The position numbers were made by a program, and so were the translations under genes. A model generated the notes under the pieces. That model was not told where the DNA came from. It did no database searches and saw only the letters and a list, made by a program, of their open reading frames with translations. Below, piece after piece: positions 1-61,586 of a stretch of DNA of 61,586 bases; position 1 is the first letter of the stretch, and each line of letters starts with the position of its first letter. This stretch comes from Paracoccaceae bacterium (GTDB lineage Bacteria > Pseudomonadota > Alphaproteobacteria > Rhodobacterales > Rhodobacteraceae), in the NCBI GenBank assembly GCA_029242355.1, contig JAQWUC010000004.1, forward strand, positions 1 to 61,586, given 5' to 3'.

Positions 1-2
1 AA

Positions 3-125
3 GCTACTGAGCGTCCAATCGGAAATGGACTTTTTGCAAAGCGAAAAAAAACACTAAAATTTAATGGTTATGGTGATGATGTGGCTGGGTTATACGCAGG
101 TATGGATTTGCAAAAGTATTATTGA
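3..125 (+). CDS. msrP: C-terminal end of MsrP (methionine sulfoxide reductase catalytic subunit), truncated by window start
   Basis: Frame 3 translation [40 protein letters not shown] resembles the MsrP C-terminus; msrQ-like gene follows immediately. Confidence 0.75.
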
Positions 126-741
126 GGTTGTTCCCATTAAATATGAAATCAATAGGAATTTATCTAGTATCCCTATATGGGTAATTTATTTGATTGGTTT
201 TATTCCTGCAATAAATCTATTTCATAAGGCCTGGTTTAATCTTCTCGGAGCAGATCCATTAAAAGCTTTAGAGCATGAGCTTGGAGAATATGCTCTAATT
301 TTGTTAATATTCTTGTTATCATTTTACCCAATTAGGAAATTTACTGGTCTTAATTTGTTAAAGTTCAGACGTAGTATAGGTTTACTTTCATTTTGGTATG
401 TTCTGTTTCATTTTTTAACGTATTTAATTTTAGATCAGCAATTAATTTGGGACTTGATAATAAAGGATATTTCAAAAAGGCCATACATAATTGTTGGTTT
501 TTTGAGTTTTCTTATTTTAATTTCATTGGCTTTGACCTCTAATCGTTGGTCGATACGCTACCTGGGTTCCGGCAATTGGAAAAAGCTTCATCTTTTGGTT
601 TACTTGTCGGCACTGCTCGCGGTCTCACATTATTTGATGCTAGTAAAATCTTGGCCAATAAAGCCATTGTTATATTTTCTTTTTATTTTACTTTTAATTA
701 TCTTTAGGTTTGGTTTGATAAAATTCTTACAAAAAAAATAG
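64..741 (+). CDS. msrQ: MsrQ-like heme-binding ferric reductase-like transmembrane subunit
   Basis: Multi-TM protein with [14 protein letters not shown], [20 protein letters not shown] and [19 protein letters not shown], typical of MsrQ; adjacent to msrP end; exact start uncertain. Confidence 0.8.
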
Positions 742-891
742 AATAAATCTTGTTATGAATTGGTACGGACATTTCCCTTCACAAGAGATAACATTATTTT
801 ACAATATAGGAAGGTAAAAACTGTACTGGTCAGAGAAAAAAATTAGTTTAAAGTAAACTAGAAGATAGTTTGAAATTTAGGAGGTTAAAAA

Positions 892-2004
892 ATGATATCC
901 AAAGCAGCTGTGGCCATTCAAGCTGGAAAACCATTAGAAATTATTGATGTGAAACTGGGCGGTCCTCAGAATGGAGAAGTTTTAATTGAGATAATGGCTA
1001 CAGGAATATGTCATACCGATGAATTCACACTCTCTGGTGCAGATCCGGAAGGAATTTTTCCATCTATACTTGGGCATGAAGGAGCAGGAATTGTCAGGGA
1101 AATTGGTTCCGGAGTTACTTCCTTAAAAGTAGGTGATCATGTTATTCCGTTATATACACCTGAATGCCGTCAGTGTGATTATTGCTTGCATCCGAAGACT
1201 AATTTATGCCAATCCATCAGAGAAACGCAGGGACAAGGACTCATGCCTGATGGAACAAGTCGATTCAAAACATTGGATGGAGACCCAATTTTTCATTATA
1301 TGGGAACTTCTACATTTTCAAATTTTACTGTGATGCCTGAGATTGCAGCAGCTAAGATCAGGTCAGATGCTCCATTTGATAAGGTATGTTATATCGGATG
1401 TGGCGTAACAACTGGAATCGGTGCAGTGATTAATACTGCCAAGGTTGAACAAGGTTCCCGAGCAATAGTATTCGGCTTAGGAGGAATTGGTTTGAATGTT
1501 ATTCAAGGACTTCGACTTGCGGGCGCAGATCAAATTGTTGGAGTTGATCTTAATCCGGACAAAATACCAATGGCTAAACATTTTGGAATGACTGATTTTG
1601 TTAACCCTTCAGAGGTTGATGGTGATTTGGTGCCATATTTGGTTAATCTTACAAAGGGTGGAGCTGATTATACTTTTGATGCAACAGGAAATGTTAAAGC
1701 AATGCGTGATGCGCTTGAATCTGCTCATAAGGGTTGGGGCGAGAGCATCATAATAGGCGTTGCTCCTGCAGGTGCAGAGATTTCGACGCGACCATTTCAG
1801 TTAGTAACAGGGCGCAGTTGGCGTGGAACGGCTTTTGGTGGTGCGCGTGGTCGAACAGATGTACCAAAGATAGTAGATTGGTATATGGATGGGAAAATTG
1901 AGATTGATCCAATGATAACGCATAAGTTATCACTTAATGATATAAATAAAGGTTTTGACTTAATGCATGCTGGTAAAAGTATAAGGGCAGTTGTAGAATA
2001 TTGA
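892..2004 (+). CDS. frmA: S-(hydroxymethyl)glutathione dehydrogenase / class III alcohol dehydrogenase
   Basis: Full-length class [52 protein letters not shown] zinc loop; fghA two genes downstream; RBS aggaggt. Confidence 0.95.
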
Positions 2005-2013
2005 GGTAGTGAA

Positions 2014-2898
2014 ATGAATTCACGCAAACGGAATTTAGATCCCGAAGTTATAGATTTCTTCGATGAAGAGACTAATGCTGCGAGTTACATAGTAAAAGAT
2101 CCGTCATCTAAAAAATGTGCAATCATTGATTCGGTCTTGGATTTTGACGTTATTTCAGGGTCTATTAAAACAGAATTTGCAGACAAATTAATAGAAAAAG
2201 TGACTGAATTAGGCCTTGAAGTAGATTGGGTTATAGAAACGCACGTTCATGCTGACCATCTTTCAGCAGCACCCTACATTGCAAAAAAGTTTGGATCAAA
2301 GATTGCGATTGGGTCTAATATAAATATTGTACAAGAACTGTTTGGTAAAATTTTCAATGCAGGAACGGAATTTCAAATGGATGGAAGCCAATTTGATGTT
2401 CTTTTTGAGGAGGGAGATACTTTTGAAATTGGTAATATGACGTCGGAGGTTATGTATACTCCCGGTCATACTCCCGCCTGTGTAACATATGTTATTGGAA
2501 ATGCCGCATTTATTGGTGACACCCTCTTTATGCCAGATTTTGGTACAGCTCGTGCCGACTTTCCAGGGGGATCGGCAACAGATCTCTATAATTCTATTCA
2601 AAAAATATTAACATTACCTGAAAATACACGACTGTTTCTATGTCATGATTATATGGCTCCGGGTAGAGATAAATTTTGTTGGGAAACTACAGTATCTGAG
2701 CAGAGATTAAATAATGTGCATGTTGGTGGCGGAAAAAGTGAAAAAGAATTCGTTAAGTTTAGAACAGAAAGAGACAAAAAGCTTGGAATGCCTAAGTTAA
2801 TAATACCTTCTATTCAAGTGAATATGCGAGCTGGTCAACTTCCACCTAAAGAGGATGATGGAGAGCACTATTTGAAAATTCCAATAAACAGGATCTAA
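2014..2898 (+). CDS. MBL-fold metallohydrolase, persulfide dioxygenase/Blh-like
   Basis: Metal motif ETHVHADHLSA, TPGHTPACVTYV, GDTLFMPDFGTARADFPGG. Confidence 0.85.
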   Translation: MNSRKRNLDPEVIDFFDEETNAASYIVKDPSSKKCAIIDSVLDFDVISGSIKTEFADKLIEKVTELGLEVDWVIETHVHADHLSAAPYIAKKFGSKIAIGSNINIVQELFGKIFNAGTEFQMDGSQFDVLFEEGDTFEIGNMTSEVMYTPGHTPACVTYVIGNAAFIGDTLFMPDFGTARADFPGGSATDLYNSIQKILTLPENTRLFLCHDYMAPGRDKFCWETTVSEQRLNNVHVGGGKSEKEFVKFRTERDKKLGMPKLIIPSIQVNMRAGQLPPKEDDGEHYLKIPINRI

Positions 2899-2899
2899 A

Positions 2900-3736
2900 A
2901 TGGAATTAAAATTAATTTCAGAAAATAAAACGTTTAACGGCAGCCAAAAGGTGTATAGTCATTATTCAGAAGTTTGTAAATGTGACATGACTTTTGGACT
3001 TTTTCTTCCAGAAGCCAGTGAGAACTATAAGGTTCCAATATTATGGTTTTTATCCGGACTTACTTGTACGCATGAGAACGCGATGACAAAATCTGGAGCA
3101 CAACAATGGGCGTCTGAAATGAATATTGCGTTAGTGTTTCCAGACACGTCCCCTCGAGGTAAATCTGTTCCAAACCATGTGGATTTTGATTTGGGCCAGG
3201 GAGCCGGTTTTTATCTGGACGCCACTGAAGATCCATGGAACAAAAATTTCAACATGGAAACTTATATCATAGGTGAGTTAAATGATTTGTTATTTAAAAA
3301 ATTTAATCTGAATAAGTTAAAACAGGGTATTACGGGTCATTCAATGGGTGGGTTAGGAGCCTTGAATTTGGCATTAAAAAACCCACAAATATTTAAATCA
3401 GCCTCAGCTTTTTCACCAATTACAAACCCAACTCAAAGTGAGTGGGGTCAAAAGCAATTTTCATCCTATTTAGGAACGAATCAAAAGATTTGGACTGACT
3501 ATGATCCGTCATTATTATTGAAAAAACTTGGATTTAATACACAGATATTGGTTGACCAAGGTAAGGCTGATAACTTTATTGAATTACTAATGCCAAAAAG
3601 TTTATCAGATCAAATGGAAGGAAATATCAATTTGGGTAAATTTAGATATCACGATGGGTACGATCACAGTTATTTTTTTGTATCAACTTTTATTAAGGAA
3701 CATATAATTCACCATACTAATATTTTGTCTGCTTAG
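2900..3736 (+). CDS. fghA: S-formylglutathione hydrolase
   Basis: ITGHSMGGLGALNLALKNP nucleophile elbow; LSGLTCTHENAMTKSGAQ; tight operon with frmA homolog. Confidence 0.95.
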   Translation: MELKLISENKTFNGSQKVYSHYSEVCKCDMTFGLFLPEASENYKVPILWFLSGLTCTHENAMTKSGAQQWASEMNIALVFPDTSPRGKSVPNHVDFDLGQGAGFYLDATEDPWNKNFNMETYIIGELNDLLFKKFNLNKLKQGITGHSMGGLGALNLALKNPQIFKSASAFSPITNPTQSEWGQKQFSSYLGTNQKIWTDYDPSLLLKKLGFNTQILVDQGKADNFIELLMPKSLSDQMEGNINLGKFRYHDGYDHSYFFVSTFIKEHIIHHTNILSA

Positions 3737-3743
3737 TAAGTTA

Positions 3744-4157
3744 TTAGTCGGATAGCTTTTCTATTTTGCCGCCTGATTTTTCCCAGTTAGTGAATCCACC
3801 CTCAATGTGGCTAACGTTTGAAAGTCCCATGTCTTTTGCGGTTTTTGTTGCAAGCGCTGATCGCCATGCGCTTGCGCAGTAAAAGACAAAATACTTATTT
3901 TGCGCGAATATTTCTTTATGGTATGGACTTTCAGGGTCGATCCAAAACTCTAACATTCCTCTTGGGCATGAAAACGAACCTGGGATTTTTCCACTTCGTT
4001 GAATTTCACGAAAATCTCTAAGGTCAATAAATTCGTAATGGTTATTATTATGGAGTTTTATGGCCTCATCAATTGAAATTGTTGTGATTTCGCTGTTGGC
4101 TTCTTTTAATAACTTTTTGTATCCTTTAGTAATAACTGATCCCATGCTTCCTTCCAC
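3744..4157 (-). CDS. Rhodanese-like domain protein (single domain)
   Basis: YEFIDLRDFREIQRSGKIPGS and FYCASAWRSALATKTAKDMGLSNVSHIEGGFTNW with active-site Cys. Confidence 0.9.
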   Translation of the reverse strand: MEGSMGSVITKGYKKLLKEANSEITTISIDEAIKLHNNNHYEFIDLRDFREIQRSGKIPGSFSCPRGMLEFWIDPESPYHKEIFAQNKYFVFYCASAWRSALATKTAKDMGLSNVSHIEGGFTNWEKSGGKIEKLSD

Positions 4158-4165
4158 TTAAAGTT

Positions 4166-4618
4166 TTATATGCTTTGTCGTCTAACGTTTCCTGTCACTG
4201 ATCCCTTGAGTGCGTCATTCTCATATTCTACCTCATTAAGGTGCGCTAAAACTAAGTCACTAATTGAAATAAATTCAACAATAATGTCATTTTCTGTAAC
4301 AGGCATATGCCTAAAACGACCTTCATTCATTCGCTCAATAACACTTTTTAAAGTATCAAAGCGACCACAACAGCTTACAGCCGTTGTCATTACGTCTTCT
4401 ACTAATGAGTTTAATCCAGAACTGCCTTTTGCCGAAATCTCTTTAATAATGTCTCTTTCAGATAGAATACCGAGTATTGTTCCGTTTTCATTCGTTACCG
4501 GCAAAGCACCAATTTTGTTCTTAGCCAAAAGTTTTGAAGACTCAGAGAGCGACGCACTTGGCAATACTCTTACTATCTGTCTTTTTTTCATTTTTGAAAT
4601 TATGTGATCAATTACCAT
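4166..4618 (-). CDS. Tandem CBS-domain protein
   Basis: Two CBS repeats: IGALPVTNENGTILGILSERDIIKE and FRHMPVTENDIIVEFISISDLV. Confidence 0.9.
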   Translation of the reverse strand: MVIDHIISKMKKRQIVRVLPSASLSESSKLLAKNKIGALPVTNENGTILGILSERDIIKEISAKGSSGLNSLVEDVMTTAVSCCGRFDTLKSVIERMNEGRFRHMPVTENDIIVEFISISDLVLAHLNEVEYENDALKGSVTGNVRRQSI

Positions 4619-4705
4619 TAAAGGTCCCCATGGTTAATCATTAATTACATGTCTTTTATTCTATTTTTGTAGATATGCAACCCGACTAACTGTTAAATAT
4701 TTTAA

Positions 4706-5098
4706 TTATACGGAATTATTTTTTTCTGGGCCTTTTCCACTGAATAATGATGCTATTGATGGCTGACGAATTATCAAGCAAGAAATCGCCAAGAGGAGTA
4801 CCGCCGCAGATTCATAAATGAGATTTTGAGGATCGGATCCTTTTCCTTGCAATATGATCATTCTACTGAGTGCAGTTATTGCAATAAACAGTGGTAACGT
4901 TATTGGTATTCTATTGCTTTTATAAAAGACACCGACCATACCTAAAACTTCAGTGTATATGAATAATAAGAGTAAGTCCGCTAATTGGACTCTTCGGGTT
5001 TCTATTAAAGTTAGGATTTCTTGAAAAGTAGCAAAGATAGTAGCGATTGCTATTATTGCCAAGAGAACCTTTTCGATTATTTTAATAATATTGTCCAT
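4706..5098 (-). CDS. psiE: PsiE-family (phosphate-starvation-inducible) membrane protein
   Basis: Four-TM protein with LLLLFIYTEVLGMVGVFYKSNRIPITLPLFIAITALSRMII. Confidence 0.8.
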   Translation of the reverse strand: MDNIIKIIEKVLLAIIAIATIFATFQEILTLIETRRVQLADLLLLFIYTEVLGMVGVFYKSNRIPITLPLFIAITALSRMIILQGKGSDPQNLIYESAAVLLLAISCLIIRQPSIASLFSGKGPEKNNSV

Positions 5099-5426
5099 AA
5101 GCCACCCTGAAAATCAATTGAAATATATGACTAAGAGTTAGGTCAAATCGTGCCCTCGTCAATAGAGCATGTATTTATTAGAAACAAGCGTTAGCTTGTA
5201 ATAATTTTAGAAAAGAACGATATCAATTATGATATTGTATTTAATGTAAATTATTAGACGGGTAAAAGCATATTTTCTTTTGAAATGGCCGGCAAAAAAT
5301 TTAACAACTATGGTAAACGGATCTCTTCCCTTGTTTATTTATTTCGATTCTATTAATTAACTTTTACTTTGTAAAATATTGATATAAAACGCCGTGATGG
5401 ATAAATATAATTTATGAGTAGGATCT

Positions 5427-6473
5427 ATGCTAAAGTTAGAAAATAAATTTTTAGCTTTTATTATTGCTGCTGTGACCAGTTTTTATTCCACTGGAATTGC
5501 AGCCCAATCTAAAGTGACGATTGCCTTTCAGATTCCATTAGAACATCATCTAGCTCAAAACATTCTTTTTTTTAAAGAAGAACTGGAAACCATGTCTAAC
5601 GCCACTATTTCAGTGCAAATCAATGATTATGAATCGTATTTAAAAGATCGTAAGGATTTGAAAAAGCTGGATTCTGAACAACAATATTTTATGGCAAAAG
5701 ACATGTTAGAAGCGATACAATCCAGAAAAATTGATATCGGATTGATATCATTAGCTCGTGTTTCTAAACTAATTCCTTTAGCGGATATATTTAATCAACC
5801 TTTTCTGATAGATAATGAAACGAAATTATCGGATATGGTGAGTAAAGATTCTTTTGTTAGACGCTCAATAGAAGGGTCCCTCCAAGAATTAGGACTCAAA
5901 ACCTTGTGGTGGCAACCCTACGGTAGTGTGATTTTCGTATCAAAAGGCTCGTCTATAAAAACTCCTGAACAGATGAAAGATAAAAAAGTACGAGTTTTTG
6001 GGAAGACTCTTGGAAACCTGGTTTTAGCTGCTGGAGGGACGCCATTAGCCATCCCTAATTCTCTTCAATATTTTGCTTATAAGCACCAAAAGGTTGATAT
6101 CGGTATGACTACCATAGCAGATGTTCGGAAAAAGAAAATCTGGGAAGTAATGGATACCATTTCACTTACAAACAATGCCAATATGCAATTTTTATTAGTT
6201 ACTAATAACAGATGGTGGAATTCGTTAACGACGAATACGCGGCGTTTGATTTCTCAAGCGGCTTCTTCAGCTGAAGAAAAATCGGTGAAAATGCTCAAAA
6301 GTATCGAAGTAGCTTCATTTAATGAGGCTATTCAAAATGGTATGAGAATAGTTGTTCTTTCTAATGACGATCGAGATTATTGGAGAGAAAAATCGGGCCC
6401 GATTTATGAGAACTTTTTGGAGAATACAGGCTCTAATGGCCAGGTAGCTTTTGACGCGACAAGCACCGATTAG
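5427..6473 (+). CDS. TRAP transporter substrate-binding protein (DctP family), orphan
   Basis: Signal peptide, MKDKKVRVFGKTLGNLVLAAGGTP ligand-binding region; no DctQ/M neighbours. Confidence 0.85.
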   Translation: MLKLENKFLAFIIAAVTSFYSTGIAAQSKVTIAFQIPLEHHLAQNILFFKEELETMSNATISVQINDYESYLKDRKDLKKLDSEQQYFMAKDMLEAIQSRKIDIGLISLARVSKLIPLADIFNQPFLIDNETKLSDMVSKDSFVRRSIEGSLQELGLKTLWWQPYGSVIFVSKGSSIKTPEQMKDKKVRVFGKTLGNLVLAAGGTPLAIPNSLQYFAYKHQKVDIGMTTIADVRKKKIWEVMDTISLTNNANMQFLLVTNNRWWNSLTTNTRRLISQAASSAEEKSVKMLKSIEVASFNEAIQNGMRIVVLSNDDRDYWREKSGPIYENFLENTGSNGQVAFDATSTD

Positions 6474-6493
6474 AACTTTCGGCTTGGCATTGT

Positions 6494-8140
6494 CTATTTT
6501 TTTAAAATATTGTTTAGGAATATTACTGGTATTAAGCCAAATAATATGATTATGAGCGCTGGTAAGGCGGCTTTTGCCATAAGTTCGTCGTGAGCAAATT
6601 GGTAAGTGTGGGTTGCTAAAGTTTCAAAATTAAATGGCCTAAGAAGCAACGTCATCGGCAATTCTTTCGTAATATCTACAAAGGCTAAGAGCCCTCCAGC
6701 AATTATTGATTTTTTAATGAGTGGAATTGAAACATGAGTGATTGTGTTAGAAAATGAGGTGCTCAATGTTCGGCTTGCCCAGTTGAGGTTAGCAGAAATT
6801 TTACTTAAGCCAGATAGATTTGCACTATAACCAACGGCTAAGAATCTAACTAAATACGCAAAGAGTAAAACTGAAAGTGTTCCACTAACAAAAATTGGTT
6901 TAGTAGAGAGGTATGAAAAGAAGTAATTATTATTCAAAGACCTATCCACAACTCCTGCCATTATCAAAACACCAATTGCTAACATTGTTCCAGGAAATGC
7001 ATATCCCATAGTTGAAAGGTTGACAAAACTTTGTAATTTTTTGTTACCCTTGGCAGCAGTGGTGCATGCAAGAAAAGTTGCTATTGAGACTATTATAATG
7101 GATCCAAGTGATGCCACTAACATCGTATTTAGTAAAATTGGAATAATAGTGGTCAAATCTTTAAAATTAAAAAATTGGTTAATATTTGATATAAGGATTG
7201 AGATTGGAATAAAAAAACCGCATAATACGGGGATCGAGCATAATAGTATTAGTCCTAACCTTTTAGCCATAGAAATCTCTTTGGTATAAAGTCGACTTTG
7301 ATGCCTGCTAGTATCATGAAACCGTTTTTCTGACCGGGATCGAGTTTCAACCAATAGCAAAAGAATTATAAATAAAAACGTAAAGATGGCGATTTGGGAG
7401 GCAGCAGTAATATTATTCATTCCAATCCATACATTAAAAATTCCAAGAGTTAAGGTCTCTAGAGAGAAATATTCTACAGTTCCAAAATCAGATACAACCT
7501 CCATACATACAAGTGCGGAACTAGCTGCTATGGCGGGTCTTGCTATAGGTAAACTTACATTCCAGAACTTACTTCGTCCATAAATACTGCTAACTTCTAA
7601 CAAACTTGTTGGAGTTAGTGAGAAGGCTGTTCTAACCAAGAGGTAAATATATGGATAAAGAACGGAGGCTAAAACAAAAATTGCACCTGCAACAGACCTT
7701 ATTTCTGGAAAATAGTACTCGCTAGCATTTGACCAACCCATAACGTTTCTGAGTATACCTTGAATGGGTCCAGCATATTCAAAGAAATCTGTGTAAGCAT
7801 AGGCTACTAGATAACCAGGGCAGGCGGCTGGAAGTATTAATATTAAATCAACATATTTTTTTAGAGGAAAGTCATAGTTGGTAACAATCCAGGCGGTTGT
7901 AATGCCAAAGAGTAAAGCTAAGGCTAAAACGCCAACCATCAATGTGAGGGTCGTGGTAACATATTTGAACATTACATGTTCAACTAGATGTTTCCACAAT
8001 CCTTGGCTATCACCAAAACTTAAGACGATAAGTGAAGCAATTGGCCAAAGTAATAATAATGAAATAATTACGGTGGTTAGGTTCCAAACATTGGTTCTAA
8101 AATAGTTTAATACCACAATTTTACCAACCCACCACATCAA
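6494..8140 (-). CDS. fbpB: Fe(3+) ABC transporter permease (two fused permease domains, FbpB/SfuB type)
   Basis: About 12 TM, 548 aa; EAA-like loops; overlaps downstream end of an iron-binding protein gene by 20 nt. Confidence 0.9.
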   Translation of the reverse strand: MMWWVGKIVVLNYFRTNVWNLTTVIISLLLLWPIASLIVLSFGDSQGLWKHLVEHVMFKYVTTTLTLMVGVLALALLFGITTAWIVTNYDFPLKKYVDLILILPAACPGYLVAYAYTDFFEYAGPIQGILRNVMGWSNASEYYFPEIRSVAGAIFVLASVLYPYIYLLVRTAFSLTPTSLLEVSSIYGRSKFWNVSLPIARPAIAASSALVCMEVVSDFGTVEYFSLETLTLGIFNVWIGMNNITAASQIAIFTFLFIILLLLVETRSRSEKRFHDTSRHQSRLYTKEISMAKRLGLILLCSIPVLCGFFIPISILISNINQFFNFKDLTTIIPILLNTMLVASLGSIIIVSIATFLACTTAAKGNKKLQSFVNLSTMGYAFPGTMLAIGVLIMAGVVDRSLNNNYFFSYLSTKPIFVSGTLSVLLFAYLVRFLAVGYSANLSGLSKISANLNWASRTLSTSFSNTITHVSIPLIKKSIIAGGLLAFVDITKELPMTLLLRPFNFETLATHTYQFAHDELMAKAALPALIIILFGLIPVIFLNNILKK

Positions 8141-9176
8141 TAATTTTTTGAGCGTCTAGCGAGAATTCAGCAATCCTCTGAATCGGAAGTTTGTCTTCTC
8201 TAAAAGTACCCCAATCTTGCAAGATTTTTGTCGGCTTTACTTTTGGGTTAACAGGATATTCAAAATTTATTGTACCATAAAGTTTTTGTGATGCTTCTTC
8301 TGAAAGAAACTCTAGTAGTTTAACGGCGTTTTTCTTATTTTTCGAATATTTAGCTATTCCACCACCAGATATATTTATATGGGCGCCTCTGTCATCCTTG
8401 TCTTGGTTTGGAAAAATCAAAGAAAGTTCCTCAGCCCATTTGCGCTGTTTAGGATCGTCTGAGTATTTTAATTTTCCATAATAATAGTTATTAATTATTG
8501 CAATGTCGCATTGACCCTCATAGATTGCCTTTACTTGAGCACGATCGTTACCTTGCGGACGCCTGGCTAAGTTTTTAACTAATCCTTTAGCCCATTTAGT
8601 TGCTTCATCAATACCCTTAGCTGCTATCATCGAGGCCATTAAGGCTCTATTGTAAACGTGGCTTCCAGGCCTCGTGCAAATTTTGTTTTTCCAAATTGGA
8701 TTTGCGAGGTCTTCAATTCGGGAAATTGATGCGGGCTTTATTCTACTTTTTGAAACAACGATTATCCGAGATCTTTTAGATAATCCAACCCATGTTTTAT
8801 CTGAACTCCTTAGGTGAGAGGGAATATTTTTGTATAGTTTATCAGAATTAATTTCAGCTAGTAGCTTTAAATCAGCATATACTTGAAGACGTCCAATATC
8901 GACGGTTAGAATTACATCGGCGGGTGTATTTTGTCCTTCTGCTTTAAGTCTCTGTGCTAGCCCTTTTGTGGAGTAAACAACATTTGTTTTAATACCAGTT
9001 TTTTTTGTAAAAGCTTCTAAAAATGGATTTATGAGAAAGGGTTGTCGGTGAGAATAAATGTTTAACTCACTGGCAATTGTGCGTACGGGTAAAATTAAGA
9101 AAAACACCATACAGAAGACAACGCAAAAGTTATATTTGTTATTTATAATTTTAAAATCTTGAGCAACCATCTTCAT
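8121..9176 (-). CDS. fbpA: Fe(3+) ABC transporter substrate-binding protein
   Basis: LNIYSHRQPFLINPFLEAFTKKTGIKTNVVYSTKGLAQRLKAEG, INNYYYGKL and GAHINISGGGIAKYSKNK typical of FbpA/FutA. Confidence 0.92.
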   Translation of the reverse strand: MKMVAQDFKIINNKYNFCVVFCMVFFLILPVRTIASELNIYSHRQPFLINPFLEAFTKKTGIKTNVVYSTKGLAQRLKAEGQNTPADVILTVDIGRLQVYADLKLLAEINSDKLYKNIPSHLRSSDKTWVGLSKRSRIIVVSKSRIKPASISRIEDLANPIWKNKICTRPGSHVYNRALMASMIAAKGIDEATKWAKGLVKNLARRPQGNDRAQVKAIYEGQCDIAIINNYYYGKLKYSDDPKQRKWAEELSLIFPNQDKDDRGAHINISGGGIAKYSKNKKNAVKLLEFLSEEASQKLYGTINFEYPVNPKVKPTKILQDWGTFREDKLPIQRIAEFSLDAQKIIDVVGW

Positions 9177-9224
9177 ATCCTAACTATTTTTAAAAATCAT
9201 AAGCAAAGCTGCATTTTTAATTCT

Positions 9225-9264
9225 TGACAAAAACACTCAGTAATATTCTTGATAATTTTAGTCA
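9225..9264. promoter_or_regulatory. Two tandem TGA-N9-TCA elements upstream of the iron ABC genes (putative iron-Rhodo-box/RirA-type operators)
   Basis: TGAcaaaaacacTCA at 9225-9239 and TGAtaattttagTCA at 9250-9264, 25 bp apart, about 50-90 bp upstream of fbpA start. Confidence 0.55.
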
Positions 9265-9375
9265 ACATTTTTGTTTAAATAATCTTTTATGTCTAAGCAT
9301 TAAAATCTTTACGAATTATTTTTGTTAGATATAAGGCAAAAGGAATTTGTTGTTTAAATCATTGTTGAGTGGAAA

Positions 9376-10407
9376 ATGCTAAAAATATCTATTATTGGTC
9401 TCGGATTGATGGGGAAGCAGCATTTAAAAGCTATTAATGAGCATCCAAATTGTAAAATGGCTTCTATTATTGATCATAGTGATGAAGCTAAAGAGGTAGC
9501 AACTAGTGAAGGTTGTCCGTTTTATCAAAATTTAACTGAGGCAATTGTAAAAAGTAAACCTGATGGTTTAATCATAGCGACTCCTAATGCGCGTCACTTT
9601 GAAGATAGCGTTTTGGGATTGAAGGCTGGTATTCCTATTTTGATTGAGAAACCAATCTCAGATTCTTTAATGGATGCTGAGAAGTTAATTGAATTAGGAA
9701 AGAAAATGAACGTACCAATTCTAACAGGTTACCATAGGCGGCATAATCCAATTAATTTTGATATAAAAAAGAAATTACTGGATGGTTTTATAGGTGACAT
9801 AGTTGCAATGCACGGAATGTTTTGGCTTTACAAGCCTGATGATTATTTTGATCAAGCCTGGCGAAAGATTGAGGGTGCTGGACCGATTTACATAAATTTA
9901 AGTCATGACATTGACTTAATGCGTCATTTTTTGGGTGAGATAGAAAGTGTTCAGGCAGTTGCTAGTAATAAAACAAGAGGTTTTGATGTAGAAGACACTT
10001 CCGTGGCAATATTAAACTTCCAGTCGGGCGTAATTGGTTCAATTTCAATATCTGATACAATAGTAAGCCCATGGAGCTATGAGCTTACTTCAAATGAAAA
10101 CCCAGCTTATCATCATACTACCGCTAACTGCTATTGGATAGGTGGAACGGATGGATCTATTGAATTGCCAAATGGGACTATTTGGTCTCATGAGGGACAT
10201 AAAAGTTGGTGGGAACCCATTTCAAGCACAACAACTTTACATAAAAAAGCTAATCCCATTTTTAATCAAATTGATAATTTTATAAACGTAATTAGAGGAG
10301 AAGATAAACCTTTGGTTTCAGGATTAGAAGGTTTGAAAACAAGTGCTGTAATAGATGCCATTAAATTAGCAACTCAGACACGAATGGTAGAAAAACCAAA
10401 ATTTTAA
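9376..10407 (+). CDS. Gfo/Idh/MocA-family oxidoreductase
   Basis: IIGLGLMGKQHLKAI Rossmann motif; EKPISDSLMDAEKLI; GYHRRHNP. Confidence 0.92.
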   Translation: MLKISIIGLGLMGKQHLKAINEHPNCKMASIIDHSDEAKEVATSEGCPFYQNLTEAIVKSKPDGLIIATPNARHFEDSVLGLKAGIPILIEKPISDSLMDAEKLIELGKKMNVPILTGYHRRHNPINFDIKKKLLDGFIGDIVAMHGMFWLYKPDDYFDQAWRKIEGAGPIYINLSHDIDLMRHFLGEIESVQAVASNKTRGFDVEDTSVAILNFQSGVIGSISISDTIVSPWSYELTSNENPAYHHTTANCYWIGGTDGSIELPNGTIWSHEGHKSWWEPISSTTTLHKKANPIFNQIDNFINVIRGEDKPLVSGLEGLKTSAVIDAIKLATQTRMVEKPKF

Positions 10408-10414
10408 AAGAATA

Positions 10415-11578
10415 TTAATGTTTGGAAATCATTTTAGCTAAATTAACCCATAAGCATGATCCTAGAGTTAATATTTCATCATTAAAATCAAACTTTGGAG
10501 AATGCAAGGGTTCGGCATTGGGGCCGTTAGATCCATTTCCTATCAAAACAAAACAACCAGGTACCTGACTAGCCAGGAATGAAAAATCTTCAGAAAAGAG
10601 CATAGGAGCGCAATTAGACTCAATATTTTTCTTCCCAAAGGTGTCTATCACACATTTTGTTAAATTTTGAGTTGGAGCCTTGGAATTATATGTAATTGGA
10701 ACATTTGTTTCAAATTTAACTACGCAGGAGGCATCACTTGCTGCTGTAATACTTTGACAGATTCTTCGTAGTTCGCTTTCTATGATTGCTTTTGTATCGT
10801 CGTCAAGGCATCGGGTGTCACCTTTTAGAACTACTTTTGATGCTAAAATATTTTTTTTACCATTTGTAATGAATTCTGTAATGGATAAGACGGCTTTCTT
10901 CCGTGGGTCAATTTTTCTTGAAACAATAGTTTGAAGTGAATTCACAATCTGTGATGCTATTTGTATCGCGTCTCCTCCCATATTGGGTAGTGCGGAGTGT
11001 CCTCCCTTGGATATTACTTCTATTTCAAATGAATTTTCGCTTGCAGTTATAGTATTTTCTCGGGTTGCAAAGTATCCAACGGGCATGCCAGGCATATTAT
11101 GAAGTGCGTATACTTCAGAAACAGAAAATTTTTTAAATAAATTGTCTTCAATCATTGCTTTGGCACCACCTCCATTTTCCTCGTCTGGTTGAAAAATGAA
11201 TAGAATGTTTCCATCAAAAGATTTATCTTGTGATAAATATTTTGCTGCTCCAAGCAAAGTAGCTGTATGACCATCATGTCCACATGCATGCATAGTTCCG
11301 TTTCTTTGAGATTGGTAAGATAGTGATGTCTTTTCTTCGATTGGAAGAGCGTCAATATCAGCTCTAATCGCTATAAGTTTTTTTGCTTTATTTCGTTCTA
11401 AATGGCCTACTACACCCGTTTTCCCAAATTTTTCATATACTTTTAAACCAAAGCTTCTTAACAATTCTGCGATTAATTTCGAGGTTCTGACTTCTTGAAA
11501 ACCGAGTTCTGGATATTTATGAAATTCGTGCCGCCAAGCGATCATTTCTTTTTTTAAGCTTTCAGTTTGTAACTTCAT
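10415..11578 (-). CDS. M20-family amidohydrolase (hippurate/N-acyl-amino acid hydrolase-like)
   Basis: WRHEFHKYPELGFQEVRTS, MHACGHDGHTATLLGAAKYL, FQPDEENGGGAKAMIEDNLF. Confidence 0.92.
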   Translation of the reverse strand: MKLQTESLKKEMIAWRHEFHKYPELGFQEVRTSKLIAELLRSFGLKVYEKFGKTGVVGHLERNKAKKLIAIRADIDALPIEEKTSLSYQSQRNGTMHACGHDGHTATLLGAAKYLSQDKSFDGNILFIFQPDEENGGGAKAMIEDNLFKKFSVSEVYALHNMPGMPVGYFATRENTITASENSFEIEVISKGGHSALPNMGGDAIQIASQIVNSLQTIVSRKIDPRKKAVLSITEFITNGKKNILASKVVLKGDTRCLDDDTKAIIESELRRICQSITAASDASCVVKFETNVPITYNSKAPTQNLTKCVIDTFGKKNIESNCAPMLFSEDFSFLASQVPGCFVLIGNGSNGPNAEPLHSPKFDFNDEILTLGSCLWVNLAKMISKH

Positions 11579-11659
11579 TTGCTAGTTATCCCTTAGGTAA
11601 GCTCTTAATATCGTAAATTGTGCCCCGTTCAAAAAACTTTACTGTGGAAGGAAATCCGA

Positions 11660-12418
11660 ATGCAAGACAATTTTGCAGTCTACCCGAGTCTTAAAAATAT
11701 GTCAGTTATTGTTACTGGTGGTGCTGCTGGTATTGGCGAACAGATTGTACGAGCGTTCGTTGATCAAGGCGCAAAAGTAGGATTTCTTGATTTTGATCGA
11801 GATGCCAGTGAAAAGCTTTATAATGATCTAAACCACAGGCTCGATTTTGAAATATGTGATCTTACACAAACAGATGAATTAAAAATAGCCTTCGCAGCTT
11901 TAAAAAGTAAAATTGGACCGCCCGGAGTGTTAGTTAATAATGCGGCTCGTGACGATCGGCACAAATGGGAAGACGTGACCTCTGAATATTTTGATCAAAG
12001 AATTGCCACAAACCTCAAACATCAGTTTTTTTCTATTCAGGCAGTTGCAGCCGACATGATTAAACGGGGTGGAGGTTCAATTGTTAACCTAGGTTCAAAT
12101 TCATGGTGGGAAGCAGGTGGAGGATTTCCTGTTTATGCAACGTCTAAAGCAGCCATTCATGGGTTGACCAGAACCATGGCCCGTGACCTTGGACCTCATC
12201 GCATTAGAGTTAACACGGTTGTTCCAGGTTGGATAATGACTGATCGACAAAAAGAACTTTGGGTTACAGAGGAAAGTTTGCGGAAACATAGAGAGAGACA
12301 ATGCCTTCCAGATTTAATAAGTCCAGTTCATGTGGCTAGAATGGTTCTGTTTCTTGCCTCAGAAGATAGTTCAATGTGTACAGCAAACAACTATATGGTA
12401 GAGGCAGGCTCAATTTAA
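11660..12418 (+). CDS. SDR-family oxidoreductase
   Basis: VTGGAAGIGEQIVRAF, NNAARDDRHKWEDV, YATSKAAIHGLTRTMARDLG; ATG at 11660 preferred over ORF-track start 11618. Confidence 0.92.
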   Translation: MQDNFAVYPSLKNMSVIVTGGAAGIGEQIVRAFVDQGAKVGFLDFDRDASEKLYNDLNHRLDFEICDLTQTDELKIAFAALKSKIGPPGVLVNNAARDDRHKWEDVTSEYFDQRIATNLKHQFFSIQAVAADMIKRGGGSIVNLGSNSWWEAGGGFPVYATSKAAIHGLTRTMARDLGPHRIRVNTVVPGWIMTDRQKELWVTEESLRKHRERQCLPDLISPVHVARMVLFLASEDSSMCTANNYMVEAGSI

Positions 12419-13549
12419 CTAAGAGTAGATTGCCTCTAAGGCAGTTCTAAGATGTTTAACTGTCCTTTCTACATTGTGAAGTTTATCCAAGCCAAAAAGA
12501 CCTATTCTAAAAGTCATAAAGTGCTCTCCTTCATCACACTCAAGCGGCACACCAGCTGCAATTTGCAGCCCTTGCTCCATAAATGATTTTCCACTTTTTA
12601 TATCTGGATTATCAGTATAACTGACAACAACACTTGGGGCCTGAAAGCCCTCTGCTGCAACGCTTTTAAATCCTTTTTCTTCTAAGAGAGTTCTTACTCT
12701 TTGCCCTAAATCAATTTGCTCTTGGCGAGTTTTTTCAAATCCATATTGCTCTGTTTCGACCAGTGTATCTCTAAATTTTGCTAAAGAATCAGTTGGCATT
12801 GTTGAATGATAGGCATGGCTTCCATTTTCGTAGGCTTCCATGATCTGCAACCATTTCAAAAGATCACAGACGTAGCTTGAGCTTTGAGTCTTTCTTATTC
12901 TTTCACTGGCAGTTTTGCTAAGCATTACCAAGCCGCTACAAGGAGAAGATGACCAGCCTTTTTGTGGTGCGCTTAATAAGACATCAACGCCTGTTTTCTT
13001 CATATCAACCCAGAGAGCTCCAGATGCAACGCAATCTAATACAAAAAGACCACCAACTGAATGTGTGGCCGCGGATACTTCTTGAATGTAATTGTCGGGT
13101 ATTAGCATACCAGCGGATGTTTCGACATGAGGTGAGAATACCACGTCCGGCTTCATAGTTTCTATTTGCTTTACCACATCTTTAATGTTCGCTGGAGAAA
13201 AGGCGGCATCGCGATTTTTTTGATCTCGTTTCGCTTTCATTACTTTAGTCTCTGCCGCAATTCTACCTTGGTCTAAAATTTGGCTCCAACGATAACTGAA
13301 CCAACCGTTTCGTATCACAAGACATTTTTTGTTGTCAGCAAATTGTCTCGCAATTGCTTCCATACCAAAAGTTCCACCTCCTGGGATAACAATCACGCTG
13401 GTTGCATTATAAGCACTTTTTAAACCACTCGATATGTCAGTCATTACTGTTTGAAATGATTTTGACATATGATTTAACGATCTGTCCGTAAAAACAACTG
13501 AATATTCTAGTAGGCCTTCAGGATCTATGTTTGGTAGTAATGCGCCCAA
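12419..13549 (-). CDS. Class V aminotransferase (serine-pyruvate/alanine-glyoxylate aminotransferase-like)
   Basis: VFSPHVETSAGMLIP, LDCVASGALWVDMKKTGVDVLLSAPQKGWSSSPCSGL (PLP lysine region). Confidence 0.88.
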   Translation of the reverse strand: MGALLPNIDPEGLLEYSVVFTDRSLNHMSKSFQTVMTDISSGLKSAYNATSVIVIPGGGTFGMEAIARQFADNKKCLVIRNGWFSYRWSQILDQGRIAAETKVMKAKRDQKNRDAAFSPANIKDVVKQIETMKPDVVFSPHVETSAGMLIPDNYIQEVSAATHSVGGLFVLDCVASGALWVDMKKTGVDVLLSAPQKGWSSSPCSGLVMLSKTASERIRKTQSSSYVCDLLKWLQIMEAYENGSHAYHSTMPTDSLAKFRDTLVETEQYGFEKTRQEQIDLGQRVRTLLEEKGFKSVAAEGFQAPSVVVSYTDNPDIKSGKSFMEQGLQIAAGVPLECDEGEHFMTFRIGLFGLDKLHNVERTVKHLRTALEAIYS

Positions 13550-13665
13550 TTCTTTTCTCCATAAATAAACTTGTTTTGAGTAAAATAACCTTTTTTTTTA
13601 CTTTGTCACTACAGGAAGACAATTATTTTTATTTTGATATTCAATTACTGAATTTAAATTCACTT

Positions 13666-13699
13666 TATAAAGTTTCAACTTATATAAAGTTTTAACTTA
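13666..13699. repeat. 17-bp tandem direct repeat (tataaagttt[c/t]aactta x2)
   Basis: 13666-13682 tataaagtttcaactta; 13683-13699 tataaagttttaactta; 16/17 identical; overlaps palindrome ACTTTATAAAGT (13662-13673). Confidence 0.85.
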
Positions 13700-13828
13700 G
13701 TTAGATGTGTTTTTGATCTTGGCTAAGACTTGGTTCCCTGTCGGTGCTTCATAGTAATCTAACCCTGCGTAACTGGTCCGAGAAAAGGAAATCATGTCTA
13801 GACCGAATGCCCCTGGCCCAAGCACCAT
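13697..13828 (-). pseudogene. Possible gene remnant (43-codon ORF, tentatively DoxX-like C-terminus)
   Basis: Reverse-strand MVLGPGAFGLDMISFSRTSYAGLDYYEAPTGNQVLAKIKNTSN*; GPGAFGLD is reminiscent of DoxX GPGxxSLD; locally higher GC in a non-coding gap. Confidence 0.3.
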
Positions 13829-14080
13829 AAAGATCTACTATTATGTTAAGTTAGAACTTGAAATCTGGTATTCATGATGGCCACGACGCCGTTACCGATT
13901 GTATGAATGATTAGTTTTTAGTTATGGTATACCAATCTTTTTTATTGTTGGGTTTATTTTTTTCGTGAAACGAAATTAGTTCAAAAAGAGTACGGTTTGG
14001 GGATTGTAAATTTTTAGCAAAGCTTTATATATCAGGCGTATAATTCCAATTTTAATTAGTAGAAGAAGGATAAGTTTGCC

Positions 14081-16429
14081 ATGGAAGCAATATCTAGAAA
14101 TTGGGCTAATTTTGTAATTAATAACCGTGTATTAGTCCTGATTATAACACTTTTAGCCATGATAATTTCAGTTGGAACAATAGTAACTAATCCGCCACCT
14201 TACAATAACTCAAGTGAGATTTGGTTCTTGGAGGGCGATCCTGATTTGCAAGCTTTTTACGAGATGCAGGAGAAGTTCGGTGATTCGGAGTATATGGCAG
14301 TAGGTATTGCTGCGCGACCAGAAGATAAGGACGTTTTTGAACCTGAAACTATTAAAATGATAGCGATGATTACCGAAATGCTAGAGGATCATGAGATTGT
14401 AACTCAAGTAAGAAGTCTTTCAAAATATCAATATACGCACAATGATAACGATATGATGACCACAGATGATTTATTTGAAGACATAGATGTAATCGATGAA
14501 AATCCTCAGATAATGGATGATGCTCGCCAAATTATTTTAGGTGAGAGACTTGCTCTCGATAACGTCGTTTCCTCTGATTTAAAGCATACGCGAATCGTTG
14601 CACGAACGGAGTATATTGCGGGAGAAAATGAACATAAAGTAAAAGTTGTCACGGATTTGATGAACTTTCTTGAAGATAAAGGTTACAAAAACCAAGGTTA
14701 CGAACTCCATCTCGCGGGTGTTCAGGTGTTTGGTGAACGTTTTGAAACTTTAAGTAAGAAAGATCAGGCCTGGATCAACCCAACTATGTCTTTAATTATG
14801 ATATTTATTTTGTTTTTCACCTTTAGATCGATAGGTGGAATGTTGTTTCCATGGATTGTGATAGGTTCTTGCATTGCAATAACAACTGGTATTCAGGCTG
14901 CGTTCGGTTTCGCTTTCACAGCTATGACAACAGCTTTGGCGCCAACTCTTATGATTATTGGAATGGGTGTTAGTGTTCATGTAATGAATGAGTTTTATAA
15001 TCTAAGATCGAAGGATATTTCGGTTAGAGATGCGGCTATAAAAACTATAGAAAATTTATTACAGCCAATATTTTTTACTGCACTAACTACATCAATAGGG
15101 TTTGCTGCTTTAGCTGTAACTGAGCTTGTGCCAGTTCGTGAATATGCGGCCCTCGCTTCAAGTGCTTCACTTATAATTTTTATTTTTTCAATGACGGCTT
15201 TACCGGCCGTACTAAGTTATTCAAAGAAAATTTCAAAACGAACTCAAAAGGCATATCAAAGTGATTGGGCTACAAAGCTAACCAATGCTATCCCAAAATT
15301 CACTTATAAAAATAGAAAATTAATAGGCATTGTCAGTTTAATAGTGTTTGTATTCAGTATCTTTACTGTGGCAAATATTCGAGTAGATTCTAATGTTGTG
15401 CGTTATTTTAAGCAGGACTCGTGGATCTCCAAGGATATGCAATATTTTGATGATACCTTTAAGGGAATAGCCAATATAGAATACATACTAGATTCTGGTT
15501 CTGAGGGAGGCGCAAAGGATCCCGTCTTTCTTAAAAAGGTGGAGACTTTTGAAACTTATCTTGAAGAGTTAACGGAGTCCGAAAAGGCAACAACACTTCT
15601 CGATTTTTTAAAACAGATCAGACAGGCATTTACTGGAGATAATGAAGAATATTATTTATTGCCAGAAAATTCAGATATGTCGGCTCAACTATTATTAATG
15701 TATGAAAATACAGGTCCAGAGGAAGATTTGTCTGATTTAAAAGACTTTGACAATAGGTATGTCCGACTAACTTTACCAATTGTTAACATGACGAGTAATG
15801 TGATGCTTAAGTTCATGAATAAGACAGACAAGTATGTTCAGGAGAATTTTGGTGAAATGAATGCGAAACTGACAGGTCCCACAGTTATGTTTGCTGCGCA
15901 AGAAAAATATGTCAATGAAGGTTTACCCAAGTCCTTTGCGCTTGCGTTAACTCTAATTGGTCTAAGTTTCTTTATACTTTTTAGATCAGCAAAGTATGGT
16001 GTGCTTGCATTAATACCAAGCGTAGTTCCTATTATAATGGCTGGTGGAGTTGCAACTTTGATCGGTATTGATTTAGATTTAGGAACCTTAATCGTTGGTG
16101 CAATGACTATGGGAATAGCCGTTGATGATGCAATCCATGTTGTTAGTCGTTATGTGATTGCACGGAGAAGGGGTTTAGGCACCGATAATGCTGTTAGAGA
16201 GGCGATGAACGAAGCAGGCCGTGCAGTCATATTCACGTCAATTATACTAGTAATTGGATTTGGGACGATGTTATTTGCATCGTTAACACCTTTTATTAAT
16301 ATAGGTCTATTTACCGCAGTGATTATGGGTCTAGCTCTCATTGGTGATTTAATTGTATTGCCTGCGCTTCTTTACATATTTGATAATGATGAGGGCGAAT
16401 TAGTTGAATCTAGAGTGGCAACAACTTAA
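14081..16429 (+). CDS. RND/MMPL-family transporter with sterol-sensing-like domain
   Basis: Two repeats of 6 TM; LAPTLMIIGMGVSVHVMNEFYNLR and LIVGAMTMGIAVDDAIHVVSRYV. Confidence 0.92.
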   Translation: MEAISRNWANFVINNRVLVLIITLLAMIISVGTIVTNPPPYNNSSEIWFLEGDPDLQAFYEMQEKFGDSEYMAVGIAARPEDKDVFEPETIKMIAMITEMLEDHEIVTQVRSLSKYQYTHNDNDMMTTDDLFEDIDVIDENPQIMDDARQIILGERLALDNVVSSDLKHTRIVARTEYIAGENEHKVKVVTDLMNFLEDKGYKNQGYELHLAGVQVFGERFETLSKKDQAWINPTMSLIMIFILFFTFRSIGGMLFPWIVIGSCIAITTGIQAAFGFAFTAMTTALAPTLMIIGMGVSVHVMNEFYNLRSKDISVRDAAIKTIENLLQPIFFTALTTSIGFAALAVTELVPVREYAALASSASLIIFIFSMTALPAVLSYSKKISKRTQKAYQSDWATKLTNAIPKFTYKNRKLIGIVSLIVFVFSIFTVANIRVDSNVVRYFKQDSWISKDMQYFDDTFKGIANIEYILDSGSEGGAKDPVFLKKVETFETYLEELTESEKATTLLDFLKQIRQAFTGDNEEYYLLPENSDMSAQLLLMYENTGPEEDLSDLKDFDNRYVRLTLPIVNMTSNVMLKFMNKTDKYVQENFGEMNAKLTGPTVMFAAQEKYVNEGLPKSFALALTLIGLSFFILFRSAKYGVLALIPSVVPIIMAGGVATLIGIDLDLGTLIVGAMTMGIAVDDAIHVVSRYVIARRRGLGTDNAVREAMNEAGRAVIFTSIILVIGFGTMLFASLTPFINIGLFTAVIMGLALIGDLIVLPALLYIFDNDEGELVESRVATT

Positions 16430-16455
16430 ACAGTCATTGAAATGGGAGAGAGAAT

Positions 16456-17253
16456 ATGAAAATTCGTAGAATCTTAGCTGGCTTAGGGGTTTTATTCTTA
16501 AGCTCTTCAATGACACTTGGAATGACAGCTTTCGAAATTATGCAAAAAGTTGATGATCGAGAAACTGGCGAAACACAAATTTCAACTGCAACCATGACGT
16601 TGATTGATAAAAAGGACAGGAAACGAGTAAGAAAATTAAAACTTTTTTCTAAAAAATTTGAGGATGTTGATAAATCAATTTCTTTTTTTATATCCCCTAC
16701 GGATGTTAAGGACACATCCTTTCTTTCATATGACTGGAATGATGAACAGAAAGAAGACGATTCTTGGTTGTATTTGCCAGCTATGCAACGAGTGAACCGA
16801 ACTGCAGCAGGTGACAAATCAAATTCTTGGATGGGAAGTGATTTTACATTTAGTGATGTTGAGGGTGCAGAGGTAAACGAATATTCTTACAAAATACTAT
16901 CTGAAAGTGACCCAGTTGATGGGCATGATTGCTGGAAAATAGAGGCTATACCCAAATCAAAAGAGGTAATAAAAAAAACAGGATACCTTAAAACTGTTAA
17001 TTGGATCAGAAAGGATGCATTTTTGATCGTTCGAGGTATAAATTACGTAAAAAAAGGTAAAAGAGTAAAATATTATTCTACGAAAAATATCAAACAGATC
17101 AATGGTATCTGGACTATTGGAACTATTCAGATGGTGACAACTAAAAATAAAAAAGTTCAGCATTCAAGTATTTTTAGGCTAGAAGATGTGTCGTACAATA
17201 ACGATGTTAGTGACCAAATGTTTGAGGTTGAAACGATGCAAAGAGGTTTTTAA
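16456..17253 (+). CDS. Outer-membrane lipoprotein-sorting protein (LolA-like beta fold)
   Basis: FEIMQKVDDRETGETQISTATMTLIDKKDRKRVRKLK, LPAMQRVNRTAAGDKSNSWMGSDFTFSD typical of the family that partners MMPL proteins. Confidence 0.88.
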   Translation: MKIRRILAGLGVLFLSSSMTLGMTAFEIMQKVDDRETGETQISTATMTLIDKKDRKRVRKLKLFSKKFEDVDKSISFFISPTDVKDTSFLSYDWNDEQKEDDSWLYLPAMQRVNRTAAGDKSNSWMGSDFTFSDVEGAEVNEYSYKILSESDPVDGHDCWKIEAIPKSKEVIKKTGYLKTVNWIRKDAFLIVRGINYVKKGKRVKYYSTKNIKQINGIWTIGTIQMVTTKNKKVQHSSIFRLEDVSYNNDVSDQMFEVETMQRGF

Positions 17254-17256
17254 AAA

Positions 17257-18705
17257 ATGCTTATTGTCAGAGTGCTTCTTTGCTTGGGAACACTAGCAAA
17301 TTTTATAACTTTCTCAATTGGGCAGGAGATTAGTGATTCGGATGAGGAAGTATTTTTTGATATAGATATTAGTTTGGACGAAAATGCATTTTTTGATATA
17401 GATAGTGGTGCTAATGTGGATAACTTCTTCACGGGTGACCAAGAACTAGAAGAGGAGAGCAGTGCAAATTCACCATACGCAATTACTGGATCGTTTAGAC
17501 AAAATTTTACATATGGAATTGCCATTCCGAACGAGTTTTTTTCTCGTCAAAAAAAAGGAATGGAGAAAATAAATTCGGAGCTTTTTCTTCAAGTTCAGGG
17601 GCGACCGTCAAATAATACAAAAATTAAAATTAATGGCTTGGTAGATTATGATTGGGGAAGTTGGGAAAATGATGCTTATTCCTTAGGCGGATCTGAAGTT
17701 AATTTTGAATTGAAGGACTTTTTTATCGATGTAACCTCGGATTCTGGATTGTGGATCCGGTTGGGAAATCAAATAGTAGCTCGAGGAGAGATTGAATCCG
17801 TAAAAATTTCGGATATCGTTAATCCAATTGATATATCTTCTCCAGGACAAGTTGAATTTAAAGATATTCGAATTCGAGTTCCTGCATTGTTTGTTTCAAC
17901 CCCGATAGGAAACGCGACTACCGAAATAATTGTAACAAATGATGCTGGTTCTGATAAGCTTGGTACAACACAATCTGGCAGTGCGTTTGATTACTCTATA
18001 CTTACCGACCAGATTGGAATTATCCTTCCTGAAGGAGTTAGCATATTAAGCGAAGACAAAGAACCTAGCAAAAGTTGGGAAACTGTTGCTAGAGTGAATT
18101 ACAAATTAAATGGTGGAGATATATCATTTATTGGTGGCGAGATTAATTGGAATCAAAATAGTCTTCATGCTGTTAAAGAGAGTATACCTCTAATTTTTGA
18201 ATATCAATTCGATCGCGTTAAAGTAGCTGGCATAAGTGGAAATTTAGTGCGGGGCGATTATCTCTTAAAGTATGAAGCAGCATTAAATGATGGACGAAAA
18301 TTTCAAAGTACTGATCCGCTTACTCCATGGATTGACGGTCGAGAAGTTGTTACTGGGGCCGGGTTAGAATATAATGGTCTAGGTGACATAGTTTTAAGTG
18401 TTGAGGTTAATAATTCAAATATACTCGATTATTCAAATCAAATATCACGTGATGAAAACACCACGGGATTTATTCTTCAAGCGCGGTGGAGTGGTTTTAA
18501 TGATCTTCTTAGCCTTTACGGTTCTTTTAACCAGCTTTCTGGTGATCAAAGCACGATTAGTACAGTTTTCGTTGAATATGATTTAACAGATGATTTGAAG
18601 CTTGATGGACGATTAATTTTGTATGATGCTAGCTCGCAATCTGATTTGTTTTATACTTTTAAAGATCAGGATGTCTTGAAGGCTTCAATAAAATATAGTT
18701 TCTAA
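17257..18705 (+). CDS. Predicted outer-membrane beta-barrel/porin-like protein with acidic N-terminal repeat
   Basis: Signal peptide, alternating amphipathic strands, C-terminal aromatic KASIKYSF; 3 nt downstream of the LolA-like gene. Confidence 0.75.
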   Translation: MLIVRVLLCLGTLANFITFSIGQEISDSDEEVFFDIDISLDENAFFDIDSGANVDNFFTGDQELEEESSANSPYAITGSFRQNFTYGIAIPNEFFSRQKKGMEKINSELFLQVQGRPSNNTKIKINGLVDYDWGSWENDAYSLGGSEVNFELKDFFIDVTSDSGLWIRLGNQIVARGEIESVKISDIVNPIDISSPGQVEFKDIRIRVPALFVSTPIGNATTEIIVTNDAGSDKLGTTQSGSAFDYSILTDQIGIILPEGVSILSEDKEPSKSWETVARVNYKLNGGDISFIGGEINWNQNSLHAVKESIPLIFEYQFDRVKVAGISGNLVRGDYLLKYEAALNDGRKFQSTDPLTPWIDGREVVTGAGLEYNGLGDIVLSVEVNNSNILDYSNQISRDENTTGFILQARWSGFNDLLSLYGSFNQLSGDQSTISTVFVEYDLTDDLKLDGRLILYDASSQSDLFYTFKDQDVLKASIKYSF

Positions 18706-18817
18706 TTGTGATGATGACGAGAATGTTGGTACTTTAGCACCGCTAGAGTTTATAATCTTAATTAAATCTTATTATTTTAATTGAATTAGACTAATGGTTC
18801 CGACGTAATGTTTTTTA

Positions 18818-19708
18818 TTAAGTTCTTTCTGGTTTATTAATTAAAAAAATACCGAAAATTATGAGTCCTGCTGCAATTGCGATGCTATTGCTCAGTTGTT
18901 CATTTAAAAATAACCACCCAAAAGTCATGCCAAAAATAGGCGTTAGAAAAGCAAAACTTGCTATTCCAGAAGCAGGGTAGATCGATAAGAGCCACAACCA
19001 AAAGATGAAGCCAATTGCCACTACAACAATAGATTGAAAGAGTAAGCCCAAAATATGGATAATTTCAAAGTCCCTTATTAAATCACCAAAGAAGAAACTT
19101 ACGCAAATTAATAGAGGAGATGAAACTATTGTCATCCAGAGAAGTTGCATTTCGGGTTTGATGCGTGAAAAAGAACTTCCTCGCGCTAAAAGAATGATAC
19201 CAGCCCATCCAATTGCGCCACCAAGTGCGCACAAATCGCCAAATAACGTGTATGTTTGGTTATGATCGTCCTTGGATAAAATGGCCCAGATAACGCCTAG
19301 AAATGCTAGTACAAGACCTATAAGCTTAGTTTTTGTCAAGCTTTCATTAGGTAATACAAAATGAGCAAGTAAGGATAGCCAAAGTGGCATTGAATAATAG
19401 ATAATCGCATTTCTAATAACAGTCGTATAATCTAACGCTAAAAAAAGACATAGAAATTCTAATGCGAAAATGCTTCCAGCTAAAATACCAATTTTTATGT
19501 CAGATTTAGGAAACGTGATAGGAATTTTTCGGTATTTCATCCATGAAATTATAAATAGCGCTGCAATTAGTGAGCGTAAGCCACAAAAGAGCACAGGTTG
19601 TATTCCACTATTAACAACTTTGATAACGACATGATTTATTCCTAAAAGAACAGAAAAACCGATAAGACAAACAGCGCCAAAGGTATCAATATTTTTTTTT
19701 GCAATCAA
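18818..19708 (-). CDS. DMT-superfamily (EamA) transporter
   Basis: 10-TM protein; LGVIWAILSKD and AFLTPIFGMTFGWLFLNEQLS. Confidence 0.88.
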   Translation of the reverse strand: MIAKKNIDTFGAVCLIGFSVLLGINHVVIKVVNSGIQPVLFCGLRSLIAALFIISWMKYRKIPITFPKSDIKIGILAGSIFALEFLCLFLALDYTTVIRNAIIYYSMPLWLSLLAHFVLPNESLTKTKLIGLVLAFLGVIWAILSKDDHNQTYTLFGDLCALGGAIGWAGIILLARGSSFSRIKPEMQLLWMTIVSSPLLICVSFFFGDLIRDFEIIHILGLLFQSIVVVAIGFIFWLWLLSIYPASGIASFAFLTPIFGMTFGWLFLNEQLSNSIAIAAGLIIFGIFLINKPERT

Positions 19709-19751
19709 AATTTATTATTTCGCATAAGGAAAATGTGCCTTCTTTGGATAT

Positions 19752-20876
19752 TTAGGTGATAAGATTCGTTGGATTCACTTCAGATATTTTTGCAAGACCT
19801 ATTTGTGCCAAGGTGACTTGAATTTCTTTTGAAATATAATTTATAATTGTTTTTAAGCCCCGTTCACCATCAGCTCCCAATGCATACAATATCGGGCGAC
19901 CGAGCATTACAAAATCTGCACCTGAAGCGTAAGCCTTAACTACATCTTCTCCATTTCGAACACCAGTATCAAATAATAGAGGATAATTTTTGCCGACAGC
20001 CTTTCTAATTTTAGGTAATTGTATAATTGGAGCTGGAAGACTGTCAAGTTGTCGGGCACCATGTCCAGAGACATAAATCGCATCAATACCCAATTCTTTA
20101 ATTTTTTTTGCATCCTTTGGATCAAGTACGCCTTTAACTATAAGGTTTCCCTTCCAGCTATCTCGCAACTTTTTTAGAAAGTCCCAGTCAGCGCCAGCTC
20201 GAGGTCTATCTCTTCTAAAGGGAGGCAAGTTTTTAAAATTGGCAGGTGCTGGCGAGCCACCTGACATAAGCATTGAAATTGACCAGGATGGGTGTATAGC
20301 ACAATCTATGAATTGAGAAATTGAAGGCCACCACGGAACTTTAAAGTTTTGTCTTAGTTCTCTTGGTCTACGGCCTAAATCAGGAACATCAACGGTAAGT
20401 ATTAATGTCTCATAACCGGCTTTAGAGGCTCTTTCAGCCATATTGAAACCTGCTTTAAGGTCATCATAAACGTATAGTTGAAACCAACCGTTCCCATCCG
20501 TTAGCTTTATTGTATCTTCCATGGCGGTCGATGCCATAGTCGAAAAACAAACAGGTGTATTAAAGTAAGCACCTGCTTTTGCAATTATTTTATCCGCGCT
20601 AGGATGACTTAAGTTACACATTCCCATAGGCGCTATACCAAAAGGTATATCAGTTTTATGCCCTAATATTGTATGATTAATTTCTCGATTAGCACCTCTT
20701 GCTAAAACTTTTGGCGCAAGTCTAATTTCTTTTATAGCTTGTCGACCAAGGAATTCCCCATATTCAGTCAAAGCTGCCCCGTCAAAGTAGTCAAAAGCCA
20801 TTTTTGGGAGACGTTTTTTTGCTATTTTTCTTGCATCGTCAGAGGTTTGTAGGTTTAGTTTCGAGAATTTACTCAT
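19752..20876 (-). CDS. FMN-dependent alpha-hydroxy-acid oxidase/dehydrogenase (LldD-like)
   Basis: PKMAFDYFDGAALTEYGEF, FGIAPMGMCNLSHP, WFQLYVYDD, LTVDVPDLGRRPRE, VSGHGARQLDSLP, DTGVRNGEDVVKAYASGADFVMLGRPILYALGADGERG. Confidence 0.92.
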   Translation of the reverse strand: MSKFSKLNLQTSDDARKIAKKRLPKMAFDYFDGAALTEYGEFLGRQAIKEIRLAPKVLARGANREINHTILGHKTDIPFGIAPMGMCNLSHPSADKIIAKAGAYFNTPVCFSTMASTAMEDTIKLTDGNGWFQLYVYDDLKAGFNMAERASKAGYETLILTVDVPDLGRRPRELRQNFKVPWWPSISQFIDCAIHPSWSISMLMSGGSPAPANFKNLPPFRRDRPRAGADWDFLKKLRDSWKGNLIVKGVLDPKDAKKIKELGIDAIYVSGHGARQLDSLPAPIIQLPKIRKAVGKNYPLLFDTGVRNGEDVVKAYASGADFVMLGRPILYALGADGERGLKTIINYISKEIQVTLAQIGLAKISEVNPTNLIT

Positions 20877-21099
20877 TTAAAATACCTTATCTAAATTGTC
20901 TTCTTAAGTAATGGTCACTTGCAAAATATCTATTAATAAAACTACTATATAGTTATCCAGGGCTGAGCAATTCTATTTGTTAAAATTATTGAAAATATCT
21001 AGTTTAGTGATCGCTTTTCTTCTAGTTGTTAAGATCAGACGATTGAATTCTTATTGTTAGTAATGTTATTAGTTTAGAGTAATTAAAAAGGGGATTTTT

Positions 21100-22404
21100 A
21101 TGGCGCTAACATATTTAAAGCGAGCACTAAAGACTGGAGAACAATCCTTGTCTGATGTTCGTGAATTGGTACAAGAAATCTTGACTGATATTGAAAATGG
21201 TGGTGATCAGAAAGCGCTGGATTATGCAAGAAAGTTTGATAACTATGACGGAAAAATAATCCTTACAGCAGAAGATATTGATAGGGCATCAGAAAAGATT
21301 CCTAAAAGGATTAAAGATGACATTCAGTTTGCATATGAAAATGTTAAAAGGTTCGCCGAAGCACAAAAAAAGACACTTCATGATTTTGATATAGAAGTTG
21401 TTCCAGAATTTAAGACAGGTCAGAAGTATATACCATGTAATTCTGTTGGCTGTTATATTCCTGGTGGAAGGTATAGCCACGTTGCATCAGCTATTATGAC
21501 CGTTACTACTGCGAAAGTTGCTGGTTGCAATCATATTTCTGCCTGTTCTCCGCCACGACCAGGCATAGGTATTAACCCAGCTATAATTTATACAGCCAAT
21601 TTGTGTGGGGCTAGTACCATTTTATCAATGGGTGGAGTTCAAGCTATTTCTGCAATGACTTACGGTTTGTTTGGTCTACCAAAAGCAGATATTCTTGTAG
21701 GCCCTGGTAATCAATATGTAGCTGAGGCAAAAAGATTATTATTTGGTCGAGTCGGTTTAGATATGGTCGCAGGACCAACAGATAGTTTAATTTTAGCTGA
21801 TCAAACGGCTGATCCAGAAGTTGTTGCGGTTGATCTAGTTGGGCAGGCTGAGCATGGATACAATTCTCCAGTTTGGTTGGTTACTGATAATGCAGTTCTT
21901 GCAGACAAAGTTTTAACCTTGATTCCAAAGCTAATTGCAGATTTACCTCAAGTTAATAGAGAGAATGCTGAAGCAGCTTGGCGAGATTTCGGTGAGATAA
22001 TAATTTGCTCTAATCGCGAAGAGATGGCTGAAATATCTGATGAGTATGCCCCCGAGCATTTAAGCGTTCAGGCAAATGATTTGGATTGGTGGTTAAAGCG
22101 ACTTAAATGTTATGGGTCACTTTTTCTTGGTGAAGAGACTACTGTTGCATATGGTGATAAAGCATCTGGAACAAACCATGTTCTTCCTACTGCTCGATCA
22201 GCTCGTTATACGGGAGGGCTATCAGTTCACAAATATATGAAGGTTGTAACCTGGCAACAAGCAACTCGAAAAGGATCTAAGGAAATAGCGCAGGCTACGG
22301 CGCGTATTAGTCGAACAGAGGGGATGGAGGGCCATGCTCGTACAGCAGACATTAGGTTAAAAAAATACTTTACAGATGAAGACTTTGATTTATCAGGAGA
22401 ATAG
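21100..22404 (+). CDS. hpsN: Histidinol-dehydrogenase family, likely sulfopropanediol 3-dehydrogenase (HpsN-like)
   Basis: HisD fold (SVGCYIPGGRYSHVASAIMT, GQAEHGYNSPVWLVTD, GTNHVLPTARSARYTGGLSVHKYMKVVTWQQ); no his genes nearby; followed by SDR and Zn-ADH in the hpsN-O-P order. Confidence 0.72.
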   Translation: MALTYLKRALKTGEQSLSDVRELVQEILTDIENGGDQKALDYARKFDNYDGKIILTAEDIDRASEKIPKRIKDDIQFAYENVKRFAEAQKKTLHDFDIEVVPEFKTGQKYIPCNSVGCYIPGGRYSHVASAIMTVTTAKVAGCNHISACSPPRPGIGINPAIIYTANLCGASTILSMGGVQAISAMTYGLFGLPKADILVGPGNQYVAEAKRLLFGRVGLDMVAGPTDSLILADQTADPEVVAVDLVGQAEHGYNSPVWLVTDNAVLADKVLTLIPKLIADLPQVNRENAEAAWRDFGEIIICSNREEMAEISDEYAPEHLSVQANDLDWWLKRLKCYGSLFLGEETTVAYGDKASGTNHVLPTARSARYTGGLSVHKYMKVVTWQQATRKGSKEIAQATARISRTEGMEGHARTADIRLKKYFTDEDFDLSGE

Positions 22405-22405
22405 T

Positions 22406-23170
22406 ATGAAAATGAACACTTCAAAACTTTTCTCTTTGGAAGGAAAAGTGGCTTGTGTCACGGGAGCGAGTAACGGGTTAGGTCAACAGACAGCTTCTGC
22501 ACTACTAGAAAATGGTGCAAAAGTGGTTGGGGTGGCTCGCAATGATGGTTTATTAAGATCGTGGTCAGAGGAGGCTGGTGCAAATGCTTCTTTTGTAACT
22601 TTTGATTTGACCTACAGAGAAAAAATAAAAGAGATTGTTGAAGAAATAAGTGAGCTTTTTGGACCGCCTGATATTTTAATAAATGCTGCTGGTGTAAACA
22701 CGCGTGAGCATGCAAATGATATTACTCATGATAATTGGGATAAAACAATAGAGTTAAATCTTGCGGCACCATTTTTTATGGCTCAAGCGCTTGTTCCTAA
22801 TATGATAAAAAATGGTTGGGGAAGAATTGTCAATATTGCTTCATTGCAGTCAAGACGAGCTTTCCCTTCAGGCTTGTCTTATGGAGCTTCAAAAGGTGGA
22901 GTAGAACAGATGACAAGAGCAATGGCCGAAGCATGGTCTTGTGATGGAATTACAGTTAATGCTTTGGCTCCTGGTTTTTTCCCGACTGAGCTAACTAAGG
23001 CAGTTTTCAACGATCCAACACTATCAAAGAAGAATGCTGATCAAACATGTATTGGTAGAAATGGGAAATTGGATGATTTAAATGGTCCCATTGTATTTTT
23101 GTGCTCTGATGCATCAGCTTACGTTACTGGGCAAATGTTGTTTGTAGACGGAGGTTTTACTGTAAAATGA
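22406..23170 (+). CDS. hpsO: SDR-family dehydrogenase, HpsO-like candidate
   Basis: VTGASNGLGQQTASALLENG, NAAGVNTREHAND, LSYGASKGGVEQMTRAMAEAW; position directly after hpsN homolog; ATG 22406 preferred. Confidence 0.62.
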   Translation: MKMNTSKLFSLEGKVACVTGASNGLGQQTASALLENGAKVVGVARNDGLLRSWSEEAGANASFVTFDLTYREKIKEIVEEISELFGPPDILINAAGVNTREHANDITHDNWDKTIELNLAAPFFMAQALVPNMIKNGWGRIVNIASLQSRRAFPSGLSYGASKGGVEQMTRAMAEAWSCDGITVNALAPGFFPTELTKAVFNDPTLSKKNADQTCIGRNGKLDDLNGPIVFLCSDASAYVTGQMLFVDGGFTVK

Positions 23171-24156
23171 AAGCATTAGTTTATGTAAAAGAAAAAACAT
23201 TGTCGTATCAGATAGTTAAAGATCCCGTAGTAAAAGAGGGTGAATTATTAATAAAAGTTAAGTCAGTTGGCATTTGTGGATCGGATATGCACGCATTTCT
23301 TGGACATGATGATAGAAGACCTGCACCGTTAATACTAGGTCATGAAGCTGCAGGTGTGATCTTAGAAGGTAAAAATTCAGGAAAGAAAGTAACAGTTAAC
23401 CCGCTTGTGTCTTGTGGTACGTGTCCAGCTTGTAGGAAGAATCGTAATAATATTTGTCCAAACCGTCAGCTTATTTCTATTCCTCCAAGGGAAGGAGCAT
23501 TCGCAGAACTTTTAGTAATTCCAGAGAAGAATACGGTAATCGTTCCAGAGACTGTTAATATTAATCATGCGGCACTAACGGAACCATTGGCGTGTGGTTG
23601 GCATGCTGTAAAATTAGGTATTCAAAGTTTAGATATCCCTCTTTCAGACGCTAAATGTCTCGTAATAGGAGGTGGGGCGATTGGAGTTGGAGTAAATCTT
23701 GCTTTGAAAGCAAAGGGTGCGATAAATGTCGCCATGATTGAGAGGAATCCTTTAAGACTTAAGATGCTTGCTAATAACTTCGCTTCCGATACGATTGTTA
23801 CTGATAACATTGATTTTAAAACGGAATTTGATTTTGTAATTGATGCAGTTGGATTTTCAAAAACACGCCAAGACGCTTCTGCACTATGTAGACCTGGAGG
23901 TATAATCGCTCATATTGGCTTGGGGGATGGAAGCGGAGGCCTCGACATAAGGCGAATGACATTACAGGAAATTACATTCATAGGTACATATACCTATACA
24001 CCAGAGGATTTTAAAGAAACGGCACAGGCAATTTTTATGTCTCAAATGGGAGATTTTGGTTGGGTGGATGAAAGGTCGTTAGATCAAGGCCAGAATGCGT
24101 TTATCGATATTTTGGAAGGAAAAGTTTCAGCTTCAAAAATTGTTTTGCGACCTTAA
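23167..24156 (+). CDS. hpsP: Zinc-dependent alcohol dehydrogenase (MDR), HpsP-like candidate
   Basis: VGICGSDMHAFLGHD, LILGHEAAGVI, NPLVSCGTCPACRKNRNNIC; overlaps preceding stop (ATGA). Confidence 0.62.
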   Translation: MKALVYVKEKTLSYQIVKDPVVKEGELLIKVKSVGICGSDMHAFLGHDDRRPAPLILGHEAAGVILEGKNSGKKVTVNPLVSCGTCPACRKNRNNICPNRQLISIPPREGAFAELLVIPEKNTVIVPETVNINHAALTEPLACGWHAVKLGIQSLDIPLSDAKCLVIGGGAIGVGVNLALKAKGAINVAMIERNPLRLKMLANNFASDTIVTDNIDFKTEFDFVIDAVGFSKTRQDASALCRPGGIIAHIGLGDGSGGLDIRRMTLQEITFIGTYTYTPEDFKETAQAIFMSQMGDFGWVDERSLDQGQNAFIDILEGKVSASKIVLRP

Positions 24157-24186
24157 CGGTTTATTTATTCTAAGAGATTTATATCA

Positions 24187-24200
24187 CATTATATATAATG
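24187..24200. repeat. 14-bp perfect palindrome CATTATATATAATG
   Basis: Read directly; lies between hpsP-like stop and TRAP SBP coding region. Confidence 0.9.
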
Positions 24201-24242
24201 AAAATTTGACGGTAGAATTAATAGTAGAAAAGGATTAGACTA

Positions 24243-25316
24243 ATAAAAATTGTCATTAAAATTCTTTATTTTATTTTATCCTCTGGTTTTTTTGTTAACG
24301 TAGCTAGGGGGGAAATAGTATTAGAAATTCATCCATTAGTTCCGATTAGTTCAGTTGAGCTTAAAAGTTTAAATTCTTTTGCAAATGACGTTTCTATTCT
24401 AACTGATGGAGAAGTTAAATTTTTAATTGCTAAGATTAATCCATTGGGAAAGCTCTCTGATAAGCTTGAAAAAGTGAGTAGAGGTACTTATAACGCAGCT
24501 TTTGGGCATACACACCTCTTATCAGAAAAAGAACCGGCTGCTATTTTATTTGGAGCGCCTCCAGTCACAAACGTAATAGGTTTTGATAATACAACATTTT
24601 TTAGTTGGTTTTATAGTGCTGGAGGATCTGACCTATATGATGAAATGTGGGCTGAATCAAATCTTAATATACAAGGTTTCATCTTGCAAACATCTGGACC
24701 ACGTGCCTTTGGTTGGTTTAGAAAGCCATTCTCTTCGCTTGATGAACTTAAAGGAAAGCGAATAAGGGATTCATTCGATTTTACTAACGAAATTCATAAA
24801 GAAATAGGGTTGTCTGTAGTTCCAATGAAAGCGGCTGATGTTCTTCCCGAGTTGGAAAAGAAGAAATTAGATGGTGCTTCATGGTGTTGCCCTGCTTCTG
24901 ACTTAATGCTTGGTTTACATGGCTCAGTTAATAATTATTATCTCCAAGGAATTAGTAAAAACATCTTGAACGCTGACTTATATCTCAATAAAGATGTGTA
25001 TGAAAAATTAAACTTACAACAGCGAAAAGCTATTGAGTTAGCAGCGGCCGCTTCGATAATAAGACATAGCTCAGCCTTAATATATGAAAATGGTAAAGCA
25101 TTGAAAGAGCTCTTAGAAGATCACAATGTTATATTAAATAACACTCCAAGAGAATATTTTGAAGAATACAAAAAAGAAGCAACAGAGTTTCTATCAGAAA
25201 AAGCAAGGGTAAACGATTTTTTTGCAAAAGTTTGGCAAAGTCAGAAAGACTTCGCTATTGTAGGGCATCCATATTGGTCTGAACTTCAAGCTCCGAGCAA
25301 AGGGTTGTATGATTGA
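24243..25316 (+). CDS. TRAP transporter substrate-binding protein with non-standard start (ATA) or start-codon lesion
   Basis: ORF-track start (TTG 24444) truncates the protein; the same frame is open back to TAG at 24225-24227 and encodes (I)KIVIKILYFILSSGFFVNVARGEIVLEIHPL, a signal peptide; RBS-like AAAAGG at 24228-24233; no ATG/GTG/TTG in this extension. Confidence 0.75.
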   Translation: MKIVIKILYFILSSGFFVNVARGEIVLEIHPLVPISSVELKSLNSFANDVSILTDGEVKFLIAKINPLGKLSDKLEKVSRGTYNAAFGHTHLLSEKEPAAILFGAPPVTNVIGFDNTTFFSWFYSAGGSDLYDEMWAESNLNIQGFILQTSGPRAFGWFRKPFSSLDELKGKRIRDSFDFTNEIHKEIGLSVVPMKAADVLPELEKKKLDGASWCCPASDLMLGLHGSVNNYYLQGISKNILNADLYLNKDVYEKLNLQQRKAIELAAAASIIRHSSALIYENGKALKELLEDHNVILNNTPREYFEEYKKEATEFLSEKARVNDFFAKVWQSQKDFAIVGHPYWSELQAPSKGLYD

Positions 25317-25412
25317 GTTAATTACAACATCAAATAAACGTAATTTAGAATAGAGAAATAAGAAAACACATTTGGTTAATATTAAAAATTAAAATTTAGA
25401 AAAGGAATTATT

Positions 25413-26411
25413 ATGCATCTTGCTCGTTTCCCACGTGTACGCCTTGGTCATATGAATACACCGCTGGAACTTTTGCCACGTTTAACTGAAGCTTTGGATG
25501 GTCCGGAAATTTGGATTAAAAGAGATGATTGCACAGGCTTGTCAACTGGAGGAAATAAAACAAGAAAATTAGAATTTTTAATGGCGGATGCTTTGGCAAA
25601 GAATGCGGATATTGTTCTAACGCAAGGTGCAACCCAGTCAAATCATGCTAGGCAAACTGCTGCAGCTGCGGCTAAACTGGGCTTAAAGTGCCATATCCTT
25701 CTTGAGGATCGAACAGGAATGACTGATATTAGCTATAAAGAAAATGGAAATGTCTTGCTTAATAACTTACATGGGGCATCTATGGAACATCGGGGACCAG
25801 GCCTTGATATGAATGCTGAAATGGAAGATGCAGCTGAAAATTTTAGAAAAGAAGGTTTAAATGCATATACTATTCCTGGAGGGGGTTCTAATTCTATCGG
25901 TGCGCTTGGTTATGCTAATTGTGCTCAGGAATTAATTGTTCAAAGTACTGAGATGGGTCATGCAATAGACCATATTGTGCATGCAACTGGGTCAGCAGGA
26001 ACACAGGCTGGTCTTATTGTTGGTCTTAAGGCTTTAAATGCCCAAATTCCACTTCTTGGAATTGGTGTAAGAGCGCAAAAAGAGAAACAGGAAGAGAACG
26101 TATATAATGTAGCTGTTGAAACCGCAAAAAAGTTGGGTTGTGATGGTATTGTAAATCGCCAGGATGTTGTAGCAAATTGCGATTATGTGGGTCCCGGTTA
26201 CGGCTTTCCTGCTCAAAGTACGTTAGAGGCCATTGATATTTTTGCTCGGTTAGAGGGTATTTTATTAGATCCAGTATATTCTGGTAAAGGTGGTGCTGGA
26301 CTTATTGATCTTATAAGAAAAAAGCATTTTAAAAGAGGTCAGAGGATTGTTTTTGTACATACTGGAGGCGCTATTGCTCTCGCGGGATACTTAAATAGTT
26401 TTCGGAGCTAG
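25413..26411 (+). CDS. cuyA: PLP-dependent D-cysteine desulfhydrase family; likely L-cysteate sulfo-lyase (CuyA-like)
   Basis: [61 protein letters not shown] with PLP lysine; context of HpsN-type sulfonate genes. Confidence 0.7.
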
Positions 26412-26415
26412 GTCG

Positions 26416-27900
26416 ATGAAGTATGTTCTTGCTATAGATCAAGGTACTACATCATCTAGAGCCGTACTTTTTGATAAGAACCTCGAAGTGGCTTTTATAT
26501 CCCAAGAAGAGTTCCCACAACATTTTCCAAAACCTGGTTGGGTTGAGCACAACCCTGACGATATTTGGAATTCTGTTATTTCAGTCTGTAAAAATGTAAT
26601 AGAACAAGCAGGTATTACTGGAAAAGATATTTTATCTATTGGAATTTCTAATCAACGTGAGACAACACTTATTTGGAATAAGAGAACAAGTAAACCAATC
26701 CATAATGCTATAGTATGGCAAGACCGGCGAACATCAGATATCTGTAATGAATTTAAAGCTGATTACCGCGAAGAAACGATTACTAAAAAGACTGGTTTGT
26801 TGTTGGACCCATATTTTTCTGGGACCAAAGTGAAGTGGTTATTGGATCAAAATGATACAATTCATACTGCTTGTGAAAATGGAGATTACTTATTTGGAAC
26901 TGTCGACAGCTTCTTAATATGGAAGTTAACTGGCGGGCGAGTGCATGTGACAGATGCAACGAATGCTTCAAGAACTATGCTCTTTGATATAGATGAAAAT
27001 TGCTGGTCAAAAGAAATTTGTGACTTATTGGGCGTCCCTATGAAGATGTTACCAACTGTTTTAAATTGCGCTGATGATTTTGGGAAAACAAATCCAGAAA
27101 TATTTGGCAATTCAATCCCTATAACAGGGGTCGCAGGAGATCAGCATGCAGCAACAATTGGCCAAGCGTGTTTTGAACCAGGAATGGTCAAGTCTACTTA
27201 TGGTACTGGTTGTTTTGTCATGCTCAATACTGGGAAAAAACGAATTCATTCAAAAAATAGGCTTTTAAGTACAATTGCGTATCGATTAGATGGAGAAATA
27301 ACCTATGCCTTGGAAGGATCAATTTTTATTGCTGGTGCTGCAGTCCAATGGCTTAGGGATGGTTTAAAAATAATTTCTAATGCGTCTGAAGCTGAAGCAT
27401 TTGCGAGAACATCAGATGCTGAACAAAGTGTTTACTTTGTTCCTGCATTTACCGGTCTTGGTGCCCCACATTGGGATGCGGATGCGCGTGGAGCTATTTA
27501 TGGTCTGACACGTAATTCAGGGCCATCAGAAATATGCCGGGCAACTTTGGAGAGCGTAGGTTTTCAAAGTAAAGATTTATTAGATGCGATGATTTCTGAT
27601 GCGCCCGATGCAAAAACATCGATCCTTAGGGTGGATGGCGGTATGAGTAGTTCGGATTGGACGATGCAGTTCCTGGCTGACATTCTTCAGGCTCCAGTTG
27701 ATCGACCAAAGATGTTAGAGACTACTGCGCTTGGTGTAGCTTGGCTGGCAGGTATGTATATTGGATTTTACCCAAGTAAACTTGAATTTGGTAGGAATTG
27801 GTTAAAAGATAAAAGGTTTGAGTCACAAATGGAAAGCGATCTAAGAGCGAAGTTAGTTGCTGGGTGGAAGCTGGTAATTAGTCGTACTTTAGCTAGATAG
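26416..27900 (+). CDS. glpK: Glycerol kinase
   Basis: [113 protein letters not shown]. Confidence 0.93.
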
Positions 27901-28019
27901 TTGGTTAATTAATCTTCTTCTAACTCACTATAGAGGACGTTTAAGTCAAATTGTACTTGTTTAATGAAAAAATGCATATTAATTTGTCTATCATTGATTT
28001 GTTGTGAGGAGTAATTTGA

Positions 28020-28211
28020 ATGGCTACATACGAATGTGACAACTGTGGAATGGCTGTGAATGCATCATGTGCTAATTGTGATGTTCCTCTCGTCGATAAT
28101 ATTATCACTACGGATGATGGCAATAAAGTACAAGTTTCTGAATGCCCATCTTGTGAAGGTAAGATAAAATCTCCTAGTTGTTGTGGAGCAGAAATGACTT
28201 GCAATAATTGA
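28020..28211 (+). CDS. Small Cys-rich zinc-ribbon protein (63 aa)
   Basis: YECDNCGMAVNASCANC...CPSCEGKIKSPSCCGAEMTCNN; RBS gaggag upstream. Confidence 0.75.
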   Translation: MATYECDNCGMAVNASCANCDVPLVDNIITTDDGNKVQVSECPSCEGKIKSPSCCGAEMTCNN

Positions 28212-28213
28212 TT

Positions 28214-29119
28214 TTAAAATGAGCTAACAACCTCGTAATCTAGCTTGCTTAATGTTTCATATATGTGTTTTATATGCTGGGGCGATATTTCACAACAGCC
28301 ACCAACAATCCTAGCACCTGATTCTATCCAGCCCATAACGTGTTGAAGATATGCTTCTGGAACTAAGTCTTGCCTTGATTTTAAGACGTCAACTGTACCT
28401 CCGATCTCCAATTCATTTATCGATGCAAATCCATTTGCATAGGCGCCAAAAAGTTTTTTATCGCTCATTAAACAATTTAATGCAACTGTTATAGACTCTG
28501 GGATAGAGCAATTTAAGAGATTAGCTTGATGATTGAACTTATTCAAATGGGCAATAGCCGTTTTTAGTGGCTCGTTAGATCTCAATCGCGAGTCGCTTTG
28601 ATCTGAAATTGTTAGAGAACACCAGGTTTCCATGCTGTGAGATCTTGCCGCAATAATTGATGCTTCAGCTTCTTTAATTGAAGACATTGTCTCGCAAATA
28701 AAGAGATCAACATGCGGTGCTTGTTTATTTGAAATTACTTGGTAACGTTCAATACACTCTTCTAAGGAGGGAGCACTTTCTGGTTTGTAGCTGCCATATA
28801 GAGGAGGCAGGCACCCTGCGATTTTTACGTCAGCTATTTTGCAGTAATCTCTAGCTCGGTTTGCGACTTCGATAGCCTTTTCTTGTAATTCATCAAACAT
28901 CCCTTTTGCTCCGTCCCTGTCTAATCGCTCTGGAGTTGCGGTATAGCTGTTTAACGAAATCACTCGAGCACCGGCCTTTATGAAATCAATGTGAAGATTT
29001 TCAACCAATTCAGGCTCGTTCTTCAAAACTTGAGCCGACCAGAGCGGATGGGGTGCTGATTTAGATCGTTTTATCAGTTCTTGACCCATGCCTCCATCGA
29101 GAAGTATAATTTTTTTCAT
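28214..29119 (-). CDS. mmuM: Homocysteine S-methyltransferase family (MmuM-like)
   Basis: LLDGGMGQELIKR, LLNCSIPESI and IVGGCCEISPQHI zinc-ligand Cys motifs. Confidence 0.88.
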   Translation of the reverse strand: MKKIILLDGGMGQELIKRSKSAPHPLWSAQVLKNEPELVENLHIDFIKAGARVISLNSYTATPERLDRDGAKGMFDELQEKAIEVANRARDYCKIADVKIAGCLPPLYGSYKPESAPSLEECIERYQVISNKQAPHVDLFICETMSSIKEAEASIIAARSHSMETWCSLTISDQSDSRLRSNEPLKTAIAHLNKFNHQANLLNCSIPESITVALNCLMSDKKLFGAYANGFASINELEIGGTVDVLKSRQDLVPEAYLQHVMGWIESGARIVGGCCEISPQHIKHIYETLSKLDYEVVSSF

Positions 29120-29135
29120 ATTTATTTACTTCAAA

Positions 29136-30449
29136 TTATAATTTTTCTTCAGGAATGAGTCCCTTGGGAGCAAACCTAAGAACTAACAATAAAATTATAC
29201 CCATTGTCATGTATCTCATATGAGCAACACTCTCAATAAGGTGAACCCTTACAGGATGATTATCGGCAAGTATGCCGGTAGTTGAGCTAATCAGCCATAT
29301 ACCTATAGGTTCTGATTCAACCCAAAAAAACCAAATTAAAAAACCGCCTAAAATAGAACCAAGGTTATTGCCTGATCCACCAACTATAACCATGACCCAA
29401 ATAACAAATGTATATCTTAAGGGTGTAAAAGACATTGGAGTAAATTGTCCTTCAAGTGTAGTCATCATTGCGCCTGCGACTCCAATCATTGCTGATCCTA
29501 ACACGAACACTTGAAGATGTCTTTTCGAGACGTTTTTACCCATAGCTCTAGCTGCAATCTCATTATCTCTGATTGCTCGCATCATGCGTCCCCAAGGAGA
29601 TCGAAGAGCCTTTTCAGATAACCATACAAAGAAAAATAAAACTGTTAAGAATAGAGCAGAGTAGCAACACTTAACAAATATTGTGGAGAAGTCTCTGACA
29701 GGAACATTAATGAAAGTAGCTAAATTTTGAAACCAGAGTTCATTTTGTAAATTTATTTCGTAGGGAACTGGCCTTGGTATTCCATTTACATTTTTTACGC
29801 CGCGGGTGAGCCAATCTTCATTTTTAACAATATAAAGTATTATTCCCGATATTCCTAACGTTGCTATTGCAAGGTAGTCGCTACGTAATTCTAATGTGAT
29901 TTTTCCAATCACCCATGCCACGCCAGCTGCAAAAACCCCGCCCACTATCCATGAAAGTAGTATGGGTAACCCGAGTCCACCTAGGTAACCTGTTTTTGCA
30001 GCTTCCGTATTTTCAATCGCTTCAATAGCTGGGCCTGTTGTTATTCTAATTAAGGCATATCCTATTATTATAATTAGTATGGTTGGAAGATAGCGGTATC
30101 GTTCCAAAGATTTTGTTTTTTTCCATACGGTGATAGCTATGAGAATTGTAGTTATTAAAATGATAAGACCTAATAAAATATTAGTACCGCCAACAGCCCA
30201 GGTTGCTTCTACCGGTGGGATTGATACAAGCACTGCAGCAAGGCCTCCAATAATTGTAAATCCCATTATTCCAGCATTGAAAAGTCCTGCATAACCCCAT
30301 TGTATATTTACTCCTAAAGTCATAATTGCAGAGATAATACACATATTGAATATGGCGAGAGCAACATTCCAACTTTGTAATAAACCAACACAAACTAGGG
30401 CTAAACCCATAAAAGAAAATAAAAATACTTTTCGTTTTGTACTAATCAT
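29136..30449 (-). CDS. livM: Branched-chain amino acid-type ABC transporter permease (LivM family)
   Basis: NVALAIFNMCIISAIMTLGVNIQWGYAGLFNAG, AIRDNEIAARAMGKNVSKRHLQVFVLGSAMIGVAGAMM. Confidence 0.9.
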   Translation of the reverse strand: MISTKRKVFLFSFMGLALVCVGLLQSWNVALAIFNMCIISAIMTLGVNIQWGYAGLFNAGIMGFTIIGGLAAVLVSIPPVEATWAVGGTNILLGLIILITTILIAITVWKKTKSLERYRYLPTILIIIIGYALIRITTGPAIEAIENTEAAKTGYLGGLGLPILLSWIVGGVFAAGVAWVIGKITLELRSDYLAIATLGISGIILYIVKNEDWLTRGVKNVNGIPRPVPYEINLQNELWFQNLATFINVPVRDFSTIFVKCCYSALFLTVLFFFVWLSEKALRSPWGRMMRAIRDNEIAARAMGKNVSKRHLQVFVLGSAMIGVAGAMMTTLEGQFTPMSFTPLRYTFVIWVMVIVGGSGNNLGSILGGFLIWFFWVESEPIGIWLISSTTGILADNHPVRVHLIESVAHMRYMTMGIILLLVLRFAPKGLIPEEKL

Positions 30450-31459
30450 ATTGTTTTACCACTAAATATTCCTGTTGGCTTAACCAACAGTACAATAACT
30501 AAAATGACAAATGAAACTGCAATCTTATAATCAGTAGAAAGAAATTGAATTAAGCCAGTCGGAGCAAGAGATTCGGGTAGTAAATAGCCGGCTACTTTTT
30601 TATATGCAAATGTAAAAATAAGTTCAGAAAACGCTATTACGTAACCACCTACTATTGCTCCTATTGGGTTTCCAACACCACCTAAAATAGCTGAAGCAAA
30701 TACAGGAAGAACAAGGTACATATATATGAAAGGCTTATAACTTTTGTCTAAACCATAGAGAGCACCCGCAACAGTTGCAAGTATTCCCGTAATAACCCAA
30801 GTTATAATAACAACTTTTTTTGGATTAATACCAGACAATAAAGCTAAGTCCTCGTTGTCAGAGTAGGCGCGCATCGATTTACCCGTTCGTGTCCTGTTTA
30901 AGAACCAAAAAAGAAGTATCACTAAGCAGATTGTTATCCCAATTGTAATGCCTTGTGTTGTCTTAATTGCCAAGCCTTCATTTAACCCAGTGAGTTCTTT
31001 GAATTCTCGGGCTTTAAGAATAAAGCGATTACCATCATTGAATTTTCGATCATCTGGTCCAATAATAAAGCGAATTAATCCAGCTGTAAAAAAAAGAACA
31101 CCTACAGAAATTATGAGATATGTTGTTGGGTCAATCTTTTTTTCTCTGTAATACTCGTAAACAAGTGAGTTGGTAGCAAGACAATATAAAATTGTTATGG
31201 TTGCTGCGAAGGGAATTGCAAGAAGAGCTGTTGGAAGAAACCCAAAGGTAAGTCCATAGGACTGAAATAACCAAGTTATTAATATTGTAGACATTGCACC
31301 GAACGACATAAGTTCGCCATGTGCAAAATTTGAGAATCTCAATACGGCATAAACCATAGTTATTCCAAGAGCGCCAAGTGCAAGTTGACTACCATAAGTT
31401 AGTCCAGGAATTATAATATAATTTGTTAAAAGTGTTAGGGAATTTAAAATATCAACCAT
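30446..31459 (-). CDS. livH: Branched-chain amino acid-type ABC transporter permease (LivH family)
   Basis: GSQLALGALGITMVYAVLRFSNFAHGELMSFGAM, FASAILGGVGNPIGAIVGGYVI. Confidence 0.92.
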   Translation of the reverse strand: MVDILNSLTLLTNYIIIPGLTYGSQLALGALGITMVYAVLRFSNFAHGELMSFGAMSTILITWLFQSYGLTFGFLPTALLAIPFAATITILYCLATNSLVYEYYREKKIDPTTYLIISVGVLFFTAGLIRFIIGPDDRKFNDGNRFILKAREFKELTGLNEGLAIKTTQGITIGITICLVILLFWFLNRTRTGKSMRAYSDNEDLALLSGINPKKVVIITWVITGILATVAGALYGLDKSYKPFIYMYLVLPVFASAILGGVGNPIGAIVGGYVIAFSELIFTFAYKKVAGYLLPESLAPTGLIQFLSTDYKIAVSFVILVIVLLVKPTGIFSGKTI

Positions 31460-32164
31460 TTACCCACCTAAAAATGCTTTTCTGACTTCTTCATTTTCTA
31501 AAAGTGCTTTTCCGGAATCAATGTATTTATTTTCTCCTTGAACCATAACGAAACCTTTATCAGCAATATTGAGGGCTTGTCGTGCATTTTGCTCCACCAT
31601 TAATATTGCTACCCCCGTTTCTGCTATTTCAATTATTTTATCAAAGAGTTCGTCCATAACAATCGGAGAGACACCAGCTGTAGGTTCGTCAAGTAATAGA
31701 ACCTGAGGGTTTGTCATCAAAGCTCTTCCTACGGCAACTTGCTGGCGCTGTCCCCCTGACAGTTCTCCGGCTTCCTGATGGTATTTTTCTTTAAGGACGG
31801 GAAATAAGTCATAAATTTGTGCAATAGTATCTGCTAGTTCATCACGCCTAATATATCCGCCCATTTCCAAGTTTTCTTCAACGGTCATGGTAGTAAAAAC
31901 ATTGTTTGATTGAGGTACGAATCCCATCCCTTTTAGCACCCGTTCTTGTGGTTCAAGTTTTGTGACATCTTCGTTATTAATTACTATTTGCCCTTGTTTT
32001 AAATTTAACATACCAAAAATAGCTTTCATTGCAGTAGATTTTCCAGCACCATTAGGACCAACTACTACGGCAATTTCACCTTGATCCACGCTGATGGTGC
32101 AATCGTTTAAAATGTTTGCATTCCCGTAACCACCAATCATATTGCTACCTATTAGAAAGCTCAT
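31460..32164 (-). CDS. livF: Branched-chain amino acid-type ABC transporter ATPase (LivF family)
   Basis: Walker A GPNGAGKST, ELSGGQRQQVAVGRALM, LLLDEPTAGVSP. Confidence 0.93.
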   Translation of the reverse strand: MSFLIGSNMIGGYGNANILNDCTISVDQGEIAVVVGPNGAGKSTAMKAIFGMLNLKQGQIVINNEDVTKLEPQERVLKGMGFVPQSNNVFTTMTVEENLEMGGYIRRDELADTIAQIYDLFPVLKEKYHQEAGELSGGQRQQVAVGRALMTNPQVLLLDEPTAGVSPIVMDELFDKIIEIAETGVAILMVEQNARQALNIADKGFVMVQGENKYIDSGKALLENEEVRKAFLGG

Positions 32165-32940
32165 TACCTTAACTTTTTATTTTTTTGACCAGTTCCAAGA
32201 TAAGCTTCGATAACTGATTGATTTTCTTTAATTTCTTCAGCAGTTCCTTCCGCAAGAACAGTTCCTTCCGCCATTACTATAACAGGATCACAAAGCCTCG
32301 AAATAAATTCCATGTCATGTTCTATCATACAAAAGGTATAGCCTAGATCTCTATTAAGTCGCTGAATAGCTTCTCCAATAGTCGATAGAAGAGTTCTATT
32401 AACCCCCGCTCCTACCTCGTCCAAAAAAACAACTTTAGGCTCAACCATCATTGTTCTACCAAGTTCTAGAAGTTTTTTTTGTCCACCGGATAAATTACCT
32501 GCGAATTCATTTGCTAGTGAAGATAATTGGAGAAAATCCATGACCTCGTTAGCTTTTTTAGTAATTTCAGCCTCTTCTTTTTTAATATTTGAAGGACGAA
32601 TCCAGATATCAATAAGCTTTTCTCCAGATTGATTTTCGGGCACCATCATTAAGTTTTCGCGAACTGTCAAAGATGAGAACTCGTGAGCAATTTGAAAAGT
32701 TCGCATCAAACCACGTGCGAAAAGCTCATGAGGAGGGAGATGAGTAATGTTTTCATTCTCAAGAAAAACTTTTCCGTGCGATGGAGGATAGACACCTGCA
32801 ATTACGTTGAATAACGTTGTTTTTCCTGCTCCATTTGGTCCAATTAAACCTGTAATACTGCCCTCATTAATTGTCAGCGAAGCATTGCTCACAGCTTTTA
32901 TTCCACCAAAATTTTTACTGAGATTTTTTACGAATATCAT
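32164..32940 (-). CDS. livG: Branched-chain amino acid-type ABC transporter ATPase (LivG family)
   Basis: GLIGPNGAGKTTLFNVIAGVYPPSHGKVFLENENITHLPPHE, NLSGGQKKLLELGRTM. Confidence 0.93.
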   Translation of the reverse strand: MIFVKNLSKNFGGIKAVSNASLTINEGSITGLIGPNGAGKTTLFNVIAGVYPPSHGKVFLENENITHLPPHELFARGLMRTFQIAHEFSSLTVRENLMMVPENQSGEKLIDIWIRPSNIKKEEAEITKKANEVMDFLQLSSLANEFAGNLSGGQKKLLELGRTMMVEPKVVFLDEVGAGVNRTLLSTIGEAIQRLNRDLGYTFCMIEHDMEFISRLCDPVIVMAEGTVLAEGTAEEIKENQSVIEAYLGTGQKNKKLR

Positions 32941-32997
32941 AGTTATGTTATCTTACGAAATGGCCCAAGTTATTATTAACATGGACCATTTTTATTT

Positions 32998-34188
32998 TTA
33001 ACGGAATCGAACAGTTGTATTTTCACCGCCCTTAACCAGAATTTCACGGTAATTACCCGCTGATTCTCCTGGCCCAATAAGTTCTACTGCAGATGCTCCA
33101 ACATAATCAATATCATAACCTGCTTTGATAAGAGCTATTCCCTCTGCAAGTTGACCTGGAAAAATTTGTACTCCGGGTGCATTCGCTACATCCATCACAT
33201 GGCCTTTAAAGTCTGAGCTATTCGTAGATCCTGCCGCCTGCATTGATAACATAATTAGTGCTGCAGCGTCATAAGACTCTGGAGAAAATGGACCTGACCC
33301 ATTAAAACCTGCTTCTGAGGCTAAATCGGCAAATTTACTTGCACCAGGACTGTCTGTTCCAGGAACATCACCGATTGAACCATCTAGATCTGGTCCAATA
33401 TCTTTTGGAAGACTGTCGCCAATCATCCCGTCAGGTAAATAGAATGTATCAAAAGCACCGGTATCTAGTGACGCTTCAATCATTCCTTTTCCACCATCGT
33501 TAAGATAGCCAGCGACTACGAGTATATCTCCTCCGGCTTGTGCCATGGCGGCTACTTCAGCACCATAATCCCCTTTACCATCTTCGTGAGCTGCTTTTAA
33601 TGTTACAGTTCCACCGGCAGCTTTAAAGTTACTATCTATGCTATCGGCCAACCCTTTTCCATAATCACTATTACTGTAAGTTAATGCAATACTTTTATAT
33701 CCATTATCCATAAGGATATCAGCTACTACCTGTCCTTGTCGCGCATCCGAAGGTGCTGTTCGGAAGAATAATCCGTCATCTGGAACGGTTGACAAGGCTG
33801 GCGATGTAGCAGACGGAGATATCATTACTGTACCATTTGCAACAGCAACATTCTCTAACATCGCTGTTGTAACTCCTGAGCAGTCTCCACCAACTATTGC
33901 GTTTACTTTGTCTGCTGTTATCAACCTCTCGGCTGCTGCGGTTGCCGCGGCTGCATCAATACATGTCGAGTCGGCTCGAACAGATGAAACTTCACCAAAT
34001 TCGAAGTTTCCGGCTTCATTCATTTCTGAAATTGCGAGTTCGGCGCCTGCTGCCATATCGCCCGTTAAGGCTTCAATCGGGCCGGTGAATCCTAGTATGA
34101 TTCCGATATTTACTTTTGAGTGGCTTCCTGCAAAAACATTGCTCGTTAGAACAATACTTGCTGCGGTTGCTAAAAGAATTTTTTTCAT
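32998..34188 (-). CDS. livJ: ABC transporter substrate-binding protein (Liv/Leu-binding type)
   Basis: Signal peptide MKKILLATAASIVLTSNVFA; VNIGIILGFTGPIEALTGDMAAGAELAISEMN; YSNSDYGKGLADS. Confidence 0.92.
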   Translation of the reverse strand: MKKILLATAASIVLTSNVFAGSHSKVNIGIILGFTGPIEALTGDMAAGAELAISEMNEAGNFEFGEVSSVRADSTCIDAAAATAAAERLITADKVNAIVGGDCSGVTTAMLENVAVANGTVMISPSATSPALSTVPDDGLFFRTAPSDARQGQVVADILMDNGYKSIALTYSNSDYGKGLADSIDSNFKAAGGTVTLKAAHEDGKGDYGAEVAAMAQAGGDILVVAGYLNDGGKGMIEASLDTGAFDTFYLPDGMIGDSLPKDIGPDLDGSIGDVPGTDSPGASKFADLASEAGFNGSGPFSPESYDAAALIMLSMQAAGSTNSSDFKGHVMDVANAPGVQIFPGQLAEGIALIKAGYDIDYVGASAVELIGPGESAGNYREILVKGGENTTVRFR

Positions 34189-34527
34189 AAGTTTCTCCCA
34201 AGGTTCTAATTTAAAATTCTGTTATACTATTCAGCATTTACATAGTATGTTGCAAGTTAAAGTGAATGATAACTGCAAATTAATGTCTGATTGTAGCCCA
34301 TTTATTAAATTTTAAAGATTTTCTATATATTTTTGAGCTCTAAAAATGAAATTTAGAGACTTTTTAAATGTTAAAATTGCTGATTCGGATGTATCTAGGT
34401 TTATTGGGACAATGAATGACGCTAACAGGAATAGTTATTTTAAAATAGCATTCTTTTAATATTATCTTAAAGTTATTGTGAGAGTTGTGGATAAACTGAT
34501 TAGAAGCTATCTTAAAAATATGTTGCC

Positions 34528-35457
34528 GTGTCTTATTTTATAATACCTGTAACGATGGTTGGATTTAAATTGTTGAAAATACCACATCATGTAGTAAGAG
34601 GTGCTTTGGCAGCTTCTTTGGTAATTTGTATTTGGTCAGGGTGGCTAGTTGTAAGCCGAGCAGGAACACAATCAGAACTTACAATTTTTGATTTAGCTTC
34701 AATAAGGTATGGAGTATCTGCTTTAATAACCATGCCAGCAGTAATTTATTTTAAGCCATGGCGAACTCTTAGCATTATTAGAATGGCTACCATAACTGGT
34801 TTGTTAGGACCACCTTACATTTTTTGTGTTTTTGGGGGCTTTTTTTATGCGCCAGTATCTCATGGTGGAGTGTTTTTAAATGGATCACTTCCTATTCTTA
34901 CTCTTTTTATAGGAGTAGTTTTTTTTTCGCAAAGAGTTTCGGTTACTCAAGGTTTTGGTTTGATTTTAATTTTTTTGGCCTCTTTTTTATCCCTACAAGA
35001 TATTGGTGCTATCGTTACGACAGAAACATGGAAAGGTGACATTCTTTTTTGTGTAAGTGCGATCTTTTTTTCTGGTTATCTTATTCTTGCTCGTCAGTGG
35101 AGTTTATCAATGATGGAAGTAGTTTTTTGTAGTTCTATTTTGAATTGTTTAATCTATCTTCCAATTTGGCTCTTTATTCTTCCGAAAGGATCCGCTGACA
35201 TATTTTCGTCTGAATTTTTACTACAGATGTTTTATCAAGGCATTATGCCGAACGTTATAGGCTTGTTACTTGTGGCGTATGCTGCCAAGAATATTGGATC
35301 TGCGGCCACAGCTGCATTTTTGGCAGGGGTTCCACCACTTTCCACGATTCTTGGATTTATATTTTTAAATGAAAGTTTAGGGTTTTTAGGTTGGTTTTCA
35401 GTTGTTATAATCGTTCCGGGTATAATATTGGTGGCTATAAATAGAAAGTTTATTTAA
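34528..35457 (+). CDS. DMT-superfamily (EamA) transporter
   Basis: About 10 TM, GVFLNGSLPILTLFIGVVFFSQRVS and FLAGVPPLSTILGFIFLNESLGFLGW. Confidence 0.85.
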   Translation: MSYFIIPVTMVGFKLLKIPHHVVRGALAASLVICIWSGWLVVSRAGTQSELTIFDLASIRYGVSALITMPAVIYFKPWRTLSIIRMATITGLLGPPYIFCVFGGFFYAPVSHGGVFLNGSLPILTLFIGVVFFSQRVSVTQGFGLILIFLASFLSLQDIGAIVTTETWKGDILFCVSAIFFSGYLILARQWSLSMMEVVFCSSILNCLIYLPIWLFILPKGSADIFSSEFLLQMFYQGIMPNVIGLLLVAYAAKNIGSAATAAFLAGVPPLSTILGFIFLNESLGFLGWFSVVIIVPGIILVAINRKFI

Positions 35458-35503
35458 TTTATATTAAAATGAAAATACCAATATTTAATAGTAGGTGTTC
35501 GAT

Positions 35504-36154
35504 ATGAGTCTTGAGAATATAAAAGACCAAATAAGAAATGCGGAATTAACTAATAATAGGCAAAAAGGATCGGTAAATCTAATTGCTGTTTCAAAGGTTC
35601 AACCGTTAGAAAGGGTTGAAAGAGTTTTAAGTCAAGGGCATAGGATTTTTGGCGAAAATCGAGTTCAAGAAGCATATCAAAAATGGCCAGCGTGGAAAGA
35701 AAAATTTCCAACGGTTTCACTTCATTTGCTTGGACCTTTACAAACTAACAAAGTTAAGGAAGTTTTAGGTTTATTTGATGTTGTCCACAGTCTAGACCGA
35801 GACAAACTTGCCCGTATTTTTTCTGAAAATATTCAAAAATTAGGATCTTCACCGGACTTTTTTATTCAAGTTAATACTGGTGAAGAAGAGCAGAAAGCGG
35901 GAATTTTTCCAGCTATGGTTGATAAATTTGTTGAGCAATGCAAAAACACTTATGATCTGCCAATTGTTGGGTTGATGTGCATTCCTCCAATCGATGAAGA
36001 GCCATCGCTACATTTTGCGTTATTAAAAAAAATAGCCGAGCGCAATGGTCTAAATAGGTTATCGATGGGAATGAGCGCTGATTTTGTTTCTGCGATAACT
36101 TTTGGATCTACTGATGTTCGTATTGGATCCGCTATATTTGGTCGAAGACTTTGA
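35504..36154 (+). CDS. YggS-family pyridoxal phosphate homeostasis protein
   Basis: LIAVSKVQPLERVERVLSQGHRIFGENRVQEA, LHLLGPLQTNKVKEVL, RLSMGMSADFVSAITFGSTDVRIGSAIFG. Confidence 0.93.
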   Translation: MSLENIKDQIRNAELTNNRQKGSVNLIAVSKVQPLERVERVLSQGHRIFGENRVQEAYQKWPAWKEKFPTVSLHLLGPLQTNKVKEVLGLFDVVHSLDRDKLARIFSENIQKLGSSPDFFIQVNTGEEEQKAGIFPAMVDKFVEQCKNTYDLPIVGLMCIPPIDEEPSLHFALLKKIAERNGLNRLSMGMSADFVSAITFGSTDVRIGSAIFGRRL

Positions 36155-36159
36155 AATAA

Positions 36160-37257
36160 TCATATAATGTGACCGCTTTTAGATGCCTTCGTTGATAGAT
36201 AAGATGCATTTTCTTTTGTAGGCTTAGTAAGTAAGTTAAGCCTTTCTTCAACCACGATACCCATATCGGACATACTCGCGATTTTTTTTGGATTATTAGT
36301 AAGAAGCCGAATTTTTTTAAAACCTAAATGTTTAATAATTTGAGCTCCTATTCTTAGATCACGCTCTTCATCTTCAAAGCCAAGCCGGTGATTCGCCTCC
36401 ACAGTATCAAAACCTTGATTTTGGAGTTCATATGCACGCATTTTGTTGGCAAGACCAATCCCTCTTCCCTCTTGATTTAGATAGATCAGCATTCCAGAGC
36501 CATTTTTAGAGAGAATTTTCATAGCACCCTTCAATTGGGCCCCACAATCACATTTAAGTGATCCTATTACGTCACCCGTGAAGCAGGCACAATGAATTCT
36601 AACAAGTAGGGAGGATTCTTTTTTTGGGTTTCCGACCTCAATCGCATAATGCTCGGTGAAACTTGCACTATCTCTAAAAACATAAATGCGAGATTTAGCC
36701 ATACCTTGGAGTGGCAAGTATGCAGCGCTTGCTTCGTGAAGTAATGAAGAATGTGAGCTCTTGTTGAGAATTTCTTGAGAGTCTTGCGACAAAAGTCCAG
36801 CAGACTTTAAATTTTTAAAGTCTTTTTCAAATAAGTTTACTATTAAAGCTGACGGAAGTAAGTGTGCTTTTTTACATAGGTCGATAGCCGCTCTTGACAT
36901 ATGAGCTTCGCCATTTCGCAGTGTTTTAAACGGCCCTTTTAATGGGTGTTGTAGGTCTAAAGCTGGATTAGCAGTTGCTAATAACCAGTTATAGGAGACA
37001 TCGTTTTCTAAAGCTATTCTCGCCACGTCACCGTCGTACGGTATTGCATTAAGTGTTGCTGCTCTTCGAGCAGTTATAGCTAAGTGTGATAAATTAAAGT
37101 CAAATTTCTTTATTTCTAAAAGGGCTTCTTTTTTTAAAGTTTCTGTAGCGAAAACAAGACCAAAATTTTTGTTGTCCCTTAACAGCACTGGACGACCTAA
37201 TCTAAGATCAGCGCGTAGTCGTGCCGTTTGCTCTATTGCGGAGGTGTGTATTTTCAT
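36160..37257 (-). CDS. ribA: GTP cyclohydrolase II (with N-terminal extension)
   Basis: VRIHCACFTGDVIGSLKCDCGAQLKGAM zinc site, IYLNQEGRGIGLANKMRAYELQNQGFDTVEAN; likely start MKIHTS at 37257. Confidence 0.93.
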   Translation of the reverse strand: MKIHTSAIEQTARLRADLRLGRPVLLRDNKNFGLVFATETLKKEALLEIKKFDFNLSHLAITARRAATLNAIPYDGDVARIALENDVSYNWLLATANPALDLQHPLKGPFKTLRNGEAHMSRAAIDLCKKAHLLPSALIVNLFEKDFKNLKSAGLLSQDSQEILNKSSHSSLLHEASAAYLPLQGMAKSRIYVFRDSASFTEHYAIEVGNPKKESSLLVRIHCACFTGDVIGSLKCDCGAQLKGAMKILSKNGSGMLIYLNQEGRGIGLANKMRAYELQNQGFDTVEANHRLGFEDEERDLRIGAQIIKHLGFKKIRLLTNNPKKIASMSDMGIVVEERLNLLTKPTKENASYLSTKASKSGHII

Positions 37258-37368
37258 ATTAACTCTAAAGTTTATTACAGTTGTATTTAATAATAGTCTT
37301 ATCAAGCTGTTGAGAGATTACAATGTGAAAAAAAAGGATAATTTTTTAAATAGTTTTGGAACAGCATA

Positions 37369-38076
37369 ATGTCACAAAAGAAAATAAAGGTACTGTTTTT
37401 TTCAAAGATATTTGCGGTGTCGCAAGCTGTTACATCTCTTTTTACTAACGAGGTTGATTTTAGTTATAGAGAGTTAGTAAGCTTAGATGAATTAAATGAA
37501 TTAAAGCAAGAAGAGCTTGAATCAATTATTATTTTAGATTTATCGGATAGCGCTATAGATTTTGATTCGATTATATATAGAAAAAAAGTTAATTTTCTAT
37601 CATCATCTTTTATTTTTATATTAAATAATGAAGAAATAATAGATTCAGTTTTGGAAAAAAATTTTTCTAGTTATAAAGCTATGTCGAAACCATTTCGTAT
37701 AGATGAGTTGTTTTCTGCGATTCGTGTTCTTGCAACCAAATTCAGACAATTTGACGAACCTTTAATTCTATTAAGAGGCAATTCTTTCGATCCAAGGAAA
37801 AATGAAATAAGAAAATTTAACGGTAACTTTGTTAGGTTAACTGAAAAAGAAACCGAGTTAATCAATTTTCTTCATAAAGGACAAGGAAGGACTATTTCTA
37901 AAGATATTTTGTTAAAAGGTATCTGGGGGTATAAAGAAACGATTTCGACACATACTCTTGAGACACATATTTATCGTTTGCGAAAAAAAATAGAGCTTGG
38001 TCTAGGAGAAACAGATTTAATCATGAAAAATAATAAGGGTTATTATTTAAACGTGTCATATTCTATTAAATCATAG
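37369..38076 (+). CDS. OmpR/PhoB-type winged-helix regulator with degenerate receiver domain
   Basis: C-terminal LTEKETELINFLHKGQGRTISKDILLKGIWGYKETISTHTLETHIYRLRKKIE; N-terminus lacks the usual acidic pair but keeps KPF. Confidence 0.85.
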   Translation: MSQKKIKVLFFSKIFAVSQAVTSLFTNEVDFSYRELVSLDELNELKQEELESIIILDLSDSAIDFDSIIYRKKVNFLSSSFIFILNNEEIIDSVLEKNFSSYKAMSKPFRIDELFSAIRVLATKFRQFDEPLILLRGNSFDPRKNEIRKFNGNFVRLTEKETELINFLHKGQGRTISKDILLKGIWGYKETISTHTLETHIYRLRKKIELGLGETDLIMKNNKGYYLNVSYSIKS

Positions 38077-38089
38077 AGAGAAAAATTGA

Positions 38090-38878
38090 ATGAAACTTAA
38101 AATTGTTACGTGGAACATAAACTCGATAAGATTACGAGAAGATCATGTCTGCTCTTTATTAGCGAAGTACAAACCCGATATTATATGTCTTCAGGAATTA
38201 AAAGCGCCTACTGAAAGTGTTCCAATTAGTCGATTAGAAGAACTGGGTTATAAGTATAGAGTTATCCGAGGTCAAAAAAGTTATAATGGGGTTGCGATTA
38301 TTTCTAGAATACCACTCTCAGATGCTGATTACTGTGACTATTGTTTGAAGGGAGACGCCCGCCATGTTTCTGCTAGACTGAGCAATGGCGTTGAAATTCA
38401 AAATTTTTATATTCCTGCTGGGGGTGATATTCCGAATAGAGAAGAGAACAAAAAATTTGCACATAAGCTTGATTTTTTGAATGAGATGAAAATCAATTTT
38501 ATAAAAAAAAGATTATCAAAAACTATTTTAGTTGGTGACTTAAATATTGCACCTCTTGAACACGATGTATGGAGCCATTCGCAACTTCTTAAGGTAGTGT
38601 CTCATACGCCAATAGAAATTGAGGCTTTGCAAAAGGTTGCAGAAGCGGGAAATTTTATAGACATTACAAGAAAGAATATTCCTGATGGTTTATTATATAG
38701 TTGGTGGTCATATCGTTCTCCAAATTGGAGCATGTCAAATAGAGGTAGGCGGTTAGATCACATCTGGGCAACTAGTGATATTGCCATGAAAGCACATTCT
38801 AGTTTTATTCTTAAGGAGGCTCGATCTTGGGAAAGACCATCCGATCATGTGCCAGTTTTTGCCGAGTTTAACTTATGA
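38090..38878 (+). CDS. xthA: Exodeoxyribonuclease III
   Basis: KIVTWNINSIRLREDHV, DIICLQELKAP, GDLNIAPLEHDVWSH, RRLDHIWATSDI, RPSDHVPVFAEF. Confidence 0.95.
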   Translation: MKLKIVTWNINSIRLREDHVCSLLAKYKPDIICLQELKAPTESVPISRLEELGYKYRVIRGQKSYNGVAIISRIPLSDADYCDYCLKGDARHVSARLSNGVEIQNFYIPAGGDIPNREENKKFAHKLDFLNEMKINFIKKRLSKTILVGDLNIAPLEHDVWSHSQLLKVVSHTPIEIEALQKVAEAGNFIDITRKNIPDGLLYSWWSYRSPNWSMSNRGRRLDHIWATSDIAMKAHSSFILKEARSWERPSDHVPVFAEFNL

Positions 38879-39627
38879 ACCAAGTTATTGCAGTTTGCGA
38901 AAATAATGTTGGTTTAATCACTCTGAATAATCCGCGTATTCATAATGCGATTAAGATGAATGATTTTGAATTGATGAGATCAGCATTCTTACGTTGGAAA
39001 GGTTACAAATTAGATGCAATTTTGATTACAGGAACTGGGAAAAGCTTTTGTTCTGGATTATTTCTTGATGAGTTTGATAGGAGGTCTTGGGATAAAAACC
39101 CCATTTCTCAAATCTGTGAGGATATCGAAAATTCTGACTGCCCCGTAATCTGTGCTTTAAATGGAGGAGCATATGGTGGAGCGGTTGAGATAGCTTTATC
39201 TTGTGATTTTAGAATAGCTAATTCTCAACTTTCATTAAGAGTTCCAGCTGCAAATCTGGGGATTCATTATGAACCAACTGGCTTGATCCGAGCAATCAAT
39301 ATTCTGGGACTTAGCATGACCAGAAGACTTTTTTTGTTGGGACAAAGTATTCATATTGAAGATATTTTGAGAACTGATTTTGTAGACTTTTGGACTGAGG
39401 AAGGTGAAACAGTCATTGAGAAAAGTAAACAAATATTAAGTTTTTTGCGTAATAACGCTCCACTTGCGGTTGCAGGAATGAGAAAAACTATTTCTGAAAT
39501 TTTGAATAATTCTTTGGATTTTTACTCTGCAGAAAAACGAGTTGAGGCGTGCTTTAATTCTGTTGACCACAAAGAGGCTTTACTGGCGATAAAGGAAAAG
39601 AGGCCGCCAATATTCAAAGGATTATAA
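38875..39627 (+). CDS. Enoyl-CoA hydratase/isomerase family protein
   Basis: LITLNNPRIHNAIKMNDF, TGKSFCSGLFLDEF, ALNGGAYGGAVEIALSCDFRIA; ATGA overlap with xthA. Confidence 0.88.
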   Translation: MNQVIAVCENNVGLITLNNPRIHNAIKMNDFELMRSAFLRWKGYKLDAILITGTGKSFCSGLFLDEFDRRSWDKNPISQICEDIENSDCPVICALNGGAYGGAVEIALSCDFRIANSQLSLRVPAANLGIHYEPTGLIRAINILGLSMTRRLFLLGQSIHIEDILRTDFVDFWTEEGETVIEKSKQILSFLRNNAPLAVAGMRKTISEILNNSLDFYSAEKRVEACFNSVDHKEALLAIKEKRPPIFKGL

Positions 39628-39630
39628 TAG

Positions 39631-40260
39631 TTAATTTTTTGCAAGCTCTTTTTTAACCTTAGTAATTTCGCGGCCAATACTGAAAAGTTTCTTATCTATG
39701 GGTTGATTAATAATTACGTTTTCTAATATAACACGTGTCTTCTCTCCTGAATAATTTGTTATAGTCCACTCTTGCAATGCGATGGGTTTTGGTGAAAAAA
39801 CAAGTTCTAATTCTCCTTGAGTTGGGTTTTTTGGATTATATAATGATACATGAAAATGAGCCTCTTTAAAAAAAATTGCCTTTAAATTAGAATTTAAATC
39901 TAGTTTTATTGCTTCATCAAGTAGAAAGCCAACTGGTGTCTGCGAGGTTAAGTAACGTTGAGGTTCTGCAGTTGATTCTTTGTCAATTACGACTAGTAGA
40001 ATTCCAGATGCCATTACTAGATGATTTGAAGGAGCGTCATATTCAAATCTCATTTGACCAGGTTTTTTTATGAGGAGTTTTCCTGTTTCTAATTCTCCAT
40101 TTGAACTTATTTGTATGAAGTCTGTTTCCATTGTTTTAATTGAATTCAGATAAGATTCGATCCCTGTATCTTCTAGTCTAATTCCACCAAAAGACGGCGT
40201 GATTAAAAAATGAAAAAAGCATATGTTAAATATAAATATTAGCTTTGTTATATTCTTCAT
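39631..40260 (-). CDS. lolA: Outer-membrane lipoprotein carrier protein LolA
   Basis: METDFIQISSNGELETGKLLIKKPGQMRFEYDAPSNHLVMASGILLVVIDKE. Confidence 0.9.
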   Translation of the reverse strand: MKNITKLIFIFNICFFHFLITPSFGGIRLEDTGIESYLNSIKTMETDFIQISSNGELETGKLLIKKPGQMRFEYDAPSNHLVMASGILLVVIDKESTAEPQRYLTSQTPVGFLLDEAIKLDLNSNLKAIFFKEAHFHVSLYNPKNPTQGELELVFSPKPIALQEWTITNYSGEKTRVILENVIINQPIDKKLFSIGREITKVKKELAKN

Positions 40261-40266
40261 CTTAGA

Positions 40267-42783
40267 TCAAATCTCTGGAATTAAAATTTCTCTTTTACCA
40301 ACGTGATTGGATTGAGAAACTATACCTTGTTCCTCCATGGCTTCAACGATTTTAGCAGCTCGATTATAACCGATAGAAAGTTTTCTTTGGATATAAGAAG
40401 TAGAGCATTTTCTATCATGAGCGACTATCGCAACTGCTTGATCATAAAGCGCATTTTCTGAGTCATCGTCATTAGATGCTAATCCGAGTGTTTGATCTAA
40501 TTTTAATTCCGTTTCTGAATCAGGACCGTTGATTACGCCTGATACGTATACAGGTGAACCCTGAGATTTTAAAAATGTCACAATTTCTTCTACTTCCTCG
40601 TCAGATACAAAAGGACCATGTATTCTAGTGATACGCCCATTGCTAGCCATATAAAGCATATCGCCCATTCCAAGAAGCTGTTCAGCTCCCATTTCACCTA
40701 ATATTGTCCGGCTATCAATCTTTGAAGTTACTTGAAATGAAATCCTACTCGGAAAGTTTGCTTTTATGGTTCCTGTAATTACATCAACTGAGGGTCTTTG
40801 AGTTGCCATAATTAAATGTATGCCAGCTGCTCTTGCCATTTGTGCTAATCGTTGTATGCAAGCTTCAATTTCTTTACCTGCTACCATCATTAAATCGGCC
40901 ATCTCATCGACAATTACTACGATGTATGGTATTTTTTCTGGAATGAAATGTTCGGTCTCGTATATTGGATCACCAGTTTCTTGATCGAAACCTGTTTGAA
41001 CAGTTCTATCAAAATTTTCGCCTTTTGTGATTGCGTCGTCTACGCGGGCATTGAAGCCATCAATATTTCTAACGCCCATTTTGGACATTTTTCTATAACG
41101 TTCCTCCATTTCTGAGACAGCCCACTTTAGAGCGACAACTGCTTTTTTAGGATCGGTAACAACTGGGCTCAAAAGGTGAGGAATCCCATCATAAACAGAT
41201 AACTCTAGCATTTTGGGGTCAATCATGATCAATCTACACTGATCTGGTGTTAAGCTATATAAGAGGGAAAGAATCATAGTATTTATTCCAACTGATTTCC
41301 CGGATCCAGTTGTTCCAGCGATCAGCAAATGCGGCATCCTTGCGAGGTTAGTTACAATTGTCTCGCCCCCGATGTCTTTCCCAAGAGCTAAAGGCAATTG
41401 AAATTTACTGTCGCCATAAGCTCGGGAAGATAAAATTTCACGAAGCAATACCTTTTCACGATCTGCGTTTGGTAATTCAATTCCAATAACTGATCGACCT
41501 GGAATCGTAGATACTCTTGCTGAAAGAGCTGACATTGATCTTGCAATATCATCTGACAATCCTATTACTCTGCTTGCTTTTAACCCTGCCGCTGGTTCTA
41601 ATTCATATAGAGTTACTACCGGTCCAGGTCTGACTGAAACTACTTCTCCCTTAACACCATAATCATCCAAAACGTTTTCTAGCATCCTAGCATTTTCGTT
41701 TAATGCATCGTCACTCAAGTGACGGTATGAAACTAATGTTGGGTTTTCTAATAAAGATAATGCTGGAGTATTATATTTTTGTTGCGATGGTTCAAATTGA
41801 AGTGTCGGTTGTTCTTCTCTTAGCGCAATAGAACTTTTTAATGGTTTTCTTATCTCTGTTTTTTGAACACGTTCAAAAATACTGGTTCTTTTTTCGGTAG
41901 CTTCTGGAGATCTATTTTGTTGAGGAAAATGATTAGCTTTCGTTACTCCCCCTAGGCTAGGTACTTGCGAATCTTCGGTAGTTTTGATTGTCTCGTTTTT
42001 ATCGTCTTGATTGTTCCTTGTGACTATCACTTCATTGATTTTTGTCTTTATACGCTCTTCAGTAGAATTTAGATTGAAATTTTTGTTACCTATTATTGTA
42101 GTTGTGTTTGGGTCAAAAGAATTTGAATTACTGTGCTTTCCTTTTACCACATATTGAAGAGTGCTCCAAATGCTTAGGAAGAAAAATCGTATTATTTTTC
42201 TGCACTCGTTAGAAGTTAAGCCTAGCGTGTGGGATGATAACGCAAATGTTAAAATGGCCAAAGTAACTGTTGTTATTTTTAACCAATTATTAACTTCGAA
42301 AAGTGCTATTCCTAGGACAAGACTAAAGGCATTGTCACCAAATACACCTCCTATCCCGTAATTGAAGTTCCAGGCGCCTGGTGCAGGATGTGCAGCAAGA
42401 AACATGGATAAAAAGGCTATCGTTACGGGAGTAAAAATTATTCGTTGAATAAAATTTTGGTTTGAAATTTTGAAAACGAACCGCCAACCCCAAACAAAAC
42501 AAAGAAATGCAATACCGTATGCTGAGATGCCAATTGCCAAATGCAATGGATCTGCAATGTAGCTTCCAAAGGATCCAAATATGTTATTAGCAGATGTACC
42601 CGTTGCACTTCTGAAGCTAGGATCTATCGGATCATAGCTAACCAAAATAGCTATTAAAGAACCTCCCAGGACAAATAACGCAACTCCAATTAATTGTTTC
42701 AACTTTTCCTTTAATAAATCGGCTGATTTTGATGGTATTAAAGGTTTACCCTTTAGTTTGTTTGGTAGTAATGCCATCGTCAT
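40267..42783 (-). CDS. ftsK: DNA translocase FtsK
   Basis: LARMPHLLIAGTTGSGKSVGINTMILSLLY Walker A, IVVIVDEMADLMMVAGKEIEACIQRLAQMARAAGIHLIMATQRPSVDVITGTIKANFPSR; C-terminal gamma domain. Confidence 0.96.
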   Translation of the reverse strand: MTMALLPNKLKGKPLIPSKSADLLKEKLKQLIGVALFVLGGSLIAILVSYDPIDPSFRSATGTSANNIFGSFGSYIADPLHLAIGISAYGIAFLCFVWGWRFVFKISNQNFIQRIIFTPVTIAFLSMFLAAHPAPGAWNFNYGIGGVFGDNAFSLVLGIALFEVNNWLKITTVTLAILTFALSSHTLGLTSNECRKIIRFFFLSIWSTLQYVVKGKHSNSNSFDPNTTTIIGNKNFNLNSTEERIKTKINEVIVTRNNQDDKNETIKTTEDSQVPSLGGVTKANHFPQQNRSPEATEKRTSIFERVQKTEIRKPLKSSIALREEQPTLQFEPSQQKYNTPALSLLENPTLVSYRHLSDDALNENARMLENVLDDYGVKGEVVSVRPGPVVTLYELEPAAGLKASRVIGLSDDIARSMSALSARVSTIPGRSVIGIELPNADREKVLLREILSSRAYGDSKFQLPLALGKDIGGETIVTNLARMPHLLIAGTTGSGKSVGINTMILSLLYSLTPDQCRLIMIDPKMLELSVYDGIPHLLSPVVTDPKKAVVALKWAVSEMEERYRKMSKMGVRNIDGFNARVDDAITKGENFDRTVQTGFDQETGDPIYETEHFIPEKIPYIVVIVDEMADLMMVAGKEIEACIQRLAQMARAAGIHLIMATQRPSVDVITGTIKANFPSRISFQVTSKIDSRTILGEMGAEQLLGMGDMLYMASNGRITRIHGPFVSDEEVEEIVTFLKSQGSPVYVSGVINGPDSETELKLDQTLGLASNDDDSENALYDQAVAIVAHDRKCSTSYIQRKLSIGYNRAAKIVEAMEEQGIVSQSNHVGKREILIPEI

Positions 42784-42806
42784 TTTCTTGCCCTTTACTC
42801 TGTAAG

Positions 42807-44042
42807 TTAGTTTAAATATTGCGAAATGGCTTTGAGACCAAACTCCAGTTCGTGCATTGGTCTGACAAGAGCCACGCGAATATAGTTTTCTCCAGGATTT
42901 GTTCTTCCGAATGTTTTATGATTGTAATTTGAGAGGTAAGCACCTGGTAAAACTTTTACTCCGAATTTTTTCCAAAGCTCAGTTGCAGCAATTTCGCCAT
43001 TATTAACTTTTAACCAAAGAAAAAAACCTGCCTCCGGTGGTTGATAGTCACTTATCCGTTTGAAAATTTTGTTAGCCATATTTAATTTTTCATTATATTG
43101 ACGCCTATTATCAACTACGTGGATTTCATCTCTCCAGGCGGCCTCTGCTGCAAATTGTAGAGGGCTGGGGCTGGGAGATCCACTGTATGCTTTGAGTTTT
43201 TTTAATTCGGCTATTGTCTTTTCCCCACTGGCTGCAAACCCTGATCTTAGCCCAGGTAGATTAGATCGTTTTGATAATGAATTGAAAATAATTAACCTTT
43301 CCGAATCCATGTTCAATTCATAAAGACTTTCTATAGCGCCGTTGGGTTTTTTATCTTTATAAATCTCTGAGTAGCATTCGTCAGCTAATATTTTAAAATC
43401 ATAAGTTTCTGCGAGTGATAGCAGATTTTTCCAATATGTTTTGCTTGCTATTGCTCCTTGTGGATTACTAGGTGAACAAATGTAACATATCGTAGTGCGC
43501 TCAAGTATTGTTTTCGGTAAACGGGAAAAGTCAGGCAGGAAGCCATTTTCAATAGTTGCTGGGACAAATATTGGCTCAGCACCAACGGCTTTCGCGGCAA
43601 CCATATAACACTGATAAAATGGGTTTGGTATTAAGATTGCAGGATTTTTGCCATTCTTTGAAGTAGGGCTTAAGGCAATTGTCGCATTAAATAATCCTTC
43701 ACGTGTGCCATTTAATGAAATTATATTTTTTTCAAAGTCTAAACGAGGTATTTTAAATCGTTTTGAGATCCAATGTGAAATACTAGATAGAAGGCCCGGT
43801 GTCCCATCATTTGGAGGGTAAGAATTAAATCCTAAAGAATTTTCTATTATTTTTTCGTTAATGAAAGTTGGAAAACTATGAGTTGGTTCACCAATATGCA
43901 TTGGCACTTCAGAAACTGGCGCTTTTATATTTTTCAGTAACGCCCGTAACCGAGGGAACGCATAATCCGGCAACTCGGAAAATCTTAATAAGTCTTGCAT
44001 ATATGCCTCATAATATGGGTCTGATGCCCACTTTAAAAGCAA
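42807..44042 (-). CDS. Class I/II aminotransferase (possibly succinyl-DAP aminotransferase-type)
   Basis: PLP motif IIFNSLSKRSNLPGLRSGFAA; ICSPSNPQGAIASKTYW; LADECYSEIY. Confidence 0.88.
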   Translation of the reverse strand: MLLKWASDPYYEAYMQDLLRFSELPDYAFPRLRALLKNIKAPVSEVPMHIGEPTHSFPTFINEKIIENSLGFNSYPPNDGTPGLLSSISHWISKRFKIPRLDFEKNIISLNGTREGLFNATIALSPTSKNGKNPAILIPNPFYQCYMVAAKAVGAEPIFVPATIENGFLPDFSRLPKTILERTTICYICSPSNPQGAIASKTYWKNLLSLAETYDFKILADECYSEIYKDKKPNGAIESLYELNMDSERLIIFNSLSKRSNLPGLRSGFAASGEKTIAELKKLKAYSGSPSPSPLQFAAEAAWRDEIHVVDNRRQYNEKLNMANKIFKRISDYQPPEAGFFLWLKVNNGEIAATELWKKFGVKVLPGAYLSNYNHKTFGRTNPGENYIRVALVRPMHELEFGLKAISQYLN

Positions 44043-44102
44043 GTATAGCCACAGTTTTATCTAACGTCTAGCGTTGAGTTGTGCCAGGAAAATAAAATTA
44101 CC

Positions 44103-45440
44103 TTAGTTTTTGAGTATCTTTTCCATATTATTACCTATATTCAATAAAGATTTTTCTTGAAATGGGTTTCCCATGATCATAAACCCACAAAAGTTATCAT
44201 TAGTTGGTATTGTTATAGCGGGTATTCCCATCAAATTAGCAACTCTTGTGTTTCGTAAAGTTAGAAGATTTCGTTCCGAAAAATAAGTATTATCAGAAAG
44301 CAAGCTGTTGATCCTTGGGGGTAAAATAGCAGTTGTTGGGGCAAGAATGCCATCGAAATTTGAGATTAACTTTATGTATTTTTCTCTTAAATTTTCTAGA
44401 TTTTGCCAAGCGCTCACATAATCTGGCCCGCTAATGTTTTGGCCACTTCTAAATCTTTCAAGAACTGGGGGATGCATTTTAGTAGGATCTTTTTCAATAA
44501 CATTTTTCCAAGTACCATACGCCTCTGGACTAAAAACTAGTGAAGATAGAGCCATTGCATCACTAATTATGGAAGATTTTATACGAGTTATCTGAATTCC
44601 AGAATTAGCTAATGAATTTAGGCATTTATCAAAAGAAATAGCTATTTTATCATCTAGTTTATCCAGTAATAATGTTTCAATAATGGCGAAGCGCTTAGTT
44701 TTTAAATCATCTTTTTGTATTTTTATATTTTCGCCAGATAAAATTGCAGACAAAAAATTTGCAGCGTCCTCAACTGATTTAACTATTGGCCCGATCGTAT
44801 CGAATTTTGGACAAAGAGGAATAACTCCTTTTAAACTTACAAGACCATGCGTTGTTTTAAGACCTACAAGATCATTCCATGCAGCAGGTACTCTGACGGA
44901 TCCACCAGTGTCTGAACCTATAGAGCCAGATACCAAATTTAACGCTACACTCACGGCAGCTCCTGATGAAGAGCCACCAGGCGCTAATTTTGGGTTAAGC
45001 GAATTGCCCGGAGTTTCGGTGATGGGGTTTACTCCTAATCCTGAAAACGCTAATTCAGTCATATGGGTTTTCCCAAGTGATATTATACCTGCATTTGTTG
45101 CATTTTCTATTATAGTTGCATTTAGTTTTGGCACTCTATTTTTTAGTAAGGCGGATCCAGCCTCAGTGGGAATTCCTTCAGTATCACAGACATCTTTCCA
45201 GGAAATTGGAACGCCATCTAACAAGCTGCGTCTACTATTATTTCTTGCACGTATTTTAGCATCATGGGCTTGTTTTAAGGCATTATTTTTCATGATGGTT
45301 GTAAAAATTGATTTAGAGTTTGGGCAGGTTTTTATTTCGCTGATATAAGCTTCAGTTAACTCCACTGGACATATTTTCCCAATAGATATTTTATGACCTA
45401 TTTCTGTAGCTGTTAATGCCATTATTTGTTTCATGATCAT
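44103..45440 (-). CDS. Amidase-signature family amidase
   Basis: GVPISWKDVCDTEGIPTEAGSALL, LAPGGSSSGAAVSVALNLVSGSIGSDTGGSVRVPAAW. Confidence 0.93.
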   Translation of the reverse strand: MIMKQIMALTATEIGHKISIGKICPVELTEAYISEIKTCPNSKSIFTTIMKNNALKQAHDAKIRARNNSRRSLLDGVPISWKDVCDTEGIPTEAGSALLKNRVPKLNATIIENATNAGIISLGKTHMTELAFSGLGVNPITETPGNSLNPKLAPGGSSSGAAVSVALNLVSGSIGSDTGGSVRVPAAWNDLVGLKTTHGLVSLKGVIPLCPKFDTIGPIVKSVEDAANFLSAILSGENIKIQKDDLKTKRFAIIETLLLDKLDDKIAISFDKCLNSLANSGIQITRIKSSIISDAMALSSLVFSPEAYGTWKNVIEKDPTKMHPPVLERFRSGQNISGPDYVSAWQNLENLREKYIKLISNFDGILAPTTAILPPRINSLLSDNTYFSERNLLTLRNTRVANLMGIPAITIPTNDNFCGFMIMGNPFQEKSLLNIGNNMEKILKN

Positions 45441-45519
45441 TCCATTTTTAAATTATAAATTGATTAAGAATTGATAATAAGTAGTGGACATTTTAATCGT
45501 AAAAAGCATATCAAAAGTA

Positions 45520-46746
45520 ATGACAAAAACATATGATATAATTGTTGGCGGTGGTGGAATTATTGGATCAGTGACGGCTTTTGCGTTCGCAAAGCATGGA
45601 TTTACTGTTGCACTAGTTGATGAAAAACAGGTAAATGCTAAAAAAAACATTGAGTTTGATAGTCGAGCGTATGCCCTTTCAAGAACAACAATTAATATGC
45701 TTTCCGTTTTAGGTGTATGGAAAGACCTTGTTAAAATTGCACAGCCAATACTTGATATGAAAGTTTCTGATGGAGTCGCTGGTAGAGGTGCATCTCCATT
45801 TTATATGCACTTTGATCATAGGGATATGGAAGCAGGTCCCATAGGTTATATGGTAGTAGACCGTTTTTTAAAAAGTAGTTTGTGGGAAAGTATATCACGA
45901 AATACGAACATTTCAAAATTCTTTGGTTATAAAATCATAAATCAAAACGTTAATTCTAGACTTATTGAAGTGCAGCTTGAAAATAAATGCAAAATATTTG
46001 GAAAGCTTTTGGTGGGATCTGATGGGCGAAGGTCTACGATAGCGGAAAGATCAGGAATTAAAAGACATACTTTTGACTATCGACAAACAAGCATTGTTTG
46101 TGCAGTTTCTCATGAGAGAGATCATTTGGGTGAAGCCCATCAATTTTTTATGCCACCTGGCCCATTAGCAATTTTGCCGTTAAAAAACCGAATATCTTCA
46201 ATTGTGTGGACTGAAAAAAGTGAAGAAGCCAGTCACTTGAAAACATTAAGTGATGCGAAATTCTTAAAAGAGTTAAAACCTCGGTTTGGAAATTTTAGGG
46301 GTCAAATTAGTTTGAAAGGTGCGCGTTATTTTTTTCCATTGTCATTAAGTATTTCAAAGAAGTTAGTTGTTGAGAGAGTAGCTCTTGTTGGAGATTCGGC
46401 GCATGTAGTCCATCCAATTGCAGGTCAAGGTCTAAATTTAGGAATGAGAGACGTTGCGTCATTAGTCGAAATAATTACTATAGCTCGTCGTTGTGGTGAG
46501 GATTTTGGTACGACTGATGTGTTAGTAAGGTACTCAACTTGGAGAGATTTTGATCGTCTGACACTATATAGCTTTACTCACTTGGTTAACAAAGTTTTTT
46601 CTAATGACAGTATGATTATAAGAACGCTCAGGGGAATCGGCATGGGCGCGATAAATAATATACCCGGGATCCGAAGAGCTCTAATGGAAGAAGCTTCAGG
46701 TCACGGAGAAGGTCTTCCTCTGTTAATGTCTGGTAGGAGAATTTAA
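45520..46746 (+). CDS. UbiH/UbiF/COQ6-family FAD-dependent ubiquinone hydroxylase
   Basis: DIIVGGGGIIGSVTAFAFAKHGF, LLVGSDGRRSTIAERSGI, VALVGDSAHVVHPIAGQGLNLGMRD; ATG 45520 preferred. Confidence 0.92.
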   Translation: MTKTYDIIVGGGGIIGSVTAFAFAKHGFTVALVDEKQVNAKKNIEFDSRAYALSRTTINMLSVLGVWKDLVKIAQPILDMKVSDGVAGRGASPFYMHFDHRDMEAGPIGYMVVDRFLKSSLWESISRNTNISKFFGYKIINQNVNSRLIEVQLENKCKIFGKLLVGSDGRRSTIAERSGIKRHTFDYRQTSIVCAVSHERDHLGEAHQFFMPPGPLAILPLKNRISSIVWTEKSEEASHLKTLSDAKFLKELKPRFGNFRGQISLKGARYFFPLSLSISKKLVVERVALVGDSAHVVHPIAGQGLNLGMRDVASLVEIITIARRCGEDFGTTDVLVRYSTWRDFDRLTLYSFTHLVNKVFSNDSMIIRTLRGIGMGAINNIPGIRRALMEEASGHGEGLPLLMSGRRI

Positions 46747-46757
46747 TCTTAGGCACG

Positions 46758-47315
46758 TTAACGAGGGCTGCGTTTTGCAAGAATTCTTTGTAATGTTCTA
46801 CGATGCATATTTAGGCGCCTTGCGGTTTCAGAAACATTCCTATTACATAATTCAAAAATTCGTTGAATGTGCTCCCATTTGACCCGATCTGCTGACATAG
46901 GATTTTCTGGTGGAGGTGGCTTTTGCTCGCCGGAAGCTAAAAGGGCGTTCATGACATCTTCGGCGTCAGCTGGTTTGGATAAATAATCTGTTGCTCCCAT
47001 TTTAACAGCAGTTACTGCTGTGGCTATAGCACCATAGCCAGTTAGAACTATTATTCTTGAATCTGAACGTTTTTCTCTAATAAGTTCTACAATTTCTAAC
47101 CCACTACCATCCTCAAGGCGAAGGTCTATTACAGCGTATCCTGGAGCCAAAATCTCAACTAGTTTTTTTCCTTCTTTTACAGTCAGAGCTGACCTAACTT
47201 CAAATCCGCGTTTATCCATGGCGCGACTAAGGCGTCTTACAAACGGTTCATCGTCATCGACAAGTAATAGTGATGGATCAGGTCCTAAATTATATTTTTC
47301 TTTATTAATGTTCAT
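46758..47315 (-). CDS. regA: RegA/ActR/PrrA-type response regulator
   Basis: LLVDDDEPFVRRLSRAMDKRGFEVRSA, YAVIDLRLEDGSGLEIV, ALTGYGAIATAVTAVKMGATDYLSKPADAEDV, Fis-type HTH SETARRLNMHRRTLQRILAKRSPR. Confidence 0.95.
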   Translation of the reverse strand: MNINKEKYNLGPDPSLLLVDDDEPFVRRLSRAMDKRGFEVRSALTVKEGKKLVEILAPGYAVIDLRLEDGSGLEIVELIREKRSDSRIIVLTGYGAIATAVTAVKMGATDYLSKPADAEDVMNALLASGEQKPPPPENPMSADRVKWEHIQRIFELCNRNVSETARRLNMHRRTLQRILAKRSPR

Positions 47316-47389
47316 ATAAATCCTTGGGTATTATAACAGATATATAGCACCATACCAATTTTGATCAATTTTAATTTTATTGAAACTAT

Positions 47390-48013
47390 TTATAAGTTTA
47401 AGTAACACGAAATTTTATCAGCCATTTCTTCTGCATTAACTTTACGATTAAAATAATCAATAAAGTTTCCAGAGGAGTCTACTAGGTATGTAAATGCAGA
47501 GTGATCCATTAAATAGCTGGTATCATCCATGTTTTGCTCTTTAGACTTTTTTCCGTACACTTTGAAAAGTTTCATGACTTGGTGTATTTCATTCGTAGAA
47601 CCGGTTAGCGCCCGTAGCTTCGGATGAACAAAGCTTGAAAATTCTTTCAACCTTTCAAGCGTATCTCTTTCGGGATCAATTGTAATAAAAATCGGTAAAA
47701 CTTCTATTCCGTCATCTTGTAATATATCTACAGCTAACACGTTGCGCTGTAAATCATATGGACAGACGTCCGGACAGTAGGAATAACCAAAGTAAATAAG
47801 CGCAGGTTTGGTTATGAAATCTTCACTGTTGACCTCTCGACCTTTTGTGTCTGTTAATTTGAATTGCCCTCCTAATTGAGAATTCCCTCCAGCAACAATG
47901 TTATTTCCGCATTCATGATATAATGATGGCTGAATAAAAAAACCAAAAAGGATACCTACTAATGATGCTAAGGTTAAGGCAATAGAGATAACTATTATCA
48001 AACGTTTATTCAT
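47390..48013 (-). CDS. senC: SCO1/SenC/PrrC-family copper chaperone
   Basis: LIYFGYSYCPDVCPYDLQRN Cu site CxxxC; TIDPERDT; YLMDHSAFTYLVD. Confidence 0.94.
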   Translation of the reverse strand: MNKRLIIVISIALTLASLVGILFGFFIQPSLYHECGNNIVAGGNSQLGGQFKLTDTKGREVNSEDFITKPALIYFGYSYCPDVCPYDLQRNVLAVDILQDDGIEVLPIFITIDPERDTLERLKEFSSFVHPKLRALTGSTNEIHQVMKLFKVYGKKSKEQNMDDTSYLMDHSAFTYLVDSSGNFIDYFNRKVNAEEMADKISCYLNL

Positions 48014-48092
48014 TTTTCATTCTTTTGGATTTGTAATTTTTGATCATTAACATTTGCCTATACGTAAGTCAGCTTAAAAGCTATCTTTAAAG

Positions 48093-49526
48093 TTGAACAA
48101 AAATTTGGTAAAGGAAGTTATGAATGATATACCTCAAATTTTTTTAAAAGAACCAGTTAGAGGTGAATGGGTTCGTCTGCGAACGTTTATTTATTTAAGG
48201 TGGTTGGCCGTATTTGGACAATCTGGCGCAGTAATTGCTGGTTTGTTTTTCTTAAACCTTGATTTGAAGCTTGAGTTAATTTCATTTCTCATTTTACTAT
48301 CAGCCAGCATAAATATTGTAGCTACTCTGCTTTATCCTGAAAATAAACGACTATCTGAAAAAGATATATTTTTGTTGTTAATGTATGATCTCGTACAGCT
48401 TAGTATTCTCCTTTTGTTGACAGGAGGTCTCACGAATCCTTTTTCAGTTCTCGTTCTTGCACCTGTTACAATCTCAGCCACTGCCCTCAGACTGGGTTCC
48501 ACACTCATACTCGGAGCAATAGCAACAGTTTTAATTACAATTTTAGGTTTTTTGTATATTCCATTAACCACTACAAACAATGCGAGTCTTGATCCGGAAA
48601 TTTTACTTGTTGGAACATGGTTAGCTCTTCTTATCACCGTCATTTTTCTTGCTGGGTACGCTCGCAGAGTAACTGTTGAGATGTCTTCAATGAGTGAAGC
48701 TCTTTTAGCAACTCAAATGGCCTTGGAAAGAGAACAAAGACTTACTGCTCTGGGTGGGGTCGTTGCAGCAATGGCGCATGAATTTGGGACTCCACTTTCA
48801 ACAATAAAGTTAGCATCTTCAGAGATTTTAAGTGAAAAGTGTTTGGATCCAGGTTTGAGAGAAGATATTGAGTTGATAAATTCTCAGGTTGATAGGTGTC
48901 GTGATATTCTTCATGATATGGGTCGACGAGGAAAAGATGATACCCATTTACATATTGCGCCAATCTTGAGCCTCATACAGGAGGCAACGGAACCTCATCA
49001 AGATCGAGGAAAGTTGATTATCGTAGCTACCGATAATTGGCAGGGGAATATTTTTGAGGATATTCATTTAGATGGTCAGCCGAATATATATCGAAAGCCA
49101 GAGATTATTCACGGTATTAGAAATTTGGTACAAAATGCTGTTGATTTTGCTAAATCTAAAGTTTGGATAAGGGTTAATTGGAAAAATGATACTGTATCAC
49201 TTGAAATAATTGATGACGGTTTTGGATTTCCTTCTGAAATCATTGGACGGTTAGGGGACCCCTTTGTTTATAAAAAAAAATATAATAATCTAGAGCGCAG
49301 GGCGCAAAAATATGAAGGTATGGGATTGGGTTTGTTTATTGCTAAGACTTTACTAGAAAGGACTGGAGCCACAGTGTCATTTTCAAATAGTAATTCGAAT
49401 AGGGAAGAGAATTTAAACGGTATGCTTGAGGAAGGTGCGATTGTTAAGGTAATATGGCCAAAGAATTTATTACAAGCAACAGATTATGATGCAACCAGGC
49501 CACTTCCAGAAAATACTAGAAATTAA
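48093..49526 (+). CDS. regB: RegB/ActS/PrrB-type redox sensor histidine kinase
   Basis: 6 TM; GGLTNPF quinone-binding motif (48423-48443); AAMAHEFGTPLSTIKLASSEI H-box; VDRCRDIL redox Cys region. Confidence 0.95.
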   Translation: MNKNLVKEVMNDIPQIFLKEPVRGEWVRLRTFIYLRWLAVFGQSGAVIAGLFFLNLDLKLELISFLILLSASINIVATLLYPENKRLSEKDIFLLLMYDLVQLSILLLLTGGLTNPFSVLVLAPVTISATALRLGSTLILGAIATVLITILGFLYIPLTTTNNASLDPEILLVGTWLALLITVIFLAGYARRVTVEMSSMSEALLATQMALEREQRLTALGGVVAAMAHEFGTPLSTIKLASSEILSEKCLDPGLREDIELINSQVDRCRDILHDMGRRGKDDTHLHIAPILSLIQEATEPHQDRGKLIIVATDNWQGNIFEDIHLDGQPNIYRKPEIIHGIRNLVQNAVDFAKSKVWIRVNWKNDTVSLEIIDDGFGFPSEIIGRLGDPFVYKKKYNNLERRAQKYEGMGLGLFIAKTLLERTGATVSFSNSNSNREENLNGMLEEGAIVKVIWPKNLLQATDYDATRPLPENTRN

Positions 49527-49568
49527 AACAAAAAATTTACTATTCAAAAGTAAGGACATAGGTATGTT

Positions 49569-50108
49569 TTGCAGTTAGAAAAAAAAAGGTTTAGCCAGTC
49601 AGGGGTTTTGTCAAAAAATAAAATTGGTTTTAACAATGTTTCTGTTGACCAAACTTTATTGATGGCAAGTGTATTTGCTAAATTGCTGAAGTCTTCTGAT
49701 ACTTTGCTTTTATTTGGTGACATCGGTTCAGGAAAAACCTTTTTTGCTCGTGGAGTAATTCAGGAAATGATGAGAAACCAGAGAAGATTACTAGAGGAAG
49801 TTCCATCTCCAACATTTACTATAGTTCAAACTTATGATGTACTTTCACCACCTGTTTGGCATTTGGATCTCTACCGCCTGTCGGACGCTAATGAAATAAT
49901 TGAGTTGGATCTGGAGGATTCTTTTGAAACGGGCATTTGCTTGATTGAATGGCCAAATAAAATGGGTTCGTTTATACCAAAACGAAATATCTCGATAATT
50001 TTTGATCAGGTAGATACAGCTTACGATAGACGTAATATTTTCATTGAACTTAATGGAACGGGTTGGGACCGTGTATATAACGGGCTATTAAAAAGCTTAT
50101 CAGCATAA
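49569..50108 (+). CDS. tsaE: tRNA threonylcarbamoyladenosine biosynthesis ATPase TsaE
   Basis: LLLFGDIGSGKTFFARGVIQ, EVPSPTFTIVQTYDVLSPPVWHLDLYRLSDANE. Confidence 0.93.
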   Translation: MQLEKKRFSQSGVLSKNKIGFNNVSVDQTLLMASVFAKLLKSSDTLLLFGDIGSGKTFFARGVIQEMMRNQRRLLEEVPSPTFTIVQTYDVLSPPVWHLDLYRLSDANEIIELDLEDSFETGICLIEWPNKMGSFIPKRNISIIFDQVDTAYDRRNIFIELNGTGWDRVYNGLLKSLSA

Positions 50109-50133
50109 GAAACAATTTATTATCAAGGTTTGA

Positions 50134-53100
50134 ATGATTTTTAAATTTAACAAAAAGTTATCTATTAGGCCTTCAGGTGATCCTAAAATATTTTATTTAC
50201 CACCAGATAGTGATTTTGTTAATGATTTTGTAGACGGGTTTCTGGCAAAATTTGAGCCACAAGCTTTGGATTTAAACCCGGAGATCTTAGGTAAAGTAAT
50301 AATTTTGGCGAGTAACAAAAAGTTAGCAAAACAGATAGAAGCACTTTTAGAAAACCGTGGTTTCATTATTTTACCAAAAATTATAGAATTAGAAAATTTG
50401 GAAGAATTTTTTTATCAGCAACCTACTATGAAGGTTCAGGGAATTTTCGGATTTAGCCAATATAAAACTATCTCAAAGTTAGAAAAATTTCTTTTCTTAA
50501 ACAATATTATACAAGAAACACAAGAGCATAGTTTTGAAAAAAGGACTAAGACAACTTCATTTGATTTAGCGCAAAGTCTAGCAAGCTTAATTGAAGAATT
50601 AAATATTAATAATTTAAATAGCGTAAATTTAAAAAAACTTACTGATGAAGAATTACCAAAACACTTGCAATTAAATTTAGGTTTGTTGCAAAAAGTTATG
50701 AAAAGGTACGAAAGAATTCTTATCGAAGAAAAATTAATTGATGAAAACACTAACTATTTATTTGAAGTAGATGAATTAATAAATTCTTGGAAATCGAATC
50801 CATTTTCTAAACCAATTATTCTTGTAGGTTCAACTGGATCACAATTTGCGACAGCTAAACTTATGAAAGCTGTTACACAGTTACCACAGGGTCTGGTTGT
50901 TTTGCCGGGGTTAGATCCGTATTTAACAGATCGAGCCTGGAACTCGTTAACGCCCGACCATCCTCAGTATGGTTTTTTGGCACTCTCTAAAATTTGGGGC
51001 CTTGAGGGTTCTCAGCGTAATAAAATAATTAAAGCACCACCTTGGCATAATCTTTTCATGACTGACGAATCTTCCAACAGCATACGTATTAGAAGCCAAT
51101 TATTCTCTTTACTCATGCGACCAGGACCAGTAACTGATGAATGGAGAACTGAAGGTGCATTGATAACGAATGAATTAACATTTGCCATGAATTCAGTCTC
51201 TTTGATTGAAGCAGAGAATCTACGGCAGGAAGCAACTTCAATATGTGTTGGTATGAAGGAAGCGGTTGATAGAGGCTCGACGGTTGCATTAATAACGCCA
51301 TCAAAAGTGCTAGCAAGGTTAGTCACAGTTGAACTTCAAAGATGGAATATAAGTCCGAATAACTCGCTTGGAATTAGTTTAGGATCTTCTGATTTTGGAA
51401 TATTTTGTCGCCAAGGAGCGTTGGTTTTAGAAAAAGACTTTCCTTTGAATGCTGTCATTAGTTTGTTGCAAAACCACTACTGTGGAGGTGATTATTTTCG
51501 ACATGATTTTAATCTAAGTAAAATTCAAGAAACGTTTTCTAACTCTGATAAATCATTTTTTGATTTAGTGATTAGTGATTGGGTATTGGGTCAAGATGAA
51601 GAATTTATCGGCTGGTTTGATTGGTTATTAGAAGTATTTCGTGAAGCAAGTTGTGAAATCAAGCCAGATTTTTTAGAAAATATTTTCTCGGTTCATAAAA
51701 ATTTTCTACAGCGATTAATGAAAGGTTATGTTCCCCAACACTCTGATTATAAAGCAAGTGGTGAAATAAAATTCTCGGCTAAAACAGGGGATTCTAGTCA
51801 GGTATTTAGTCTGCTGAATCGCGAGCTAAAAGTTTCTTTGAAATTAGGACAATATGAATTTTGGGTATACAGAAAGATAATTGAAAACTTACTAATTGAA
51901 ACCACATACGTTCCAGAAATTGAAAACAAAAGATCTAATATATTTATTTGGGGGACTCTAGAATCACGAATGCAACATGCAGACGTATGTATTTTAGGAG
52001 GACTTAACGAAGGTATATGGCCCAGTTATTATAACGATGATCTTTGGCTGAACCGTTCTATGCGTGCTGTTGTCGGTATTGACTTACTTGAAAGAAAAGT
52101 TGGCTTATCTGGACATGACTTTCAGCAGGGAGCGATGGCAAAAACATTAATTTTATCAAGATCTTTGAGAGATAATAATGGACTTACTATTGCATCACGT
52201 TGGTTAACTAGGCTTGAAAGTTTATTGGGTGGGTTGGGACAGGAGGGGGAAAAATGTCTTATTGATATTAGATCACGTGGATCAACGTTATTCAAACTTG
52301 CTTTAAACCTCTACTCATCTGATTTACAAATTAATCAGCTTACAACCGAAGTGAAATGTAAAGCTGTTCGACCGGCCCCAGTTCCTCCTCTTAGTGCTCG
52401 GCCAAATAAACTTTCGATTACAGAGATCGAAACGTTAATCAAAAACCCTTATGCTATTTATGCAAAACGAGTTTTAAATCTAAAAAAAATAAAGAACTTT
52501 AAATATTCGGGAGATCCTAGAAATAAGGGTACTTTAATGCACGCTGCAATGGAAAATTTTGTTGCTGAAACCACTGATGATCTTTCCAGGCACAACAATT
52601 TGTGCGACTTATTGAGCGAAAAATTCAATACTGTTTTAGAGAATGCAGAGGTTCCAATACAATTTCGAAGTTTGTGGAAAGCTCAGTTTGATACCCGAAT
52701 TAAGAATATTATTACTTTAGAAAAAATGCGCCGAGCAAATGGAAAACCAGTTGCATTAGAAATTACTGGAACATACCGAATTAAATTGAAGGTTAATGAA
52801 GTTTTTTTAATTAGTGGTAAGGTTGATAGGATTGATAAAGGTCCTGATGGTTTTACCATTTATGATTATAAAACAGGACAAATATCTAAAAAGGATTTAG
52901 AAAAGTTTTCTTCTCAGCTTGATATAGAGGCATTAATGCTTGCTAAAGGCTCATTTGCCACAAGATTTGACGATGATGGCTTGTTTGTTTCTTTAATTGG
53001 ATTAGGAAGCGAACCCAAACAATATCAAAAGGTTGTAACGGAAGAAAATCTTGAGTGTTGGAATAAAGGATTAATAGACATTATCAAAAAAATGAAATTA

Positions 53101-53253
53101 GAATTGAGCGCTTTTGTGGCTCGAGCCCTACCTTCACAATTAACTTTTGTCGATGATTACCAGCATCTGTCCAGGTTTGGTGAATGGAATGATAATGATG
53201 ATTATAATGAGACAATTCTTGTTTTGCCTGCAATAAGAGTGGTCGATCCATGA
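50134..53253 (+). CDS. addB: Double-strand break repair protein AddB (alphaproteobacterial type)
   Basis: LGGLNEGIWP, IETLIKNPYAIYAKRVLNLKK, nuclease motif GKVDRIDKGPDGFTIYDYKTGQ; overlaps addA by 4 nt. Confidence 0.94.
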   Translation: MIFKFNKKLSIRPSGDPKIFYLPPDSDFVNDFVDGFLAKFEPQALDLNPEILGKVIILASNKKLAKQIEALLENRGFIILPKIIELENLEEFFYQQPTMKVQGIFGFSQYKTISKLEKFLFLNNIIQETQEHSFEKRTKTTSFDLAQSLASLIEELNINNLNSVNLKKLTDEELPKHLQLNLGLLQKVMKRYERILIEEKLIDENTNYLFEVDELINSWKSNPFSKPIILVGSTGSQFATAKLMKAVTQLPQGLVVLPGLDPYLTDRAWNSLTPDHPQYGFLALSKIWGLEGSQRNKIIKAPPWHNLFMTDESSNSIRIRSQLFSLLMRPGPVTDEWRTEGALITNELTFAMNSVSLIEAENLRQEATSICVGMKEAVDRGSTVALITPSKVLARLVTVELQRWNISPNNSLGISLGSSDFGIFCRQGALVLEKDFPLNAVISLLQNHYCGGDYFRHDFNLSKIQETFSNSDKSFFDLVISDWVLGQDEEFIGWFDWLLEVFREASCEIKPDFLENIFSVHKNFLQRLMKGYVPQHSDYKASGEIKFSAKTGDSSQVFSLLNRELKVSLKLGQYEFWVYRKIIENLLIETTYVPEIENKRSNIFIWGTLESRMQHADVCILGGLNEGIWPSYYNDDLWLNRSMRAVVGIDLLERKVGLSGHDFQQGAMAKTLILSRSLRDNNGLTIASRWLTRLESLLGGLGQEGEKCLIDIRSRGSTLFKLALNLYSSDLQINQLTTEVKCKAVRPAPVPPLSARPNKLSITEIETLIKNPYAIYAKRVLNLKKIKNFKYSGDPRNKGTLMHAAMENFVAETTDDLSRHNNLCDLLSEKFNTVLENAEVPIQFRSLWKAQFDTRIKNIITLEKMRRANGKPVALEITGTYRIKLKVNEVFLISGKVDRIDKGPDGFTIYDYKTGQISKKDLEKFSSQLDIEALMLAKGSFATRFDDDGLFVSLIGLGSEPKQYQKVVTEENLECWNKGLIDIIKKMKLELSAFVARALPSQLTFVDDYQHLSRFGEWNDNDDYNETILVLPAIRVVDP

Positions 53254-56200
53254 TTAAATCAGTCAGGTCCCGTGATTTAAGTAGTGTAAGTAAACCCCGA
53301 AATTCAATGTGGGTTTCTGCTAATGCTGGATCTGGTAAGACTAGGAACCTTATTACTAGAGTAGCAAGATTATTACTACAAGGAGCCTTACCAGACAAGA
53401 TACTTTGCCTCACATATACTACGGCAGCGGCAACAGAGATGCAAGATAGACTATTTAAGGAGTTAGGTTCATGGGCAATGAAATCTGACGATGCATTGAC
53501 AAAAACACTCTTAGATTTGGACGAAAATTTTTTTAAAAAAATTAAAAAGCAATCTATTCTATTAAACACTGCCCGAATATTATTCGCCAAAGCTTTAGAG
53601 ACGCCCGGTGGTTTAAAGATCCAAACAATTCATGGATTCTGTAGCTCCGTTTTAAAAAAATTTCCGTTGGAGATAAATATTTCACCAAATTTCAAGGTCT
53701 TGGACGAAAGAAAAAAGCAAGACTTTGTAAATAGATCTATTGTTACCATGTTGAATGATAATCCGAAAGCTTTTGATATTATTGTAAAATTACTTTCTGT
53801 TTCAGATATTAATCATTTCATAGATCAGATATTGGTTAATCGATCCTTATTGGTTGAACCATTTAATAGAGATTCTTTTTGTAAATCCTTTGAATTAATT
53901 GACCAAGATTTTAACGCTCAAAACGAAGTAGCATTTATTCTTAATGGATTACCTGAAAACATAATTGAGATTGTTAGTGAGGCACTTTTAAATGGATCGA
54001 GCGCTGATGCAAAGCAAGTTGATTATTTAATCAATATAAAATCGGTTGAGGATTTAAATAAGCTAGAAAAGCTAAAAAACTTTTTTTGTACTAATGATGG
54101 CAAGGTACGTTCTTCAAAATTGTTTCCAAGCAAAAAGGCTAAACTAGCAAATCCTGGATTAGACACACTTTTTAACAAGTTTAGAGAAAATTTTCTTAAT
54201 TATTTAGCTAGGTTTAATCAGCTTAATATTATTAATAAAACGGAGGCTATCTATACATTTTCTCAAAACTTTCTTGCCATCTATGAAAAAATAAAAATTA
54301 CTGAAGGTTTCTTGGACTATGAAGATTTAATAATAAAGACTCGTGATTTGTTCGTAAACTTTGAGTCAAAATGGGTTTTATTTAAATTAGACGGGGGAAT
54401 TGATCATATTTTGCTTGATGAGGCTCAAGATACATCAATCCAACAATGGGAAATGCTTGCTTCTTTGATGGATGATTTTTTTTCGGACGAGCGCGCATTG
54501 ACTGGTCAGCGAACATTTTATGCGGTTGGTGACGAAAAACAGTCTATTTATTCATTTCAAGGGGCGGATATAAGATCTTTCTCTTTTATGAAAGATTTTT
54601 TTTCAAGAAAGTTAAATTTAGAGGGGAATGAACTTAAGAGCGTTGAATTAATAAGCTCTTTTCGTTCTTCTAAAGCGGTGCTGTCATTTGTAAACGAAAT
54701 TATGTATAATGGGGGCGGAACGGGTGTAAAGAATATAAGAGACCATATTGCTTACCACGAGGATTTGCCAGGCAGAGTTGAATTATGGCCCCTGTTGACT
54801 GAAACAGAGCAAGAAGAATCAAATGCGTGGTGGACCTTTAAACAGGATGCAGTTCAAATATCTGGGGTAGAGCGACTAGCAGATAGCATTGCAATCAATA
54901 TTAAAAACACTCTAGCTTCGAACCAAACAATTTTTGACCCTAATACTTTAATTGAAAATTCTCAACGAAAGGTTTTACCTGGTGACTTTTTAATATTGGT
55001 TAGAAGCAGGGGACCTCTTTTTAAAAGCATATTAAAAAAGTTGACAGACTATAGTTTACCTGTATCCGGTTCTGACAGACTTCTTTTATTGGATGAGTTA
55101 GCCATAAAAGACATAATTTCACTTTTGAAATTCTTAACTAACAGATTCGATGATTTAAGTTTAGCTGAAGCTTTGAGGTCACCTTTATTAGGGGTTTCAG
55201 AGGAGTTGTTGTTTGAAATATCATATCAACGAAATTGTTCACTTTATGAGTCACTTAAATTAAATTTTCCTGATCATGCTGCATGCTTCATTCTAGATGC
55301 ATTGCTTGTTGATGTGAAGGTTTTATCACCTTATGAGTTAATTGAAAGAGTGCTGATTAATCATAGTGGACGACTCAGGATGACTGCTCGTTTAGGGATG
55401 AGTATTAATGATATTTTAGATGATTTCTTAATTCAGGCCCTTACTTATGAAGAAGAAGAACCGCCGTCTATTTTCGGTTTTTTACTTTGGTTAGAGGGTA
55501 CTCAAGTAGCAGTTAAAAGACAATTACAAAATGATAGCCTCAATATACGCGTAATGACTATACATGGTTCAAAAGGTCTTGAGGCTCCAATTGTAATAAT
55601 TCCTGATACATTTTATAAACCAAGACAGACTAGGAAGCGATTGTTTTTACAAAAAGCAGGGTGGCTTTGCTTTTGCGATGATGGGCCCTGTCTGCCTGAT
55701 GAAATAAAAAAGTTGAAAGACCAAAAATTAGAAGATGACCGCGAAGAAGAAAATAGATTGTTTTATGTAGCTATTACACGAGCACGGAATTGGCTAATTA
55801 TCTGTGGTTTAGGGAAAAAAGAGGCGCATTTACGATCTAATTGGTATTATCAATCTCAAATGGCGTTTAATCGCCTTGCTAAAAAAGAGCCTTCCTTAAT
55901 AGAAACTACAAAAGAAAGAAAATTAGTTTTTGAACATAATTGGACTTCAAATACCTATGGTAATTCAGCCAAAGATAAAGATGAATGGGCATTGAATTCT
56001 AATAAAGAGGATTTTAGTAAACGTTTACGCACACTATTGTTAAATAGTTTAAGGTTAACAAACGAAATACCATCTAGCTTAAGTGTTTCAGAATTAGTAG
56101 ATAAATTTTCTTCGTTTGATGGTATTAATGTAGATAAGGAATCGTATTCTATTGCTCCTGGTGAAGGCACAACATTTTATGGTTCGTTGGTTCACTTGTT

Positions 56201-56732
56201 TCTTCAATTGTTACCCATTTATTCAAACAAAGATATAACTTACGTTAAAGAGATAGCATATAAAAAATTTAAGGATGAATTAAAAGACTTTGATATATTG
56301 GATACAGCCTTACGAGAGTCTCAGAGAGTTTTAGAAAACGTAGAACTGCGCGAGTTATTAAGGCATCCAGATAGTTTTCGAGAGGTACCTGTTTCAAGTT
56401 TATTAGCCTTGCCAAAAGCGTTCATGGCCAATGAAAAAGAGCATATAAGAATTAGAGGACGAATAGATTTGTTGAATGTTACAAAGTCTAAAGTTCTTAT
56501 TGTGGACTATAAAACTAACTTGAGAGTTCCATCGTCGATCGAAGGAATTAATCCTCAGATTTTAAGTCAATTAGAACTTTATTCAAGAATTCTGCAGAAA
56601 ACTTACCCGAGTCAAAAAATTTCCTCAGCTATTTTATGGACAAAAACGGCTAATTTGATGATAATCCCGCGCATGAATTCTAAGAAGGCTTTAAACAGTT
56701 TTTTTGTGAACCAGGTTCTTGACGGCGGGTGA
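53250..56732 (+). CDS. addA: Double-strand break repair helicase AddA
   Basis: VSANAGSGKTRNLITRVARLLLQG, ILLDEAQDTSIQQWEM, AVGDEKQSIYSFQGAD, MTIHGSKGLEAPIVIIPDT, nuclease GRIDLLNVTKSKVLIVDYKTN. Confidence 0.96.
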   Translation: MIKSVRSRDLSSVSKPRNSMWVSANAGSGKTRNLITRVARLLLQGALPDKILCLTYTTAAATEMQDRLFKELGSWAMKSDDALTKTLLDLDENFFKKIKKQSILLNTARILFAKALETPGGLKIQTIHGFCSSVLKKFPLEINISPNFKVLDERKKQDFVNRSIVTMLNDNPKAFDIIVKLLSVSDINHFIDQILVNRSLLVEPFNRDSFCKSFELIDQDFNAQNEVAFILNGLPENIIEIVSEALLNGSSADAKQVDYLINIKSVEDLNKLEKLKNFFCTNDGKVRSSKLFPSKKAKLANPGLDTLFNKFRENFLNYLARFNQLNIINKTEAIYTFSQNFLAIYEKIKITEGFLDYEDLIIKTRDLFVNFESKWVLFKLDGGIDHILLDEAQDTSIQQWEMLASLMDDFFSDERALTGQRTFYAVGDEKQSIYSFQGADIRSFSFMKDFFSRKLNLEGNELKSVELISSFRSSKAVLSFVNEIMYNGGGTGVKNIRDHIAYHEDLPGRVELWPLLTETEQEESNAWWTFKQDAVQISGVERLADSIAINIKNTLASNQTIFDPNTLIENSQRKVLPGDFLILVRSRGPLFKSILKKLTDYSLPVSGSDRLLLLDELAIKDIISLLKFLTNRFDDLSLAEALRSPLLGVSEELLFEISYQRNCSLYESLKLNFPDHAACFILDALLVDVKVLSPYELIERVLINHSGRLRMTARLGMSINDILDDFLIQALTYEEEEPPSIFGFLLWLEGTQVAVKRQLQNDSLNIRVMTIHGSKGLEAPIVIIPDTFYKPRQTRKRLFLQKAGWLCFCDDGPCLPDEIKKLKDQKLEDDREEENRLFYVAITRARNWLIICGLGKKEAHLRSNWYYQSQMAFNRLAKKEPSLIETTKERKLVFEHNWTSNTYGNSAKDKDEWALNSNKEDFSKRLRTLLLNSLRLTNEIPSSLSVSELVDKFSSFDGINVDKESYSIAPGEGTTFYGSLVHLFLQLLPIYSNKDITYVKEIAYKKFKDELKDFDILDTALRESQRVLENVELRELLRHPDSFREVPVSSLLALPKAFMANEKEHIRIRGRIDLLNVTKSKVLIVDYKTNLRVPSSIEGINPQILSQLELYSRILQKTYPSQKISSAILWTKTANLMIIPRMNSKKALNSFFVNQVLDGG

Positions 56733-56785
56733 GCTGGATTCTACAGTACCTCAACGTTTAAGTGACATTAAAAGGAGCAGATGTA

Positions 56786-57106
56786 ATGGCGACGGTTAAA
56801 GTAACAGACGAAACATTTGAATCAGAAGTCGTGAAATCAGATATTCCAGTCGTAGTTGATTTTTGGGCTGAGTGGTGCGGTCCCTGCAAACAGATTGGAC
56901 CCTCGTTGGAAGAGTTGTCAGAGGAGTATGATGGACAGGTGAAAATAGTAAAAGTTAATGTTGATGATAATCCAGTTTCACCTGAACAATTAGGTGTAAG
57001 GGGAATTCCCGCATTGTTTTTATTTAAACATGGAGAGATGGTGGCAACTAAAACGGGAGCGGCGCCTAAATCCGAATTGCAAAACTGGATAAATTCAAGT
57101 AAATAA
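56786..57106 (+). CDS. trxA: Thioredoxin
   Basis: [23 protein letters not shown]; cis-Pro [23 protein letters not shown] before ATG 56786. Confidence 0.95.
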
Positions 57107-57136
57107 AAATGTATAAAAGTTATAATTTATAGTGTT

Positions 57137-58426
57137 TTATTTGTGATCTTGAAGAACGTGACCGCATAAATAGAGAGAGCCACATATTAACACGCGAATA
57201 TGATGTTTATTTTCATTTTGGTTTAAAATTTTATCAAGCGCAGTACTAACGCTCTCTGCTTTAAATGCGTTTGAGTTAAATATTTTTGCTTCTTTGTAGA
57301 TTTCTTCTTTGTTCAATGAGGCTAATTCGTCTTGTATATTTATGCACCCAATACTATCAACAACACTTGAAATTTCTGAAAGAAACCCTTTGTAGTCCTT
57401 GGAGCTTATCATTCCTAATATTATGTGAGACGTGCCATTAAATGGTTGATTAAGAAAAGATGCGATTGCTTTTGCAGCTTCTTGGTTGTGCCCACCATCG
57501 AGCCATAAATCAACATGATAAGTCAGGCTTTTTACCTGTTTAATTAGAGGTCCGGACTTTAATTTTTGTAATCGAGCTGGCCATTTTGCATTTTGCACCG
57601 ACTTTGCTAGAAAGGCAGTCTCAATTTTTAAAAGTTTTAGGGCATTGATAGCCATTCCAGCGTTTTCGTACTGGTGTAACCCTTCAAGGTTTGGCGTTGG
57701 AAGTTCAATAATACCATCATTATCTTCGTAAATCATAGAGTTTTTATATTGTTTTGAAGACCAATCTCTGTCAAACAAACTGATTGGTGTATCGGAAATT
57801 TCTGCTATCGAACAAATTAGTTCTTGAACTTCAGTCACTTGTTTCCCAATAATAGCGGGTATGTTGGGTTTTAAGATACCTGCTTTTTCAGTTGCTATGT
57901 CAAGAATAGAATTTCCTAAGAATTGTTGATGATCCAAGGAAATTGGAGTTATAATTGATAAAATAGGAGATTGGATTACATTAGTAGCGTCAAGTTTACC
58001 TCCCAATCCTACTTCTAAAAGAGTATAATCAGCTATATGTTTGCTAAATGCTATAAATGCGGCGCATGTAGTAATTTCAAAGAATGTAATATTATTAGAT
58101 TCGTTAACTTTCTCACAAGTTTTTAAGTATTCGATTAAAAGGAGCTCATTAATTTTTTTGCCTTTTAAGCAGATTCTTTCGTTGAAATTTACTAGGTGGG
58201 GGGAAGTATATGAATGAACTGTTTTATTACTAGCTTCCAAACCTGCTTTGATAAATGATAATGTTGAGCCTTTGCCATTCGTTCCAGCAATATGAATAGC
58301 TGAGGGTATATTAAGATGAGGCCTTCCTAGCTTTTCTAATAAATTTATGACCCTGTTTAAGGACAAATCTATTTTTTTTGGATGTAGCTTTGTAAGACGT
58401 TCTAGAATTTCTCTTGTAGCTCTCAC
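57137..58426 (-). CDS. folC: Bifunctional folylpolyglutamate/dihydrofolate synthase
   Basis: HIAGTNGKGSTLSFIKAGLEA, SPHLVNFNERICLKGK, LEVGLGGKLDATNVI, ISLDHQQFLGNSILDIATEKAGILK. Confidence 0.94.
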   Translation of the reverse strand: MRATREILERLTKLHPKKIDLSLNRVINLLEKLGRPHLNIPSAIHIAGTNGKGSTLSFIKAGLEASNKTVHSYTSPHLVNFNERICLKGKKINELLLIEYLKTCEKVNESNNITFFEITTCAAFIAFSKHIADYTLLEVGLGGKLDATNVIQSPILSIITPISLDHQQFLGNSILDIATEKAGILKPNIPAIIGKQVTEVQELICSIAEISDTPISLFDRDWSSKQYKNSMIYEDNDGIIELPTPNLEGLHQYENAGMAINALKLLKIETAFLAKSVQNAKWPARLQKLKSGPLIKQVKSLTYHVDLWLDGGHNQEAAKAIASFLNQPFNGTSHIILGMISSKDYKGFLSEISSVVDSIGCINIQDELASLNKEEIYKEAKIFNSNAFKAESVSTALDKILNQNENKHHIRVLICGSLYLCGHVLQDHK

Positions 58427-58464
58427 TGTGCTTGGACCTTAAAGATTTTTAAATTATTCGTTAC

Positions 58465-59352
58465 TTAATTTTCCGGGGGGCTCAAGTCTGCTGTTATTGC
58501 TCTTGGTTTCTTTAGCATCATGTGAGTAAGCTTTATTAATTCATCCCGTATTTTACTGCGATGAAGAACGCTATCTAACATACCATGTTCCAAAAGATAT
58601 TCAGCCCTTTGAAAACCTTCAGGCAATTTTTCTCGTATTGTTTGTTCTATTACGCGTGGTCCAGCAAAGCAAATTAAGGCGTTTGGCTCAGCTATTTGAA
58701 TATCCCCCAACATGGCATATGAAGCAGTAACACCCCCTGTCGTTGGATTAGTCAGGATGACGATGTAGGGCAGTCCAGCTTCTCTTAGCATTTGCACAGC
58801 TACGGTGCTTCTTGGCATTTGCATAAGTGAAAGAATACTTTCTTGCATTCGAGCGCCGCCAGCTGCTGCGAAGAGTATGAACGGAGATTTAATTTTGATA
58901 GCTCTATTTATACCGGCAATTATGGCATTACCAACACTTCGTCCCATGGAACCACCCATAAATTTAAAGTCTTGCCCAGCAACTATAACTTTAGATCTTC
59001 CAAGCTTTCCTTCTACAACAAGCATTGCTTCAGTTTCACCAATTTTTTTTCTCGTTTCTTTTATTCGGTCAACGTATTTTTTTTTATCTTTGAAATTTAA
59101 AGGATCTTCTGAAGGTTCCATCATCTCTATTTCAGTAAACAAACCACCATCAAAAAGATTCATAAATCTTTGCCTAGGCGAGATATACATATGATGTTGA
59201 CAGCCATTGCATACATTAAGTGCGTCATACAGTTCTCTATGAAACAGCATTGTTCCGCAGGCATCACATTTGGTCCAAAGATTTTCAGGAGTTTCTCTCC
59301 GCGAAAACATCGCGTTTATCTTTGGTCGAACAAAATTCGATATCCAATTCAT
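58465..59352 (-). CDS. accD: Acetyl-CoA carboxylase carboxyltransferase subunit beta
   Basis: LWTKCDACGTMLFHRELYDALNVCNGCQHH zinc ribbon; GGARMQESILSLMQMPRSTVAV; TNPTTGGVTASYAMLGDI. Confidence 0.96.
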   Translation of the reverse strand: MNWISNFVRPKINAMFSRRETPENLWTKCDACGTMLFHRELYDALNVCNGCQHHMYISPRQRFMNLFDGGLFTEIEMMEPSEDPLNFKDKKKYVDRIKETRKKIGETEAMLVVEGKLGRSKVIVAGQDFKFMGGSMGRSVGNAIIAGINRAIKIKSPFILFAAAGGARMQESILSLMQMPRSTVAVQMLREAGLPYIVILTNPTTGGVTASYAMLGDIQIAEPNALICFAGPRVIEQTIREKLPEGFQRAEYLLEHGMLDSVLHRSKIRDELIKLTHMMLKKPRAITADLSPPEN

Positions 59353-59603
59353 TTTTATACTCCTAGTTCAAAAGTATAAATACTTTGTGATAATTCTAAT
59401 TGCAATAATAAGATTCCAAATTTATTTTGTGGAATTATGTAATTTGTTACAAAAAGTTATTACATTAATTAATGTTTTATTTTGTTTTTATTGTTTTGGT
59501 TACGAAGTAAACCTTTACGAATAAAGGCCTTTAATTTAAATCAGAGCTAAAGTTGAAAACATAATTTGATGTCATATATATTTTTTATAGAGTTATATTT
59601 AAA

Positions 59604-61586
<1,983 letters not shown>

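Follow-up and report, generated by a model that had tools for sequence, protein, structure and literature searches.

Start region of the TRAP gene

This locus raises the question of where translation begins in a gene for a TRAP solute-binding protein that lacks a standard start codon over the first part of its reading frame. In the window (the whole 61,586-nucleotide stretch of DNA analysed), the frame runs open from a TAG at 24225-24227 to the gene's stop codon at 25314-25316, and no in-frame ATG, GTG or TTG occurs from that TAG until the TTG at 24444, as a sequence-only reading of this DNA had claimed. Translated from the TAG onwards, the frame reads KRIRL-I-KIVIKILYFILSSGFFVNVARGEIVLEIHPL... 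The Shine-Dalgarno sequence that the same reading had placed before ATA 24243 is also present (Table 1); it is of ordinary length, and its spacing is conserved in a relative of the same genus. RNA structure near the start showed nothing out of the ordinary (z 0.61). Spacing from GGA to the start codon peaks at 6-9 nt in both the source genome and the relative, and spacings of 14-17 nt are rare. In the window, ATA 24243 lies 8 nt from the Shine-Dalgarno sequence, and ATT 24249, GTC 24252 and ATT 24255 lie 14, 17 and 20 nt from it, respectively.

The product matches the DctP family (PF03480) over residues 41-319 of the stop-to-stop frame (69.5 bits, cut-off 23.4) and a solved TRAP binding protein, 5cm6, with an E value of 8e-21. 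TTG 24444 is residue 73 of that frame. The leader that would result from a start at ATA 24243 is predicted to be a Sec signal peptide some 23 residues long, with cleavage placed by eye where the residues are A-R-G in the window and A-S-G in the relative. The signal peptide noted in the earlier reading is thus visible by eye in the translation from about ATA 24243, and it presupposes a start at or near that codon. The view that the gene is otherwise intact is upheld, as its frame is undamaged to its stop, with no other damage among its 362 codons and with signs of purifying selection.

Table 1 Coordinates of the TRAP gene, its start region and the loci compared with it
Feature	Position	Strand	Basis or remark
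Cluster: HisD-family dehydrogenase (HpsN-like), SDR, zinc alcohol dehydrogenase, TRAP binding protein, CuyA, glycerol kinase	21100..27900	+	
Shine-Dalgarno sequence AAAAGGA	24228..24234	+	8-nt gap to ATA; GGAAGGA at equal distance in the relative
ATA, proposed start codon	24243..24245	+	Shared with the relative; 8-nt spacing; precedent of infC in this genome; initiation proposed from these
Gene for DctP-family TRAP solute-binding protein	24243..25316	+	PF03480, E 4e-19; PDB 5cm6, 2hzk; dN/dS well below 1
Predicted Sec signal peptide MKIVIKILYFILSSGFFVNVARG	24243..24311	+	Translation and alignment with the relative; cleavage before E judged by eye
Internal TTG, first standard start of the frame	24444..24446	+	Unlikely start: drops signal peptide and part of DctP domain
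infC ATA start	L041:3603-3605 (G000:C5)		Aligned codon compared in L164-L193
OppD-like ABC ATPase, candidate ATA start	L106 reverse strand, position 9408 (G000:C70, gene 3629-4627)	-	TAAGGAGGTCATT ATA ACA AAT

Selection on the codons upstream of TTG 24444

We scored coding potential with codon statistics trained on 626 long genes of the source genome. The survey covered 1.46 Mb (about 84%) of the source genome, with 1076 scored coding frames, and roughly 30% of the relative. The 67 codons that begin with ATA 24243 and end at 24443 scored 18.4 bits; among all upstream scores of the survey this ranks third, and no frame with a strongly supported gene downstream scored higher. Compared with the relative, dN over this stretch is 0.233 and dS is 1.51, and third codon positions are the most divergent; for the leader alone (24 codons), dN is 0.214 and dS is 0.763. 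These values indicate that purifying selection acts on the 67 codons upstream of TTG 24444. The low dN relative to dS further implies that, for the greater part of the period since the two species diverged, selection has maintained a protein that starts well upstream of this TTG. The missing standard start is not a matter of chance.

Start region in a same-genus relative

The comparison with close strains that the sequence-only reading had proposed could be made with a single genome of the same genus (G001), whose TRAP protein is 68% identical. Screens of 397 genomes of the family and 390 'relatives' genomes (overlapping sets) yielded no further close relative, and a search of genome contigs returned only this relative again, with no hits among viral contigs. 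The start region of the relative reads AGA TTA ATA AAA GTG ATG AAA AAG ATT and the aligned region of the window AGA CTA ATA AAA ATT GTC ATT AAA ATT. Both genomes thus have ATA, not ATG, at the aligned codon, with the Shine-Dalgarno sequence ending 8 nt ahead of it. From AAGGA through ATA AAA, 17 of the 19 bases are identical; upstream of AAGGA there is no significant similarity. A single G-to-A change or error at 24245, as the earlier reading had suggested, is therefore disfavoured, since the relative shares the ATA at the same distance from its Shine-Dalgarno sequence.

The relative also carries a GTG and an ATG two and three codons past its ATA, where the window has ATT 24249 and GTC 24252, and it may itself start at one of them, in which case the two codons after ATA AAA would be unconstrained as a start in the window. 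Nevertheless, the conserved ATA with its 8-nt spacing, set against the rare 14-17 nt at which the GTG and ATG of the relative lie, favours ATA as the start common to both species.

The main alternative is a recent loss or shift of the start in this lineage: if an ATG or GTG that the ancestor had a few codons past ATA has mutated, the gene would now be either expressed at a low level from whatever codon happens to serve or in early decay. The GTG and ATG of the relative opposite ATT and GTC in the window are what such a loss might look like; distant family orthologs with a readable start begin at ATG, and, apart from this, the leader varies most around its start. However, the ATT/GTG and GTC/ATG pairs each differ by two bases, the GTG and ATG of the relative are themselves poorly spaced (14 and 17 nt), and 362 codons under purifying selection have remained free of other damage. 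We therefore regard a lost or moved start as possible but unlikely.

Other genes without a standard start

The infC gene of the source genome, which encodes IF3, likewise has no standard start and reads AAAGGAATAGACCCC ATA GCT CGA AGA, that is, (M)ARRPHNAP. We compared its aligned start codon in the source genome and 29 other genomes of Rhodobacteraceae and other Alphaproteobacteria. The codon is ATA at 28 of the 30 loci, the source genome included, and ATG at none; the two exceptions are L177, with ATC, and L190, with AGA followed by ATA as the next codon. The infC gene of Rhodobacter has been described as starting at ATA; our literature search turned up no study of this infC start in Alphaproteobacteria. 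ATA starts thus appear to be at home in the source genome, and infC, which serves as a positive control, argues for translation of the TRAP gene from ATA. The infC result also suggests that near-cognate starts in Alphaproteobacteria deserve a systematic look.

Another candidate ATA start belongs to a gene for an OppD-like ABC ATPase, in which ATA comes directly after TAAGGAGGT and 24 codons pass without a standard start. The OppD profile match begins 4 residues after this ATA, and a start at the first GTG would remove the first strand of the protein. As a control, we counted in the 1076 genes the codons that stand behind a Shine-Dalgarno sequence and lie 15 or more codons ahead of the first standard start. 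ATA was the commonest with three cases (the TRAP gene, infC and the OppD-like ATPase), followed by CTA and TTA with two each and six other codons with one each, although these numbers are small and some entries are a single site counted at two adjacent codons.

Two further genes were noted in passing. A gene for an NmrA-like NAD(P)-binding protein (L058:13165-14139, G000:C22), with a same-genus homolog at 59%, has 37 codons without a standard start. Another gene (L069 reverse strand, 13942-13945, G000:C33), whose product resembles a binding protein and carries a signal peptide, has AAGGAAGAAG followed by ATC ATA; TTG ATG lies just 7-8 codons further on, which makes its start ambiguous.

The survey found few other genes that lack a standard start, which bears on whether a sequence or assembly error in the first codons masks a standard start of the TRAP gene. 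The source assembly is a fragmented draft of the metagenome type (75 contigs, 61% complete), and several early codons of the gene are one base away from a standard start. Against this, an independent genome, that of the relative, confirms the ATA, the frame contains no indel, and the scarcity of such genes in the survey indicates that errors of this kind are not common. An error is thus improbable.

Probable initiation at ATA 24243

Weak initiation at ATA 24243, yielding a protein with the predicted Sec signal peptide (about 23 residues), is the best explanation and probably the correct one. In this model, AAAAGGA would pair with the 3' end of the 16S rRNA and place ATA 24243 in the P site, where the initiator tRNA would pair with AUA as a near-cognate codon. 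Because such a codon is disfavoured by IF3, initiation would be sensitive to this factor, and the yield would be expected to be a fraction of that from ATG. The product would then carry the predicted signal peptide, with cleavage probably before E.

The earlier reading had proposed translation from ATA or ATT, and the evidence favours ATA, with infC as its positive control. Initiation might instead occur at ATT 24249 or ATT 24255. ATT is a known rare start codon, with which infC of E. coli begins, and ATT 24255 would give a plausible leader, MKILYFILSSGFFVNVARG. Still, the two codons lie outside the usual range of distances from the Shine-Dalgarno sequence, and neither is kept in the relative, which makes an ATT start quite improbable. 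Translation from TTG 24444, the first standard start of the frame, is extremely improbable, because the 67 preceding codons look like coding sequence and evolve under purifying selection, and a protein without its signal peptide would also lose about 32 DctP residues from a start that has no Shine-Dalgarno match in the preceding 20 bases. We also rejected two upstream starts combined with a frameshift: ATG 24198 meets a TGA at once, and a short TTG frame at 24206-24238 stops short of ATA and lacks a same-frame counterpart in the relative.

If initiation is at ATA 24243, gene finders limited to ATG, GTG and TTG would clip the signal peptide of the TRAP protein and part of its domain. It is conceivable, if rather doubtful, that ATA in this marine Rhodobacteraceae genus functions as an IF3-sensitive start not only for infC but also for a few other genes, the TRAP gene and the OppD-like ATPase, and that organic nutrient uptake is thereby linked to IF3 abundance.

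Gene neighbourhood

The TRAP gene appears to be an intact member of a cluster resembling those for sulfonate degradation (Table 1). Its CuyA cysteate sulfo-lyase matches NF052482 with 534.6 bits (cut-off 450), and the gene of the histidinol-dehydrogenase family is called HpsN-like from its family and neighbours. Together, the six genes of the cluster point to the use of a C3-sulfonate, the substrate being suggested by the neighbours. No DctQ or DctM partner genes were found within the window; DctM genes are present on other contigs of the source genome. In the relative, the counterpart cluster (L035:3347-11901) has an extra gene before the TRAP gene, GMC-oxidoreductase-like by its sequence, that the window does not have, and no DctQ or DctM was noticed beside the TRAP gene.

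Comparison with known systems

The TRAP gene resembles those of other DctP proteins in its PF03480 match along the mature protein. The closest described set to its cluster is hpsKLM and hpsNOP of Ruegeria pomeroyi, in which HpsKLM is responsible for dihydroxypropanesulfonate uptake (PMC4334477). The likeness lies in the HpsN- and CuyA-like neighbours, as in sulfonate use; unlike HpsKLM, the TRAP gene has no adjoining DctQ or DctM in either the source genome or the relative.

With respect to its start, the gene is similar to infC of the source genome and its relatives, where AAAGGA precedes ATA at about the same distance. The two differ in that infC encodes a translation factor with self-regulation, as in E. 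coli, whereas the TRAP gene serves transport and has no known reason for such control.

AUA starts can function at reduced strength in other bacteria. Mutation of the rpoS start from ATG to ATA in E. coli reduces RpoS up to 5-fold (PMC12864459), and the efficiency of ATA in this species is given as up to about 1% of that of ATG in a citation of Hecht et al. 2017 (in PMC12864459). In S. aureus, AUA starts have been found for infC, ccpN and citZ; in poor medium, reporters for ccpN and citZ (AUA) and cvfC1 (AUU) reached about 10% of AUG, and in rich medium the ccpN AUA reporter gave up to 30% (PMC13009471). The S. aureus starts, which lie behind extended Shine-Dalgarno sequences, were demonstrated with reporters and ribosome profiling, whereas the start of the TRAP gene is proposed from sequence and has a Shine-Dalgarno sequence of ordinary length. 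The systems are alike in that AUA stands behind a Shine-Dalgarno sequence, and the AUA of ccpN is conserved between species (PMC13009471). The TRAP gene appears to be a further instance of this known phenomenon, a near-cognate AUA start; if its ATA is used, a transport gene joins the few natural genes initiated at AUA.
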